64,000 bases of DNA from Acinetobacter amyesii (GTDB lineage Bacteria; Pseudomonadota; Gammaproteobacteria; Pseudomonadales; Moraxellaceae). Below the pieces are notes generated by a model. That model did no database searches, was not told where the DNA came from, and saw nothing but the letters and a program-made list of their open reading frames with translations. The first letter of the stretch is position 1; each line of letters begins with the position of its first letter. Positions 1-64,000 of the stretch are shown here, one piece after another. The stretch covers positions 1 through 64,000 of the forward strand of contig NZ_MVKX01000001.1 in assembly GCF_002018365.1 (NCBI RefSeq), read 5' to 3'. Both the position numbers and the translations under genes were made by a program.

Positions 1-58
1 GCATGTGTTAAGCCTGCCGCCAGCGTTCAATCTGAGCCATGATCAAACTCTTCAGTTT
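1..58 (-). rRNA. rrs: 16S ribosomal RNA, 5' end (partial)
   Basis: Read on the minus strand, these bases are the conserved start of bacterial 16S rRNA, with the AGAGTTTGATC...GGCTCAG block (the universal 27F priming region) followed by GAACGCTGGCGGCAGGC. Only the first ~58 nt are inside the window; the rest of the rrn operon lies to the left. The exact mature 5' end is a guess from the family. Confidence 0.97.
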
Positions 59-310
59 AAAATCAATAGTACATATAGTGTACCAATCTTGGCTCATCAA
101 TTACTGACAAAAATTTGCTCAAATAAACTTCGAGTAATTTCTACCATTAATCAATGAAAATAATTTCGATCGATCAATCAGTAAAAATCCACACAAGTTG
201 TTCTTCATAATCTCTTAATGATCTTCTCAATGCTTCGTCAGCAAATAAGAAAACAACATCAAACAACTCAAAACCTTACGTTTATCGCTGTCTGCGTTGG
301 TATGCAGCGT

Positions 311-338
311 ATTGTATAGAGTTTCAAAACAAACACAA
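311..338 (-). promoter_or_regulatory. Probable rrn promoter
   Basis: On the minus strand a TTGTGT box (333-338) is followed after 16 bases by TACAAT (311-316). It points toward the 16S gene and would give a leader of roughly 245 nt, a normal length for rrn operons. The call rests on position and a fair sigma-70 match; further rrn promoters may lie in the AT-rich bases upstream (340-480). Confidence 0.55.
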
Positions 339-493
339 GCCCCTATCATAGAAATTTCTATCATATTGCGCTTGAGTGTATATTTTTTAAACTAAATGCA
401 ATTTATTGCTTATTTAAAGATCAATATATCCACATATTTTGCTTTATGAAAGACGAATTTTATAATTGTTGGTGATTTTTATATTCTTCAATC

Positions 494-521
494 TAAAAAG
501 CCCGTAATTCAACGGACTTTT
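494..521 (-). terminator. Rho-independent terminator of the DUF2057 gene
   Basis: On the minus strand AAAAGTCCGT pairs with ACGGGCTTTT across a short loop, with one G-T wobble, and ends in a T run. It lies about 50 bases after the stop codon of the leftward DUF2057 gene. Confidence 0.75.
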
Positions 522-568
522 CGAATAATACGAATTTTAAGAAAACTAATGAAGTTACGAAAGTGACT

Positions 569-1246
569 TTAGTTTGCTTGCTCAGCCAACCAACTCATGA
601 ATTTTTGTCGTTCAGCTTTACTAGCCTTCTGCCAAAGCTGAATTAATTGTTGATCTGCCCCATTTTCATTAATAGTCACATTTTTTGGAGCAGCTACAGG
701 AGATACTACGTTCGTTGGCTTTACTGCTACGGATTGTGCATAAATAGGTGCCGGTTGATTTTCTGGCACAACTTCTTTCTTCGTAAAATCTACGGCATTA
801 CCCAAAACACCATTGGAGAAAATCGTTTTTTGTTCTTTCTTTGCCCCAGCTTGCTGCACAAGTAATTGATTAGATTTGTCATACAAACCAAATATCGGTT
901 GGTCTTTATATTTTTGCGCAGCATCAAAATCTTTTGGTGCATTGACTAGACCCAAACGATACTCTTGCCCATCAATCAGTGCTGGAGTACGAATAGCAGC
1001 AACACCTGACTTTAATATATCGTGGGAATTATCAGCATGTTGAAAAAATTCGCTATAACGTACCGTTAATAGGTTTTCACCTGCGTCTAGCTTATATTTC
1101 TCGGTAGATCGAAATAAACCACCAGTAACTTCTTGATCATTAACTGCAACTATTTTGATTTCTTCCGGAACAGTCAAAGTTACAGCTGCAAATCCTGCAC
1201 TACTTAACATCAGCGCTGCAGCAGCAACAGTTAATCTTAAAGTCAT
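569..1246 (-). CDS. DUF2057 (YccT-like) secreted protein
   Basis: The product is a ~225-residue exported protein of the DUF2057/YccT family, of unknown molecular function. It has an N-terminal Sec signal (positive start, AAALMLSSAGFA core), then the family beta-rich region with the FRS.EKY.LDAG...LTVRY pattern and the P.L.DGQEYRL segment. The C-terminal ~40 residues look like a short helical tail (LIQLWQKASKAERQKFMSWL). A GTG lies 9 bases upstream, but AAAGAG abuts it, so the ATG at 1246 with 8-base spacing is the better start. It is a single gene next to the rrn operon with its own terminator. Confidence 0.85.
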   Translation of the reverse strand: MTLRLTVAAAALMLSSAGFAAVTLTVPEEIKIVAVNDQEVTGGLFRSTEKYKLDAGENLLTVRYSEFFQHADNSHDILKSGVAAIRTPALIDGQEYRLGLVNAPKDFDAAQKYKDQPIFGLYDKSNQLLVQQAGAKKEQKTIFSNGVLGNAVDFTKKEVVPENQPAPIYAQSVAVKPTNVVSPVAAPKNVTINENGADQQLIQLWQKASKAERQKFMSWLAEQAN

Positions 1247-1382
1247 CATTATCACTCTTTATCAATTATTTAGTTTCGAATGCACTATGCAATGCATATG
1301 TGACAATCTTATGACATCTCACAATCACTGTATATTTAGTTTCAAGACATTATTTAGATATTCATTCAAAAATTTTGCATAT

Positions 1383-1411
1383 AAAAAAAGGATGCTTAAT
1401 GCATCCTTTTT
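1383..1411 (-). terminator. Rho-independent terminator, both directions possible
   Basis: AAAAAGGATGC, loop TTAAT, GCATCCTTTTT forms a perfect 11-bp stem with A and T runs on both sides. It sits 20 bases after the stop of the leftward nitroreductase gene. Confidence 0.85.
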
Positions 1412-1431
1412 CATTTATCACACCATCATTA

Positions 1432-2025
1432 TTACTTAAATGTTTTGAATCGTTCTTCATCTGCAATAAAGGTTTTTTCACCTGCAGGCGCTTCAATCGA
1501 ACCGAAAACAAGTTGTGCACGTAGTTTCCATTGATCTGGCACATCAAATGCCGCAGCTGTTTCAGCATCAACAATTGGATTGTAATGTTGCAATGACGCC
1601 CCGATATTTTTTTCAGCCAAAGCCGTCCAAGTGGCAAATTGCGCAATCGCCGTTGAGTGTTCAGACCATACTGGGAAATTATCTGCATAAAGTGCAAATT
1701 GTTCTTGGAGAGCTTTTACTACAGCCTGATCTTCATAAAATAATGCTGTACCAAAACCTGCTGCAAAACTATTAATCTTGCCATTGGTTCCTTCAAATGC
1801 ATCTGCAGGTACAATTTTACGTAAAGTTTCACGTACGATATTCCAGAATTTTTGATGTGCATCACCAAACAGAATAACGACACGAGATGTTTGAGAGTTA
1901 AATGATGATGGACTTAAACGTACAGCATCTTTAATGGTTTGCTCAATTTCATCTTGCGACAAACTTACGTTATTACCAATAGAATAAATTGTGCGACGTT
2001 GTTCGATTTGATTCAAGAATGACAT
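1432..2025 (-). CDS. Nitroreductase family protein (Frm2/Hbn1-like)
   Basis: This 197-residue protein belongs to the FMN-dependent nitroreductase fold, in the Frm2/Hbn1-like branch. Visible signatures are RRTIYSIG near the N terminus, PSSFNSQTSR (FMN phosphate and ring region), the GASLQHYNP block and the LVFGSIE block near the C terminus. Such enzymes use NAD(P)H to reduce nitro or quinone-like compounds; the physiological substrate is not known. The start at 2025 is chosen because AGAGG lies 8 bases upstream. It is a paralogue of the next gene, which lies in the same orientation 216 bases upstream. Confidence 0.88.
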   Translation of the reverse strand: MSFLNQIEQRRTIYSIGNNVSLSQDEIEQTIKDAVRLSPSSFNSQTSRVVILFGDAHQKFWNIVRETLRKIVPADAFEGTNGKINSFAAGFGTALFYEDQAVVKALQEQFALYADNFPVWSEHSTAIAQFATWTALAEKNIGASLQHYNPIVDAETAAAFDVPDQWKLRAQLVFGSIEAPAGEKTFIADEERFKTFK

Positions 2026-2241
2026 TACAAGACCTCTTTTTATTTTCAATTAGCTGACTAAGTTGAGATTTATAATAGGTGATGTTTTTAACAGTTGCAT
2101 GACTATATTTACAACATTGTGTCTTATTTCTAGAACAATCAGTTGCAAGCATCTAAATACCTACAACTCACTTACTTTCCAAATTTTGGTTTCACTGTCT
2201 TTAGGACAGCAGAAATCAAAGCAACTTACAGAACATAGAAA

Positions 2242-2928
2242 TTACTCATAAATTCTAAACTGATCTTGATCTTCTGATTCTAAACGTTCAGGCGTTTGAC
2301 CTTCAATTGAACCAAAGACCAACTGCGCTCGAAGCAGCCATTGTTTTGAAATACCAAAGTGTTCGGCAACAGCATAATCAATGTGTGGATTATAGTGTTG
2401 TAAACATGCGCCTAAACCTGCATCTGCGATCGAAGTCCATACTGCGAATTGCGCCATGCCAGACGTTTGCTCCGACCACACTGGAAAATCTTCTGCACTT
2501 AATGGCACTTTCTTTTGTAATTGTTGAATCACAGCTTGATCTTCATAGAAAAGCACAGTTCCCAGGCCAGCCGCACACTGATCTATTTTGAGCGCCACGC
2601 CCTCAAAAATATAACTCGCAACATTCTTGCGTTGTACGTCTTTTACAATGTCCCAAAATTTTTGATGAGATTCGCCAAATAAAACCACAATACGTGTGCT
2701 TTGCGAATTATATGCAGATGGACAACTTCTTACGGATTCTTGAATCAGTTCCGCCAAATAAGCCTGACTGTAATGTACCTTCTTTCCAAGTTCGTAGATA
2801 CTACGACGTTTCTTTAGTTGGTCGACAAAGGACGCTTCTACTTCTTGGTCAATATTTTTCTTTTTTAATTTAAATTCTTTAGTGATATCCGCAGTCAATA
2901 CATGACCAATTTTATCGAGTAACGCCAC
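2242..2928 (-). CDS. Nitroreductase family protein, second Frm2-like paralogue
   Basis: A second Frm2/Hbn1-type nitroreductase sharing the same blocks as its neighbour: RRSIYELG, PSAYNSQSTR, FYEDQAVIQ, GACLQHYNP and LVFGSIEG. It differs by a ~35-residue charged N-terminal extension (KEFKLKKKNIDQEVEA) before the conserved fold. The start is uncertain. A GTG at 2928 has a GGGG element 10 bases upstream, while a TTG at 2967 would add 13 residues. A single origin by tandem duplication is likely, but the two copies are already quite divergent. Confidence 0.85.
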   Translation of the reverse strand: MALLDKIGHVLTADITKEFKLKKKNIDQEVEASFVDQLKKRRSIYELGKKVHYSQAYLAELIQESVRSCPSAYNSQSTRIVVLFGESHQKFWDIVKDVQRKNVASYIFEGVALKIDQCAAGLGTVLFYEDQAVIQQLQKKVPLSAEDFPVWSEQTSGMAQFAVWTSIADAGLGACLQHYNPHIDYAVAEHFGISKQWLLRAQLVFGSIEGQTPERLESEDQDQFRIYE

Positions 2929-3049
2929 CCTAAACACCCCAAAGCAATTTTTATATATAAACAACAATTCCTTATTTATTCTAAGGGTATATCAGGCTAA
3001 ATTTTGACTATGATTTATTCACATGTTGCTTTTTAAATCAATCAGTAAG

Positions 3050-3084
3050 CTCAAAAACAAAAAACTCCGCATTTTGCGGAGTTT
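3050..3084 (-). terminator. Rho-independent terminator of ftsY
   Basis: AAACTCCGCA and TGCGGAGTTT form a perfect 10-bp stem with a 3-base loop, followed on the minus strand by a T-rich run. It starts 20 bases after the ftsY stop codon. Confidence 0.85.
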
Positions 3085-3103
3085 ATGTGACATTTAACGC
3101 ATT

Positions 3104-4210
3104 TTATTTATCAGTTTCAAATAATGCTGCGACAAATGATTTTGCTGAGAATGGACGCAAGTCATCAATTTTCTCACCTACCCCAATAAAACGAATTGGT
3201 ACATGGGTACGGCTTGCAATATTGAATAACACACCACCTTTCGCAGTACCATCCAGTTTAGTAATGGTTAGACCTGTAAGCCCTACTGCCTCGTCAAACA
3301 TTTCAACTTGGTTAATGGCATTTTGACCTGTGCCTGCATCTACCACTAACATCACTTCATGCGGAGCTGTAGCGTCAATTTTTTGCATTACACGTTTTAC
3401 TTTAGACAACTCTTGCATGAGGTGTCCTTTGTTATGTAAACGACCTGCGGTGTCTGCAATCAGTACATCTACGCCTTTTGCACGAGCACTTTCAAATGCA
3501 TCAAAAATAACTGATGCAGAATCTGCACCATGACCTTGAGCTACAACGGCAATATTATTGCGTTCGCCCCAAATTTGTAATTGTTCTGTCGCTGCTGCAC
3601 GGAATGTATCACCAGCAGCCAACATTACTTTTTTACCTTCACCTTGTAAGCGTTTCGCTAATTTACCAATCGTGGTGGTTTTACCCACACCATTTACACC
3701 AACAACCAAAATCACATATGGATTTTTATTGCTGTCGATATGTAGCGGTTTAACACGTGGTGCAAGTAATGCGACAAGTTCTTCTTGAAGCGCTTTATAC
3801 AAAGAGTGTGAGTAAATTAAATCGCCACGTTCAGTACGTTCAGTTAAGTTCGCAATAATCGTTTTGGTTGCATCGACACCAATATCAGCAACCAAAAGTT
3901 GCTCTTCAACTTCTTCTAAAAGTTCATCGTCAATTTCCTTCCCACCGATCAGGATATTCACCATGCCGTCTGCCAAGTTCTTACGTGACTTTGCTAGACC
4001 TTCTTTCATTCGACTAAAGAAGCCGCCTTTCGCCTTCGAGTCTTCAGTTTCTGACTCTGTTTCTTGTAATGGTGCAGCAACTTCTTGCTGTACTTTCGGT
4101 GTCTCGATAATCGGCACATTTACCGCAGGTAAACTCGGTAGCGTGACATCGTCATCACCGATATCAGCATCAATCAAAAATTTATTCTGCCCATGAGATT
4201 GCTGTTGCAT
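3104..4210 (-). CDS. ftsY: Signal recognition particle receptor FtsY
   Basis: FtsY is the membrane-associated GTPase that docks SRP-ribosome complexes at the Sec translocon. The protein is 368 residues: an acidic N-terminal A region (1-60), the N domain helical bundle from about 65, then the NG GTPase with P-loop GVNGVGKT at 171-178, DTFRAAA at 201-207, DTAGR at 253-257 and TKLDGTAKGG at 317-326. All GTPase motifs are intact. It diverges from the M16 peptidase pair, a neighbourhood seen in many gammaproteobacteria. Confidence 0.97.
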   Translation of the reverse strand: MQQQSHGQNKFLIDADIGDDDVTLPSLPAVNVPIIETPKVQQEVAAPLQETESETEDSKAKGGFFSRMKEGLAKSRKNLADGMVNILIGGKEIDDELLEEVEEQLLVADIGVDATKTIIANLTERTERGDLIYSHSLYKALQEELVALLAPRVKPLHIDSNKNPYVILVVGVNGVGKTTTIGKLAKRLQGEGKKVMLAAGDTFRAAATEQLQIWGERNNIAVVAQGHGADSASVIFDAFESARAKGVDVLIADTAGRLHNKGHLMQELSKVKRVMQKIDATAPHEVMLVVDAGTGQNAINQVEMFDEAVGLTGLTITKLDGTAKGGVLFNIASRTHVPIRFIGVGEKIDDLRPFSAKSFVAALFETDK

Positions 4211-4376
4211 GCCGAATCCTTGAAAAGCACTGCGTTAAAAAAACCGATTCTATCATAAGTTATCTTAAATTGAGTCGATACACGCCCGTCAGAGCGAAGC
4301 TCACTAAAAAACAACATGTTGAACTTGCAATCAAAATTAACTTTAGGAAAACTAGATAGCTATAAAATGCATTTTA

Positions 4377-5891
4377 ATGGATTCCTTTGTGTCCCATAAA
4401 AACAGATTTTCTCCTTTTCTTTTTAAAACTTTATTTCGCTCTGCGCTTCCTATCTGTGTCATCAGCAGTTGCCTTTGGTCTGCACCCAATCTACATGCAG
4501 ACACACGTACCCAATTAACGCGTAGCACCTTTGAAACCACGCTTAAAAATGGTTTAAAGGTCATTATCCGTGAAGACCACCGTGCACCAATGGTAATGAC
4601 TCATATTTGGTATCGCGTTGGCAGTAGTGATGAGTCGGGCAATCTATTAGGGATCTCCCACGCACTCGAACATATGATGTTTAAAGGAACCACTAAAGTT
4701 CCTAATGATGAATTTACACGTCTCAGCCGTATCTATGGCGGCAGCATCAACGCTGCAACCTTTACCAATTACACCAATTATTATCAGTTGTATCCTAAAG
4801 CCTATTTTCCTATGGCGTTGGAGCTCGAAGCGGATCGTATGAGTAATTTACGATTACAACAACAAGATTTCGACCCTGAAATTAAAGTGGTTATGGAAGA
4901 ACGCCGACAGCGCACAGATGACAACCCACGTTCTTTGGCTTATGAACGTTTCAAATGGATCTCTTATCCAACCAGTCATTATCGCCAACCCGTCATTGGG
5001 CATATGAAAAATCTGCAAAACATCAAATTGGCAGATTTAAAACAATGGTATAAAGATTGGTATACCCCGAATAACGCCATTTTGGTGATTGTCGGTGATG
5101 TCGATGCCGAAGCAGCCATTCGTCAAATTCAAAAATACTTTGGTGATATTCCATCACGCAAAACACCTGATCGTAACGATGTGATGGAATTCGAACATGT
5201 GGGCTATCGTCATATGGAACTAAATTTACCCGTACAAGTGCCTAATTTGTATATGGCGTGGAATGTACGCTCACTGGCTACTGCAAAAAACCCACAAGAT
5301 GCATATGCTCTCAATATTATTCGCAACATTTTAGATAGTGGTATTTCATCGCGCCTACAAGACAAACTGGTACGCGATAGAAAATTACTCACCGCTGTAA
5401 GTGTTTCTTATGATCCATACAATCGTGGAGACAGCTTGTTTACCATTTCAGCACTCCCTGCTGATGGCGTCAAAATGGAACAAGCTCAAAAGGCGATACA
5501 AGATGAAATCGACACTTTAAAAACAGAATTAGTTAAAACACCTGAAGTTGAACGTATCACCACACGTTTTGTCTCCAATTTAGTCTATAACCAAGATGAC
5601 ATCAGCAGCCAAGCCAAGACTATTGGTAACTTAGAAGTCAATGGGCTCAGTTTCAGGCTAATGGACGAATTACCAAAATTATATGAAAACGTCAGCGCAC
5701 AGGATATTCAACGTGTCGCCAATGCGTATTTTGTCCGAGAAAATTTAAGCACCATGTATCTACTTCCAGAACAGACGGAGGTTCCAACAACCTCAAATAA
5801 AGCAGATCAAACAGTAAAATCCGCTCAAACGGAAGTTGTTATTCCAGAGCAACAGACCAGCTCAACCCAAAACACAGATAGCGTCTTGTAA
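4377..5891 (+). CDS. M16 family zinc peptidase, catalytic subunit type
   Basis: A 504-residue M16 (pitrilysin-type) metallopeptidase. A signal-like hydrophobic segment (residues 17-42, ending LHADT) predicts export to the periplasm. The inverted zinc motif HALEH is at 95-99, and the third ligand is expected at E174/E175 in VMEERRQ. The rest is the two-domain M16 fold. It is followed 9 bases later by a second M16 protein lacking the zinc motif, and such pairs usually act together as a heterodimer. The substrate is unknown. Confidence 0.93.
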   Translation: MDSFVSHKNRFSPFLFKTLFRSALPICVISSCLWSAPNLHADTRTQLTRSTFETTLKNGLKVIIREDHRAPMVMTHIWYRVGSSDESGNLLGISHALEHMMFKGTTKVPNDEFTRLSRIYGGSINAATFTNYTNYYQLYPKAYFPMALELEADRMSNLRLQQQDFDPEIKVVMEERRQRTDDNPRSLAYERFKWISYPTSHYRQPVIGHMKNLQNIKLADLKQWYKDWYTPNNAILVIVGDVDAEAAIRQIQKYFGDIPSRKTPDRNDVMEFEHVGYRHMELNLPVQVPNLYMAWNVRSLATAKNPQDAYALNIIRNILDSGISSRLQDKLVRDRKLLTAVSVSYDPYNRGDSLFTISALPADGVKMEQAQKAIQDEIDTLKTELVKTPEVERITTRFVSNLVYNQDDISSQAKTIGNLEVNGLSFRLMDELPKLYENVSAQDIQRVANAYFVRENLSTMYLLPEQTEVPTTSNKADQTVKSAQTEVVIPEQQTSSTQNTDSVL

Positions 5892-5900
5892 GGATTAGTG

Positions 5901-7469
5901 ATGACTATTACGAAAATTTTATCCCTAAGCTTACTCACTGCGTTTGGCTCAATCCTCCATGCAGAAACATATACGGAAAATGTTCCTGACCTCAACGATA
6001 ATCCGAGCCAATTACAATCTATCCCCATGCTGCAAAGTTTAAAGAATTTACAGATTGATAAAGACTACCGTGCTCCACTTGTTCAAGTGCTGAAAAACCG
6101 AAATGGTGTGAATAGCCTGTTTGTTGAGTCACAAGATCTACCCATGGTGGATATTCAACTGACCTTTAATGCAGGTTCTGCTCGTGATGAAGAAGTCGAA
6201 AAAGGCTTGTATGGTGTTGCCAACATGGCTGCACGTTTAATCGATGAAGGCACAGAAAAATACAATGCAACGCAAATTGCTTCAGTTTTTGACCAAACAG
6301 GTGCTCAATTTAGCGTACAAGCACATCGAGATATGTTTGTCGTTCGGCTACGCGTATTGTCAGACCCTAAAAAATTAGAACCTGCTTTAAGTATGATGAT
6401 GGACGTGATTAAAAATGCGACTTTTAAAACCTCTAGTCTAAACTTAGCTCTCAGTAATAACCAAGCTGGTCAGAAACAACTCCAAGAAAGCCCAAGTCGC
6501 TTAATGAATATTCGTTTCTATCGGGCTGTATACGGCACACATCCTTATGCAGAACCGATTACGGGAACCAATGGCAGTATCAAAAAAATCACCCCTGACA
6601 TTTTAAAGAAGTTTCGTAATCAATTTTTAGTTGCTCAAAATTTAAATATTGCCATTACAGGCAAACTCAGCAAAAAAGAAGCACAAAACCTTGCAGAACG
6701 TATTTCTGGAAACTTAAACCAAGGTGAAAAAGCTAAGGCGCTTGCACAACCAGAAGAAAAGCAAGGCTTTGATATCATCCATCTTCCCTATAATTCCACC
6801 CAAGCCAACGTCATATTTGGACATTTAGGCACCACACGCGATAACAAAGATCGATTAGCCTTAGAAGTAGCTAATCGAATGTTTGGCGGTGGTGGTTTTA
6901 ATTCGGTCCTCATGCAAGAGCTTCGGGTCAAACGTGGCTATACTTATGGTGCCTATAGTGCATTTAGCTTTAGCCAAGCGCCCGGTATCTTTAGTTTTAG
7001 CTATGGAACACGTCAAGATCAGCTTATAGATAGTATTCGAGTGGCACATAAGGCTTTTAATGATTTTGTCAAAATGCCTATTGATCAAAAACAAATGGAA
7101 GAAACCAAAGCCGGTATGCTGCGTGCTTTTCCGAATAATTACAGCAGTAATGCAACGATCAATGTACAGCTTGGTCTATTGGGCTTTTATCAACAAGACC
7201 CAGATTATTTGACCCAATACCCGAAGTTATTGGAAAAAATAACTGTAGCTGATGTACAAAATGCGGTTCGTACCTACATGCACCCTGAAAATATGACGGT
7301 GATTGTGGTCAGTAAAAACTTAGATAAAAATGAAGTGCAGCAGATATTGGAGGATAATGTACAAGCAACTCCAACCAAGATTATCCCTGCGACTAAGGCT
7401 GTTCCTCTGCCAAGGCCGGAAGTTGATGTGCCCGCACAGACTCCATCTGATAAGCATGCATCAATTTAA
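5901..7469 (+). CDS. M16 family peptidase homologue without zinc motif
   Basis: A 522-residue M16 relative with a signal peptide (LSLLTAFGSILHAE). Where the partner has HxxEH this protein has GVANMAARLIDEG, so it cannot bind zinc in the usual way. It keeps the RGYTYGAYS region, the R/Y substrate-binding motif of the non-catalytic M16 half. It probably forms the substrate-binding half of a heterodimer with the upstream gene. AAGGA at 5890-5894 overlaps the stop of the first gene, so the two are translationally linked; the ATG at 5901 is preferred over the GTG at 5898. Its last 77 bases overlap a convergent gene. Confidence 0.92.
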   Translation: MTITKILSLSLLTAFGSILHAETYTENVPDLNDNPSQLQSIPMLQSLKNLQIDKDYRAPLVQVLKNRNGVNSLFVESQDLPMVDIQLTFNAGSARDEEVEKGLYGVANMAARLIDEGTEKYNATQIASVFDQTGAQFSVQAHRDMFVVRLRVLSDPKKLEPALSMMMDVIKNATFKTSSLNLALSNNQAGQKQLQESPSRLMNIRFYRAVYGTHPYAEPITGTNGSIKKITPDILKKFRNQFLVAQNLNIAITGKLSKKEAQNLAERISGNLNQGEKAKALAQPEEKQGFDIIHLPYNSTQANVIFGHLGTTRDNKDRLALEVANRMFGGGGFNSVLMQELRVKRGYTYGAYSAFSFSQAPGIFSFSYGTRQDQLIDSIRVAHKAFNDFVKMPIDQKQMEETKAGMLRAFPNNYSSNATINVQLGLLGFYQQDPDYLTQYPKLLEKITVADVQNAVRTYMHPENMTVIVVSKNLDKNEVQQILEDNVQATPTKIIPATKAVPLPRPEVDVPAQTPSDKHASI

Positions 7470-7716
7470 GATAAGCACCCACACGAATGCGATCTTGCTG
7501 TCTCAGTAGCATCGCCATTTCCTGTGTTTCAGGATAACTTTGCTGCAACGCAAGTCGTGACACGTTTTGGTATTGCTGTACAGAAATAGGACGATATAAG
7601 GCAATTATAGCCAATACCAAAATCACCACGATCATGACTGAAACAAAGATATTATAAATTTGCTCTAGCTGTATTTTAGATTTGAATTGAATAATTTTTT
7701 CTAAATCAATAGTCAT
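7393..7716 (-). CDS. Small single-pass membrane protein, unknown function
   Basis: A 107-residue protein with a charged N terminus, one strong membrane helix at about residues 22-44 and a soluble helical C terminus ending in acidic EEQP. I do not recognise the family. The ATG has a good GAGG element 6 bases upstream, which supports a real gene. Its 3' end overlaps the convergent M16 gene by 77 bases, so the two transcripts share antisense sequence there. Confidence 0.65.
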   Translation of the reverse strand: MTIDLEKIIQFKSKIQLEQIYNIFVSVMIVVILVLAIIALYRPISVQQYQNVSRLALQQSYPETQEMAMLLRQQDRIRVGAYLKLMHAYQMESVRAHQLPALAEEQP

Positions 7717-7825
7717 ACACTACCTCAGGTTCAAAGTAGTGTATGGCTGACGTTCAAGAAGTTCAAGTCACAGCGCTTAAAACTGCATCAGTCCACTGTT
7801 TCAGTCTGTGAGTTAGCTAAACAAT

Positions 7826-8185
7826 TTAATGAATAATGGTACGTATCACCGCAAAATAAAGAATCAATGCAATAATCGCCAAAACGATAAATACTGCAAA
7901 AATACTCATTCCACCCTCTGCATGCGCAGGATGTAAATCATCATCATCGGCGATTTTGAGTAATTCGCCATTATATGCATTGTAAAATTCTAAGCGCTGT
8001 CCCTTATCTAAATCCCGTGTGAAATCATATACACGTTTGCGCTGTGCTAAACCAAAATCCCCTAAATGAATCTCCTGATGAAAAATTGCGTCATCAAGAT
8101 TGCGACGATGTAGATGTGCCAATTCCACAATTTGCGCTAATGTCGGAGGATAATCTAAAGTTAAACCGTCTAAAACTTTTGTCAT
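7826..8185 (-). CDS. C-terminally anchored membrane protein, unknown
   Basis: A 119-residue protein with a soluble, charged N-terminal ~90 residues (four consecutive Asp near 80) and a single hydrophobic helix near the C terminus (FAVFIVLAIIALILYFAV), the layout of a tail-anchored protein. AAGGAG lies 7 bases before the ATG. No known domain is recognised. It lies close to the preceding membrane protein gene on the same strand, with 109 bases between them. Confidence 0.7.
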   Translation of the reverse strand: MTKVLDGLTLDYPPTLAQIVELAHLHRRNLDDAIFHQEIHLGDFGLAQRKRVYDFTRDLDKGQRLEFYNAYNGELLKIADDDDLHPAHAEGGMSIFAVFIVLAIIALILYFAVIRTIIH

Positions 8186-8298
8186 TTTACTTCTCCTTAT
8201 TATCTACAACTTCTTATGTTAGTATTTTACTCATGAAAACAATTGTTCATTGTTTAATCATGTAAACTATAGCAAATTAGAAATATTTACGTGAATAG

Positions 8299-8327
8299 TT
8301 GACAATTTAAGATAATTGTAATATTAG
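8299..8327 (+). promoter_or_regulatory. Probable sigma-70 promoter of the Sel1-like gene
   Basis: A perfect TTGACA (8299-8304) is followed after 17 bases by TATTAG (8322-8327), a 4-of-6 match to the -10 consensus. It lies ~80 bases before the ATG at 8408. Confidence 0.5.
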
Positions 8328-8407
8328 TTTAATAATACTTAGTTATATTAGTTAATAGGGCTAAAGAATGGGCCCTTAATGATCATAATTAGAATAAGGA
8401 GTTAAAT

Positions 8408-8641
8408 ATGATTCAACAATTCTCTCAACATGAACTCGAACATGTATACGCAAATGCGGTAAACACAATTCAATCTCAAATGAACTTCAGCGATGCAGTT
8501 CACGAATTGGAAGATGCAGCTCGTGCTGGACATGGTAAAGCAGCGTTATTTTTGGCTGAACTTTATTATCAAGGCTTCCGCGTAGAACGTGACTCACTCA
8601 AAGCGCAATATTGGCAGAACATGGCCACCTTGCAAGCATAA
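8408..8641 (+). CDS. Short Sel1-like repeat protein
   Basis: A 77-residue cytoplasmic protein that is essentially one Sel1/TPR-like unit: ELEDAARAGHGKAALFLAELYYQG followed by the start of a second repeat helix (DSLKAQYWQNMA) has the A-x-G-x-A-x2-L-x3-Y-x2-G pattern. Sel1 repeats mediate protein contacts; the partner is unknown. AAGGAG at 8396-8401 gives a strong ribosome site and a terminator follows directly, so this is a stand-alone gene. Confidence 0.8.
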   Translation: MIQQFSQHELEHVYANAVNTIQSQMNFSDAVHELEDAARAGHGKAALFLAELYYQGFRVERDSLKAQYWQNMATLQA

Positions 8642-8642
8642 C

Positions 8643-8668
8643 AAAACGTCACTAAGGTGGCGTTTTTT
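8643..8668 (+). terminator. Rho-independent terminator of the Sel1-like gene
   Basis: AAAACGTCAC pairs with GTGGCGTTTT, with one wobble and a 4-base loop, and ends in a T run, two bases after the stop codon. Confidence 0.8.
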
Positions 8669-8777
8669 ACACCCTTCAACTTTTAACTACATAAATTCTT
8701 ACAATCCAGTTCAAAGCTTACACAGCTTTTACATAAGAATTTCCTACAATAGGAGCAACATCAACAACACGCTGCAT

Positions 8778-9158
8778 ATGATGTCTAAATTAAAGCAATA
8801 TAAACCTATTCCAAAAGATTTATTTTTCAAAATTAGTATTTTAAAAACCATGATGTACTGTGGAGTCCTTTGGGGTCTCTACCACCAACAAGGTTGGGCA
8901 ATGACCAGCGATCAAGATCATATTATCTTCCCGTTTTGGCTAAATGGCATTCAAGCGCATAAATATGCCAAAAAGCATTGGCCCAACTACACTCCACGAC
9001 GCATTACACCAGAAGATTTTGAGGCATCGCTATTACCGACATTAACACGCCTTAAAGTCATCCCTGCGTTGCATAGCTCTAGCCATATCCGTCTCAAGCT
9101 CACAACCTCGCAAATGCGTTTATTCTTTTTTAACCAAGATAAGATTCAAATGGCATAA
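8778..9158 (+). CDS. DUF2750-like protein
   Basis: A ~126-residue protein with the pattern WGLYHQQGWAM...FPFW...A.K.AKKHWPNYTPRRIT, which I take as the DUF2750 family of unknown function. The ATG pair at 8778/8781 is the likely start. The only strong AGGAG (8751-8755) is 22 bases upstream with no usable in-frame start near it, so translation initiation is uncertain. The open frame runs further upstream, but through the preceding terminator, so that part is not coding. Confidence 0.7.
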   Translation: MMSKLKQYKPIPKDLFFKISILKTMMYCGVLWGLYHQQGWAMTSDQDHIIFPFWLNGIQAHKYAKKHWPNYTPRRITPEDFEASLLPTLTRLKVIPALHSSSHIRLKLTTSQMRLFFFNQDKIQMA

Positions 9159-9264
9159 AACCCTCAGTGCATGCTTGACCACAGCATGCACTGAAAAGTA
9201 TTTGCTTTTTTCAAATTTCGCGCTAATTTAAATTAAACAAAAACTACTATAAAGGAATGAAAAT

Positions 9265-9696
9265 ATGACTACAGTTGCCCAAGTACTTAAAGACAAAGCT
9301 TATCAAGAAATCTACACCATCACCCCAGATGCGACTGTACTCGAAGCCATTTCCCTGATGGCACAAAAAGGCATTGGTGCCCTCGTCGTGACCCATGAAG
9401 GCACAGTCGTTGGGATTTTGTCTGAGCGTGATTACACACGTAAAATTGCACTCATGGAAAGAACCTCTTTCGATACCTCCGTCAGTGAAATTATGACGGG
9501 TAGTGTCATCACTGTAACAAGTGCAGCGACTGTCGAAGAATGTTTAAAACTCATGACAGATCGCCATTTACGTCATTTACCTGTCGTTGAGGAACAGAAA
9601 TTAACAGGCTTAATCTCCATCGGTGACCTTGTAAAAGCAGCAATGGATGATCAACGCAAACTCATTGAACAGCTACAGCAATATATTTCTGGCTAA
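9265..9696 (+). CDS. CBS domain-pair protein
   Basis: A 143-residue stand-alone Bateman module. The first CBS motif covers about residues 10-65 (ATVLEAISLMAQKGIGALVV...VGILSERDY) and the second about 75-130 (SAATVEECLKLMTDRHLRHLPVV...LTGLISIGDLV). Such modules bind adenine nucleotides and act as energy or redox sensors. AAAGGA lies ~9 bases before the ATG. A stable hairpin follows the stop codon. Confidence 0.93.
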   Translation: MTTVAQVLKDKAYQEIYTITPDATVLEAISLMAQKGIGALVVTHEGTVVGILSERDYTRKIALMERTSFDTSVSEIMTGSVITVTSAATVEECLKLMTDRHLRHLPVVEEQKLTGLISIGDLVKAAMDDQRKLIEQLQQYISG

Positions 9697-9701
9697 ACTT
9701 A

Positions 9702-9735
9702 AAAATCCCCCTTAACAAGCTTTAAGGGGGGAATT
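9702..9735 (+). terminator. Hairpin terminator after the CBS gene
   Basis: AATCCCCCTTAA pairs with TTAAGGGGGGAATT around a short loop. The plus-strand T run is weak (AATTCTAAAT), while the minus strand would end in T5, so it may act in both directions or mainly as an end-protecting hairpin. Confidence 0.6.
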
Positions 9736-9819
9736 CTAAATATCAATAATTTTATATAACTCACATTTTGTAATGACATACACATTACAACTTAATTACT
9801 TTTCTCAATTTCCTTTCTT

Positions 9820-10170
9820 ATGTTGAAACTCGCTTTAGATAAATTAGACCAACTAGATGCCATCATTTTAGAATTAGAACGCTTAATGTTTTCGATGAAA
9901 GACGATGAACTGCTGCAATACCACCGACGTACGATTAATTTGGAGATTGCTTCTACTATCGCTGAAATTTTAGATGCAAAGGCAATTATTTATGCACTAC
10001 ATCCTGAGTTAATTCCAATTACATCAAGCGTTAACCACACTTTTTATAAAAATTATGTCAAAAAAAATATCCCAGTTAAAAACTGGGATACTTCGAATAT
10101 AGATCGGGCTATACAACTGCAAAAGATTTTTGCACCATCAACAGATGATGAGCAACTTAGTCTTTTTTAA
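9820..10170 (+). CDS. Small helical protein ending in a beta-clamp-binding motif
   Basis: A 116-residue, mostly helical, charged protein of no family I recognise. Its last residues are DDEQLSLF, an exact fit to the QL(S/D)LF sliding-clamp (DnaN) binding pentapeptide found at the ends of Pol V, Hda and other clamp clients. This suggests, but does not prove, a role at the replication fork or in repair. No Shine-Dalgarno is visible before the ATG (the bases are pyrimidine-rich), so the message may be leaderless or have an unusual start. The trpB terminator lies within its coding sequence on the other strand. Confidence 0.7.
   Translation: MLKLALDKLDQLDAIILELERLMFSMKDDELLQYHRRTINLEIASTIAEILDAKAIIYALHPELIPITSSVNHTFYKNYVKKNIPVKNWDTSNIDRAIQLQKIFAPSTDDEQLSLF
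10061..10090 (-). terminator. trpB Rho-independent terminator inside a convergent gene
   Basis: TATCCCAGTT (10068-10077) and AACTGGGATA (10081-10090) form a perfect 10-bp stem with a 3-base loop. On the minus strand the stem runs into eight T. It lies 90 bases after the trpB stop and inside the coding sequence of the plus-strand clamp-motif gene. Confidence 0.85.
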
Positions 10171-10179
10171 TGGCAGTAA

Positions 10180-11388
10180 TTAATTTAAACCTAATTTTTC
10201 AGCCACATAGTCTGAGTCTTTATCGCCACGGCCTGAAACGTTAACGACAATCTTCACATCTTTGGCAAGATTTGGCGCTTCACGAATTGCCCAAGCAACC
10301 GCATGTGAACTTTCTAGTGCAGGAACAATACCTTCCACACGTGAAAGCGTCATGAAGGCATCTAAACATTCTTGGTCTGTCGCTGTTGTATATTCAACAC
10401 GGCCTAGGTCTTTTAACAAACTATGTTGTGGCCCCACTCCTGGATAATCCAAACCTGATGCAATTGAATGCACTGGTAATGGCTCACCCTGTTCATCTTC
10501 AAGGACATAACATGCCATACCATGAATTTGACTTGGTTTACCCAATGTCAACGTAGCAGAGTGCATATTGGTATCTAAACCATGGCCTGCAGGCTCTACG
10601 CCTACGAGTTTGACATCGGAGTCATTAAGGAATGCTGTAAATGCACCAACGGCATTTGAACCACCACCCACACATGCAACTACATAGTCAGGATTTGCAC
10701 CAAATCGATCATTGGCTTGAACTTTAATTTCATCACCAATAATTGACTGGAAGTCACGGACCATTTTCGGGAATGGATGTGGGCCAACCACTGAACCAAT
10801 CGCATAAATAAAATTGGTTGGATCTTTTAAATATTCTTCAAAAGCGCTATCTACTGCATCTTTGAGTGTAGCTGTACCACGTGTAACAGAGATCAGGTTG
10901 GCACCTAAAATCTTCATTTTCACCACGTTGGGATGTTCTTTTTCAATGTCCACTTGCCCCATGTGAATTTCACATGGAATACCTACCAAGGCACAAGCCG
11001 TTGCCAATGCTACACCATGCTGACCCGCGCCAGTTTCAGCAATCACTTTGGTTTTACCCATGTATTTTGCTAACAAAGCTTCGCCAAGGCAGTGGTTAAT
11101 TTTATGCGCACCGGTATGATTAAGGTCTTCACGCTTGAGATAGATTTGTGCCCCACCTAATTTGTCAGACAAGCGCTTCGCATAAAACAATGGGCTTGGA
11201 CGTCCAACATAGTGAGCAAACAACTCTTTCAATTCATTTTGAAATTCTTCCGTATGACGAATTTGCTCATAAGCAACATTAATGTCATCCATTGCCTGTT
11301 TTAAATCTGGTGGAATGAACTGCCCACCGTATTCACCGAAGAAACCTTCTTCATTAGGTAATGCGATACCATTAATTTGATGATCCAT
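10180..11388 (-). CDS. trpB: Tryptophan synthase beta chain, orphan paralogue type
   Basis: A 402-residue PLP enzyme of the TrpB family, which condenses indole and serine to tryptophan. Visible are the HTGAHKIN motif with the PLP lysine at about 97, the ETGAGQ motif with the catalytic Glu at about 118, the GGGSNA phosphate cup at 241-246 and the C-terminal SGRGDKD. It is unusual in being without trpA and in diverging from standard TrpB, for example HKINH in place of HKINN and the [12 protein letters not shown] segment. The ATG at 11388 is chosen because AAGGA lies 6 bases upstream. A 10-bp inverted repeat lies upstream of the start. Confidence 0.9.
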
Positions 11389-11434
11389 CATATTTCCTTC
11401 ATGTTGTATGCAAAACAAAGACTTTTAAATACTA

Positions 11435-11470
11435 TCCAATTTTGAAAATAAGAAACAATGCAAAATTGGA
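11435..11470 (-). promoter_or_regulatory. Inverted repeat upstream of trpB (operator or leader hairpin)
   Basis: TCCAATTTTG (11435-11444) and CAAAATTGGA (11461-11470) are perfect 10-base inverted arms 16 bases apart. On the minus strand a TTGTTT box and a TAGTAT box with 18-base spacing overlap the repeat, so it could be an operator over the trpB promoter. If transcribed it would instead fold as a leader hairpin. Confidence 0.5.
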
Positions 11471-11519
11471 GTAAGTAATATAAACATCATTGATAAGAAA
11501 AAGTATCGTTTTTAACGCT

Positions 11520-12707
11520 TTAGCGCGCTAAATATTTCGTCATATCTTCCACACCTTTGAGGGTCATCGGGAACATATGATCTTCAAAGATTTGTTTAAT
11601 CGCAGCAATGGTTTGGGTGTAATGCCAATAACTTTCTTCTTCTGGGTTTAACCATGCTGTTTTATCAAAATGATTGCGTAAGCGCTGTAACCACACCTGA
11701 CCCGCTTCATCATTCATATACTCCACAGAACCACCTGCCGAGTTCAACTCATACGGCGCCATACTCGCATCACCAACAACGATGACGCGGTAATCTCGAC
11801 CATAGGTGTTGAATAGATCCCATGTATTCATACGCGTGCTGGAACGGCGAATATTGTCTTTCCATACATAATCATATAAACAGTTATGGAAATAGAAATA
11901 CTCTAAGGTTTTAAATTCCGTTTTTGCAGCAGTAAAGAGCTTCTCACATTGGGCAATATGTGAATCCATCGAGCCCCCAACATCAAACAGCATCAATACT
12001 TTAATGCGGTTACGTCGTTCTGGAACCAACTGCACATCCAAAATACCTTGTTTGGCCGTTTCACGAATGGTTCCGTCGATATCTAGCTCTTCTGCTGCAC
12101 CTTGACGGGCAAATTTACGTAATCGACGCAAAGCCATCTGCATCTGACGACTGCCGAGAATCTGCTCATCATCTAGGTTTCGGTATTGTCGTTGTTCCCA
12201 AACTTTCACCGCAGATCGTTTACGACCAGGCCCACCGATACGCACACCTTCCGGATGGTCTCCATAGGCACCAAAGGGCGAAGTACCACCCGTACCGATC
12301 ATCCGATTACCACCCTGATGCTTTTTATGTTGTTCGCGCAAACGCTCTTCGAGCATTTTCATCAGTTCTTCTAATGATCCGGCTTTTTTTAATTCTTCTC
12401 GTTGTTCTGGTGTTAGATGCTTTTCGATGAGTTCAAGATCAAACCAATCCTTTGGCAGTTTATGCACCTGATTTAATAGCTCATCCAAATCAAAGGTGGC
12501 AATACCGTCAAAATAGTCCTTCATTGCACGGTCGAACTTATCAAAGTAACGTTCATCTTTGACCATGACGGTTTTTGCAAGCTGATAAAATTCATTTTGA
12601 TCTGCAAAGACTAGCCCTGCTGCCACTGCTTGGTTCAAGTCAATCAATTCACGAGTTGAAACTGGAACACCGTATTTTCGAAGGGTATAAAACAATCGCA
12701 CAAACAT
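11520..12707 (-). CDS. CoxE-type VWA domain protein
   Basis: A 395-residue protein of the CoxE/VWA group that works with MoxR AAA+ ATPases as a chaperone or metal-centre maturation pair. The N-terminal half is helical (VPVSTRELIDLNQAV is typical). A Gly-rich linker covers 132-160, and the C-terminal VWA domain starts with KVLMLFDVGGS, with MIDAS residues D242-x-G-x-S246. No signal peptide is present, so it is cytoplasmic. A matching MoxR gene lies ~740 bases upstream on the same strand, with a secreted-protein gene between. No Shine-Dalgarno is obvious. Confidence 0.9.
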   Translation of the reverse strand: MFVRLFYTLRKYGVPVSTRELIDLNQAVAAGLVFADQNEFYQLAKTVMVKDERYFDKFDRAMKDYFDGIATFDLDELLNQVHKLPKDWFDLELIEKHLTPEQREELKKAGSLEELMKMLEERLREQHKKHQGGNRMIGTGGTSPFGAYGDHPEGVRIGGPGRKRSAVKVWEQRQYRNLDDEQILGSRQMQMALRRLRKFARQGAAEELDIDGTIRETAKQGILDVQLVPERRNRIKVLMLFDVGGSMDSHIAQCEKLFTAAKTEFKTLEYFYFHNCLYDYVWKDNIRRSSTRMNTWDLFNTYGRDYRVIVVGDASMAPYELNSAGGSVEYMNDEAGQVWLQRLRNHFDKTAWLNPEEESYWHYTQTIAAIKQIFEDHMFPMTLKGVEDMTKYLAR

Positions 12708-12911
12708 AGGCGAATAAAATCCAATAAAAATTAAATATCAGGAGGTCAAATCCAGTGTGAATGCATGTGATCTTGTTATTTCATCTGCAACTGAGTCTTG
12801 CCTTTACATCCACCATTATGAAAAATTGATCCCTACAAGTAAAGCCAAAAGCTTTTACTGTGTGTTCATATACGTTGCCCTACCTACCCAAAGGAACACA
12901 TACAGCATGAT

Positions 12912-13367
12912 TTATTCGCAAGTCGCATTTCTATTGTTAAGCGATTGTTTAAAAGTTTCATATTTGTGCTGAACTTTGAGGCGATCTTGCTGCAACTTTT
13001 CAATGGTTACGATTTTATGAAAACCTTGATTGTTTTTATAGCGGTTAAAGTCCCTTAGATTCAAGATCACAAAATCATAGTATTTCAGCTCGAGTACAGT
13101 TGCAGCACAGGCCTTTTGCTGAATGGCCGTTTGAGCTGCAAGATGATCTGATTGAACAATGAGCTTTTCTTTAAGTTGATGTTCTGCAACTTGCGCCCAA
13201 TACGCATCTTGGAGTAGCTGTTGATGCTGCTGTTCAAACTGAGCATCATCCATCGCATAGCTAAAACTAGATAAATACAAGCTCGCAGCCAACAAAAGCA
13301 CAGTTGGCTTAAATCTCCTAGGTACAGCTAAATGTACAACACGTGATACGTATGCGCTTGTCTGCAT
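12912..13367 (-). CDS. Secreted protein of unknown function
   Basis: A 151-residue protein with a long N terminus followed by a Sec signal core (TVLLLAASLYLSSFSYA, cleavage expected near residue 38). The mature part is ~110 residues, rich in Gln and Lys, helical, with two Cys (CAATV and the penultimate residue) that could form a disulfide. The family is not recognised. AAAGGTG precedes the ATG at good spacing. It lies between the VWA and MoxR genes on the same strand, so co-transcription is possible, although a terminator stands between MoxR and this gene. Confidence 0.7.
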   Translation of the reverse strand: MQTSAYVSRVVHLAVPRRFKPTVLLLAASLYLSSFSYAMDDAQFEQQHQQLLQDAYWAQVAEHQLKEKLIVQSDHLAAQTAIQQKACAATVLELKYYDFVILNLRDFNRYKNNQGFHKIVTIEKLQQDRLKVQHKYETFKQSLNNRNATCE

Positions 13368-13397
13368 AATTCACCTTTATATTTTTTAATGCTCAAA

Positions 13398-13421
13398 ATA
13401 AAAGCCGGATAACCGGCTTTT
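13398..13421 (-). terminator. Rho-independent terminator of the MoxR gene
   Basis: AAAAGCCGG, loop ATAA, CCGGCTTTT is a 9-bp stem ending on the minus strand in TTTTATTTT, about 25 bases after the MoxR stop codon. Confidence 0.85.
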
Positions 13422-13446
13422 AAATCTTTTAAAGAATTGATATCAA

Positions 13447-14298
13447 TTAACGACGTGACATAAATGCTAGACGCTCAAGTAATTGCACATCTTGTTCATT
13501 CTTAATCAAGGCGCCATAAAGAGGAGGAATTGATTTCGATTTATCCGTATTGCGTAAAATATCTTCTGGCATATCATCCGCCATCAGCAAACTCAACCAA
13601 TCAATCAACTCAGAGGTTGAAGGTGGCTTCTTTAAACCCGGAACTTGACGTAGTTTAAAGAAGATTTGCAGTGCTTCTGAAACCAAGGTATTTGAAATAT
13701 TTTCAAAATGCACATCGATGATTTCACGCATGGTTGCTTCATCAGGGAATTCAATATAATGGAAGAAACAACGACGCAAAAAGGCATCTGGAAGTTCTTT
13801 TTCATTATTTGAAGTAATAATCACGATTGGACGTTGTGTTGCCGTAATCGTCTCACCCGTCTCATACACAAAGAATGACATTTTATCGAGTTCATGTAGC
13901 AAATCATTAGGGAATTCGATATCTGCTTTATCAATTTCATCGATTAAAAGTACACAACGTTCTTCACTGGTGAACGCTTCCCAAAGTTTACCCGGCTTAA
14001 TATAGTTTTTGATGTCATAAACACGGTCATCACCCAACTGACTATCACGCAGACGAGATACGGCGTCGTACTCGTACAAACCTTGCTGAGCCTTGGTCGT
14101 TGATTTGATATGCCACGTAATGAGCTTAAGCCCTAAGCTTTCAGCCACTTGTTCGGCTAAAAGTGTTTTACCTGTCCCCGGCTCACCTTTAACCAAAAGT
14201 GGCTTTTGCAATGAACGTGCAGCTTTTACTGCAAGTTTTAAGCTATCGGTCGCAATATATTGATCTGTACCAGTAAATTGTTGAGTTTCAACAGACAT
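13447..14298 (-). CDS. MoxR family AAA+ ATPase
   Basis: A 283-residue AAA+ ATPase of the MoxR group. Walker A GEPGTGKT is at 38-45 and Walker B VLLIDEID at 116-123; sensor residues follow in ITSNNEKELPDAFLRRC, with the arginine finger. MoxR proteins act with VWA proteins, here most likely the CoxE-type protein encoded downstream, to remodel or activate enzyme complexes; the client is unknown. AAGG lies 7 bases before the ATG. The gene has its own terminator. Confidence 0.93.
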   Translation of the reverse strand: MSVETQQFTGTDQYIATDSLKLAVKAARSLQKPLLVKGEPGTGKTLLAEQVAESLGLKLITWHIKSTTKAQQGLYEYDAVSRLRDSQLGDDRVYDIKNYIKPGKLWEAFTSEERCVLLIDEIDKADIEFPNDLLHELDKMSFFVYETGETITATQRPIVIITSNNEKELPDAFLRRCFFHYIEFPDEATMREIIDVHFENISNTLVSEALQIFFKLRQVPGLKKPPSTSELIDWLSLLMADDMPEDILRNTDKSKSIPPLYGALIKNEQDVQLLERLAFMSRR

Positions 14299-14319
14299 GA
14301 CATAACCTTATTTTTTTAT

Positions 14320-14703
14320 TTAAAGCGGTGAAATTTTCTTGTTTACAACGTGCTGTGGTTTCGCTGCATTGTATTTTGTCCAAAAATATCCAAGGACTAA
14401 ACCAATACCCACCACAAAGAGAATCAGCGATAGATTCAACCAAACCAATGGCTGATCTTTTGTTAATACACCAAAAATCAAACCAAAAATCGCAGGTGCG
14501 ATTGCTGCATTTGAACCTTCAGAAACGGTTGGTGTTAATAAAATAGCAAATACGATAAGCCAACTAATGGCACCGATCGTTTTGGGTAAGCGCTTCATCA
14601 GCCCATACCAACACAACAAAGCAATTACAGCCCCACCTAGGTAAACCGTAATTGCAATACTGCTTTCAGGAATTGAGTCCAATACCGATACTACACCATT
14701 CAT
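14320..14703 (-). CDS. Small four-helix membrane protein, unknown
   Basis: A ~127-residue integral membrane protein with four predicted helices (about 17-37, 45-60, 66-84 and 88-110) and a basic C-terminal tail. The family is not recognised. AGGAG lies 8 bases before the ATG at 14703, which makes it a better start than the GTG at 14709. It ends only 21 bases before the MoxR start, so these two genes probably form an operon, and it may be the membrane partner of the MoxR/VWA pair. Confidence 0.75.
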   Translation of the reverse strand: MNGVVSVLDSIPESSIAITVYLGGAVIALLCWYGLMKRLPKTIGAISWLIVFAILLTPTVSEGSNAAIAPAIFGLIFGVLTKDQPLVWLNLSLILFVVGIGLVLGYFWTKYNAAKPQHVVNKKISPL

Positions 14704-14724
14704 TTTCACAACTCCTGAATTAAC

Positions 14725-15051
14725 TTAAGCGCCGCGCAAGCCTTCTGGCTCAACTGCATTTGGGTCAATTAAACCTTCTGGAGGCATTTGAATAAAGAAC
14801 CCTTTTGTTTCAATTGAATCTAATACATGCAATACGTTCACACGTGCAAGTTTGCGTGATTCACTGAGTTCTAGATCCATGACAAATGTGGCACGACCAA
14901 ATGCTGTACGTAAAGCATCAGGCATTACTGCAAGCGGATCTGTCGCTTCAGTTTCGTTTTCATTAACTTCAGGACGAGCAATATAAAGATACATTTCATC
15001 TTTTTTGCTCGATTTGTAGATAGAACAGTACATAATTGAATCAATACTCAT
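14725..15051 (-). CDS. ycgL: YcgL domain protein
   Basis: A ~108-residue YcgL-domain protein. The family hallmark (M)[17 protein letters not shown] is near the N terminus, followed by [26 protein letters not shown] and [10 protein letters not shown]. The function is unknown; in gammaproteobacteria ycgL lies next to rnd, as it does here. The start is uncertain: ATG at 15051 or 15033, or TTG at 15060, none with a strong Shine-Dalgarno. Confidence 0.88.
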
Positions 15052-15075
15052 TAAACGCAAGGCAAAGGATACATC

Positions 15076-15117
15076 AAAAAAAAGACTGATACATTAGTGT
15101 TTATTAACGCATCAGTC
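15076..15117 (-). terminator. Rho-independent terminator of rnd
   Basis: GACTGAT (15084-15090) and ATCAGTC (15111-15117) form a stem with further inner pairing (TTA/TAA). On the minus strand it runs into eight T, 40 bases after the rnd stop codon. Confidence 0.7.
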
Positions 15118-15157
15118 GTGAATTTGTATAAGTGATAGTTCTTTAATCAATCAGAAC

Positions 15158-16300
15158 TTATTCCAACACTTTCATTTGACCAGAAAGATAGCTTTCATCG
15201 GCATGCAGCACTTCAATTAAAGGCTTCGTCAGCAAATCATAGCGCCAACCCAATAGATAGCTCGGTAAATCTTGTTCATCATTATGAAAAACCACATGCT
15301 GATACAAGGCATTTAACCATTTTTTGCGCATTAAAACTTCTTTAGGCACAGAGGTTTCTTGCACTGCACGTTGAATAACGGTATCGACGCGTGAACCAAT
15401 ATCCTGAGAAGAATGACGAATTGGACGTGCCATACGCAGCGGCCATTCAGCTTGTTCAGGTAAAAACTTCAACAAATCTAAAATAATTTTGCCATGCTCA
15501 CGCACAATGTTCGGACGAATGTCTTTCACCGCACTCAATTGAAAATTATTTTTTGGATTTTTTTCTACCATATCAATGATGGTTGAGTTTTTAAGAATAA
15601 AACTACGTGGCTGATTTAAGGCTTTCACCATTTGCTCACGCCAAACGGCCAATTGCTGAATTTGCATGAGCTGTCGACGTGAATGTCGATAATTACCAAC
15701 ATCGTGATACAACAAATGGATCGGCGTTTCAGTGCCAATTTCATAAGTTAAATTTTTGCAGTCCTCAAGCACACAATTTAATAAACTTTTCGCAGCCAAC
15801 TCGTTTTGAATCGTTTGGCTTAAATTCATTAAATAATGTACATCATTCGCTGCATAATTCATTTGCTCGGCACTGAGTGGGCGAGCCAACCAATCTGAAC
15901 GAGTCTGATCTTTATCAATATCGACATCGAGCATAGTTTTTAAGGCGTTTTGATAGCTGACTTGTAAGCCATGCCCTAAAAATGACATCCCAACTTGTGT
16001 ATCAAATACATTTTCCAAAGACTTATGCTGTGCATAGTGATAAATCAGGTCGATATCTTCACTACAAGCATGAAAAATGTTTTGCTGAGCCGCAAATAAT
16101 TTTTGCCAAAATTGGCTTAAATCGAGGGTTGTACCATCAAGTAAATACACCTGATTTTGTACATTAATTTGGAAAAGTCCAAGTTTGGGCCACAGGGTAT
16201 CTACTTTTATAAACTCGGTGTCGAGTCCGTAAATCGAGCTTTGGTCCATAAGATTTAAAACGGAATTTAAATCTGGCTGATTTTGAATAAATTGATACAT
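15158..16300 (-). CDS. rnd: Ribonuclease D
   Basis: RNase D is a 3'-5' exonuclease that trims tRNA precursors and other stable RNAs. The 380-residue protein has the DEDD nuclease fold: GLDTEF with D27 and E29, the middle acidic motif in FHACSEDIDLI, and the last one in YAANDVHYL (DEDDy Tyr). An HRDC domain follows (about 210-285, starting WREQMVKALNQPRSFILKNSTI). The length is normal. The preceding ~200 bases are AT-rich without a gene. Confidence 0.95.
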   Translation of the reverse strand: MYQFIQNQPDLNSVLNLMDQSSIYGLDTEFIKVDTLWPKLGLFQINVQNQVYLLDGTTLDLSQFWQKLFAAQQNIFHACSEDIDLIYHYAQHKSLENVFDTQVGMSFLGHGLQVSYQNALKTMLDVDIDKDQTRSDWLARPLSAEQMNYAANDVHYLMNLSQTIQNELAAKSLLNCVLEDCKNLTYEIGTETPIHLLYHDVGNYRHSRRQLMQIQQLAVWREQMVKALNQPRSFILKNSTIIDMVEKNPKNNFQLSAVKDIRPNIVREHGKIILDLLKFLPEQAEWPLRMARPIRHSSQDIGSRVDTVIQRAVQETSVPKEVLMRKKWLNALYQHVVFHNDEQDLPSYLLGWRYDLLTKPLIEVLHADESYLSGQMKVLE

Positions 16301-16501
16301 AAGTTGCTGAGTCTAATTTTAGATGCTCTATGAGCTTATATTAACTGATATATATTATTTATCTATAAGAAAAAACGTTATTTTAGTGACTTATTTCCTT
16401 TATTTGGCTTTTTTATTCATTATAAACAAAAACTTTAATCGTTATTAAGTATAAATAATTAGGTGAAAATTATACAAAGCGAAACGAGTTTCGCTCTATA
16501 G

Positions 16502-17098
16502 TTACTTCATTCGCATTCGGTTATGCACGGCCTGACTTAAGGTATGACTATCCACATATTCAAGCTCACCACCCTGTGGTACACCCTGTGCAATACGGGT
16601 CATTTGTATTGGTAAATGCTTGGTCGCTTCAACCAAATAATGTGCTGTCGCTTGACCTTCAACCGTTGCATTGGTCGCCAAGATCACTTCTTGCACTTTA
16701 CCATCACTTAATCGTTGAATTAAATATGGAATACCAATTTCGTCGGGGCCAATACCATCGAGTGGCGACAAATGTCCACCCAATACATGATATTTCCCTC
16801 TAAAACTGCCACTTTGCTCGATTGCCATGACATCTGCAGGAGATTCAACCACACAAAGCAGTTGATCATCACGCTCTGAAGAGACGCAAATGTTGCATAC
16901 TTCATCTTCAGTCAATGAATGGCAAATGGAACATTCATGAATATAGTTGGTTGCTTCAGTCAAGGCATGTGCCAAACCAACAGCGCCTTCCCTATTTTTC
17001 ATGATTAAGTGCAGTGCCATACGTTGAGCCGACTTTGGCCCAACGCTTGGCAAAATACGCAATGCCTGTACAAGTTGATCAAAACGATCACTAAACAT
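16502..17098 (-). CDS. recR: Recombination mediator RecR
   Basis: RecR works with RecF and RecO to load RecA on SSB-coated gaps. The 198-residue protein has the helix-hairpin-helix start (LRILPSVGPKSAQRMA), a four-cysteine zinc finger (CSICHSLTEDEVCNIC) and the Toprim domain (LLCVVESPADVMAIE...YHVLGG). It starts 13 bases after ybaB, as in most bacteria, with AAGGA upstream. Confidence 0.97.
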   Translation of the reverse strand: MFSDRFDQLVQALRILPSVGPKSAQRMALHLIMKNREGAVGLAHALTEATNYIHECSICHSLTEDEVCNICVSSERDDQLLCVVESPADVMAIEQSGSFRGKYHVLGGHLSPLDGIGPDEIGIPYLIQRLSDGKVQEVILATNATVEGQATAHYLVEATKHLPIQMTRIAQGVPQGGELEYVDSHTLSQAVHNRMRMK

Positions 17099-17110
17099 TC
17101 AACGTATTCC

Positions 17111-17440
17111 TTAGAATAAACCCGAAAGGCCTGGTGGAAGACCCATACCAGAGTTTGCAGATTTCAGTTTTTCTTCTGAAATTACTTCAGCTTGACGTGA
17201 AGCATCATTCATTGCCGCTGCAATTAAGTCTTCAATCATATCTGCATCATCTTGAAGTAGTTCAGGATTGATTTCGATACGTTTCACTACATGACGTGCG
17301 GTCATAGTAACTTTAACCAGACCGCCACCTGCTTCAGCGTGAACTTCAACTTGTGCAAGCTCTTCCTTGGCTTTTTTAATGTTGCTCTCAACTTCTTTTT
17401 GCATGCGTTGAGCTTGCTGCATGAGCATATTAATGTTCAT
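17111..17440 (-). CDS. ybaB: YbaB/EbfC nucleoid-associated protein
   Basis: A 109-residue YbaB/EbfC family DNA-binding dimer: N-terminal helix ([22 protein letters not shown]), the central GGGLVKVTM strand and [23 protein letters not shown]. The Met/Gly-rich tail ends in [12 protein letters not shown] lies 6 bases before the ATG. It forms an operon with recR; the usual upstream partner dnaX is absent and metZ stands there instead. Confidence 0.95.
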
Positions 17441-17472
17441 AAAAATCTCCGAACAAAACTGATGAATTCACT

Positions 17473-18660
17473 TTAGATAAGATCTAAACCGCGTGAAAGA
17501 TCGCGAATAATATCATTAATATCTTCTAAACCAACAGATACACGAATTAAACCTTCGCTAATCCCTGCTGCTTTTTTCGCTTCTGCTGACATTCTGCCAT
17601 GAGAAGTCGTTGCAGGATGGGTAATTGTTGATTTTACATCACCCAAATTACTTGTAATAGAAAGGAACTTAGTATTATCAATCACTGTCCAAGCGCCTTC
17701 ACGTTCGCCTTTCGCAACAAACGATACAACACCACCAAAGCCTTTTTGTTGCTTTTTCGCCAACTCATGACCTTCATGATTTGGAAGTCCAGCGTAGTAC
17801 ACTTTCTCAACTTTCGGGTGCGCATCTAACCATTCAGCTAAAGTTTGAGCACTTGCACAGTGTGCTTTCATACGTAAGCTTAAAGTTTCTAGACCTTTCA
17901 GGAAGATCCATGCATTGAATGGGCTCATCGAGTTACCCAGTGTACGAATAACACCTGTGATCTCTTCCATCAATTTTGCAGTACCTACAACAGCACCACC
18001 GAGCGCACGACCTTGACCATCAATATATTTTGTTGATGAATAGATCACGAGGTCTGCACCAAATTTAATCGGTTGCTGTAACACCGGTGTACAGAAAGTA
18101 TTATCGACTGCAAACAATGCCCCATGCGCATGTGCAATATCGGCAATGGCTTGTAAATCACCCACTTGAGCTAATGGGTTTGACGGTGTTTCAATAAACA
18201 AAAGGCGTGTCGTTGGACGAATCGCTTGTTTCCAAGCATTTAAATCTTCCAAATCAACAAAAGTAACGTCAACGCCAAATTTGATGACATATTTTTCAAA
18301 TAGAGAAATGATCGAACCAAAGACAGCACGTGAACACACCACATGATCGCCAGCTTTCAAATATGCCAAAGTGATCGCGTGTACACCCGCCATACCTGAA
18401 CTAGTCGCAACTGCGGCTTCAGCGCCATCCAAGACAGCTAAACGTTTTTCGAACGCTTGTACAGTTGGATTGGTATAACGTGAATAGGTATTGCCTTCAA
18501 TTTGACCTGAAAATTTTGCTGCGGCATCTGCTGCACTTTCACAAACAAATGATGAAGTCAGGAAAATTGGCTCGCTATGTTCACCCTCAAAAGTACGAGT
18601 ATGACCTGTACGAATCGCTAAAGTCTCTAATTGGTATTCGATGTCGTCTTGTTGGCTCAT
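17473..18660 (-). CDS. metZ: O-succinylhomoserine sulfhydrylase
   Basis: A 395-residue PLP enzyme of the Cys/Met metabolism family that makes homocysteine from O-succinylhomoserine and sulfide. The PLP lysine is K211 in SSTKYIDGQGR. The IDGQGR-LGG stretch and the overall layout fit MetZ better than MetB or MetY. It ends 32 bases before ybaB on the same strand. A near-perfect direct repeat lies just upstream of the start. Confidence 0.93.
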   Translation of the reverse strand: MSQQDDIEYQLETLAIRTGHTRTFEGEHSEPIFLTSSFVCESAADAAAKFSGQIEGNTYSRYTNPTVQAFEKRLAVLDGAEAAVATSSGMAGVHAITLAYLKAGDHVVCSRAVFGSIISLFEKYVIKFGVDVTFVDLEDLNAWKQAIRPTTRLLFIETPSNPLAQVGDLQAIADIAHAHGALFAVDNTFCTPVLQQPIKFGADLVIYSSTKYIDGQGRALGGAVVGTAKLMEEITGVIRTLGNSMSPFNAWIFLKGLETLSLRMKAHCASAQTLAEWLDAHPKVEKVYYAGLPNHEGHELAKKQQKGFGGVVSFVAKGEREGAWTVIDNTKFLSITSNLGDVKSTITHPATTSHGRMSAEAKKAAGISEGLIRVSVGLEDINDIIRDLSRGLDLI

Positions 18661-18677
18661 CTGTATTACTCAGTCGC

Positions 18678-18704
18678 GAAGAACTGCCTTTGTGAAGAAT
18701 TGCC
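18678..18704 (-). repeat. Direct repeat in the metZ 5' region
   Basis: On the plus strand GAAGAACTGCC (18678-18688) recurs as GAAGAATTGCC (18694-18704), a 16-base period with one mismatch. It lies 18-44 bases before the metZ start. It could be a regulator site or chance. Confidence 0.4.
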
Positions 18705-18793
18705 AATATTTTGAGCGTCTAAGCTATTTAAGGTCAAGGTAAAATACGAAATTATCGCTTAGACTTCGACCAATCCTACAAGGACTTAGGCAA

Positions 18794-19897
18794 TTGACAG
18801 TTATGCATCCTTTCAAACAGAAATTTCTAGCGCAGCAAAAGAAAATTAAACACTTGTCTACACGTGTGTTTAATGCAAAATCGCTGGTCCTTTCTCAATC
18901 AACACCCTATGAAGTAATTACTGAATATAAACATGCAAAAGTTCGGTATTACGCTTCGCCTGATCGTAAATACAAAGAACCCTTAGTGTTTGTTGCACCA
19001 CTGGCCATCAATATGGCGATTTATGATTTGTATCCATATCGCTCATTGGTGAAACATTTTCAACACAGTGGATTTGATGTCTATTTGTTGGAATGGGGAA
19101 AATTAAACTATCAAGATCGATTCTTAAATTTTCTATCGTTTATTGATGATGTGATTCCACATTGTATTGATCAAATTTGTGAGCATGCAGATAGTCGATA
19201 CATCTCGCTACACGGTTGGAGTATGGCTGGAGTCTTTGTCACGCTGTATACCGCATTACATCAACCTGAACACGTTAAAAATCTCATGGTGATGGGCGCG
19301 CCGATTGATAGCTATGCCTCAGGTCGTATCGGAAAGTTATTTCAAAAAACCAATCGCTTGCTTTCACGTAGTAAGAATTTACAAGATACGGTCTACACCG
19401 GGAAAATTCCTAAACATTTTATCCATACACCCGGTGTGCTCAATGCGATTGGATTTAAAATCGTCGATCCACTGGGTTGGTTCAAAAGCCAAAAACAATT
19501 TCTATCTAACTTAGATAATCTGCATGACCTATATGAACATGCAACCATGGGCGATTTTCTCAATCACATGATTGACTATCCGGGTGGCATTAACCAAGAC
19601 ATGGTGTTCAATGTTTGGCTACAAAATCCGCTTAAAAACGGCATTATTCAATTGAAAGATAAAGTTATTCAATTAAAAAATATCCACTGTTCATTGTTGA
19701 TTGGCGCGGGTTCTACCGATCAAATCGTTACGGCAGATGCAGCAAGTCCTTTAGGCGAATTGACAAGTAGCCAAGATGTCACGTTTACTCTCATTCCCGG
19801 TGGTCACCTCGGCCTGATGTCGAGTCAAAAAAGTGCCAATCAATTTTGGCCAACTTTGACCCAGTGGCTTACACAAAGATCCAGTTTATTGAAATAA
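18794..19897 (+). CDS. PhaC-like alpha/beta hydrolase
   Basis: A 367-residue protein of the class III polyhydroxyalkanoate synthase-like hydrolase group. The nucleophile motif is GWSMAG with Ser143, whereas true PHA synthases carry Cys in GxCxG, so a lipase/esterase or depolymerase-like role is as likely as a synthase. VFVAPLAINMAIYDLYP and the late GAGSTDQIV (Asp) and GGHLGL (His) complete the triad. The start may be TTG 18794 (AAGGA upstream) or ATG 18803. It is followed 17 bases later by a dehydrogenase. Confidence 0.8.
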   Translation: MTVMHPFKQKFLAQQKKIKHLSTRVFNAKSLVLSQSTPYEVITEYKHAKVRYYASPDRKYKEPLVFVAPLAINMAIYDLYPYRSLVKHFQHSGFDVYLLEWGKLNYQDRFLNFLSFIDDVIPHCIDQICEHADSRYISLHGWSMAGVFVTLYTALHQPEHVKNLMVMGAPIDSYASGRIGKLFQKTNRLLSRSKNLQDTVYTGKIPKHFIHTPGVLNAIGFKIVDPLGWFKSQKQFLSNLDNLHDLYEHATMGDFLNHMIDYPGGINQDMVFNVWLQNPLKNGIIQLKDKVIQLKNIHCSLLIGAGSTDQIVTADAASPLGELTSSQDVTFTLIPGGHLGLMSSQKSANQFWPTLTQWLTQRSSLLK

Positions 19898-19914
19898 AAA
19901 TTTAGAGGGTAAAG

Positions 19915-20787
19915 ATGATTCAGTCAGTTGCATTTATCGGATTGGGCGCAATGGGTTACCGTATGGCAGCGCACCTACCAAAACAGTTCGACACGGTTTA
20001 TGTCTGGAATCGAAACTTTACCAAGGCAGAACAACATGCTGCTGAATTTGGTACGCAAGCGGTTGCTTTAGAGCAAGCAGTACAAGCGGACATTATTTTT
20101 TCCTGCCTACCCATCAGCCAAGATGTTGAAAATTTAATTGCGAGTGTAACGCTGAAATCAGGCTCGATTTGGGTCGACTGTACCAGCGGTGTACCAGAAT
20201 CTGCAAAAAAACTCGCTGCTGCCTTAAAGCAACAAAATGTTGCATTCTTAGATGCCCCTGTAAGTGGACAAACCATTGGCGCTGAAACTGGAACATTAAC
20301 CGTCATGATAGGTGGTGACGCAGTAGCCTTTGAACGTGCATTACCTGCGATCCAAACATTTGGCAAACTGATTAAACATGTGGGTGAACCGGGTGCGGGT
20401 TTTGCCGTTAAAGCTGTAAACAACATGTTAATGGCTGTAAATCTTTGTGCAGTTGCTGAAGGATTCACCACCTTAAAAGCGCATGGCGTGGACTTACATG
20501 AGGCACTCGATTGTATTAATGCGTCGAGCGGTAAAAGCAATGTGACCGAAACGGTTTTACCGCAGCGCGTACTGAATCGTAGCTTCCCATTAACCTTTGC
20601 ACTTCCATTACTTGCAAAAGATACGGGAATTGCTGTTGATCTGGTACGACAAGCAAAACTTTCAGCACCGGTGCTCTCTTTGACGCAAAATTTAATCCAA
20701 GCAGCAAGCGATCAAGCTGAAGAAAACAGTGATTTTTCAAGCGCTATGATTATGTATGAAAAATGGAGTAAAATTACAATTGAGTAA
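19915..20787 (+). CDS. NAD(P)-dependent 3-hydroxyacid dehydrogenase family protein
   Basis: A 290-residue enzyme of the 3-hydroxyisobutyrate dehydrogenase / beta-hydroxyacid dehydrogenase family. It has a Rossmann GLGAMGYRMA at 9-18, the substrate motif DAPVSGQTIGAETGTLTVM and the catalytic lysine in GAGFAVKAVNNMLM. The family reduces or oxidises small 3-hydroxy acids; the substrate is not clear from sequence. GAGGG is 6 bases from the ATG. It is probably co-transcribed with the PhaC-like hydrolase. Confidence 0.9.
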   Translation: MIQSVAFIGLGAMGYRMAAHLPKQFDTVYVWNRNFTKAEQHAAEFGTQAVALEQAVQADIIFSCLPISQDVENLIASVTLKSGSIWVDCTSGVPESAKKLAAALKQQNVAFLDAPVSGQTIGAETGTLTVMIGGDAVAFERALPAIQTFGKLIKHVGEPGAGFAVKAVNNMLMAVNLCAVAEGFTTLKAHGVDLHEALDCINASSGKSNVTETVLPQRVLNRSFPLTFALPLLAKDTGIAVDLVRQAKLSAPVLSLTQNLIQAASDQAEENSDFSSAMIMYEKWSKITIE

Positions 20788-20875
20788 TAACTCGCCATTG
20801 AATAACGATAAATAACCATCATATTGTACTCTAGTGTCATAACACACATTGTTACAAATGACAGAGGAAACTCGC

Positions 20876-21145
20876 ATGAACAAATTTACCCTCGCAACTT
20901 TGCTAGGTGCTGTAACTTTAATCGGGGCTTCTACTGCTGTTTTAGCATCTGAGCAAGAATGCCAAAAGTTGAAAAATGACCATGACGTGATTTATGCATC
21001 GAAAGGTTTCTGCTTTAAAGATCCTGACGCTAAAGCGAAGTTTGGCAATGACAATTGCTACACAACTAAGCCTAAATTTTCAGAAAAAGAGCAACAACGA
21101 CTTGACGCGATCAAAGATCGTCAGAAAGAATTGAACTGTAAATAA
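20876..21145 (+). CDS. Small secreted protein with YARHG-like domain
   Basis: An 89-residue exported protein. A Sec signal (residues 1-21, TLLGAVTLIGASTAVLA) precedes a ~65-residue mature part with EC..LKNDHDVIYASKGFCF...KFGNDNCYTT..KFSEKEQQRLDAIKDRQKELNC. This resembles the YARHG domain of envelope proteins, with four Cys likely in two disulfides. The ATG at 20876 is chosen because AGAGGAAA precedes it at normal distance. The function is unknown. Confidence 0.8.
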   Translation: MNKFTLATLLGAVTLIGASTAVLASEQECQKLKNDHDVIYASKGFCFKDPDAKAKFGNDNCYTTKPKFSEKEQQRLDAIKDRQKELNCK

Positions 21146-21176
21146 TTACGATTCAATTCGCTCAAGGAATTTAGCA

Positions 21177-21590
21177 ATGACTTATGATGATCAAAATATT
21201 TTTGCTCGGATTTTACGTGGAGAACTTCCTGCGTTTAAAGTCTATGAAGATGATCAAGTACTCGCTTTTATGGATGTCATGCCACAGGCCGAAGGTCATA
21301 CGCTCGTAATTCCTAAAACCCCTGCTATTACGCTGCTTGATTTAGATCCAGAAGCGGCTGCTTATACCATTCAGGTTGCTCAAAAAGTTGCGAAAGCAAT
21401 GGAAAAAGCCTTAGACGTGAAAGGTATCGTATTGATGCAGTTGTCTGGCGCTGCTGCGGGTCAAACTGTTCCGCATGTGCATTTCCACCTGATTCCGACT
21501 TCAGTGCATGAATTAGGTAAACATGCCGCACAAATGGGCGATATGGAAAAAATTAAAGCCATTGGCGAAAAAATCAAAGCAGCACTTTAA
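21177..21590 (+). CDS. HIT family nucleotide hydrolase
   Basis: A 137-residue histidine triad protein of the HinT/HIT group, hydrolysing nucleoside phosphoramidate- or dinucleoside polyphosphate-like substrates. It has the FARILRGELPAFKVYEDD start, EGHTLVIPK, and the triad PHVHFHLIP (H100, H102, H104). Spacing and an AAGGA element support the start. It lies 31 bases after the YARHG-like gene and ends at a clear terminator. Confidence 0.94.
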   Translation: MTYDDQNIFARILRGELPAFKVYEDDQVLAFMDVMPQAEGHTLVIPKTPAITLLDLDPEAAAYTIQVAQKVAKAMEKALDVKGIVLMQLSGAAAGQTVPHVHFHLIPTSVHELGKHAAQMGDMEKIKAIGEKIKAAL

Positions 21591-21899
21591 GTTCAATTGA
21601 GTTTAAAGTGATGATCAATGGAGCTTCGGCTCCATTTTTTATGTCTCGAATATTATCCCAAGAACTTTTAGCTGCAAAATTTACTGTTCAATACAACTCT
21701 AAGTATTTAATAAATATTCATTTTTATAAGTATAAAAGCAATTTAAACCAAAATCACCTTTCACCGTTTTGAAATATTTCCTTAATAGAACTGTCTTATT
21801 TGTAATGAATACTTAGCGCCATTAGATAGCGAAATTACTTCTAGCCAAGCTACTGATAAAACATATTGATATGACTGGAAAAGTCTTCTGGAGCTTCAA
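21591..21899. other. Intergenic region with HIT terminator and porin promoter region
   Basis: These 309 bases hold the HIT-gene terminator (21617-21640) and then AT-rich DNA before the porin. No open frame, repeat or clear -35/-10 pair stands out. The long 5' region before the porin could carry sRNA pairing sites, as porin leaders often do. Confidence 0.5.
21617..21640 (+). terminator. Rho-independent terminator of the HIT gene
   Basis: AATGGAGC, loop TTCG, GCTCCATT and a T run: an ideal UUCG-loop terminator. Confidence 0.92.
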
Positions 21900-22979
21900 A
21901 TGAAAAAAACTCTATGTGCATTAGCAATCGGGGCAACAATTCTTACACCAATGATGGCATCTGCTGCAGATGTAAAAATTTATGGCCGTGCACATGTCTC
22001 TCTTGACTATCTAGATGATGGTAAAGATTACAACGAAGTTGGTCTTTCTTCTAACGCTTCACGCTTAGGCTTCAAAGTAGATCAAAAAATTAATGATGAC
22101 CTCAACGTATTCGCTCAAATTGAGCAAGAAGTAAACTTTGCAAGTGGTAGCCAAGACAGCAAAGGTGTAGATTTTTCAACACGTGACACATTCGTGGGTT
22201 TAAAAAGTTCAACTTATGGTCAAGCACGTGTAGGTCGTTTTGACAGCCCATTTAAAGTCGCACGTAGCCCTGTGAACTTCTTCGGTGACATGGTTGGTGA
22301 CGTTCGTAACGTAACACGTGTCGGCAACTTAAAATTTGATGAACGTAATGAAAACACCATTGAATATAAATCGCCAAAATTTGGCGGTGGTTTCAATGTA
22401 TTAGCTGCAATGTCGATGCATTCAGGTACACAAATTGACCGTGAAGCAGATGGTGAAGGCAAAGATGATAACAAAGCCTATGATCTTGCTCTAACTTATA
22501 AAGAAGGTCCTATTGATTTTGCAGCAGCCTACGAAAAGTATGATGAAAATGCAGCAAACGCAGCTGGTGGTGCAAGTCGTGATGCATTCCGTATTGCTGG
22601 TGCATATAAGTTAACTGAAGAATTTAACTTGGGTGCGTTATACCAAATTGCGAAACACGACAACGATACCGCGAACCCAGATGCTCAAGTTTTTGGTGTT
22701 GCTGGCGAATATAAAGTAACCCCTAAAACCTCAGTACGCGGTGAATACTTCTACCGTGACGTAGATGCTGATGATGCCAATGCAAGCTTGATCGGTGTGG
22801 GTGTAGAACATAAGTTGGATAGCACTTTACGCGTATACGGCAACCTAGCAACTGTGCTTAACGACAAAAACTCTAAACTCAACCCTTGGAAAGAAGGTCG
22901 TAGCTTCGGTAACGGTATCTCAGGGATCGGTGATGAAAATGCGACTGCACTTTCTCTTGGTCTGCGTTACGACTTCTAA
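21900..22979 (+). CDS. Outer membrane porin (Gram-negative porin family)
   Basis: A 359-residue beta-barrel porin of the general porin family. The signal peptide is residues 1-22 (ending MMASAAD). The mature start DVKIYGRAHVSLDYLDDG is typical, and the chain ends in LGLRYDF with the C-terminal Phe needed for BAM recognition. The constriction-loop-like NFFGDMVGD and acidic repeats are visible. GGAG lies 6 bases before the ATG. Substrate preference cannot be read from sequence. It is a single gene with its own terminator. Confidence 0.92.
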   Translation: MKKTLCALAIGATILTPMMASAADVKIYGRAHVSLDYLDDGKDYNEVGLSSNASRLGFKVDQKINDDLNVFAQIEQEVNFASGSQDSKGVDFSTRDTFVGLKSSTYGQARVGRFDSPFKVARSPVNFFGDMVGDVRNVTRVGNLKFDERNENTIEYKSPKFGGGFNVLAAMSMHSGTQIDREADGEGKDDNKAYDLALTYKEGPIDFAAAYEKYDENAANAAGGASRDAFRIAGAYKLTEEFNLGALYQIAKHDNDTANPDAQVFGVAGEYKVTPKTSVRGEYFYRDVDADDANASLIGVGVEHKLDSTLRVYGNLATVLNDKNSKLNPWKEGRSFGNGISGIGDENATALSLGLRYDF

Positions 22980-22997
22980 GCTGCAATATCTCCCCCC

Positions 22998-23027
22998 AAA
23001 AGACATACTCCGGTATGTCTTTTTTTT
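22998..23027 (+). terminator. Rho-independent terminator of the porin gene
   Basis: AAAAGACATAC, loop TCCG, GTATGTCTTTT with a long T run. Confidence 0.93.
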
Positions 23028-23503
23028 ATTCAAAGGCAATGTCTCAGAACCGAAATAAGCTAAGTGCATCATTTATCAGTGGTTTATAAAAACATTTAAA
23101 AACTTAGATACGCCTATTCAATATCATCCATATAACGATCGTTTAATAGCACCACATCAATAACACATTTGTTTAGATAAACTTAAATATAAAAAATACA
23201 AATTTTATTCATTCAATAAAGATTCTCATTATTAACAATGTAACTTTTAGTAAATATAGTAAATTAGTCAGAATTTAAAATATAAATATAAGCGTTTTAG
23301 TCGGATTTAAAATATTAAAACACAAGTGTTTTAGTCAGGTATTTAAAATAAAAAAATTAGTTTATTTTTTAACTATTAAATATCATAAGCTATTGTATTT
23401 AAAATACTTAATAATATATTTTTATTTTAACTGTTCAACCTATTTGCTTTTTGTATATATTTGTTAATAATATAGTACAAGTTTAAAGAATAGGCTTATC
23501 TCC
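23028..23503. other. AT-rich region upstream of the cyd operon
   Basis: This is ~475 bases of very AT-rich DNA with no gene. Its right half carries three diverged ~33-base repeats (see 23264-23350) and presumably the cyd promoter. It may act as a regulated, possibly bent, control region for oxygen-dependent expression; no clear FNR palindrome (TTGAT-N4-ATCAA) was seen. Confidence 0.55.
23264..23350. repeat. Three diverged ~33-bp tandem repeats before cydP
   Basis: TTAGTC(A/G)G followed by ATTTAAAATA occurs at 23264, 23297 and 23331, with spacings of 33 and 34 bases (about three helical turns). The flanks AAGCGTTT and AAGTGTTT before copies 2 and 3 also match. This regular phasing suggests a repeated regulator site ahead of the cyd operon. 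Confidence 0.55.
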
Positions 23504-23695
23504 ATGAGCTTAAAATTCAAAGATTTAAATCGTCGTGTGGTCAGAGAAATAACCGCAATACTAATAATTAAAGTGATTATTTTAATGATCATTAAGAACA
23601 TCTGGTTCGACGCCCCTACTATCCCTAAAAACTTTGACAATCAAGTTGCCGAGCATATTGCTGGCAGTCCTTCCCAAATCAAGGAGACACGTTGA
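23504..23695 (+). CDS. cydP: CydP-like small subunit of cytochrome bd oxidase
   Basis: A 63-residue protein with a basic N terminus (LNRRVVREI) and one membrane helix (residues 16-33, [19 protein letters not shown]), then a short periplasmic tail. The position and layout match CydP, a putative accessory subunit encoded directly before cydA in several gammaproteobacteria. Its stop codon overlaps the cydA start (TGATG), so translation is coupled. The Shine-Dalgarno is weak. Confidence 0.8.
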
Positions 23696-25281
23696 TGATT
23701 TCTGAAAGCGTGGTCGATCTTTCGCGGTTCCAATTTGCAATGACCGCGATGTATCACTTTATTTTTGTTCCACTGACTTTAGGTCTGGCTTTTATTCTTG
23801 CCATCATGGAAACCACCTATGTGATTTCTGGCAAAGAAATTTATAAAGACATGACTAAATTCTGGGGAAAACTCTTCGGTATTAACTTCGCATTAGGTGT
23901 TACGACTGGTTTGACCATGGAGTTTCAGTTCGGTACTAACTGGGCGTATTACTCACACTATGTTGGTGATATTTTCGGTGCACCATTAGCCATTGAAGGT
24001 CTGATGGCATTCTTCCTTGAATCAACATTTATTGGTTTATTCTTCTTCGGCTGGGATCGCCTATCTAAAGTTCAGCATTTGGCTGTCACTTGGTTAGTTG
24101 CACTTGGCTCGAACATGTCTGCACTATGGATTTTAGTGGCCAATGGTTGGATGCAAAACCCTGTCGGTTCCGCGTTTAACTATGAAACCATGCGTATGGA
24201 AATGGTGGACTTCGGTGCATTGATTTTCAACCCTGTGGCTCAGGTTAAATTCGTACATACCGTATCTGCAGGTTATGTGACTGGTGCTATTTTCGTACTG
24301 GCAATTTCAAGTTACTACTTATTGAAAAAGCGTGACTTGCCATTTGCTCGTCGTTCATTCGCTATCGCTGCTATCTTTGGTTTGGCGTCTACACTTTCAG
24401 TGATCTTACTAGGTGATGAATCTGGTTATGAAATTGGTGACGTACAAAAAACTAAACTTGCTGCAATTGAAGCTGAATGGGACACTCACCCAGCTCCAGC
24501 GCCATTTACTTTGTTTGGTATTCCAAATAAAGAAACCATGTCTACTGACTACGCGATCAAAATTCCTTATGTCATGGGGATTATCGCAACACGTTCAACT
24601 GACAAAGAAGTAACAGGTATTAAAGACCTGATCGTACAACACGAAGCGCGTATTCGTAACGGTATGGTGGCTTACTCACAGTTAGAACAACTTCGTGCAG
24701 GCGACACTTCTCCTGAACTTAAAGCAGCATTTGCTGAGTCTCAAAAAGACTTGGGCTATGGTTTGCTTCTGAAAAAATACACAGACAAAGTGGTCGATGC
24801 TTCTGATGAACAAATCAAAGCTGCTGCAAAAGACACTATTCCACATGTTCCAAGCTTGTTCTGGGCATTCCGTGCAATGGTTGCTTCTGGTTTCTTAATG
24901 CTCCTTCTGTTCGTACTGGCTACCTTTGCTGTCGGTAAACGTAATGCAGAAAACAAACCTTGGTTATTAAAGTTTGCTTTGTTTGCTCTACCATTACCTT
25001 GGATTGCTGCACAAACAGGTTGGTATGTTGCTGAAGTTGGTCGTCAACCTTGGACTATCGGTGAAGTTCTACCTACACATCTTTCAGCTTCTAGCTTAAG
25101 TACAGGTGATGTATGGGGTTCTATCCTTGCATTGGCAGCGTTCTACACTGTACTGCTGATCATTGAAATGTACTTAATGATTAAATTCTCACGCCTTGGC
25201 CCAAGTTCTCTACATACTGGTAAATACCACTTCGAGAAACTTGAAGCTGCAAAAAAGGCAAATGAGGAGGCTCAAGCATGA
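23695..25281 (+). CDS. cydA: Cytochrome bd ubiquinol oxidase subunit I
   Basis: CydA oxidises ubiquinol and carries hemes b558, b595 and d in the inner membrane. The 528-residue protein starts [20 protein letters not shown], with the heme ligand His near 21. It has the long E. coli-type Q-loop ([23 protein letters not shown]... ATRSTDKEV), so it is a bd-I type enzyme rather than a short-loop CIO. AAGGAG precedes the start. High-affinity oxygen use and resistance to nitric oxide or cyanide are known for the family. Confidence 0.97.
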
Positions 25282-26423
25282 TCGAATATGAATTACTCAA
25301 AATCATTTGGTGGGTATTAGTCGGTGTCCTACTGATCGGCTTCGCCCTCACCGATGGCTTCGATATGGGCTCAATGGCGATCATGCCATTCGTAGGTAAA
25401 AAAGACGAAGAACGTCGTGCGGCAATCAATACGATTGCCCCACACTGGGACGGTAACCAAGTTTGGTTTATTACTGCCGGCGGTGCACTGTTTGCAGCGT
25501 GGCCAATGGTATATGCAACTGCATTCTCAGGCATGTACTGGGCACTGTTACTGGTACTCTTCGCCCTCTTCTTACGTCCAGTCGGTTTTGACTACCGTTC
25601 TAAACTTGAAAATACCAAGTGGCGTAATTCTTGGGATTGGGGTCTAGCAATTGGTGGTGCAGTTCCTGCCCTCGTATTTGGTGTTGCGTTTGGTAATATG
25701 TTCCTTGGTGTTCCATTCACTATGGACGAAACTGTTCGCTCGACTTATACAGGTAGCTTCTTTGCACTGCTTAACCCATTTGCTTTAGTTTGCGGTATTG
25801 TGAGTTTATCTATGCTTTGCGCACACGGTGGTGCATGGCTCATGCTTCGTACAGACGGCGACCTACGTGCACGCTCAGCAAAAGCGACTCAGCTTATGGG
25901 TATCGTATTCTTGGTTTGCTTCTTACTGGCAGGCGCATGGTTATACTTCGGTAATATCCAAGGCTACACATTAGCTCAACCGTTTGACACAAATGGCGTT
26001 GCTAACCCTTTGGCTAAAGAAGTGATCACCAATGCCAACCCAGGTTGGATGAACAACTACAGTACTTATCCGATTACTATGATTGCGCCAATCATGGCTA
26101 TTTTGGGTGCATTGATCATCATCCTTGCCGCAGGTAAAGGTAAAGCCGGTTTCAGCTTCCTTGGTTCAAGCTTGGCAGTCATTGGTGCAATCTTAACTGC
26201 TGGTTTTGCATTGTTCCCTTTCCTTATGCCATCGAGCATCAACCCAACTGTAAGTTTGACTATGTGGGATGCGGTATCAAGTAAAAATACCCTGACTGTG
26301 ATGACAGTTGCCGCGTGTATTTTTGTCCCAATTATCCTGTGCTACACAACTTGGTGTTACTACAAGATGTGGGGTGTAGTCACTAACAAACATATTGAAG
26401 AGAATTCACACAGCCTATACTAA
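25278..26423 (+). CDS. cydB: Cytochrome bd ubiquinol oxidase subunit II
   Basis: CydB is the second large subunit of the bd oxidase. The 381-residue polytopic membrane protein has the typical start [25 protein letters not shown] and the [22 protein letters not shown] block. It overlaps cydA by four bases (ATGA), and GAGGAGG within the cydA end provides the ribosome site, so the subunits are translationally coupled. Confidence 0.97.
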
Positions 26424-26447
26424 GGCTGTGTCTAAGGAGAAAAGACG

Positions 26448-26549
26448 ATGTGGTATTTTGCTTGGATTCTCGGTATTTTGATGGCATGTTTTGCGGGTGT
26501 ACTTAGTGCGCTTTACATCGAACATCATCAAGATCTAGATGAGGAATAA
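26448..26549 (+). CDS. cydX: Cytochrome bd small subunit CydX
   Basis: A 33-residue single-helix protein beginning MWYFAWILGILMACFAG and ending in acidic residues (HHQDLDEE), the exact CydX/YbgT pattern. CydX stabilises the heme site of the CydAB oxidase. AAGGAG lies upstream of the ATG. It sits between cydB and ybgE as in enterobacteria. Confidence 0.93.
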   Translation: MWYFAWILGILMACFAGVLSALYIEHHQDLDEE

Positions 26550-26552
26550 CAA

Positions 26553-26855
26553 ATGACTGATGCTGCTGTAGAAAAATCACTTGTAGAAAAGAAGCCAAAT
26601 AAATTTGCAATGGTCATTTCCTGCCTGTTAGCTTTTCCTTTGGCAGCCGTGTTACTTGTACATCCTGCTGCCATGCTGGATGACAATGGTGGATATAGCC
26701 ATCGAGCGCTGATGTTCATCATGATAGGTATTTCAGGTGGTTTTGTGCATGGTGTGGGTTTTACGCCACACCATTGGTTCTGGAAATGGCTTTTTAGCCC
26801 CTTCCTCGCTTGGCCACTTATGCTGTGGGGCTACTACACATGGTTCCTACACTAA
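26553..26855 (+). CDS. ybgE: Cyd operon protein YbgE
   Basis: A 100-residue membrane protein of the YbgE family with three predicted helices. Family residues include the VHPAAM segment after helix 1, GISGGFVHGVGFTPHHWFWKWLFSP and the C-terminal WGYYTWFLH. It starts three bases after the cydX stop, with GAGGAAT within the end of cydX as ribosome site. The function is unknown; it is always linked to bd oxidase genes. Confidence 0.9.
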   Translation: MTDAAVEKSLVEKKPNKFAMVISCLLAFPLAAVLLVHPAAMLDDNGGYSHRALMFIMIGISGGFVHGVGFTPHHWFWKWLFSPFLAWPLMLWGYYTWFLH

Positions 26856-26865
26856 TTAATATCTA

Positions 26866-26896
26866 AATAAAGCCCTCACTTGAGGGCTTTATTTTT
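26866..26896 (+). terminator. Rho-independent terminator of the cyd operon
   Basis: AATAAAGCCCTCA and TGAGGGCTTTATT form a 13-bp stem with a 2-base loop, followed by TTT, 10 bases after ybgE. Confidence 0.92.
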
Positions 26897-27021
26897 GATT
26901 GAAACTACAAAACAGTTTCAAATCCCACAGATAAATAAAAAAATTCGATCCTAGTTGCACACTTCAGAGTTTGTATGAGCACCATTATGTTAAATAAAAT
27001 CGTATATCTGTTTTATGCTTT

Positions 27022-27050
27022 TATATATCTCATTTATAATCAGATATATA
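27022..27050 (+). promoter_or_regulatory. Dyad flanking a -10 box upstream of a membrane protein gene
   Basis: TATATATCT (27022-27030) and AGATATATA (27042-27050) are inverted arms. The 11-base loop contains TATAAT (27035-27040). A repressor bound to the arms would cover the promoter of the gene at 27072. The -35 is weak (TTTATG near 27012). AT-rich dyads also arise by chance. Confidence 0.4.
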
Positions 27051-27071
27051 TGAGAATTAAGAATTTCTTTA

Positions 27072-27644
27072 ATGGCTATACACAAAACAAACTCTATTAC
27101 GAATTACTTAGATAATATTGCTCCATTTTATTATTTTTTGATTTTCCCCTTTGTTGTAGCCTTAATGGCAATTTGCTTTGATTTCGAGTTCAGCGGGATT
27201 TTTTCCAACACACAACAACTTCAAGTTTCATCAAAACAAAGGTTTTTAAATGATTTTTTTGCTTTATGTACTTGGATTACAATTTTTCTTATATTTTTCA
27301 GCCGAAAGTTTTTTGGCCTAAAACCAGATATCCAATTACAGGTACAAAACGCTGTTATTAAACAGATAAGAACTCGTGATGGTCTCGCAATGTACAGTGC
27401 AACTATGCTTTGTTTCTTTATTTTTTTTATCATTTGCATTAGCTCAACTTGGTTTCCGAGTGATCCAATACAGCCTGAAACAGGAACTAAAGGATATGCT
27501 TTAAAAAAAGCTTTATATTCAGCTAATCCAGGATTTATTTTATTTATTCAATATTTTAAATATGCTTTAAGTCTCCTATTTACTCTTGTATTGGTACATA
27601 TTTTAGATGCACGAAAAATTATAAAAGAGCAAACGTTGAATTAG
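27072..27644 (+). CDS. Four-helix membrane protein of unknown function
   Basis: A 190-residue integral membrane protein with hydrophobic segments near 20-40, 60-80, 108-128 and 155-178, and a basic C terminus. Base composition is lower in GC than the surrounding housekeeping genes, with many Phe, Ile and Lys codons, which hints at acquisition. I recognise no family. The Shine-Dalgarno is weak. It stands alone between the cyd terminator and a strong terminator after its stop. Confidence 0.6.
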   Translation: MAIHKTNSITNYLDNIAPFYYFLIFPFVVALMAICFDFEFSGIFSNTQQLQVSSKQRFLNDFFALCTWITIFLIFFSRKFFGLKPDIQLQVQNAVIKQIRTRDGLAMYSATMLCFFIFFIICISSTWFPSDPIQPETGTKGYALKKALYSANPGFILFIQYFKYALSLLFTLVLVHILDARKIIKEQTLN

Positions 27645-27724
27645 GATTTCCTAAAGTTTAAATAATACACGTTATACAAAAAACGTTTAATTTCTTTTCA
27701 AATCAAAGCCCTAACTATAGAAGA

Positions 27725-27750
27725 AGCACCATTCCACCGAATGGTGTTTT
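27725..27750 (+). terminator. Rho-independent terminator
   Basis: CACCATTC, loop CACC, GAATGGTG then six T, about 80 bases after the 190-residue membrane protein gene. Confidence 0.9.
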
Positions 27751-27830
27751 TTAAATGAGTTATCACATTTAATGAATATTGCAATAATCAATTTTTAGAA
27801 GTTTTATCTCGATTATTTTAAAACTCAAGC

Positions 27831-27859
27831 AAAAATAAACCGGATATAAATCCGGCTTA
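27831..27859 (-). terminator. Rho-independent terminator of rodA
   Basis: On the minus strand AAGCCGGAT pairs with ATCCGGTT and runs into TTATTTTT, 17 bases after the rodA stop. Confidence 0.85.
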
Positions 27860-27875
27860 ATGTTGTCTATTCTAC

Positions 27876-29012
27876 TTAACGATGCGTATGAATCGACATC
27901 ACAATCCCCATACCGGCAAGCATTGCAATGACGGCCGTACCGCCATAACTCATCAGCGGCAGCGGGTCACCTGTGACCGGCAAAATACCGCTGACCATGC
28001 CGGAGTTTAAAAATACAAAGAAAAAGAAGGTTAAACCGGTCGCGCCTGCATACAAACGCCCAAAATTATGGAAGGAATTTAGTCCAATAATCAAACAGCG
28101 AACAATAATTGCTGTAAACAAACTAAATAAAAGAAATACACCAATAAAGCCAAATTCTTCTGCATAGGTCGACATAATAAAGTCAGTATGATGCTCTGGT
28201 AGATAACCCAAGTGCGACTGTGTCCCTTCGGTATAACCCTTGCCCATTAAACCACCTGAACCAATGGCAATTTTAGACTGAATAATGTTCCAACCTGCAC
28301 CAAGCGCGTCAGACTCAGGATCGAATAACGTTAGCACACGTTTTTTCTGATATTCCTGCAAAAAAAACATCCAGAGTACAGGTGCTGCAATCGCAAAGGC
28401 TGTTAAAGCACCTGCAATTAAACGCCAAGACATACCACTTAAAAATAAAACAAAAATACCCGGAATAATCAAACCGATATTCAAGTCGGGCTGTAATGCG
28501 ACCAATGCAAATGGAATCAATAATAAAATTAATGCCCCGACAATTTGTAAAAATTTCGGTGGAAAAGGTTTTCGCGCAAAATACCACGCCATCATCAGTG
28601 GCATGGCAAATTTCATAAACTCACTCGGCTGCATACTGCCGATACCCGGTAAGCTAATCCAGCGTTTCGCCCCCATCCTTTTTTCACCAATGACCAAAAC
28701 CAATAGCAGTAAAAATATACCAATGGCATATAAGTACGGACTCATAGATTGGTAAACTTTGGGTGGAATTTGCGCGCAGATCAGCATCACAATAAAGCCC
28801 ACACCAAAACTTGTGGCTTGACGCAGCACCATTCCCGAGTCTTCTGCGGTCGCACTATAGACAACCATCAGCCCCAATATTGCATTGAGTACCAAGAAGC
28901 AAAGTAACCACGGGTCTAAATGAAGTTTAGCCCATCGAGAAGAATCGTGTTTTATACTGCGGCCATCACGTAATGACTGACGTAAAAAACGATACTGTTG
29001 AGAAGGGATCAT
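27876..29012 (-). CDS. rodA: Rod shape-determining glycosyltransferase RodA
   Basis: RodA is the SEDS-family peptidoglycan polymerase of the elongasome, working with PBP2. The 378-residue protein has about ten membrane helices. Characteristic stretches are LHLDPWLLCFLVLNAILGLMVVYSAT, GAKRWISLPGIGSMQPSEFMK, ALQPDLN with the catalytic-region Asp, and the C-terminal GILPVTGDPLPLMSYGGTA. The RLHLDP-type start and length fit RodA rather than FtsW. No mrdA (PBP2) is adjacent. Confidence 0.95.
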   Translation of the reverse strand: MIPSQQYRFLRQSLRDGRSIKHDSSRWAKLHLDPWLLCFLVLNAILGLMVVYSATAEDSGMVLRQATSFGVGFIVMLICAQIPPKVYQSMSPYLYAIGIFLLLLVLVIGEKRMGAKRWISLPGIGSMQPSEFMKFAMPLMMAWYFARKPFPPKFLQIVGALILLLIPFALVALQPDLNIGLIIPGIFVLFLSGMSWRLIAGALTAFAIAAPVLWMFFLQEYQKKRVLTLFDPESDALGAGWNIIQSKIAIGSGGLMGKGYTEGTQSHLGYLPEHHTDFIMSTYAEEFGFIGVFLLFSLFTAIIVRCLIIGLNSFHNFGRLYAGATGLTFFFFVFLNSGMVSGILPVTGDPLPLMSYGGTAVIAMLAGMGIVMSIHTHR

Positions 29013-29097
29013 TGCGAAACAGATCTAAAAAGGATGCGGGAATTATAGATTAAAGCGACAGTAAAAATCACTGTCCCTTAAATATTCCTTGAAATAA

Positions 29098-29823
29098 TCA
29101 TCTATTCACTTGAGACGCTAAAATTAAACGTGCCAATTCCAAGTCATCAGGATAGGTAATTTTAATATTGTCCGAACGACCTTGCACGACATTAACTTGC
29201 TCACCGACAAATTCTAAGGCACTAGCTTCATCTGTGATGGTCGCACCAGCGGCAAGCGCTTGTTCAATGGCATTTTTAAGTACACCCAATTTGGCAATTT
29301 GTGGTGTCTGCGCTTGCCATAAAGTTGAACGATCTACCGTTGTTGATATTTGTGGTGCCGTTTCAACTCGCTTTAAAGTATCGCGTACAGGAATGGCGAG
29401 AATCGCACTTTGCTCCGAATCGACTGCCGATTGAACTAAATCTTCTAGACTCAACTGTGAGACACATGGTCGTGCTGCATCATGAACAAACACCCAATCA
29501 TCATCATTGGCAATCGCAGATAGATATTGCAATGCATTGAGTACAGAATGCACACGCTCTGCACCGCCTAAACAAAAATGTGCCTTATCTTGATTAGCTA
29601 GTGCCAATGTCCGAGCAACATTATCTTGCTCACCTATAGCCAACACATAGCCCGTCAATGGCAATTGGTTGAGACGTGCAACCGTGTGTTCAAGCACAGT
29701 TAGACCCGCAATGTTTTGATATTGTTTTAGTTCAGTTTTAGAAAATCGACTTCCTGATCCAGCAGCAGGAATAATAGCCCACAATTTAAGGTTCTGGTGG
29801 AAGTTCGGCTGGTTCTGACTCAT
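29098..29823 (-). CDS. ispD: 2-C-methyl-D-erythritol 4-phosphate cytidylyltransferase
   Basis: IspD makes CDP-methylerythritol from CTP and MEP in isoprenoid synthesis. The 241-residue protein has the nucleotide motif IIPAAGSGSRFSKTELKQY, where the usual PKQY is LKQY, then VHDAARPCVS and the C-terminal TYPDDLELA. Its first 38 bases overlap the end of ftsB, a common arrangement. The gene ends the pyrG-kdsA-eno-ftsB-ispD cluster. Confidence 0.95.
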   Translation of the reverse strand: MSQNQPNFHQNLKLWAIIPAAGSGSRFSKTELKQYQNIAGLTVLEHTVARLNQLPLTGYVLAIGEQDNVARTLALANQDKAHFCLGGAERVHSVLNALQYLSAIANDDDWVFVHDAARPCVSQLSLEDLVQSAVDSEQSAILAIPVRDTLKRVETAPQISTTVDRSTLWQAQTPQIAKLGVLKNAIEQALAAGATITDEASALEFVGEQVNVVQGRSDNIKITYPDDLELARLILASQVNR

Positions 29824-30187
29824 TGGTACGTAGGTCTACTTTAGCGTTTGGATCAATATAAATTGGTTTGTACTGAGTACTGATCGTACTCATCTGCACG
29901 AAAGTTTCATGCGGTTTAATTAAACCTAAATCTAGACGAGCATGCTCTTCAATAGCTTCAACGCCATTTTTTAAATCGTATACTTCAGCGGCAAGCACGC
30001 GATTTCGTTCTTTTAATTCGTCATTAAGTTCGACTTGTTGTTGTATTTTCTGACTCAGTTGTTGATGTTGATGATAACCACCTTCACCGAACCAGTATAA
30101 ATATTGAAACCCTGCGATCAAAAAGATCGCAAGGCCCAACAATGCTTTACTCGCTTTGGAGTCAAATACATTTAACATAGATAGCAT
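29786..30187 (-). CDS. ftsB: Cell division protein FtsB
   Basis: FtsB is a bitopic membrane protein of the FtsQLB divisome subcomplex. The 133-residue product has a short cytoplasmic start, one helix (about 14-32, ALLGLAIFLIAGFQYLYWF), a coiled coil (33-80) and the conserved EEHARLDLGLIKPHETFV. It is longer than E. coli FtsB (103) by a C-terminal Pro/Glu tail. It lies 7 bases after eno and overlaps ispD. Confidence 0.92.
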   Translation of the reverse strand: MLSMLNVFDSKASKALLGLAIFLIAGFQYLYWFGEGGYHQHQQLSQKIQQQVELNDELKERNRVLAAEVYDLKNGVEAIEEHARLDLGLIKPHETFVQMSTISTQYKPIYIDPNAKVDLRTNESEPAELPPEP

Positions 30188-30194
30188 GATCTGC

Positions 30195-31502
<1,308 letters not shown>

Positions 31503-31505
31503 TTA

Positions 31506-31536
31506 ATAAAAATGATGCGTCAAAAGTGACGCATCA
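31506..31536 (-). terminator. Hairpin between kdsA and eno (terminator or attenuator)
   Basis: TGATGCGTCA, loop AAAG, TGACGCATCA is a perfect 10-bp stem. On the minus strand it is followed by TTTTTATT. It follows the kdsA stop by 12 bases and precedes eno, so partial termination could uncouple eno expression from pyrG-kdsA. Confidence 0.75.
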
Positions 31537-31548
31537 ATGTGTATCGAA

Positions 31549-32406
<858 letters not shown>

Positions 32407-32437
32407 TTAAACTCTTCCTGGTTTAGTCAAAAACACA

Positions 32438-34183
<1,746 letters not shown>

Positions 34184-34263
34184 TTAACAATTGGCTATTG
34201 TAACAGCAATTATCATAAAAATTTAGAGTAAGTTCTTATCATTTCTATATTCTTATTTGCTGT

Positions 34264-34269
34264 TATAAT
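34264..34269 (+). promoter_or_regulatory. -10 box of the lipoprotein gene
   Basis: A perfect TATAAT lies 38 bases before the lipoprotein ATG at 34308; the -35 region (near 34241) is weak. Confidence 0.45.
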
Positions 34270-34307
34270 GCATTTATCCAATCCACACTTTTTTGTTTTG
34301 TGTAATT

Positions 34308-34721
34308 ATGAATAAGAAACTTTTAATCTGCGGTGCAATCGCAACAGGCCTACTTCTTACAGCATGTGTAAAAAAAGAAGCACCAAAAGAAGAAGAACAG
34401 GAACAGGTTGAAGTTGCAGCATCTGAACCAACAGCATCTGTACCTACACAATTAGAACCAGTTGAAGAACAACCAGTTGTTGAAGAACCGACTCAGCAGC
34501 AAGTTGAAGTGATTCGTGAAGAAACACCAAATACAACAACTGAAATTCGTCGTGAACCTACTACTCCTGCAGAAGCTCCTGCTCCAAAAGCAGAAGCTCC
34601 TAAAGCGGCAGAAAAACCTGCACAAGCTGCTCAACCTAAACAAAACTCAGGTTCTGCACAGTCTGAAGATGACGCCGTTGCCGCTGCCATTGCTGCTGCA
34701 ACACCAGCTTTAGAGAACTAA
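34308..34721 (+). CDS. Pro/Glu/Ala-rich lipoprotein
   Basis: A 137-residue lipoprotein. The N terminus MNKKLLICGAIATGLLLTAC is a classic lipobox signal peptide with the lipidated Cys at 20. The mature protein has low complexity: acidic and Pro-rich repeats (EEPTQQQVEVI..., AEAPAPKAEAPKAAEKPAQAAQPK), likely unfolded and spanning the periplasm or cell wall. No enzyme domain is seen. The function is unknown; it could be a spacer-type envelope lipoprotein. The strong terminator and TATAAT box indicate a single-gene transcript. Confidence 0.85.
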   Translation: MNKKLLICGAIATGLLLTACVKKEAPKEEEQEQVEVAASEPTASVPTQLEPVEEQPVVEEPTQQQVEVIREETPNTTTEIRREPTTPAEAPAPKAEAPKAAEKPAQAAQPKQNSGSAQSEDDAVAAAIAAATPALEN

Positions 34722-34748
34722 GATCGAAGTTTTATCAAACAAATGATC

Positions 34749-34777
34749 AAAAAAACCCGGCAATTGTCGGGTTTTTT
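34749..34777 (+). terminator. Rho-independent terminator of the lipoprotein gene
   Basis: AAAAAACCCG pairs with CGGGTTTTTT around an inner CAATTG, about 30 bases after the stop. Confidence 0.88.
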
Positions 34778-34834
34778 ATTGTTTCTATGTAAATAAAAAT
34801 CTGTACCCAACAATGCACTGTTTTTTTCTCACAA

Positions 34835-35719
34835 CTATTCTTGTAATTTTTCAGCTAAATATTCAATAAATATACGAACACGTTTCGGTAAATGCTCTTG
34901 TTGATAATAGACAGCATGAATAAGCTGTTCATGTGGCTCAATTTGATCGTCTAAAAGTTGTACCAATCGTCCTTCTGCAATATCTTTTTCTAACATAAAA
35001 ATCGAAAGACAAGCGATGCCCATACCATGAATCGCAAGCTCACGAATGGTTTCACCATTTGATGCCTTAATATTTGGTCGGATCGTCAAAGATTTCCCTG
35101 CGACTTGGATCGGCCAAGTATTCATATGGGTAATTTGACTAAATCCAAGTAAAGCATGTGCGGTTAGCTCTTCAGCATTTTGCGGACGTCCATGCTGCTG
35201 AAGGTATTCAGGACTCGCCACCAAACACAGTCGACTCTTGTAAATAAGTTTTGCATGCAAACTGGAGTCGTTTAATTTCCCAAAGCGAATTGCGACATCC
35301 GCTTTATGCTCTAATAAGTCAATCACTTGATCATGATTCACCAATTCAATCTGTATATGCGGATAACGCGCATTAAATTCTGGAATCAAGGGAACGATCA
35401 TATGCAGAATAAACGAAATCGCAGAATCGACTCGCACCAAACCCGAAGTGTCTGCATCTAATTTCAGCAAAGAATCTTCCGCTTCGCTTAAATCATTCAA
35501 TATCCGCCGTGTTTTAGCTAAAAATAATTGCCCCTCTTGCGTCAGCTTAATTTTGCGGGTTGTTCGTTCTAACAGGGTTACATTTAATTTAGATTCCAGA
35601 CGCTGTAATGCGCGGCTTACACCAGATGCTGTTTGATCCAGTCTTTCTGCTGCTTTGATAATAGAGCCGCTATCTACAATAACAGTAAAAGCCTGCAGCT
35701 CCTCAATGGTCGATTTCAT
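34835..35719 (-). CDS. LysR family transcriptional regulator (YafC-like)
   Basis: A ~294-residue LysR-type regulator: N-terminal winged helix (STIEELQAFTVIVDSGSIIKAAERLDQTASGVSRALQRLE) and a periplasmic-binding-protein-like effector domain from about 90. It is divergent from a dkgB-like aldo/keto reductase, the same pairing as E. coli yafC-dkgB. It probably controls dkgB and the MFS gene from the 109-base intergenic region. The ATG at 35719 gives the normal LysR start; a TTG at 35749 is also open. Confidence 0.9.
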   Translation of the reverse strand: MKSTIEELQAFTVIVDSGSIIKAAERLDQTASGVSRALQRLESKLNVTLLERTTRKIKLTQEGQLFLAKTRRILNDLSEAEDSLLKLDADTSGLVRVDSAISFILHMIVPLIPEFNARYPHIQIELVNHDQVIDLLEHKADVAIRFGKLNDSSLHAKLIYKSRLCLVASPEYLQQHGRPQNAEELTAHALLGFSQITHMNTWPIQVAGKSLTIRPNIKASNGETIRELAIHGMGIACLSIFMLEKDIAEGRLVQLLDDQIEPHEQLIHAVYYQQEHLPKRVRIFIEYLAEKLQE

Positions 35720-35828
35720 TGCATATTCGAATTCGTGATTTTTAATCAATAATATATTCCAAACTCATGCATTTTTCTTCATTAAAATTAGCAGCACAAT
35801 AGCATCAATTCAAAAAAGAGAATTCCTG

Positions 35829-36635
35829 ATGATTGTTCCTCAATTTGGTGTCGGTACCTTCCGTTTAACAGGTGACACTGTTATTCATTCAGTTAAAACT
35901 GCCTTAGAAGTTGGATATCGTGCTGTAGACACCGCACAAATTTACGGTAATGAAGCAGAAGTAGGCCAAGCAATCCACGAAAGTCAGGTCAATCGAGCTG
36001 ATATTTTCTTAACCACGAAAATTTGGACTGAAAATTATGCTGCCGACAAACTGATACCCAGTCTAAAAGACAGTTTAATTAAATTGAGGACTGATGCAGT
36101 TAACCTCACACTTATTCATTGGCCCGCACCTGCACTTGGAGTCGATATTCCTGAATTAATGGGACATTTACTTGAGGCAAAAAAACAAGGATTGACTGAG
36201 CATATTGGTGTATCTAATTTTAATATAGAGCTCACTCAACAAGCCATTGATCACATTGGGCTGGAAAATATTGCAACCAATCAAATTGAACTTAGTCCAT
36301 ATTTGCAAAATCAAAACTTGGCCAATTACCTACAAACGAACAATATAGATGTCACATCCTATATGACCTTGGCTTATGGCAAAGTTTTGCAAGATCCAAC
36401 GCTGTTAAACATTGCAGCCGAACACCAAGTCACTTCAGCTCAAATTGCACTCGCATGGGCAGTGCAAAAAGGTTATGCAGTTATTCCATCTTCAACCCAA
36501 CGTGAACATTTAATCAGTAATTTAAAAGCTCAAGAGATTCATTTAACACCAGAACAGATGCAGGCCATTGGCACACTGGACAGAAATGCGCGTGAAGTGA
36601 ACCCACCTGAACTTGCTCCAGTTTGGGATATTTAA
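35829..36635 (+). CDS. dkgB: Aldo/keto reductase, DkgB-like
   Basis: A 268-residue aldo/keto reductase very like 2,5-diketo-D-gluconate reductase B/methylglyoxal reductase of E. coli. The tetrad is visible: D in [14 protein letters not shown] with the Tyr, K in FLTTKIW, H in LTLIHWP. The segments [12 protein letters not shown] and [13 protein letters not shown] follow the DkgB pattern closely. GAGAA precedes the ATG. It is followed with a one-base gap by an MFS transporter, so the two are co-transcribed. Confidence 0.92.
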
Positions 36636-36636
36636 T

Positions 36637-37812
36637 ATGAAATTCAATTTTCCATTAATTTCATTAGCTGTAGGTGCTTTTGCAATTGGCACAACAGAAT
36701 TTTCACCAATGGGTTTTTTGCCTGAAATTGCAGCAGATCTATCAGTGTCTATTCCCCAAGCGGGTTTACTGATTAGTGCCTATGCCGTTGGCGTCATGAT
36801 TGGTGCCCCATTAATGACCTTATGGTTAGCACGTTTTCCAAAACGCACTGCCCTTATTTTACTGATGGCAATCTTTACCATCGGTAATATTTTGGCAACG
36901 ATTGCACCCAATTATCTCGGTTTAATGGCGGCACGTTTGGTGACTAGTTTAAATCATGGTGCATTTTTTGGCTTAGGTTCTGTGGTTGCTGCGAGTGTTG
37001 TGCCGAAAGATAAACAAGCCAGTGCTGTTGCTATGATGTTTATGGGCTTGACCATTGCTAATATTGGCGGTGTGCCACTCGCAACGTGGGTGGGGCAAAA
37101 TATCGGTTGGCGTATGTCTTTTGCCGCTATTACCTTACTGGGCATCATCACTATGTTGGCATTATGGAAAGCACTACCCCATCAGCAACAGACCGAAAAA
37201 CCTGATGTACGAGCAGAGTTAAAAGTATTAACACGCATGCCTGTTGTTTTAGCACTGCTCACCACGGTCATGAGTGCTGGAGCGATGTTCGCGCTCTATA
37301 CCTATATCGCACCAAGCTTAAAAGTCTTTACCCATGCAAGTCCTGAACTTATCACTTTCATGTTGGTTTTAATCGGGATCGGATTTTCAATCGGTAACCA
37401 TTTCGGTGGTAAGTTTGCAGATCAATCCTTAGATAAAACCTTGATTGGCTTTTTAGTCTTACTCATGCTGATGATGCTGTTATTTCCAATTTTAGCAACC
37501 ACCACCATTGGCGCAGCGATTGCATTAATCATCTGGGGAGCAGCAGCCTTTGCTGTCGTACCACCTTTACAAATGCGTGTTATGACAGTCGCTCACGATG
37601 CACCAGGCCTCGCTTCTTCAGTGAACATTGGTGCATTTAATCTTGGAAATGCTTTGGGTGCAGTCGCAGGTGCCGCAGTGCTAAATCTTAACCTAAGCTA
37701 TGCTGCAGTGTCTTATGCAGGCGCTACACTGAGCGCTATAGCGTTGATTTTAGTATTGATACAGATGAAGCTTAAACCTCAAACAACTGCATGTTGCGCA
37801 CAAGCCGAGTAA
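36637..37812 (+). CDS. MFS transporter, DHA1 (AraJ/YdhP-like) family
   Basis: A 391-residue major facilitator with 12 predicted helices. It has the AIGTTEFSPMGFLPEIAADL start typical of the AraJ/YdhP/PbuE-like DHA1 exporters, motif A-like WLARFPKRTALIL after helix 2, and LTTVMSAGAMFALYTYIAPSL in the second half. It likely exports a sugar, purine or drug; the substrate is unknown. Two bases after the dkgB stop. The C terminus is short, ending in CCAQAE. Confidence 0.88.
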   Translation: MKFNFPLISLAVGAFAIGTTEFSPMGFLPEIAADLSVSIPQAGLLISAYAVGVMIGAPLMTLWLARFPKRTALILLMAIFTIGNILATIAPNYLGLMAARLVTSLNHGAFFGLGSVVAASVVPKDKQASAVAMMFMGLTIANIGGVPLATWVGQNIGWRMSFAAITLLGIITMLALWKALPHQQQTEKPDVRAELKVLTRMPVVLALLTTVMSAGAMFALYTYIAPSLKVFTHASPELITFMLVLIGIGFSIGNHFGGKFADQSLDKTLIGFLVLLMLMMLLFPILATTTIGAAIALIIWGAAAFAVVPPLQMRVMTVAHDAPGLASSVNIGAFNLGNALGAVAGAAVLNLNLSYAAVSYAGATLSAIALILVLIQMKLKPQTTACCAQAE

Positions 37813-37821
37813 CACACACTT

Positions 37822-37852
37822 AAAATGGCCTACCCAAAGTAGGCTATTTTTT
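37822..37852 (+). terminator. Bidirectional terminator between the MFS and hydrolase genes
   Basis: AAAATGGCCTAC, loop CCAAA, GTAGGCTATTTT then TT. It abuts the stop codon of the convergent hydrolase gene (37851). Confidence 0.85.
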
Positions 37853-38942
37853 AGTTCGCATATAACTTTAAAAAATCTGCCATCAATTTGGTTGCCCATG
37901 AATGGGTATCAACAAGACCTTCATAATAACCACAGTGACTGCCCTTTTTGGTGGTCACCACCACAACATTCGGCAAAGAACGAATTAATTCTTTGTAGGG
38001 TTCAAAGTTTTGAATGTGGCAAACTGGATCATCTTCGGCATTTAAAATCATCAATGGAATTTTAAGATTTTCAAATACATAAATTGGGTTGGTAGATTTG
38101 GCATAACTTTCATAATCGGCAAAACCCGCCATTTGGAAATAAGCACGCTCAAACTGCGCCAGATCTTTACTTTTCAGCACTTCAATTAAAGATGGTGTTG
38201 ATGACCATGTTGCAGAATAGGGTTCTACAAACTTCTGAAAGAGCTTCTTGGTCATCATTTTACTGTAAAAAGGATGAACATTTTTAAAGCCAAGCTCAGT
38301 GTCATAGCCCGGACATAAAGCAAAAGCCGCTTTGAGTGGTGTTGCCTCACCCTCTTCGCCTAAATAGCGAACCAATAACCCCGTTCCTGCAGATGAACCG
38401 ACGCCATACAATCTCGATGCGGGAAATTTCTGCTGAATACAGGCAATCTGTTCACGTAGGTCATCTGTTGAGCCAAATAAATTTATTTTGGCAACTGGCA
38501 TAGGTAAATTGGCATGACCGCGCCTTAGACAGAGTGCAATACGCCAACCTGTATATAGATGAAGATCCCGAACCACTTCTCGCATACTTTCAGGCGTTCC
38601 CGTAATTGTATGCATGAGCACCACAGTTGGCACATCTGCAGGTAAATCTAAACCCAACCATGCAATAGCTGTGATCCCTCCATCAGCCATGGTTAGCTGC
38701 TCTATGGCGTCGTATTTGAGCTTTACTTGGCGCTTTTTAATGACATCAAAATACAGTAAATGTGCATGGGTATTCGACAGCCAAGGCGTAGGGCGATATT
38801 TTTCATGTAGTTGCTTTAACTTCGGCAGCACATGTTTCATTTGCCCTTCAGGATGATAATAAAGCTGTGGTAATTCTGCACCGATTGCATGATCTACAAA
38901 ATTTAAAAGAGCCTGACGCCCTTTATGCATCACACTATTCAT
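37851..38942 (-). CDS. YheT-like alpha/beta hydrolase
   Basis: A 363-residue alpha/beta hydrolase of the YheT/EMB8 (AB-hydrolase 4) type. The nucleophile elbow is GVGSSAGTGL, the acid is probably in ILNAEDDPVCH, and the His is in KKGSHCGYYEG. The TPW-LSN-HAHLL start is typical of this group. The substrate is unknown; relatives act on lipids or esters. AGGG lies a few bases before the ATG. It appears monocistronic. Confidence 0.88.
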   Translation of the reverse strand: MNSVMHKGRQALLNFVDHAIGAELPQLYYHPEGQMKHVLPKLKQLHEKYRPTPWLSNTHAHLLYFDVIKKRQVKLKYDAIEQLTMADGGITAIAWLGLDLPADVPTVVLMHTITGTPESMREVVRDLHLYTGWRIALCLRRGHANLPMPVAKINLFGSTDDLREQIACIQQKFPASRLYGVGSSAGTGLLVRYLGEEGEATPLKAAFALCPGYDTELGFKNVHPFYSKMMTKKLFQKFVEPYSATWSSTPSLIEVLKSKDLAQFERAYFQMAGFADYESYAKSTNPIYVFENLKIPLMILNAEDDPVCHIQNFEPYKELIRSLPNVVVVTTKKGSHCGYYEGLVDTHSWATKLMADFLKLYAN

Positions 38943-39078
38943 TGACCCTACCTACACCTCGCTTCGCACTACAGCAAATCATTTCAATGTTTTCACTTTG
39001 ACTAACAATGCCCATTAAAAAAACGTATCTACAAAACCATATCACGCTAGCAATATTTGTTTGCTTAAGCCTCAAAAG

Positions 39079-39110
39079 CAAAAAGCATGACAATATCCAT
39101 CATGCTTTTT
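39079..39110 (-). terminator. Rho-independent terminator of the NTF2-like gene
   Basis: AAAAGCATGA (39081-39090) and TCATGCTTTT (39100-39109) form a 10-bp stem with A/T runs, 36 bases after the stop of the leftward gene. Confidence 0.88.
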
Positions 39111-39144
39111 ATCATTCTGTGATGGGCATTTAAAATCAGCAGAT

Positions 39145-39549
39145 TTAAGGCTGATATTGCATAATGCGCTCACCCATTTTCGCCGCCAATGCTTCCAACC
39201 CACTTTTTGGACGGAGCATGACTTCAAAATCAATCATCTGTCCTTGTTCATTAAACTGAATCATGTCGATCCCTTTTAACTTTTTTTCGCCAACGTTGGC
39301 AGAAAACTCAAGCACCACATTTAAACCATCTTCTGAGTAAAACTCACGGTGATAGGTAAAATTTTCAAAAATTTGAATCACATTGGTCAAAATAAAAGTT
39401 ACTACAGGCTTACCCGGATATGGGTTAAACGCGACAGGTGAACGAAACACCACATCCTCTGCCAAGAGTTCATTTAAAATATTCATATCCCGTGTGTCGA
39501 GCATTTCGTGCCAACGTGCAACAGATTTTTTTGTTATTTCAATAGTCAT
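39145..39549 (-). CDS. NTF2/SnoaL-like protein
   Basis: A 134-residue protein with the nuclear transport factor 2-like cone fold: helical start (SVARWHEMLDTRDMNILNELLAEDVVFRSP), then the strand pattern of the SnoaL group with VLEFSANVGEKKLKGIDMIQFNEQGQMIDFEVMLRP. Members are small isomerases or ligand binders; the role here is unknown. AAGGA lies 8 bases before the ATG at 39549. It is downstream of fadH on the same strand, separated by a hairpin-rich 118-base gap. Confidence 0.85.
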   Translation of the reverse strand: MTIEITKKSVARWHEMLDTRDMNILNELLAEDVVFRSPVAFNPYPGKPVVTFILTNVIQIFENFTYHREFYSEDGLNVVLEFSANVGEKKLKGIDMIQFNEQGQMIDFEVMLRPKSGLEALAAKMGERIMQYQP

Positions 39550-39586
39550 ATTTATGTCCTTTTTTTGTTGATGAATCATTTCCCTC

Positions 39587-39651
39587 TGACTCCTCTCCCA
39601 AAGGGAGAGGAAGCACGACAACTGCATATAAATTGAATGTAGTTGTCGTGG
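39587..39651 (-). repeat. Two hairpins between fadH and the NTF2-like gene
   Basis: One inverted repeat is CCTCTCCC-AAA-GGGAGAGG (near 39590-39609). The second has arms CACGACAACT and AGTTGTCGTG around a ~17-base loop (39615-39651). Neither has a following T run, so they are not simple terminators. They may be RNA-processing or stability hairpins, or a dispersed repeat element. Confidence 0.55.
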
Positions 39652-39667
39652 TTTAGTATGAGGCTGA

Positions 39668-41701
<2,034 letters not shown>

Positions 41702-41781
41702 TTAGCGTGCTGAAAAGCTGGCTATTTTTATCTTCGCTTGTATACGAGCTTTCTCTTTCCATCTACGCATACAAGATTTTT

Positions 41782-41795
41782 GCAACTTGTTGCAC
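41782..41795. promoter_or_regulatory. PadR-type operator, copy 1
   Basis: TGCAAC-TT-GTTGCA is an imperfect copy of the second palindrome at 41822-41837. The centres are 41 bases apart, close to four helical turns. It lies in the fadH-padR intergenic region. Confidence 0.65.
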
Positions 41796-41821
41796 TAATT
41801 TATATGCGAGATTTGATTTTT

Positions 41822-41837
41822 ATGCAACATGTTGCAT
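41822..41837. promoter_or_regulatory. PadR-type operator, copy 2
   Basis: ATGCAACATGTTGCAT is a perfect 16-base palindrome, matching the ATG-N-CAT style of PadR family operators. It lies 37 bases before the padR start, suited to autorepression and control of divergent fadH. Confidence 0.75.
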
Positions 41838-41873
41838 AATAAAAAGTACAAAACTATTTTGACTGAGCCATAT

Positions 41874-42413
41874 ATGTCTTTAGCCCATGTTTTACTCACG
41901 AGCTTACTTGAAAAACCGAGTACAGGAATCGACCTTGCACGCCGTTTTGACCGCTCTATGGGCTTTTTTTGGAATGCGACACATCAGCAAATCTACCGTG
42001 AACTCAGTGGCATGCAGCAAAAAGGCTGGATCAGCACCATTGAAGATGAGCACAGTACAACCCGTAAAAAAACCTATCAAGTTGAACAGCTTGGACGGGT
42101 TGAATTAGCCAATTGGATGGTTGAACAAAGCCCTCCGGCTCAATTACGTGAAGAGTTGATGGTCCGTTTACGTGCAGAAGCTCAGCTGGGTACAAATGGC
42201 GTATTACCCGAATTAGAGCGCCATCTAGACATTCACAAAGAAAAACTAAAAGTGTACCAGTCTATTTTTGCAAAAGACTTTGCACATGCGCATGATGAAG
42301 ACCGTACTTTGTACATTCATAAAATGATTTTACAGCTTGGGATTGATTTGGAAATCGGTTGGATCAAATGGCTTGAAACCATCATTCCACAGTTGCATAA
42401 ATTTAATCGCTAA
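41874..42413 (+). CDS. PadR family transcriptional regulator
   Basis: A 179-residue PadR regulator. The N-terminal winged helix (SLAHVLLTSLLEKPSTGIDLARRFDRSMGFFWNATHQQIYRELSGMQQKGWI) is the family signature; a C-terminal VirR-like dimerisation domain of about 90 residues follows. It presumably binds the two TGCAAC-GTTGCA palindromes upstream, repressing itself and fadH until an aromatic or acyl ligand binds. The ligand is unknown. A hydrolase follows 25 bases downstream. Confidence 0.9.
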   Translation: MSLAHVLLTSLLEKPSTGIDLARRFDRSMGFFWNATHQQIYRELSGMQQKGWISTIEDEHSTTRKKTYQVEQLGRVELANWMVEQSPPAQLREELMVRLRAEAQLGTNGVLPELERHLDIHKEKLKVYQSIFAKDFAHAHDEDRTLYIHKMILQLGIDLEIGWIKWLETIIPQLHKFNR

Positions 42414-42438
42414 AACAAAAAAATAAATAGGAAGCCGC

Positions 42439-43347
42439 ATGCCGCACTATACAATGCCCGATCAACAACAACTGTATGTTCGTGAATATGGCCAAGGAGA
42501 ACCCATTCTGGTTTTATCTGGACTGGGCATGCAAAGTTGGCAATGGCACCCTTTTCTATATCAACACCGAAAGCATTTTAAATTTATCATTCCAGACTGG
42601 CGTGGATTTGGCGGCTCTAAACATTGTCAAATTCCAAATATGGACACCATTTCAAGCCATTGGCGAGATATTGACAGCTTAGTTTCCCAACTTGGTTACG
42701 ATAAACTCACGGTGATTGCCTACTCCATGGGGGCAACGACCACCATGCACGGTTTAAAATACGGTCAGTTTGCTGAAAAAATTAAACGTTATTTGCACAT
42801 CGATCAAACGCCTAAAATTCAAGTGGATGCTGATTGGCAATATGGTTTATATGGCAAACGCCACACTGAGTTTTTAAGTATTTTAGAAGACATCTCGAAG
42901 GTACTTGCAACTAACCTCTCCGTGCCATTTGCACAGCAGATGAATAATCATGACCGTCAAGGTCTGGTCGACGCTTGGTTAAGGTTCATAGACTTACAAA
43001 ATAGCAATCCTTATGCATTATCAGCTTTCCGTTTTGCATACCAACAACCAACTTTACAGAAGCTGATATTACCCTCACAAAGTGTGGCCTATTTATATTG
43101 GTATATTCAAAATTATTTGAACCATACTGAAGATTATCGTGAAGCCATTGCCGCACTCACCGCACCAACAACTTTTTTCACCGGTGCAAAATCGATCCTC
43201 TATCCTGCTCAAGGTCAAAAAATTATTGCTGACAGCCTAGCCAATGCAAAGCAGATTATTTTTAAAAAATCGGGACACACGCCATTGCTCAGTGAACCGG
43301 TCAAATTTAGCCGTGAAATCACCAAGTTCTTAAAACAAGCGCTCTAA
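42439..43347 (+). CDS. Alpha/beta hydrolase in the PadR operon
   Basis: A 302-residue alpha/beta hydrolase. The fold is clear (PILVLSGLGMQSWQWHPFL oxyanion region, IIPDWRGFGGSKH, late SGHTPLLSEP histidine). The nucleophile elbow reads AYSMGA, with Ala in place of the usual first Gly. AGGAAG lies before the ATG. Linkage to PadR suggests an esterase for the same substrate class as the regulated pathway. The substrate is unknown. Confidence 0.87.
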   Translation: MPHYTMPDQQQLYVREYGQGEPILVLSGLGMQSWQWHPFLYQHRKHFKFIIPDWRGFGGSKHCQIPNMDTISSHWRDIDSLVSQLGYDKLTVIAYSMGATTTMHGLKYGQFAEKIKRYLHIDQTPKIQVDADWQYGLYGKRHTEFLSILEDISKVLATNLSVPFAQQMNNHDRQGLVDAWLRFIDLQNSNPYALSAFRFAYQQPTLQKLILPSQSVAYLYWYIQNYLNHTEDYREAIAALTAPTTFFTGAKSILYPAQGQKIIADSLANAKQIIFKKSGHTPLLSEPVKFSREITKFLKQAL

Positions 43348-43358
43348 TTAGACTGAAT

Positions 43359-43401
43359 AAAAAAATAGGCTCAATACTTTCAAGATTGAGCCTATTTTTT
43401 T
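43359..43401 (+). terminator. Rho-independent terminator of the padR-hydrolase operon
   Basis: AAAAAATAGGCTCAAT pairs with ATTGAGCCTATTTTTT, a 16-bp stem with T run, just after the stop codon. Confidence 0.95.
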
Positions 43402-43480
43402 ATATACAGGATGGTTTTACTTAATAGGTAACTTAAAAATTAATTTCAAAATCAAATTGTTTTTAATGTTAAAACACGTG

Positions 43481-44392
43481 TTAGAAAACTCGACGATCGT
43501 ATTCAATTGCTTCTAAGTCATACACTTGGTAAACACAGTCAAATAAAGGACGTGCCAATTCCCCTTCATCATCATTCCGCACGATCAAATAAATTTGGCT
43601 AATGGCTGCACTATCCGATAATTTCACATAATTCACATGCCTAAACTGCATAATTTGTACAGATTCAGGAACAATACAAATGCCTTCGCCTGCGGCAACC
43701 ATGCCTAGTGATTGCTGCAAATCTGCTTGAGTGTTAAAGCGTTTCGGCTCCATACCATATTCTAAAAATAACGACTTGATCAGCGTTGCATAACTTTGAC
43801 CATCCGTTGCAGGATAGATAAAAATCTGCTCATCTTTGAGATTATTTAATGCAATCTGCTGCTGTGAAGATAAAGGATGGCTTGAATGCACCGCAACAAT
43901 TAACGGTTCTTCACGTAATAGCACACGTTTAACCGCCTGATCCGACACTCGGACTCGGCTAAAACATGCATCTACCCGACCTTCTTTTAATGCCTGAATC
44001 TGATCAACTGCACTCAGTTCAATTAAATTTACATTTAAGTGTGGATATTGCTGACGGAACAAATACACAATTCGAGGTAATAAACCACAGAGTAGCGAAC
44101 CGCCATACCCAATATTAATGGTACGTTCAGTGGCACTGGCCCGCTGCGTAATGAGCTTAATCTCTTCTGCATTAGAGAGTAATTTCACGGCTTGCTGATA
44201 AAAGAAACGGCCGATGGTGGTGGTTCTTAAAGGACGGCTACCACGCTCAAAAAGCTGTGCCCCCAACTCTTCTTCTAAATTTTGAATTTGACGACTTAAA
44301 GGAGGTTGAGCAATAAATAGCTTTTCAGCAGCCTTCGTAAAACTCTGTTCTTCTACAACGGCGACAAAGTAACGTAAATGTCTTAATTCCAT
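43481..44392 (-). CDS. LysR family regulator, CatM/BenM type
   Basis: A 303-residue LysR regulator very close in pattern to Acinetobacter CatM/BenM: MELRHLRYFVAVVEEQSFTKAAEKL.IAQPPLSRQIQNLEEELG. CatM and BenM respond to cis,cis-muconate and benzoate. No aromatic-degradation genes lie beside this copy, so the effector is open. AAGGAC precedes the ATG. The ~280-base gap to the divergent LysR gene should hold its operator. Confidence 0.9.
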   Translation of the reverse strand: MELRHLRYFVAVVEEQSFTKAAEKLFIAQPPLSRQIQNLEEELGAQLFERGSRPLRTTTIGRFFYQQAVKLLSNAEEIKLITQRASATERTINIGYGGSLLCGLLPRIVYLFRQQYPHLNVNLIELSAVDQIQALKEGRVDACFSRVRVSDQAVKRVLLREEPLIVAVHSSHPLSSQQQIALNNLKDEQIFIYPATDGQSYATLIKSLFLEYGMEPKRFNTQADLQQSLGMVAAGEGICIVPESVQIMQFRHVNYVKLSDSAAISQIYLIVRNDDEGELARPLFDCVYQVYDLEAIEYDRRVF

Positions 44393-44671
44393 GACATTGT
44401 CCTTTAATGTCGAATTTCTTTCATAATGGTCTTTTATTTGAATATATCAGGACGACACTCAAATCACATCCTTCAAATTCGGTTATTTAAAAGATGTATA
44501 CACCACATTTATTGTTTGGTCATGCTAATGTGAAACGATTACAAGGTTAACCCGACTTTAGTCTTGGCAATTTTGCTCAAACTTCTCACATGAAAAACTA
44601 CAAAACGTGATTGACTTCATGAAACAATTCAAGTTAATTAGCAAAATCGTTGCAAATATGGAATAAGAACA

Positions 44672-45586
44672 GTGCTGAGTGATCTAGATGATTTTTATTG
44701 TTTTGCCCAAGTGGTCGAACATGGTGGTTTTAGTGCAGCAGAACGTGCAACTGATATTCCAAAATCAAAACTAAGTCGTCGGGTCTATAACTTAGAAGAA
44801 CGTTTAGGTGTCCGCCTGATTCAACGTAGCTCACGACATTTTGCTGTTACAGATATTGGTATGAATATCTATCGCCATGCACAAGTCATGATGAATGCCG
44901 CTCAAGCTGCACACGATTTGGTTGATCATCTCAGCACACAGCCGCGCGGCTTAATTAAAGTCAGCCTACCTGTTTCCATCGCGCAAAATGAAATGACCAA
45001 AATTTTGCCTGAATTTTTAAAGCAGTACCCAGAAATTAAAGTGCAAATGATGGTGACCAATCGCCGCGTAGATATCATTAATGAAGGCTTCGATCTTGCG
45101 CTACGTGTACGTTCAAATCTAGACGATGATCCGAATTTAGTCATTCGTAAATTTGAAACGATTGAGCAGCACTTATTTGCCAGTCAGGCGTATCTGAATA
45201 AATTTGGTGAACTCAAACAACCGGAAGATTTATCACAGCATCAAATCTTAAGTATGGCGGATGAGCATCTCGATCAACATATTATTGTGACCGATGCACA
45301 GCATCATCAGAAAAAAATCAAAGTTAACCCAACAGTAATGGGCTCTGACCTGTCGATGTTAGCTGCACTGGCCTGCCAAGATTGTGGCGTAGTGTTATTG
45401 CCTGATAGCATTGTGTCCGATCATGTGAAATCAGGTGCATTGGTTCGTGTATTACCTGAATGGAAAGCTGCACATGGTATTTTCCATGCTGTATATCCAT
45501 CTCGTCGTGGCTTATTACCTGCTGTACGAGTATTCATTGATTACTTAGTTGAAAAACTCAGCCAACATGAACACGCTAAATTTTAG
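44672..45586 (+). CDS. LysR family transcriptional regulator
   Basis: A 304-residue LysR regulator of the DsdC/AaeR-like large group: LSDLDDFYCFAQVVEHGGFSAAERATDIPKSKLSRRVYNLEERLGVRLIQRSSR is the winged helix; the effector domain starts near 90 (GLIKVSLPVSIAQNEM). It starts with GTG at 44672. It is divergent from the CatM-like gene but of a different subfamily. The target is unknown. Confidence 0.87.
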   Translation: MLSDLDDFYCFAQVVEHGGFSAAERATDIPKSKLSRRVYNLEERLGVRLIQRSSRHFAVTDIGMNIYRHAQVMMNAAQAAHDLVDHLSTQPRGLIKVSLPVSIAQNEMTKILPEFLKQYPEIKVQMMVTNRRVDIINEGFDLALRVRSNLDDDPNLVIRKFETIEQHLFASQAYLNKFGELKQPEDLSQHQILSMADEHLDQHIIVTDAQHHQKKIKVNPTVMGSDLSMLAALACQDCGVVLLPDSIVSDHVKSGALVRVLPEWKAAHGIFHAVYPSRRGLLPAVRVFIDYLVEKLSQHEHAKF

Positions 45587-45906
45587 GTAAAAAAAAGCTT
45601 ACCCATGTGATGGGTAAGCGAAAACTTAAAAACTAAGTAAAATCAGAAACTACAGCAGAATCTGTATGGCTATTGTATAAATAAAATACATCTTTATTAA
45701 ATCGTTAATAGCTCTAACTGATTTTTTGGGCTATAAGCAAAGCCTTATAAATTAAGGCCTAGAGAAATCCAGTTAGTCTTAAAAACGATAACGCTCATAA
45801 CCACCACAAACTCATAGACTAAAGTCAAAAAATATACATCTGTATAATTTCATTTAACTTCAATCATTTAGACACAGCAGTTATGGCATTAACTTCACTA
45901 CTGAGC
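45587..45906. other. Intergenic region between convergent lysR and map
   Basis: These 320 bases hold no gene. A strong hairpin with a minus-strand T run is at 45589-45619. If it terminates map, the map transcript has a ~290-nt 3' tail; alternatively a small RNA is encoded on the minus strand here. Confidence 0.5.
45589..45619 (-). terminator. Rho-independent terminator, minus-strand polarity
   Basis: GCTTACCCAT, loop GTG, ATGGGTAAGC is a 10-bp stem that runs into eight T on the minus strand. It lies three bases after the plus-strand LysR stop but its polarity serves leftward transcripts from map. Confidence 0.8.
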
Positions 45907-46701
45907 TTAGATCGCAGGATAGGCGCCTGTACCTTCTGGCCATGGAGATAGCAACTCAAAACCAGTATCGGTCACAACCACCATATGTTCCCACTGTGCC
46001 GATAAAGAACGGTCTGCAGTAATTACTGTCCAGCCGTCTTTTAACTCTTTAGTTCGCGCTTTACCACTGTTAATCATCGGCTCAATGGTAAAGACCATGC
46101 CTTTTTTTAGAATGACACCTTGACCCGGTTGACCATAGTGTAAAACGCTTGGTTGCTCATGATAAACCTTACCAATCCCGTGACCACAGTATTCACGTAC
46201 AATGCTGTAGCCTTCACGATGTGCAACTTGTTGAATGGCATAGCCTACATCACCCAATGTTGCTCCCGGTTTAACTGCATGAATCCCTGCAACCATCGCT
46301 TCGTAGGTAGTTTCGACTAACTTTTTAGCCGCAGGCGAAACCTCACCTACATAGTACATACGACTGGTATCGCCAAAATAACCATCTTTAATAATAGCAA
46401 CATCAATATTGATAATATCGCCATCTTTCAATACGGTTTCTTTCGAAGGAATACCATGACAAACCACTTCATTCGGTGAAATACAGGTGGTTTTGGTATA
46501 TCCATAGTAGCCAACGTTGGCAGGAATCACTTTAAGTGTGTTGACGATAAAATCATTACAGATATCGTCCAGATATTCAGTGGTCACGCCCGGCTTGACA
46601 TACTCCCCGATCATCTCTAAAACCTGAGCAGCTAAACGACCTGAAATGCGTAATTTTTCAATATCTTGCTCGGTTTTAATCGTGATTTTGGAAGCTTTCA
46701 T
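45907..46701 (-). CDS. map: Type I methionine aminopeptidase
   Basis: MAP removes the initiator methionine from nascent proteins. The 264-residue enzyme has the pita-bread fold with metal ligands in NIDVAIIKDGYFGDTSRM (two Asp), CGHGIGKVYHEQP (His), VFTIEPMI (Glu) and the final EHMVVVT (Glu). GAGGAT lies 7 bases before the ATG. It is not next to rpsB, so it may be a second map copy. Confidence 0.95.
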   Translation of the reverse strand: MKASKITIKTEQDIEKLRISGRLAAQVLEMIGEYVKPGVTTEYLDDICNDFIVNTLKVIPANVGYYGYTKTTCISPNEVVCHGIPSKETVLKDGDIINIDVAIIKDGYFGDTSRMYYVGEVSPAAKKLVETTYEAMVAGIHAVKPGATLGDVGYAIQQVAHREGYSIVREYCGHGIGKVYHEQPSVLHYGQPGQGVILKKGMVFTIEPMINSGKARTKELKDGWTVITADRSLSAQWEHMVVVTDTGFELLSPWPEGTGAYPAI

Positions 46702-47050
46702 CTGAATATCCTCAAATTTGAATACACCGAATTATAGACCTTTTAGATTTTTTTTGTTTTATTCAGCCAATATTTCTGCATTTATTCGGCTTATAGCATC
46801 CTATTTAGTGCTGAAAATTAGAACAATTGATTTATATCTGATAAATATTAATAGCTAAACTTATTCCTATAAAAATTTTATATACAATAAATTTCTTTTA
46901 TTTATCATAAATATAAATAAAACATTATTTTATCTGTCAATATATTCATGATTCGTATTATAAAAACTATCTATACGATTTATAAATTTTGCTCCAAAAA
47001 CGAGCTTAATTGCACTAAAATTGCCTTTTTTCACAGTTCATCTCCCCTTT
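46702..47050. other. AT-rich divergent promoter region of map and brnQ
   Basis: About 350 bases of very AT-rich DNA. No open frame, strong repeat or RNA fold was seen. It should hold the promoters of both neighbours. Confidence 0.4.
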
Positions 47051-48343
47051 ATGACAAGTCTTCGTACACGGGATATTGTTGCCTTAGGTTTTATGACCTT
47101 TGCACTGTTTATTGGTGCAGGTAACATTATTTTCCCACCAATTGTCGCACAGCAAGCGGGTGAACATGTTTGGTTAGCTGCATTTGGTTTCTTAATCACT
47201 GCAGTTGGTCTACCTGTCATCACGATTATTGCTTTGTCGCGTGTTGAAGGTTCTATTCAAGTTTTAAGTTCACCTTTGGGTAAAGTAGCCAGCATTATCC
47301 TTACTGTCGCGTGTTACTTAGCTGTTGGACCTTTATTTGCAACACCTCGTACAGCTACCGTTTCATATGAAATTGGTTTCTCTTCTTATTTTGGTAACGG
47401 CGCAAACAGTCTGCTGATTTATAGCGTGATTTATTTTGCATTAGTGACCATTGTTTCACTTTATCCAAACAAAATTTTGGATACTGTGGGTTATTTCCTT
47501 TCACCACTCAAGATCTTAGGTCTCATTGTACTGGGTATCTCTGCGTTCTTTATCCCTGCCGGTGTGATTCCACCTGCCATTGGTAATTACGTGGCTGCAC
47601 CAGTTTCAGAAGGTGTGGTCAATGGTTATTTAACCATGGACACTTTAGGTGCTTTAGTTTTTGGTATCGTGATCGTAAAAGCCATTACTTCACGCGGTGT
47701 AACGGATAGTAAGCTCGTCACCAAGTATGCTGTCATTGCCAGTATTATTTCAGGTATTGGACTTACACTGGTTTATATCAGTTTGTTCAAACTCGGTATG
47801 GGCAGCCATGATATTGCTCCAAATGCAACAAATGGTGCAGTGATCCTGCATGCATATGTACAACATGCTTTTGGTGATATGGGCGCTTATTTCCTATCTG
47901 CAATGATCTTTGTTGCATGTATGGTGACCGCGATTGGCTTGACCTGCGCATGTGCTGAATATTTCTCAGAATTGACTAAAATTCCATACAAAGTTTTTGT
48001 GTTCATTTTAGTTGGTTTCTCACTACTGATTTCAAACTTGGGTTTAACCAAACTCATTGCAGTTTCAGTGCCTGTTCTAAGTGCGATTTATCCACCGGCG
48101 ATTGCAGTTATCCTACTTAGCTTCTGCTCTAAATGGTTTATTTCACCATCTCGAGTTATAGCTCCTGTTACCGCATGTGCGTTTATTTTCGGTATTTTTG
48201 ATGGTTTAAAAGTAGCTGGTTTCGAAGATGCACTTCCAAGCTTTATTGCCAATCTACCGCTTGCTCAACAAAATTTAGCATGGCTGATCCCTTCTGTGAT
48301 TGTGCTGATTATTGCTGCTGTAATTGACAAAGTTAAAAAATAA
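47051..48343 (+). CDS. brnQ: Branched-chain amino acid transporter BrnQ
   Basis: BrnQ (LivII) is a Na+ or H+ symporter for Leu, Ile and Val in the inner membrane. The 430-residue protein has ~12 helices, with the family start TSLRTRDIVALGFMTFALFIGAGNIIFPP and the GPLFATPRTATVSYEIG block. The ATG at 47051 is chosen by homology. No Shine-Dalgarno is visible (CTCCCC precedes it), which is unusual for this window. Confidence 0.94.
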   Translation: MTSLRTRDIVALGFMTFALFIGAGNIIFPPIVAQQAGEHVWLAAFGFLITAVGLPVITIIALSRVEGSIQVLSSPLGKVASIILTVACYLAVGPLFATPRTATVSYEIGFSSYFGNGANSLLIYSVIYFALVTIVSLYPNKILDTVGYFLSPLKILGLIVLGISAFFIPAGVIPPAIGNYVAAPVSEGVVNGYLTMDTLGALVFGIVIVKAITSRGVTDSKLVTKYAVIASIISGIGLTLVYISLFKLGMGSHDIAPNATNGAVILHAYVQHAFGDMGAYFLSAMIFVACMVTAIGLTCACAEYFSELTKIPYKVFVFILVGFSLLISNLGLTKLIAVSVPVLSAIYPPAIAVILLSFCSKWFISPSRVIAPVTACAFIFGIFDGLKVAGFEDALPSFIANLPLAQQNLAWLIPSVIVLIIAAVIDKVKK

Positions 48344-48901
48344 CCTTTTTTGACCTGTCTAAAATCGGAGTTTTACCCGAATGACGATTTTACCTGTGAC
48401 CAATAATTGTCGAGTTTTACCCAAACTGACTTTTATTTGTCCTACTACAGCGCAATAACCCTAAGTCATTGAACTTTTAAATAAAGCTTTATTTTCACAA
48501 TGAGAAACCAAGCCAGTCCTTTGGCTACAAAATATAATAATAGTTAAAATACAAATACTTTCTGCAAAATACACCGTACACAAACTCCATGATTAAGCCC
48601 GATTCTGACTGTAAGCTAGGCGGTTTCGTGTCATAAAGCCGATATACCCGTGTTGGTATATATATTGCTTATTCATACATAGATATTATGCATTGACCAT
48701 TTTATTCACCAGTCAACACCTTTAGATTCATAATATTTAGTATATGAATAAAATGATTATTCTTATACGATGATCTAACATAGTTTTATGACAAAATAAT
48801 GACATTTGCTATTGAAATACTTCTAGTTTCGAAGTACAACAGTAGTTCAAACCTGACCAAAATCATGGGTTTTGGCGAAACAACAACAAGGAGGGGTGGA
48901 G
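48344..48901. other. Long intergenic region with diverged direct repeats and leader hairpin
   Basis: About 560 bases. Near the left end, GAGTTTTACCC recurs at 48368 and 48412 (44-base period), with a TTTTACC between them. Further on are a hairpin ATATACC-CGTGTT-GGTATAT (about 48649-48668) and CCAAAA-TCATGGG-TTTTGG (48857-48875) just before the next gene. No open frame with coding character was found. It may be a decayed mobile-element scar. Confidence 0.45.
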
Positions 48902-49138
48902 ATGTTATCAGTACATTTCAAAAAGCAATTCTTCATTAACGCTCTGAAGGCAAATAAGAACATGGTGACCTATACAAGCACCACTATTGCTCTCATGCTG
49001 ACACTACTTATTCAAGGCTTAATACAAGGAAATTTAAGACCTGAATACTTTGCTTATGCGCTTATTGTCTCGGTGGCCTTTTATTTATGGGCAGTCATTG
49101 ACCACAAATATCGAAAGCAAAAATCAACAGAATTTTAA
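48902..49138 (+). CDS. Small two-helix membrane protein, unknown
   Basis: A 78-residue protein: amphipathic start (SVHFKKQFFINALKANK), helix 1 about residues 24-42 (TSTTIALMLTLLIQGLI), helix 2 about 50-66 (YFAYALIVSVAFYLWAVI) and a basic tail. The family is not recognised. AAGGAGGGG gives one of the strongest ribosome sites in the window and fixes the ATG at 48902. A hairpin lies immediately upstream. Confidence 0.65.
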   Translation: MLSVHFKKQFFINALKANKNMVTYTSTTIALMLTLLIQGLIQGNLRPEYFAYALIVSVAFYLWAVIDHKYRKQKSTEF

Positions 49139-49428
49139 GTTAGAAGATGGATGAGGCATCATCCATCTTGAAAAAAGAAAAGATGCCAATCCCCACCTTC
49201 TCGTTCATTCAATCCATTTTAAATAACAATAAAAATAATCCCTAAAATAACCAGAAAATCATCAGCCTTTTCTCATGAATTTTCGATTCTATTTAACTTC
49301 AAATTTTGTTTTATAAATTCTTCTACATAGCCATCGTCTGCACTTTAAAAGCTTTTATCTCATGTTTTGCTTCCAATCTAATTGATCCTATTTCTGATTC
49401 ATACTATATCAGATTCATACTACTTTGC

Positions 49429-49890
49429 TTAAAACCAAAATTTAACGATGACTCCAAAGAGCAATCCGAGTGTTGCAATTAACTCGCCAATCACCAATCC
49501 AAGCATTACCATACTCATCATCCATTTAGGTAAATGCCACTTACCTAAGACGTGCGGGACTTTAAATTGATTGGTGGTATCAGCTAAAAAGCCATGCAGT
49601 ACATAGCTTAAAATCGAAAAGCTAAAAAAGAACAAATTGATGATTACAAAGAGTAAATTGAGCGTATGTGGAAGTGCTGAAAAATAGGCCAATACCGCTA
49701 AAATAAGCGTCGCTGGGGCGTATAACAAACTGCTCCGATGTGCTATATCGACATAATAATGCGCACGTGCCAGTTCAGACTGTCTTATTTGTGCATATTT
49801 CCACACACCCGTGAGCATACCTACCCATAAATAAATCCCACTAAAGACTATCGCAATTTTTACTGCACTGGAAAGTTGAAGCATGTCCAT
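49429..49890 (-). CDS. Four-helix membrane protein, unknown
   Basis: A ~153-residue integral membrane protein with four predicted helices (about 8-30, 50-70, 75-98 and 128-150). Charged residues cluster in the loop GVWKYAQIRQSELARAHYYVDIAHR, a pattern seen in small conserved membrane proteins of Acinetobacter relatives. The family is not recognised. The start could be 49890 (MDMLQ) or 49914. The ~290 bases downstream hold only a weak GATGGATGA hairpin at 49145-49166. Confidence 0.65.
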   Translation of the reverse strand: MDMLQLSSAVKIAIVFSGIYLWVGMLTGVWKYAQIRQSELARAHYYVDIAHRSSLLYAPATLILAVLAYFSALPHTLNLLFVIINLFFFSFSILSYVLHGFLADTTNQFKVPHVLGKWHLPKWMMSMVMLGLVIGELIATLGLLFGVIVKFWF

Positions 49891-50064
49891 TTTTAATTTA
49901 CATCCATTGTTCAATTACACGCATTATTTTTATCTGTATTTCTACTGCAATAGTACTTGCTTCAAACCTGTTATGACATGACTTTAGAGTCATACTCTTT
50001 TCAGGTTTCTTTTTGGAACTTGTGTAAATTAGAGTCATCGGAATACACCCATGAAGTTTGAATC

Positions 50065-50925
50065 ATGTCATCATCTGAAAAACTCACGATTCATTGCCAA
50101 GACGGCTATTCACTGAGTGCGCGCTTTTATCCACACCAGACAGAGCTCAAACAGGCTTTACCTGTGTTGATTTGTCCAGCCACAGGCATTACCAAGCAAT
50201 TTTATAATAGTTATGCAACATGGTTGAGCCAACAAGGCTATGACGTTTTAGTTTTCGATTTTCGTGGTATTGGTGAGTCGCTAAACAGCCCTCTAAAAGA
50301 ATCGACAGCAAGTATTGTGCAATGGGGGCAGCTTGATATCCCTGCGGCAATCGACGCTTTGATCAGTAAAACGCAGGCACCTAAAATCATATTACTCGGT
50401 CATAGCGCAGGCGGACAATTATTAGGTATCGTGCCAAATTATGACAAAGTTGCCAAAGTGGTTGCTGTTTCTGGCTCTACAGGTCATGTCAAAAATCTTA
50501 AAGGTCGCACCAAGCTTTTAGCTCCTGTGATGTTTAATGTGATCTTCCCGATTGCACGCCATACCATTGGCTATGGCCCGACCAATGCAATTGGCATGGG
50601 TGAAAATTTGCCAAAAGATGTTGCTCGTGAATGGGCTGAATTTTGTAGCAAACCCGGTTATGTCATTAATGCCTTAGGCAAAACTGTTCAGCATGATTTT
50701 CATCAACAAGTGAGCTGCCCGATCACTGCCGTATGGAGCTCCGATGACGAAATCGCCACGGAAGCCAATGTCAAAGACTTGCTGCGCTTATACCCGAATG
50801 CTTCGACTCAAATGATTGAGTTAAAACCGAAAGAAACAGGTCATAAAGCCATCGGACACATGTTGATGTTTAAATCGTCACATCAAAACCTATGGCCGAT
50901 CATTGAACAACAGTTACACGCTTAA
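50065..50925 (+). CDS. Serine aminopeptidase-like alpha/beta hydrolase
   Basis: A 286-residue alpha/beta hydrolase of the predicted serine-hydrolase / YpfH-like type: LSARFYPHQ...PVLICPATGITKQFYNSYATWLSQQGYDVLVFDFRGIGES, nucleophile GHSAGGQLLG, acid in WSSDDEIA and His in GHKAIGHM. It is cytoplasmic (no signal). The substrate is unknown. It is a monocistronic gene. Confidence 0.88.
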   Translation: MSSSEKLTIHCQDGYSLSARFYPHQTELKQALPVLICPATGITKQFYNSYATWLSQQGYDVLVFDFRGIGESLNSPLKESTASIVQWGQLDIPAAIDALISKTQAPKIILLGHSAGGQLLGIVPNYDKVAKVVAVSGSTGHVKNLKGRTKLLAPVMFNVIFPIARHTIGYGPTNAIGMGENLPKDVAREWAEFCSKPGYVINALGKTVQHDFHQQVSCPITAVWSSDDEIATEANVKDLLRLYPNASTQMIELKPKETGHKAIGHMLMFKSSHQNLWPIIEQQLHA

Positions 50926-51141
50926 GTTTTTGCCACTCAGTCAGTAATCCGGCTGAGTGGTCTTTTTATGATCTGCACAATAATTTCTACTTTTAGATTC
51001 ATTCAAACTGCCTGACAGCTTACATATTTTATTTTTCTATCTTTAAAATCTGCACTGAAAGTCCAAGTGTGCTTATTTTCTTCAGCCGACCATAGCAAAA
51101 AATGATATAACTATTTTTTCTCAATTATATTCTATTTTGGC

Positions 51142-51627
51142 ATGAGTGAAGCACGACACAACCTCGACAGAATTGATCGTTTAATATTATCCGCATTAAG
51201 AGAAGATGGACGACTCACCATAGCCCAGCTTTCTGAACGTGTTGGTCTCTCCTCTTCGCCGTGTTGGACACGCTTAAAGCGTTTAGAAAATTTAAAAATT
51301 ATCGATGGCTATACAGCCAACATCAATCCAAAATCGATTGGGATCAATGAATTATTCTTTATTGAAATTACGCTAGAACGTCATGATGATGAAATTTTAG
51401 ATCAATTCAGTGAGACCTTGGCCAATATGCCTGAAGTGGTTGAGGCACATTTAGTCACTGGCGATTATGATTATTTGGTGAAAGTGGCGGTTAAAAATGC
51501 TGAACACTATGAGCGTTTTCTGCGTAAAAACTTATATTCTATGAAAGGCATACGCCATACCCGCTCTATTTTTGCGCTACGACAATTAAAATCTGCCAGC
51601 AGTGCTGACCTCATGATGATTGAGTAA
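51142..51627 (+). CDS. Lrp/AsnC family transcriptional regulator
   Basis: A 161-residue Lrp/AsnC regulator: helix-turn-helix at about 8-60 (LDRIDRLILSALREDGRLTIAQLSERVGLSSSPCWTRLKRLE) and the RAM ligand domain (IEITLERH...VVEAHLVTGDYDYLVKVAV). Members sense amino acids and act locally or globally. No divergent partner is adjacent; no Shine-Dalgarno is evident. Confidence 0.92.
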   Translation: MSEARHNLDRIDRLILSALREDGRLTIAQLSERVGLSSSPCWTRLKRLENLKIIDGYTANINPKSIGINELFFIEITLERHDDEILDQFSETLANMPEVVEAHLVTGDYDYLVKVAVKNAEHYERFLRKNLYSMKGIRHTRSIFALRQLKSASSADLMMIE

Positions 51628-51670
51628 TGTGTCAATATAGATCTAATCTATAAGATGACTTTAAAATTTA

Positions 51671-51706
51671 AGGGCAATTGATTTCAGTACTCAATTGCCC
51701 TATTTA
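51671..51706 (+). terminator. Rho-independent terminator of the Lrp-family gene
   Basis: AGGGCAATTGA and TCAATTGCCCT form an 11-bp stem with a 9-base loop, followed by ATTTAT. Confidence 0.8.
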
Positions 51707-51881
51707 TGCGGTCTAGTCTATAAAGCCATCTTTTTTCAATTTTTTATCTGTCAAATACTCACTATATGATTTTAGTGAAATGAGCAGATTTCTTGACAAT
51801 GCATCAAGATCGCTTTTTCCTAAAACAACCAAGTTTTAACTGCTAATTTACTCAGCAAATTTTTCAATTTTATGTTTTAAT

Positions 51882-51957
51882 ACCCATAGTATGAGATGAG
51901 CCTTATATGAGTATCACGAGAGTGATACGACTAGCCCCTAACCATGGGGCTTTTTAA
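51882..51957 (+). ncRNA. Probable C4-type antisense small RNA
   Basis: Two stacked hairpins with no open frame: GTATCAC-GAGA-GTGATAC (51911-51928, a GNRA tetraloop) and, 4 bases later, AGCCCC-TAACCAT-GGGGCT (933-951 of this kb) followed by TTTT, a complete terminator. The linker TTATATGAG and CTAGCCCCTAACCATGGGGC resemble, from memory, the C4 antisense RNA family (first known from phages P1 and P7), many copies of which occur in Acinetobacter. No plus-strand gene follows for over 1.1 kb, so a riboswitch is unlikely. The 5' end and promoter are not defined. Confidence 0.6.
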
Positions 51958-52032
51958 TGTCCGCATTTTAGGGTTTTCAATTTTTTGCATATCGTTGAAG
52001 CTGTGTCACGATATGCAAATAGAACCCTGTTT

Positions 52033-52986
52033 TCACTGTGCCTTTCGCCATGCTGCTGGCGTCATTCCATATGTTTTTTTAAACAACCGTATAAAAAAAT
52101 TCGCATTTTCATAGCCGATTTGGATTGAAATCTGCTGTATGTTCAGCCGTGTTTGCAGCAACAGTACTTTGGCTTTTTTGAGTCGAACCTGCTGTAAATA
52201 TTCATTAATGCTGAGCTGTGTCGCTTGATGAAAGCGTCGTGTTAGCGTCCGCTCATTTATGCCAAAACTGCCTGCCAATTCAGCCAAGGTAATGGTTTGT
52301 GCATAATCACGTTCCAATTTCTGCTGCACCTGTTTAACTGCAAGGTCATGGTGATGATAGTGCTGAGGCAATAAAGGCGGAATATACTGCTCTAAATGCA
52401 CCAATAAATACGATGCGCAATATTGGGCAAAATTTTCACTATGATGCTGAGCGACCCAATGCAATAGCGCATAAAAGCACCCTTTCAAACTGCTGGCGGT
52501 CATGATCCGATCATCACTCAAATAATCATGCTGCGCTGTGAGTTTAGCCTGTGGGAACTGCCGCTGCAGCCGATTTAAAAACGCCCAATGCGTCGTGAGT
52601 AGCTGATCATTACACTGCGGATTTTGCGCAAAGAAATACGCCGCAGTGCTCAAGGCAATAACGGTTGTTTTGTGAATAATCTGATCATTCAACCATGTAC
52701 AAATATGTTGAATATCAGAGCTATCTTCAGTCAAATATTGCCCTTCTATACCCGGAATGACCAATACATCAAAACTAGTGCATTCAGCAACACTCTGGGT
52801 TGCTTCAAATTTTAAACCTGTGGCTGAGCTCACTTGCCCCCGATGTAATGCAATACATTCCGTTTGATAATAAGGCGGTTCAGACTCCTGCTTTAATAGC
52901 GAGTTAACGATATGAAAAAAGTCTTGAACCAAACACACATGCATTGCCCAGCAATGCTCTGTCAATAAAATCGCTACCCGCTGCAT
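52033..52986 (-). CDS. GlxA-type transcriptional regulator (DJ-1/PfpI + AraC)
   Basis: A 317-residue regulator: an N-terminal class I amidotransferase-like domain (about 1-180) and a C-terminal AraC helix-turn-helix pair (about 215-315, LAELAGSFGINERTLTRRFHQATQLSINEYLQQVRLKKA). The usual nucleophile position reads IALSTAAYFFA, Ser in place of Cys, so it is a sensing domain, not an enzyme. Relatives regulate carnitine or choline catabolism and other genes. It is divergent from a thioesterase gene. Confidence 0.9.
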   Translation of the reverse strand: MQRVAILLTEHCWAMHVCLVQDFFHIVNSLLKQESEPPYYQTECIALHRGQVSSATGLKFEATQSVAECTSFDVLVIPGIEGQYLTEDSSDIQHICTWLNDQIIHKTTVIALSTAAYFFAQNPQCNDQLLTTHWAFLNRLQRQFPQAKLTAQHDYLSDDRIMTASSLKGCFYALLHWVAQHHSENFAQYCASYLLVHLEQYIPPLLPQHYHHHDLAVKQVQQKLERDYAQTITLAELAGSFGINERTLTRRFHQATQLSINEYLQQVRLKKAKVLLLQTRLNIQQISIQIGYENANFFIRLFKKTYGMTPAAWRKAQ

Positions 52987-53096
52987 ATTTTGATCTGCTT
53001 GAAATTTTGTCTGATTAGAATGTTATTTTGTCTGTAATAGTAGATTTTAAAGCGTAATTTCTCAATCAAAATGATGACTCATTTGAGGGAAAGCTT

Positions 53097-53474
53097 ATGT
53101 CTGAACAATATTTAGATCCTTTTGCCCAGTTTTTAGGGATCGACATTACATTTAAAAGTTTTGAAAAATCGATTGCGGAGTTAAGCATTCAGCCGCAGCA
53201 TTTAAATGTACTGGGCACAGTGCATGGGGCAGTTATTTTTGCCATTGCGGATGCAAGTTTTGCGCGTGCGTGCAATGCAGGCGAAGATTTATTTATCGGC
53301 ATGCAAACTGAAATCCGCTATATGGGGCAGGTCAAAGGCAAACGGCTCATTGCCACTGCAAAGTTAATTGGAGGCTCAAAAAAGCTAGCGCATTATCAAG
53401 TTGAAATATCAGATGAGCTCGGCAGCAACGTGGCTTTTTTCACTGCAACGGCATTTAAATTAGAAAAGCGGTAA
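53097..53474 (+). CDS. PaaI-family hotdog thioesterase
   Basis: A 125-residue hotdog-fold acyl-CoA thioesterase of the PaaI group: HLNVLGTVHGAVIFAIADASFARACN carries the H-G-G/A catalytic loop with the Asp on the long helix, and IRYMGQVKGKRLIATAKLIGGSKK is the second strand pair. It probably cleaves aryl- or acyl-CoA. GAGGGA precedes the ATG. It is divergent from the GlxA-type regulator, its likely controller. Confidence 0.9.
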   Translation: MSEQYLDPFAQFLGIDITFKSFEKSIAELSIQPQHLNVLGTVHGAVIFAIADASFARACNAGEDLFIGMQTEIRYMGQVKGKRLIATAKLIGGSKKLAHYQVEISDELGSNVAFFTATAFKLEKR

Positions 53475-53487
53475 TTTAAGAATGATT

Positions 53488-53515
53488 TCGCCCCATGCTA
53501 TGGGGCGATTTTTGA
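53488..53515 (+). terminator. Terminator of the thioesterase gene, overlapping the convergent gene end
   Basis: TCGCCCC, loop ATGCTAT, GGGGCGA then five T. The minus-strand Sel1 gene stop codon (53498-53500) lies in the loop, so the hairpin overlaps the last codons of that gene. Confidence 0.85.
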
Positions 53516-54364
53516 TTTACGTGATGTACAGCTTGACGTCGAATTATTTAATTCACGATGTGCAAAATTCAATAATTCACAGGTATATACTGGGTCTTGT
53601 ACATAAGCCTCATTAAACCAATGCACTGCTTTTTCAAAATCTTGCTGTACACCTAGTCCACCCAAATAAAGACTGGCTAAACTTATTTTTCCACCGACAT
53701 GATCTGCTTCCGCAGCCTTTAATAACCACTGATATGCCTTTTTATAATCAGGCTTTGCATCTGTACCTTTATAATAAATCATGCCTAAGCGGTGCTGATA
53801 TTTTGCCAATCCTTTTTCTGCTAAAAGTACGGTAGGCTTTTCTGCAAGCAGTAGATCATTCTTCGTATAGTAATAATAGTCAGCCAATTGTTCGATATCT
53901 TCCTGCTTACCTTTATTAGCAAATTCAATTAATAGACTTTCCAATTTTTTCTCATTTTTTGGAATGAGTTCATATTTATTCATGATCAAAAGCATACGCT
54001 TTGAATCTTCTAAATTTCTTTCAGCACCAATCTCAAACCATTTTGCAGCTTCTACATAATCTACTTTTACACCGACACCTTTGTAATATATCAATCCCAA
54101 ATTTTGATTTGCAGAGCGGTGTCCTAAGGCAGAAGCACGTTTATACAACTCTATGGCTTCAGGCAGATTAATCTCCACACCATCTAGCCCCATATGTTTC
54201 AGTACAGCCAAATCATACAGCGCCTGCTTTTGGTTATTTTGCGCTTGAATGATGGTCTTTTGGACATCAATTTCGGCTGAATAAGTTATGGAACATGGAA
54301 GTACCGTTAACACAAATAGCATGCACAATTTGATGTAAGGCGACTGATATTTTAAAGCTTTCAT
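53498..54364 (-). CDS. Secreted Sel1-repeat protein
   Basis: A 288-residue protein with a Sec signal (LCMLFVLTVLPCSITYSA, cleavage near 30) followed by Sel1-like repeats. Clear units are AIELYKRASALGHRSANQNLGLIYYKG, AAKWFEIGAERN and KKAYQWLLKAAEADHVGGKISLASLYLGG, with further degenerate units near 140-185. The C-terminal tail has two Cys. Sel1 proteins act as scaffolds; periplasmic members regulate envelope or secretion functions. The partner is unknown. Confidence 0.88.
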   Translation of the reverse strand: MKALKYQSPYIKLCMLFVLTVLPCSITYSAEIDVQKTIIQAQNNQKQALYDLAVLKHMGLDGVEINLPEAIELYKRASALGHRSANQNLGLIYYKGVGVKVDYVEAAKWFEIGAERNLEDSKRMLLIMNKYELIPKNEKKLESLLIEFANKGKQEDIEQLADYYYYTKNDLLLAEKPTVLLAEKGLAKYQHRLGMIYYKGTDAKPDYKKAYQWLLKAAEADHVGGKISLASLYLGGLGVQQDFEKAVHWFNEAYVQDPVYTCELLNFAHRELNNSTSSCTSRKSKIAP

Positions 54365-54394
54365 TGTTTATTATTCTTGATCAATAAGATGGTA

Positions 54395-54442
54395 AAAAAA
54401 TGAAATGCTAAAGCACCTTCTATAGATGCTTTAGCATTTTTT
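54395..54442 (-). terminator. Rho-independent terminator of gltS
   Basis: AAATGCTAAAGCA (54403-54415) pairs with TGCTTTAGCATTT (54427-54439), with A/T runs on both sides, 18 bases after the gltS stop. Confidence 0.88.
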
Positions 54443-54459
54443 AAACGTTGGATACAGCT

Positions 54460-55683
54460 TTAACCGAAGAAGCCTATTGTTGCCTGAATGACCACAGCAT
54501 TGACGATGTCTACAAAAAACGCCCCTGTCAAAGGTATGATCAAAAAGGCTTTATGTGAAGGGCCATAGGTATTGGTGACCGCTTGAATATTGGCAATCGC
54601 TGTAGGCGTCGCACCGAGGTTCACGCCGCATTGCCCTGCACAAAGTACCGCTGCATCATAGCTTTTCCCCATGATTCTAAAGGTCACGAAGTATAGATAC
54701 AGGGCTAAAACGAGGGTTTGTACCAGTAAAATAATCACCAGCGGGCCTGCAAGATCTGCCAATAACCAGAGCTGCAATGACATCAACGCCATCGATAAAA
54801 ACAGCGCCAATGATGCATTACCAAAGACATCGATACAGCGATCAAACATTTCTATCTTAAAGCCAAGCTCAAGGGTATTTCTTAAAAATACACCGCAAGC
54901 CAATGCCCAAACGAATGTAGGCAACTCAAACCACTGTCCGCGAGCAAAGTCCGTCATGAAATAGGCAAAGCTGATACAGATGGCAAACATCCCCATCGTT
55001 TTGACGGCATCATCTGCGGTAATTAAACGAGTTTTTTCAGGATATTCGAAAGGTGCCGTTTCAGATGCAGGCGGTGCTTCATTACGCCCTGTTGTCGGCA
55101 CAAGTTCTTCTGCCAACTGAAAACGGCGGATAAGGAATTTCGCTACTGGCCCGCCCATCATGCCGCCAATGACCAAGCCGAAGGTTGCACTTGCCATACC
55201 GAGTACGACTGCACCTTGTATGCCATGATCTTGTTCAAAGACTGTGCCCCATGCACCTGCTGTACCGTGACCGCCCGTAAGTGTAACGGAACCTGTAATT
55301 AAGCCGATGAGTGGATCTAGTCCCAAAACTTTGGCCAAGCTGATACCGACGATGTTTTGCAGCATGACAAATACAATCACACAGCCTAAAAAGAGCACCA
55401 GCGCCTTTCCGCCTTCTTTGAGTTTTCCAAGACTTGCGCTCAAGCCTACAGAGGTAAAGAACATCAGCATGAATATTTGCTGAATTTTGGCATCAAAATT
55501 TACGGTGATATTAAAGTTTTTAAATAATATAAATGTGATAACCGCAGCGACCAATCCGCCTGCTACAGGTTCAGGAATGTTGTATTTTTTCAGGATGGAA
55601 ATTTTATGTACGAAGAAATAACCGATAAATAAAACCAATACCGCCACGACAATTGTCAAAAAAGCATCTAGCTCATAATTCAT
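54460..55683 (-). CDS. gltS: Sodium/glutamate symporter GltS
   Basis: GltS is a Na+-coupled glutamate importer. The 407-residue protein has about ten helices in two inverted halves, each with a re-entrant loop: LTGGHGTAGAWGTVFE in the first and AGQCGVNLGATPTAIANI in the second, both typical. The start KYNIPEPVAGGLVAA region fits the family. It has no operon partner and its own terminator. Confidence 0.95.
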   Translation of the reverse strand: MNYELDAFLTIVVAVLVLFIGYFFVHKISILKKYNIPEPVAGGLVAAVITFILFKNFNITVNFDAKIQQIFMLMFFTSVGLSASLGKLKEGGKALVLFLGCVIVFVMLQNIVGISLAKVLGLDPLIGLITGSVTLTGGHGTAGAWGTVFEQDHGIQGAVVLGMASATFGLVIGGMMGGPVAKFLIRRFQLAEELVPTTGRNEAPPASETAPFEYPEKTRLITADDAVKTMGMFAICISFAYFMTDFARGQWFELPTFVWALACGVFLRNTLELGFKIEMFDRCIDVFGNASLALFLSMALMSLQLWLLADLAGPLVIILLVQTLVLALYLYFVTFRIMGKSYDAAVLCAGQCGVNLGATPTAIANIQAVTNTYGPSHKAFLIIPLTGAFFVDIVNAVVIQATIGFFG

Positions 55684-55814
55684 AATTTAATCTTAAGTGC
55701 TCAATTTTATTTATCTTTTTACATAATTTTTTGAGTTATTTCAGCTAGAAAAATGTAATTTAGTTATTTAACCCTCTTCTACCGCTTTTTTTCTTGAAGC
55801 CTAATATGTGAAAT

Positions 55815-55849
55815 AAAAAAATGCTCAGCGCATGTGATGTGCTGAGCAT
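55815..55849 (-). terminator. Rho-independent terminator after the 71-residue gene
   Basis: ATGCTCAGC (55821-55829) and GCTGAGCAT (55841-55849) form a 9-bp stem that runs into T7 on the minus strand. Its presence supports leftward transcription of the small gene upstream. Confidence 0.85.
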
Positions 55850-55886
55850 TGGTCGTTTATGACTGAAAAGCAGGAATTTTGAGACA

Positions 55887-56102
55887 TTACTTGATATCGA
55901 ATACCCAGTTATGCGCCTCTTTATCACTGGTGGTTTCACAGACATAGTAATCTTGATCCCAAGCATCTTGGTTAAAGATTTCTTTTTTGTAGTAAGTCAC
56001 CTGTTTGCCATTTTCGACGCAGACAAAGCTTTCGCCTTGGTCTTTGACTTGGGTTCCGTTAAGGAAACCGCCAATGCAGAGGAAGCGGGATTGTTTGGGC
56101 AT
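55887..56102 (-). CDS. Small cysteine-containing protein, unknown
   Basis: A 71-residue protein, MPKQSRFLCIGGFLNG then GESFVCVENGKQVTYYKKEIFN, with three Cys and a C-terminal VFDIK. Its base composition (about 45% GC) is clearly higher than that of the islet genes just upstream, so it looks native to the chromosome. The family is not recognised. The ribosome site is weak, but a strong terminator follows in the right direction. Confidence 0.55.
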   Translation of the reverse strand: MPKQSRFLCIGGFLNGTQVKDQGESFVCVENGKQVTYYKKEIFNQDAWDQDYYVCETTSDKEAHNWVFDIK

Positions 56103-56175
56103 TTTACTACATCACTTAAATCACTGTTAATTTTAGCAATTAAAGCATAACCATATATTATTATTTGAACATTTT

Positions 56176-56466
56176 TCAATTACCGATCAAGCTACGACCA
56201 AATTCAGTTAACTCAAATATTTTACTTTCGCCACCTAGATCATAAATAATATTTCTCGTAGCAAGGGATTTAATAGCTTCCTCATATTTTAGATATTGCC
56301 TTGCATCTTTATTTTTAAATACATACTTCTTATCAATTTCAATAAATAAGCCATCCTGAAAATGATGATCGCGTGTTATAAAATTTTCATTGTTTAATGA
56401 TAGATAATCCAATATATCTTTTTCAAATTTATTTAGCTCAATATCATTTTTTTTTATTCGATTCAA
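56176..56466 (-). CDS. Small winged-helix-like protein in the restriction islet
   Basis: A 96-residue protein without membrane helix. The helical start (NDIELNKFEKDILDYLSLNNE) and the end (AIKSLATRNIIYDLGGESKIFELTEFGRSLI) have the helix-strand-strand look of a small winged helix (a-IFELTEFG wing). No family is firmly recognised. It overlaps the upstream coiled-coil membrane gene by 23 bases, so translation is coupled. Very low GC. Confidence 0.65.
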   Translation of the reverse strand: MNRIKKNDIELNKFEKDILDYLSLNNENFITRDHHFQDGLFIEIDKKYVFKNKDARQYLKYEEAIKSLATRNIIYDLGGESKIFELTEFGRSLIGN

Positions 56467-56962
56467 GATTTACCTTATTTACTATTTCATTCCTTTCTTT
56501 TCTTAAATTTTCAATTTCACGTTTCAAACTTTCTTTTACATCTTCATCTTCAATTTTATTAATATCAATATCTCGCTTAGCTTGGTCAATTAACTCTTCC
56601 TCTTTATTTGCTAAAACTAACACACGTTTTCTTTCTAACTCAATCTTTTCAGATAAATACTTATCCTCTCGTCTTAAATCATGAGAATTTAATTGTTCAT
56701 AAGCGGAAGTAGAAATCCAACTAAATAATAATTTTAACCAAGGTGTTATTATTAATATAAAAAAAGCTATAGCAATTGGAAATACCAAAATTGTCCATAC
56801 ATTTGTATACTCATCAAATATTTTTATTTTTTCTTGAGCTGTACCACTTGCGAAACATAGCAAGAATAATCCTTTCCAATTAAATGCTAAAAAAGATAAT
56901 AGAAAGAATCCCCAATATGGTTCTTTAACACGTGTATTAATTGCTTCAAATAATTCTTTCAT
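56444..56962 (-). CDS. Two-helix membrane protein with long coiled coil
   Basis: A 172-residue protein: N-terminal RVKEPYWGFFLLSFLAFNWKGLFLL (first helix about 17-38), second helix 55-80 (ILVFPIAIAFFILIITPWLKLLF), then a highly charged coiled coil at 100-165 (EKIELERKRVLVLANKEEELIDQAK... SLKREIENLRKERNEIV). It places a long rod in the cytoplasm. Such transmembrane-coiled-coil proteins occur in defence clusters as membrane effectors or sensors, but no named family is claimed. It starts 22 bases after the endonuclease gene. Confidence 0.75.
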   Translation of the reverse strand: MKELFEAINTRVKEPYWGFFLLSFLAFNWKGLFLLCFASGTAQEKIKIFDEYTNVWTILVFPIAIAFFILIITPWLKLLFSWISTSAYEQLNSHDLRREDKYLSEKIELERKRVLVLANKEEELIDQAKRDIDINKIEDEDVKESLKREIENLRKERNEIVNKVNLESNKKK

Positions 56963-56984
56963 TCTTATCTCTTACTACGAAAAC

Positions 56985-57977
56985 TCAAATCCAACTTAAT
57001 TTAGGTACATCAACAATCCCTAAAGATTCTTTCGTAGATGTTTTTAACTTTGATAAATTTGTATATATCCAATCAACCAACTGCTCCCCCTCCATAATAT
57101 TTATCTGGTTTTCATCAGCATATGATTGAGATTCATGCGAAATATGGCCTGTCGTTATAACCCATTTATATGCATTAGAATTTAATTCTACGTCATAGGC
57201 AATCAATTGATTGATTGCATGTTTACTTGTTTCCCCCCTATGATGTTTCACTTGAACAAGGATGTCTTTTAAAAATGGATTATTATCCGATGTTGCCTGA
57301 ATATCAATATCTGCTATGCCTGCTCCATTTTTCTTATCTAAAATATCTACACTCGAATAGCCTTCAATTTCCAATAGCTCTTTAACTAACTCTTCCAATC
57401 CTCTACCACCTGCTTTTAAGCGTGTATTCCCTTTCCACAACGCATTAAGCAATTCAGCTTTAAACTCTTTTTCATATTGATCAATTTTTTCTTGAAAACT
57501 ATTTTTTAAGTCAAAACTACCGAAATCATTTAAATTTTGAATAATATGATCAATTTCTTGGGAAAATCTTGCAAGATCACCAATCGTCGTTCTAAGTTTT
57601 AATCTACTTTCCAAATCTTCTTTTAATTTTGAACGTGGAATATAGATCACTTTTCCATCTTTTTTGAAAAATTCTACATCTATTTGATTTGCTCCATGAC
57701 CACCTTTGAATAAATCATCGTAGTACTTTGTCCCTTTCACCTGAGCAATTGCAATTTTTTTGCCTACAGGAACAACAACAATATCTCCTTTCTTAATTTC
57801 AAAATAATTCTTCACTTGATTTGTCATTCTACCTATAGAACCATTTTTCTCAATAATTTCTTGAATTACTGTTTTTGTATCGTTATGAGCTGAAAAATTT
57901 ATCTGTTTCCAACCGTACCCAATTTTATTTTCATTAATTAATTTTTCAGGACTTCTTACCATTAAATATTTTTTCAT
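56985..57977 (-). CDS. Mrr-type restriction endonuclease with EVE/PUA-like N-terminal domain
   Basis: A 330-residue protein. Residues ~1-140 carry KKGDIVVVPVGKKIAIAQVKGTKYY...IPRSKL, the pattern of EVE/PUA-like domains that read modified bases in type IV enzymes. Residues ~185-310 form an Mrr-cat nuclease: GRGLEELVKELLEIEGY with E196, AGIADIDI with D223/D225 and LVQVKHH with Q242-x-K244, then VITTGHISHESQSYA and the IMEGEQLVDWI end. It likely cuts DNA with modified bases. No methylase is adjacent, fitting a modification-dependent type. It starts 13 bases after the acnB terminator. Very low GC suggests acquisition. Confidence 0.85.
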   Translation of the reverse strand: MKKYLMVRSPEKLINENKIGYGWKQINFSAHNDTKTVIQEIIEKNGSIGRMTNQVKNYFEIKKGDIVVVPVGKKIAIAQVKGTKYYDDLFKGGHGANQIDVEFFKKDGKVIYIPRSKLKEDLESRLKLRTTIGDLARFSQEIDHIIQNLNDFGSFDLKNSFQEKIDQYEKEFKAELLNALWKGNTRLKAGGRGLEELVKELLEIEGYSSVDILDKKNGAGIADIDIQATSDNNPFLKDILVQVKHHRGETSKHAINQLIAYDVELNSNAYKWVITTGHISHESQSYADENQINIMEGEQLVDWIYTNLSKLKTSTKESLGIVDVPKLSWI

Positions 57978-57988
57978 TTTTTACTCAA

Positions 57989-58020
57989 AAAATAAGGGCT
58001 GATTACTCAGCCCTTATTTT
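57989..58020 (-). terminator. Rho-independent terminator of acnB
   Basis: AAATAAGGGCTGA, loop TTAC, TCAGCCCTTATTT is a perfect 13-bp stem with T run. It separates acnB from the restriction islet; the islet start is only 12 bases beyond it. Confidence 0.93.
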
Positions 58021-58049
58021 TAACTCAATTTAATTTATTTTTCAATAAA

Positions 58050-60689
58050 TTAGCTTAATTGAGCAGCAGCAATTTTCTTAGTATCAACATCTTTAGAAGC
58101 GTCAGTATAGTCGCTCATTTTGTCGAAGCTTAAGTATTGGTAGATGTCAGCAGACATGCTATCAATTTGAGCTGCGTATTCTTGGTACTCAGCTGGAGTT
58201 GGTAATTTACCAAGTACAGCAGCAACAGAAGCAAGCTCAGCAGAAGCTAAGTAAACGTTCGCACCTTGACCTAGACGGTTCGGGAAGTTACGAGTAGAAG
58301 TCGATACACAAGTAGTGTTCGGAGCTACACGTGCTTGGTTACCCATACATAATGAACAACCTGGCATTTCTGTACGAGCGCCAGCTTTACCATAGATGTT
58401 ATAGAAACCTTCTTCCATCAATTGACGTTCGTCCATACGAGTTGGAGGAGCCAACCATAGACGAGTAGATAAAGAACCACCAGGAACTTTGTCTAGAAGT
58501 TTACCAGCTGCACGGAAGTGACCGATGTTAGTCATACATGAACCAACGAATACTTCGTCAATTTTCACGCCTTGAACGTCAGAAAGCAATTTAGCGTCAT
58601 CTGGATCATTCGGGCAGCAAAGAACTGGTTCAGTGATTGTAGAAAGGTCGATTTCGTACACTTTAGTGTATTCAGCGTCAGCATCAGCTTTAAGAAGTGA
58701 TGGGTTAGCCAACCATTTTTCCATGTTTTCTACACGGCGCGCCATAGTACGAGCATCGCCATAACCTTCAGAAATCATCCATTTCAACATAGTAATGTTT
58801 GATTTAAGGTATTCAGCAACTTTCTCTTCAGAAAGCGTGATAGAACAACCAGCAGCAGAACGTTCAGCAGATGCGTCAGAAAGTTCGAATGCTTGCTCAA
58901 CAGTAAGGTCAGTTTCCATTTCTGTAAGGTCGATCTCAAGGATACGGCCAGAGAAGATGTTTTTCTTACCTTTTTTCTCTACAGTTAAGTCGCCTTGTTG
59001 GATCGCAACGTAAGGAATCGCATGTACTAGGTCACGTAGAGTGATACCAGGTTGCATTTTACCTTTAAACTTAACAAGAACAGACTCAGGCATGTCTAGT
59101 GGCATAACGCCAGTTGCAGCAGCAAATGCTACAAGACCAGAACCCGCTGGGAAAGAAATACCGATTGGGAAACGAGTATGTGAGTCACCGCCAGTACCAA
59201 CTGTATCTGGAAGAAGCATACGGTTTAACCAAGAGTGAATAATACCGTCACCTGGACGTAGTGATACACCACCACGGTTCATGATGAAATCAGGAAGCGA
59301 GTGTTGCATTTGAACGTCAACTGGTTTTGGATACGCAGCTGTATGACAGAAAGATTGCATAACTAGGTCAGCAGAGAAGCCTAGGCAAGCAAGATCTTTA
59401 AGTTCGTCACGAGTCATTGGACCTGTTGTATCTTGAGAACCAACAGTAGTCATCTTAGGTTCACAGTAAGTACCTGGAAGTACACCTTGACCTTCAGGAA
59501 GACCACAAGCGCGACCAACCATTTTTTGAGCTTGAGTGAAGCCTTTACCAGTAGCTGCAGGTTGAACTGGAGTACGGAATAAAGTTGAAGGTGCAAGACC
59601 AAGAGCTTCACGCGCTTTAGTTGTTAAACCACGACCAACGATAAGGTTGATACGGCCACCAGCACGTACTTCGTCTAGAAGAACTGGAGTTTTAAGTTCA
59701 GATTCAGCGATTTGAGCGCCGTCTTTGAACGCAGTTACTTTAGCAGCAGCGTGGTCGATTTTAAGCGTGATTTCGTCACCCATGTTCATGTTTTGAACAT
59801 CGATTTCTACTGGCAATGCACCAGCATCTTCCATTGTGTTGAAGAAAATCGGAGCGATTTTAGAACCTAAGCAGTAACCACCGTCTTTTTTGTTCGGGAT
59901 GTGAGCAATTTCGTCACCGAAGAACCAAAGTACAGAGTTAGTTGCTGACTTACGAGAAGAACCAGTACCAACAACGTCACCTACGTAAGCAACTTGGTTG
60001 CCTTTCGCGATAAGGTCTTTGATTTGGTTAAGTGGACCAACTTCACCAGGAACTTCTGGGTTGATACCGTCACGTACGTTTTTAAGCATTGCGTTAGCGT
60101 GTAACGGAATGTCTGGACGGCTCCACGCGTCTTGTGCAGGTGACAAGTCGTCTGTGTTAGTTTCGCCAGTTACTTTGAAAACTGTAAGTTTGATTTCTTC
60201 AGGAACGTCTTTACGGCTAGTGAACCATTCAGCGTCAGCCCAAGATTGCATAACTGCTTGTGCATTCGCATTGCCCGCTTTTGCTTTATCAGCAACGTCG
60301 TGGAACGCATCAAATACAAGAAGAGTTTTCTTAAGTGCGTCAGCAGCTAATTCAGCAAGCTCTGCATCATCAAGAAGTGCAACTAAAGGAGCAACGTTAT
60401 AACCACCAAGCATAGTACCTAGTAGGTAAACCGCACGTTCTTTAGTTACTAGTGGAGAAGTCGCTTCGCCTTTTGCCAAAGCAGCTAAGAAAGCAGCTTT
60501 AACGTATGCAGCTTGGTCAACACCCGCTGGAACACGGTTTTCTAGTAAATCAACTAAAAATGCTTCTTCGCCAGCTGGTGGGTTTTTTAATAATTCAACT
60601 AATGCAGCTGTTTGAGCATCGTCAAGTGGCTTCGGTGGGACTCCGAGTGCGGCACGTTCTTCAACGTGTTGGCGGTAAGCTTCTAGCAC
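58050..60689 (-). CDS. acnB: Aconitate hydratase B
   Basis: AcnB interconverts citrate and isocitrate in the TCA cycle and, without its cluster, binds mRNA. The 879-residue protein has the AcnB order: HEAT-like N-terminal domain (MLEAYRQHVEERAALGVPPKPL), swivel domain, then catalytic domains with the cluster Cys in FCHTAAYPKPVD and PGCSLCMGNQARV. It starts with GTG at 60689, 8 bases after GAGGAA. It has its own terminator. Confidence 0.97.
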   Translation of the reverse strand: MLEAYRQHVEERAALGVPPKPLDDAQTAALVELLKNPPAGEEAFLVDLLENRVPAGVDQAAYVKAAFLAALAKGEATSPLVTKERAVYLLGTMLGGYNVAPLVALLDDAELAELAADALKKTLLVFDAFHDVADKAKAGNANAQAVMQSWADAEWFTSRKDVPEEIKLTVFKVTGETNTDDLSPAQDAWSRPDIPLHANAMLKNVRDGINPEVPGEVGPLNQIKDLIAKGNQVAYVGDVVGTGSSRKSATNSVLWFFGDEIAHIPNKKDGGYCLGSKIAPIFFNTMEDAGALPVEIDVQNMNMGDEITLKIDHAAAKVTAFKDGAQIAESELKTPVLLDEVRAGGRINLIVGRGLTTKAREALGLAPSTLFRTPVQPAATGKGFTQAQKMVGRACGLPEGQGVLPGTYCEPKMTTVGSQDTTGPMTRDELKDLACLGFSADLVMQSFCHTAAYPKPVDVQMQHSLPDFIMNRGGVSLRPGDGIIHSWLNRMLLPDTVGTGGDSHTRFPIGISFPAGSGLVAFAAATGVMPLDMPESVLVKFKGKMQPGITLRDLVHAIPYVAIQQGDLTVEKKGKKNIFSGRILEIDLTEMETDLTVEQAFELSDASAERSAAGCSITLSEEKVAEYLKSNITMLKWMISEGYGDARTMARRVENMEKWLANPSLLKADADAEYTKVYEIDLSTITEPVLCCPNDPDDAKLLSDVQGVKIDEVFVGSCMTNIGHFRAAGKLLDKVPGGSLSTRLWLAPPTRMDERQLMEEGFYNIYGKAGARTEMPGCSLCMGNQARVAPNTTCVSTSTRNFPNRLGQGANVYLASAELASVAAVLGKLPTPAEYQEYAAQIDSMSADIYQYLSFDKMSDYTDASKDVDTKKIAAAQLS

Positions 60690-60933
60690 GGTGTTATTCC
60701 TCTTTTTTAAAAAATTATTTACGCATTCCTGCTTTAAATAAAGCTACGCAAATAATATGGACTGCTAAATTTTACTAAAATTCCAGTTAAAAGTTAATGC
60801 ACTACAAGTGTTTCTTCGTGATGACCGTTATTTTATAAATAAATGATCCTCATATCGTTTATACATTAAGCAAAATCAATACTTAGAACACGCTTTTCTT
60901 GCGCATATTAACTTTTGACTAAAATTAACCATC

Positions 60934-60959
60934 AAAAAAAAGGCAACTAAATGTTGCCT
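60934..60959 (-). terminator. Rho-independent terminator
   Basis: AGGCAAC, loop TAAAT, GTTGCCT; on the minus strand it runs into T8, 28 bases after the stop of the small gene at 60987. Confidence 0.88.
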
Positions 60960-60986
60960 GTTTTTATCTGTATTGGATATTCCACC

Positions 60987-61256
60987 TTAGTGGACAGTGG
61001 TTGCAGTGATATATTGCTGAAGTTCTGCTCGATCGCCTGTAAATCTGAGGCACCATTCGTCCTGACATGTGGTTTGATGTTGATTACTTGCAAAGCTGAT
61101 ATCGACCAAATAACGCTGAGAAAATTCATCTACTTTTTGGCGTAATGTGACTTTATCTCCAATGCTGAGCACGTAGTTCCCACCACCGATAATTGCTACG
61201 CCTTGTTCATCTTCTAGGAGTAGATCTGAGTGATGCATATAACCTATAACGTCCAT
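60987..61256 (-). CDS. Small soluble protein, unknown
   Basis: An 89-residue protein, MDVIGYMHHSDLLLEDEQGVAIIGGGNYVLSIGD and so on, with two Cys (CQDEWCL). It looks beta-rich and cytoplasmic. The family is not recognised. The start at 61256 is chosen because AGGAG lies 6 bases before it; an upstream ATG (61301) has no ribosome site. About 300 bases to the next gene on the right hold nothing clear. Confidence 0.7.
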   Translation of the reverse strand: MDVIGYMHHSDLLLEDEQGVAIIGGGNYVLSIGDKVTLRQKVDEFSQRYLVDISFASNQHQTTCQDEWCLRFTGDRAELQQYITATTVH

Positions 61257-61540
61257 ATTCTGCTCCTCTACTGTTTTTTTATTCTCCATTTCATTATTCA
61301 TTAAAAAGATTTGCTTTTCTATATTTATGATTTAGCAAGTTGTCACAATTTGTATTTAGCTTTGCTTAGGCTATTTTTAAATCTTTAAGCATCTCATGCT
61401 CCAAATAACCCGAAGAGAAATATGCATCCGCGAAATAAGTATGAACTCAATCATATGGCTAAACGACGGATAGTTGCCCCGTTGTAACTACTCGCTGATG
61501 AATACAGCCTTTAGATTTCGCTTTACGCTTTTTCTCGCAT

Positions 61541-61566
61541 AAAAAAACCGTTCCTTAGAACGGTTT
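61541..61566 (-). terminator. Terminator overlapping the lipoprotein stop
   Basis: AAACCGTTC, loop CTTA, GAACGGTTT; the stop codon of the leftward gene is in the loop, and the stem runs into T7 on the minus strand. Confidence 0.88.
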
Positions 61567-61914
61567 GTAATCTGGCATTTCGGTATGCGGTGTTGCGATA
61601 CATTTTTCAGTAAACTCAGCACGAATTTTTTCACGTGCTTTTTCAACATCAGCATTAATCTCAGCTTGCGGCAAGGCATAAACTTCATCAATGATGTTCA
61701 GGATAAATCCTTTGGTGGTTTCATCCTCAATCTTGCTGGCATGCTCAACTGCTTTGTCTTTTTCAATTGCATTTTGACGATCTAACATAATCGTACGTGC
61801 AGCATTACCTACACTGCGGCAGTAACCCTGCCACTGCTCTTCAGGGGTTAATGGTTTTTTCTCAGCACAGCCGACCAAAGCCACCATAACGGATAAAGCA
61901 AATAACTTTTTCAT
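61555..61914 (-). CDS. Small lipoprotein, unknown
   Basis: A 119-residue lipoprotein: MKKLFALSVMVALVGCAEKK is a clear lipobox (Cys at 16). The mature part is charged and helical (EEQWQGYCRSVGNAARTIMLDRQNAIEKDKAVEHASKIED) with two more Cys. The family is not recognised. AAGGAG is 6 bases from the ATG. It lies downstream of another lipoprotein gene on the same strand, with a terminator between. Confidence 0.85.
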   Translation of the reverse strand: MKKLFALSVMVALVGCAEKKPLTPEEQWQGYCRSVGNAARTIMLDRQNAIEKDKAVEHASKIEDETTKGFILNIIDEVYALPQAEINADVEKAREKIRAEFTEKCIATPHTEMPDYKPF

Positions 61915-61988
61915 GAACTTCTCCTTACGAGGGGCAATATAAAAGATCGTAATGGATTTGTCATTTAAATTAGTCGCAGCCGAACAAA

Positions 61989-62014
61989 CAAAAAAAGCCC
62001 TTTCGGGCCTTTTT
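61989..62014 (-). terminator. Rho-independent terminator of the DUF333-I78 gene
   Basis: AAAAAGGCCC, loop GAAA, GGGCTTTTTT read on the minus strand, 12 bases after the stop codon. Confidence 0.9.
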
Positions 62015-62025
62015 ATGCGTTTGAA

Positions 62026-62460
62026 TTAACCGCAAGTTGCTTGAATAATCTTTTGATTGATTGGATTTACAGTGACGGTGACACGCTCTACACGATAATC
62101 CATTGTCACTGGCTGCCCAGGTTTGACTAGACGGACAATTTGAGCTTGGCTAATCGCCTTGATCTGATCTTCAGTCAATTTTGCTTGGCCAATCAGCGTC
62201 TTGGCTTTATCCGCGACACATTGAGTTTGGCTACTACGGAATAATGCCCACTCTTCAACCACTTGTCCGTTTGGCAAATGGCAATACCCTACCTGACCAT
62301 TTGCTTCATCACGAATTTCAAGTTTACCTTTTTGCTCTACACAATATTGGCTGGCTGGATTTGCCATACCAATTTTTTCTGGTGTCGTTTCAGTTTGCTG
62401 TGTTGTACTACAACCCGCCATAAATGCTGTCAGTGCAGCTAAAATCCATATATTTTTCAT
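62026..62460 (-). CDS. DUF333-I78 inhibitor fusion lipoprotein
   Basis: A 144-residue lipoprotein with lipobox LTAFMAGC (Cys near 17). Residues about 30-75 are a DUF333-type domain (NPASQYCVEQKGKLEIRDEANGQVGYCHLPNGQVVEEWALFR). Residues about 80-144 match the peptidase inhibitor I78 pattern (CVADKAKTLIGQAKLTEDQIKAI...VRLVKPGQPVTMDYRVERVTV...CG). I78 proteins inhibit serine proteases, so the fusion may guard the periplasm against proteases; this is inference. Confidence 0.85.
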   Translation of the reverse strand: MKNIWILAALTAFMAGCSTTQQTETTPEKIGMANPASQYCVEQKGKLEIRDEANGQVGYCHLPNGQVVEEWALFRSSQTQCVADKAKTLIGQAKLTEDQIKAISQAQIVRLVKPGQPVTMDYRVERVTVTVNPINQKIIQATCG

Positions 62461-62759
62461 CATGTGTATTTCTGAATATAAAAATTTAACTTATCAAGTT
62501 TATGGCAAATAAACGAGTTGTTTATTGCAATTTTTAGCAATCCTTCTGCTTTCTGTGATTGGGCAGCAATGTGCCCTTGGTTCAAAATACAGCACACCAT
62601 TTTCTTTGAGCCGATGATGATTTTTGAAATATTTAAAACGACTCAACTTGTCGCAGTTTTGATTTTAAAGGTTTTATAAATTTGAAAAATGACCTGCCCA
62701 ACGCGTATGCTAAAAAAAGTAATTTTCTTCAAACACGCCACGTTGCGTAGGAGCAAAAT

Positions 62760-63407
62760 ATGTCAAAAAAACTGCCGATTTATTTTTCGGACGAAGCTTG
62801 GTCGTCTTTGCAACAGCTCATGGGTGAAGATGGCAAACCCAGTCCCACCATCAATGCCCTGCTTGAACAGCAATCTCAAGAACCACCTAAAGATCCATTT
62901 TTGGATTCTTCGCTCAATGTTCAGCCTGTTCAAAAAAATACCCGTATTGAACTTCCCGTTGCCTTGGAACGTATTCCTGCTGGCCCAGCTTTCGCCAATA
63001 AAGATGTTTTTGAAAAAGCTTTAGACCTGAACGATTTTTTGGTGATTAACCCGCTCGCTACATTTATTGCACATGTCGATAGCGAGTCATTACTCAATGC
63101 TGGCTTTGAAATTAATGATACTTTTTTGGTAGATCGTAGCTTAGAAGCCAAACATGGCGATATCGTGGTTGCACTGATTGATAATCGTGAAATCACCTTA
63201 AAACGTTTGATGATCACCGCGAAAATGTCAAAAGAAGAAATTGCCGACATTTTTGGTGATCCCAATAAAGTCTTACCCAAAATTTGGCTGAAAGCAGAAA
63301 ATCCAGCCTATGCGCATATTATCCCTTCAGATAGCGAATCTATCGTTGTTCAGGGTGTTGTGACCTTTAATTTAAAGCAATTTTATAAGCGCTCATCACA
63401 CACCTAA
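62760..63407 (+). CDS. umuD: UmuD-family LexA/S24 protease (UmuDAb-like)
   Basis: A 215-residue S24 protease-type protein, longer than E. coli UmuD (139) and near the size of Acinetobacter UmuDAb. Cleavage site Ala-Gly is at 74-75 (RIPAGPAF); the catalytic dyad is expected at S110 (VDSESLLNAGF) and K148 (TLKRLM), followed by HGDIVVALID. The N-terminal ~60 residues may hold a regulatory or DNA-binding part, as in UmuDAb, which represses DNA-damage genes in this LexA-less genus. AGGAG lies 6 bases before the ATG. It is upstream of umuC. Confidence 0.92.
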   Translation: MSKKLPIYFSDEAWSSLQQLMGEDGKPSPTINALLEQQSQEPPKDPFLDSSLNVQPVQKNTRIELPVALERIPAGPAFANKDVFEKALDLNDFLVINPLATFIAHVDSESLLNAGFEINDTFLVDRSLEAKHGDIVVALIDNREITLKRLMITAKMSKEEIADIFGDPNKVLPKIWLKAENPAYAHIIPSDSESIVVQGVVTFNLKQFYKRSSHT

Positions 63408-63422
63408 ACACAAGAATTCGCC

Positions 63423-64000
63423 ATGAAAGCTGAAAATAAAATATTTGCGTTAGTTGACCTCAACAACTGCTACGTCAGTTGTGAGCGTGTCTTTAACCCA
63501 AAGCTGAATAATGTCCCTGTCGTCGTGCTGTCCAATAACGATGGCTGTGTTGTATCACGAAGTCAGGAAGCCAAAGACCTCGGGATTAAAATGGCTGTGC
63601 CGGTCTATCAAATTCAGGATTTAATCCAACAACATCATGTTCAGGTGTTGTCGAGTAACTATGCACTCTACACCGAAATGTCAAATCGATTTATGAATAT
63701 TTTAGGCATGTATGTCGGCCCCGAAGACCGTGAAGTTTACTCGATCGATGAGTGTTTTTTAGATCTTACCGCCTATCAAGAACTGTTCGACTTGAGCCTA
63801 TATGCCAAAGAAATACGAGATACGATCCTAAAATGGCTAGGTTTAACCTGCTGTGTCGGGATTGGTCGCTCTAAAACGGAAGCCAAAATGGCTAATCATC
63901 TTGCCAAAAAAAATGCGTATTTGAACGGTGTGTGTAATTTAATTGAGATGGACCCGTGTTCCTCAGAACAACTCCTTGCGCAGACACCAATCAATGAAGT
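63423..64000 (+). CDS. umuC: DNA polymerase V catalytic subunit UmuC (partial)
   Basis: UmuC is a Y-family lesion-bypass polymerase. The 192 codons visible start MKAENKIFALVDLNNCYVSCERVFNP (first Asp ligand) and contain VVVLSNNDGCVVSRSQEAK and YSIDECFLDL with the Asp-Glu catalytic pair. The C-terminal half, including any QLNLF-type clamp motif, is outside the window. It lies 15 bases after umuD, so the two form an operon. The Shine-Dalgarno is weak. Confidence 0.95.
   Translation, partial: MKAENKIFALVDLNNCYVSCERVFNPKLNNVPVVVLSNNDGCVVSRSQEAKDLGIKMAVPVYQIQDLIQQHHVQVLSSNYALYTEMSNRFMNILGMYVGPEDREVYSIDECFLDLTAYQELFDLSLYAKEIRDTILKWLGLTCCVGIGRSKTEAKMANHLAKKNAYLNGVCNLIEMDPCSSEQLLAQTPINE

Follow-up and report, generated by a model that had tools for sequence, protein, structure and literature searches.

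A lineage-specific Acinetobacter protein with a conserved C-terminal QLSLF motif, a candidate client of the DnaN sliding clamp

Introduction

Several bacterial proteins reach replicating DNA by docking on the sliding clamp DnaN through a short clamp-binding motif (CBM), and the list of such proteins is said in two papers to be incomplete (PMC13254535, PMC11139829). In this work we focused on an open reading frame (ORF) lying in a window of 64,000 nucleotides at the start of contig NZ_MVKX01000001.1 of Acinetobacter amyesii. Its product ends in QLSLF, and an earlier note on this DNA had proposed it as a sliding-clamp client. The locus raises the question of whether this tail is kept as a CBM and, if so, what kind of protein carries it and how its gene came to lie where it does.

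Results

An orphan gene under purifying selection

When the sequence was re-read, the ORF was found as it had been described, with an ATG start, 116 codons and the end STDDEQLSLF-stop; visual inspection revealed no clear ribosome-binding site ahead of it. The features of the locus are collected in Table 1.

Table 1. Features of the locus, in coordinates of the window
Feature	Position	Strand	Basis or remark
Upstream neighbour: CBS-domain protein, 143 aa	9265..9696	+	ORF and domain reading
Hairpin between CBS gene and ORF	9707..9730		terminator scan
Palindrome TTGTAATG-N7-CATTACAA, upstream of ORF	9768..9790		related element at the same place in some non-carriers
Orphan ORF, 116 aa: helical hairpin body (predicted), variable linker, C-terminal QLSLF	9820..10170	+	5 orthologues; pN/pS
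Helical body (predicted), residues 19-74	9874..10041	+	conserved RRTINLE block in helix 2; variable loop 66-74
Most conserved longer block, FYK.YV.KNIPVKNWD, residues 75-90	10042..10089	+	91% identity; doubly constrained
Intrinsic-terminator-like hairpin for trpB, inside ORF	10060..10090	-	10-bp stem, 3-nt loop, then 8-U run
Variable linker, residues 91-111	10090..10152	+	39% pairwise identity, 30 gapped residue pairs
Clamp-binding motif QLSLF, residues 112-116	10153..10167	+	conservation; synonymous changes in 3/5 codons
Convergent neighbour: trpB (PLP-dependent enzyme)	10180..11418	-

A protein search of 99 genomes of the genus found an orthologue in three of them, and a profile built from those three found one in 5 of 175 Acinetobacter genomes, the window's own genome being included in both counts. 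The four other carriers are A. gandensis (G041), A. tianfuensis (G039), A. cumulans (G110) and Acinetobacter sp. ANC 5054 (G146). Genome contigs gave 72 pattern matches and four relatives, every one of them in Acinetobacter. The flanks are the same in all five loci, with a CBS-domain gene on one side and trpB on the other. Tandem CBS-domain genes, the second copy being more diverged, were seen in two Acinetobacter genomes (G015 C14:6766-7722 and G055 C1:923370-924339), and the window's genome contains two trpB matches, the second copies listed in other genomes being ~52-53% identical to the window's trpB.

The five orthologues have intact frames of 116-123 codons, and the indels of their codon alignment are all in-frame. 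In nine of the ten pairs pN was 0.21-0.32 against a pS of 0.58-0.81, and in the tenth (A. tianfuensis and A. cumulans) 0.06 against 0.21, the pairwise pN/pS ranging overall from 0.29 to 0.47. The dN/dS ratio was 0.10-0.31 in seven pairs, dS being saturated in the other three. At the level of sequence comparison, this establishes the ORF as a real gene under purifying selection.

A canonical motif kept at the end of a variable linker

QLSLF is the DnaN-binding consensus pentapeptide, as had been claimed, and is published as such (PMC12309361, PMC4549789). Using assumed amino-acid frequencies rather than those of this genome, we computed the number expected by chance per 3200 proteins as ~0.005 for an exact C-terminal QLSLF and ~0.8 for loose CBMs at the exact C terminus, so that in a single genome the motif is suggestive at most and the case has to be carried by its conservation. 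The degenerate DNA word for QLSLF-stop is not enriched as such, since a scan of the 3.4-Mb genome gave four matches on the two strands versus five for a reversed control. The window ORF has the only true QLSLF-stop and is also the sole match to end a long frame; the other three matches read QLTFF-stop, QLSLF-Trp and QLRLF-stop, and their open stretches measure 12, 45 and 6 codons, respectively.

Four of the five orthologues have QLSLF and one has QLSLL, the tails being QLSLF-stop (window and A. gandensis), QLSLFTKID, QLSLFRNID and QLSLLDSSD. All five fit the definition Q-aliphatic-x-[L/M]-[F/L] given in PMC11139829, and the motif lies at the C terminus or at most four residues from it in each. 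The extreme C-terminal position pointed out for the window protein is thus an exact end in two of the five orthologues, whereas four further residues follow the motif in the other three.

Pairwise identity reaches 46 of 50 pair-positions (92%) in the motif versus 65 of 165 in the linker; in the N-terminal 18 residues, 61 of 180 are identical. The Q codon (CAA or CAG) and both L codons vary synonymously with the residues kept, the S codon does not vary, and the motif closes with TTT in four orthologues and with CTT in one. In a neutral simulation, which was crude, its branch lengths and base frequencies being set by hand with the pN/pS comparison as a guide, none of 200,000 runs at full branch length retained QLSLF in four species; the fraction of runs that did so was ~1e-5 at half and 0.002 at a quarter of that length. 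An alignment of homologues had been suggested in the earlier note as a check on the motif, a C terminus not shared among them being named as a refutation; this outcome was not observed, the CBM being present in all five intact orthologues and decayed in one broken copy described below. The aligned sequences demonstrate that a canonical CBM has persisted while synonymous sites came close to saturation and the linker was scrambled.

Predicted structure and family searches

AlphaFold2, run on an alignment of the five sequences, gave a model of the window protein with a mean pLDDT of 80.6 and a pTM of 0.68, in which helices are predicted at residues 2-26, 30-60, 73-83 and 94-104 and a one-turn helix at 110-113, the pLDDT falling below 50 from residue 109 to the end at 116. 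The model of the ANC 5054 protein has the same arrangement (pLDDT 77.3, pTM 0.71, and below 50 at residues 115-123); both models rest on the same number of sequences, five. The folded part would thus consist of a helical hairpin (~2-26 and 30-60) followed by shorter helices, and the two models agree with the helical body expected from the sequence.

The body had also been considered unlike known clamp clients, and this view holds as far as sequence libraries go, as no credible family match was obtained. With the window protein and two orthologues as queries, Pfam gave 0 families at E <= 10 and the best PHROGs match, at 0.055, was at chance level; NCBIfam, for which three of the five proteins were run, gave one chance-level match (0.016) on one orthologue. 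All five proteins were compared with PADLOC, and its two weak matches (0.0028 and 0.017), both to one and the same orthologue, were treated as chance. So was the OXA-1 beta-lactamase, the best of three solved-structure chains found at E <= 10, which matched with E 0.13 over 30 residues covering KNIPVKNWD. Foldseek returned 51 matches in the PDB and 68 in BFVD at E <= 10, and none in either at E <= 0.001. The best VIA-align Z was 6.4, within the range that the tool itself describes as frequent among helical models, and we therefore claim neither a shared nor a new fold. In the open-access papers searched, no title or abstract opening on such a protein was found. The docking mode is already known; the protein family is absent from the sequence libraries searched.

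A probable client of the host clamp

The genome has one beta-clamp match, which aligns end to end with the solved clamp 6ap4 (722 bits) and keeps the segments TDGHRL, FPDY and YVVMPMR, which line the cleft. This alignment identifies the host DnaN as a canonical clamp. H175 and M362 are the cleft residues named in PMC11139829. A peptide of PolC binds the DnaN of Bacillus subtilis with a KD of 3.8 uM, about five-fold weaker than the same motif on the Escherichia coli clamp (PMC12309361), and a transposase engineered to carry QLSLF bound three clamps (PMC4549789). The DinB protein of the same Acinetobacter genome ends in ETQLSLL, near-identical to the QLSLF of the window protein.

Taken together, the kept motif and the canonical clamp make it probable that the ORF product binds DnaN through the cleft. 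The protein would then be a vertically inherited, lineage-specific one that docks on the sliding clamp, its variable linker carrying the C-terminal QLSLF and the latter inserting into the hydrophobic cleft, where DinB and other clients bind as well. The clamp would serve as an anchor at replicating DNA, and the conserved helical body would recruit or block another factor; alternatively, the product may act by competing for the cleft. Tentatively, we regard it as a non-enzymatic adaptor or regulator whose actual function would be carried by the helical body. A gene that evolves this fast, and that at least one species has lost, would fit an accessory rather than an essential role.

Several observations were counted against docking. 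The orthologues are five only, two of them close (A. tianfuensis and A. cumulans), one has QLSLL, three extend four residues past the motif, and a motif of five residues is short. Both models place a one-turn helix at the motif, at low confidence. Finally, of three Y-family proteins in the genome, two UmuC-like ones showed no Q-x-x-[LMI]-[FLW] by the script pattern, so that some expected clients come without it. The window itself has a Y-family polymerase (UmuC-like) domain near its end (63453-63896, + strand), in a protein with no CBM by the pattern used.

Some of these points would also suit a tail kept for reasons other than clamp binding, for instance because it packs against the rest of the molecule or is recognised by a different partner, the likeness to a CBM being accidental. 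For so short a motif, with a loose version expected under the assumed frequencies at the exact C terminus of about one protein per proteome, and with a one-turn helix predicted at its position, such a coincidence is conceivable. We nevertheless judge it rather unlikely, because what is conserved is the exact consensus pentapeptide and it lies in the low-confidence tail of both models, and because the variation from F to L is allowed by the CBM definition (PMC11139829) and is displayed by the host DinB too.

As to the job of the body, no operon partner, no adjacent repair gene and no regulatory signal was found as a clue. The link to DNA damage that the earlier note had brought up found no counterpart at the locus, in that there is no repair gene among the neighbours read (window 7826-13367) and the upstream palindrome gives no regulon signal. 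An exact copy of this palindrome occurs once in the genome, and 31 sites with at most two mismatches, which is not above the 39 of a control, so that no regulon is claimed for it. Blastn located related sequence at the corresponding position in four non-carrier gaps out of 24 (G068, G075, G169 and G170), and the palindrome is thus not specific to the ORF.

History of the locus and a broken copy

Thirty loci collected through the CBS protein comprised three carriers, 18 loci with trpB next at 56-272 bp and nine without trpB by the script, among which L027 does have trpB, overlooked by the script pattern. Thirty collected through trpB comprised five carriers, 23 loci with the CBS gene at 64-414 bp (G084 included) and two with none recognised in reach. 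The CBS-trpB gap of non-carriers is mostly short, with hairpin-like repeats seen by eye.

A tree was built from the trpB genes of 37 genomes. The five carriers, together with G084, fall into two groups in it (support 0.974 and 0.982), joined at a local support of 0.458 beside the non-carrier G035; the group with G035 has a support of 0.982. The closest carrier to G084 in this tree is A. cumulans (G110). The CBS-trpB gap of G084 (locus L065) measures 304 bp and matches the A. tianfuensis locus by blastn at 85% over 74 bases and that of A. cumulans at 89% over 55 bases. The gene lacks the greater part of its first portion there, its frame is disrupted, and QLSLF is no longer spelled by the bases that align with the motif; the terminator hairpin is still present. 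In this one case, then, absence of the protein goes with a decayed tail and a preserved hairpin. A single origin of the gene is likely from these comparisons, and vertical descent plus loss in G084 would be their simplest reading.

In a check for remnants, 7 of 24 non-carrier gaps had a blastn match to carriers at E <= 0.01. G084 was clear, and four others had the palindrome, as described above. G042 was rejected as a lost copy, since only its hairpin matches the carriers. In G059, 28 bases of the gap (bases 77-103) resemble those encoding FNHDFYK in A. cumulans (E 2.4e-4), which may be chance or an old remnant. The 414-bp gap of G037 (L064) had no blastn match to carriers; an 11-bp direct repeat, CTCGATATGAG, borders an insertion in it, perhaps a small mobile element, that seemingly splits an original hairpin.

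Outside the genus, no credible relative turned up in samples of genomes from the family, order and class, in phage and plasmid records or in viral contigs. In the family-level sample, 5 of 149 genomes matched at E <= 0.1, one being the window's own; the other four had weak matches at six places, with the strongest (E 0.0019) lying in another genus (G227), and the two of the six that were read (L041 and L042) are other genes with no copy of the locus. The only match was the window's own genome among the 390 genomes sampled at order level, and again among the 369 at class level. Phage records gave no relative of the window and ANC 5054 proteins, nor plasmid records of the window and A. tianfuensis proteins, and viral contigs gave 46 pattern matches with no relative among them.

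The patchy occurrence of the gene, its loss in G084 and the small size of its product would also suit an inhibitor of growth, the tail occupying the DnaN cleft, blocking polymerases in the manner of the toxins SocB and RipA and thereby slowing or arresting replication; these toxins target the same region of the clamp (PMC12795458). However, the five loci have no partner gene, their neighbours being the CBS gene and the convergent trpB. The position of the gene is fixed, the phage and plasmid records gave no match for the queries tried, and the purifying selection is long-term with no antitoxin adjacent. On balance we hold such an inhibitor to be unlikely, and a docking adaptor or regulator inherited vertically is the reading that we retain.

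The frame of the gene passes through the trpB terminator and stops next to, or slightly beyond, the end of trpB, and the searches described gave no credible relative outside the genus, so that a birth between genes may be envisaged: a young replisome-docking gene would have arisen in one Acinetobacter lineage, perhaps from the CBS-trpB intergenic region, and gained a consensus clamp tag. We give this scenario a small chance; if true, a motif of five residues would have connected a young gene to the replication machinery.

A probable trpB terminator inside the gene

The hairpin proper spans 10068-10090 and is followed by eight U on the minus strand, which gives it the shape of an intrinsic terminator for trpB. 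It was absent from the listing of the consensus terminator scan and became visible by folding and reading of the sequence, and its segment folds with a z of -3.6 to -5.6 in all five orthologous loci. The bases encoding KNIPVKNWD are almost invariant among the five orthologues, and as they also form this probable trpB terminator on the other strand, their invariance would be partly a DNA or RNA constraint. The high identity of residues 75-90 is thus probably due in part to trpB. With a gene and its neighbour's terminator on the same bases, caution is called for, the longest conserved block being a poorer guide to function than the short tail.

That the whole ORF might be non-coding intergenic sequence, conserved on account of this hairpin and its block nearly invariant in DNA, is most improbable and already contradicted by the five intact frames with in-frame indels only, by the strong synonymous excess and by the broken copy in G084, which keeps the hairpin while the remainder decays.

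Comparison with known systems

Like the established CBM clients DinB (Pol IV), PolC and Pol II, the window protein has a canonical terminal CBM, and that of B. subtilis PolC is identical to QLSLF (PMC12309361). Unlike these three, it is a protein of 116 residues without a recognised polymerase, repair or other enzyme domain.

Regulators of replication initiation offer a second comparison. Hda has an AAA+ domain; for the window protein, as for two orthologues, Pfam gave no family. The likeness to Hda lies in a CBM carried by a disordered terminus, N-terminal in Hda and C-terminal here; that of Hda, which takes part in regulating initiation, is of the QLSLPL type (PMC11139829). YabA, a controller of replication initiation in low-GC Gram-positive bacteria, binds both DnaN and DnaA and shares with the window protein a helical N-terminal part and flexible linkers (PMC4705661). 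It binds through a Zn-binding C-terminal domain, whereas the window protein, which is devoid of cysteine, has another predicted C-terminal layout and terminates in a CBM, the two being compared by description only.

SocB and RipA act on DnaN at the hydrophobic pocket (PMC12795458). They are members of toxin-antitoxin systems, and the ORF has no adjacent antitoxin gene in any of its five loci.

For working out the role of the window protein, QLSLF provides a simple tag and G084 a natural loss. Set beside the systems above, a small client that has no enzyme domain recognised in it and is restricted to few species would show that the set of clamp partners is still changing within a genus.
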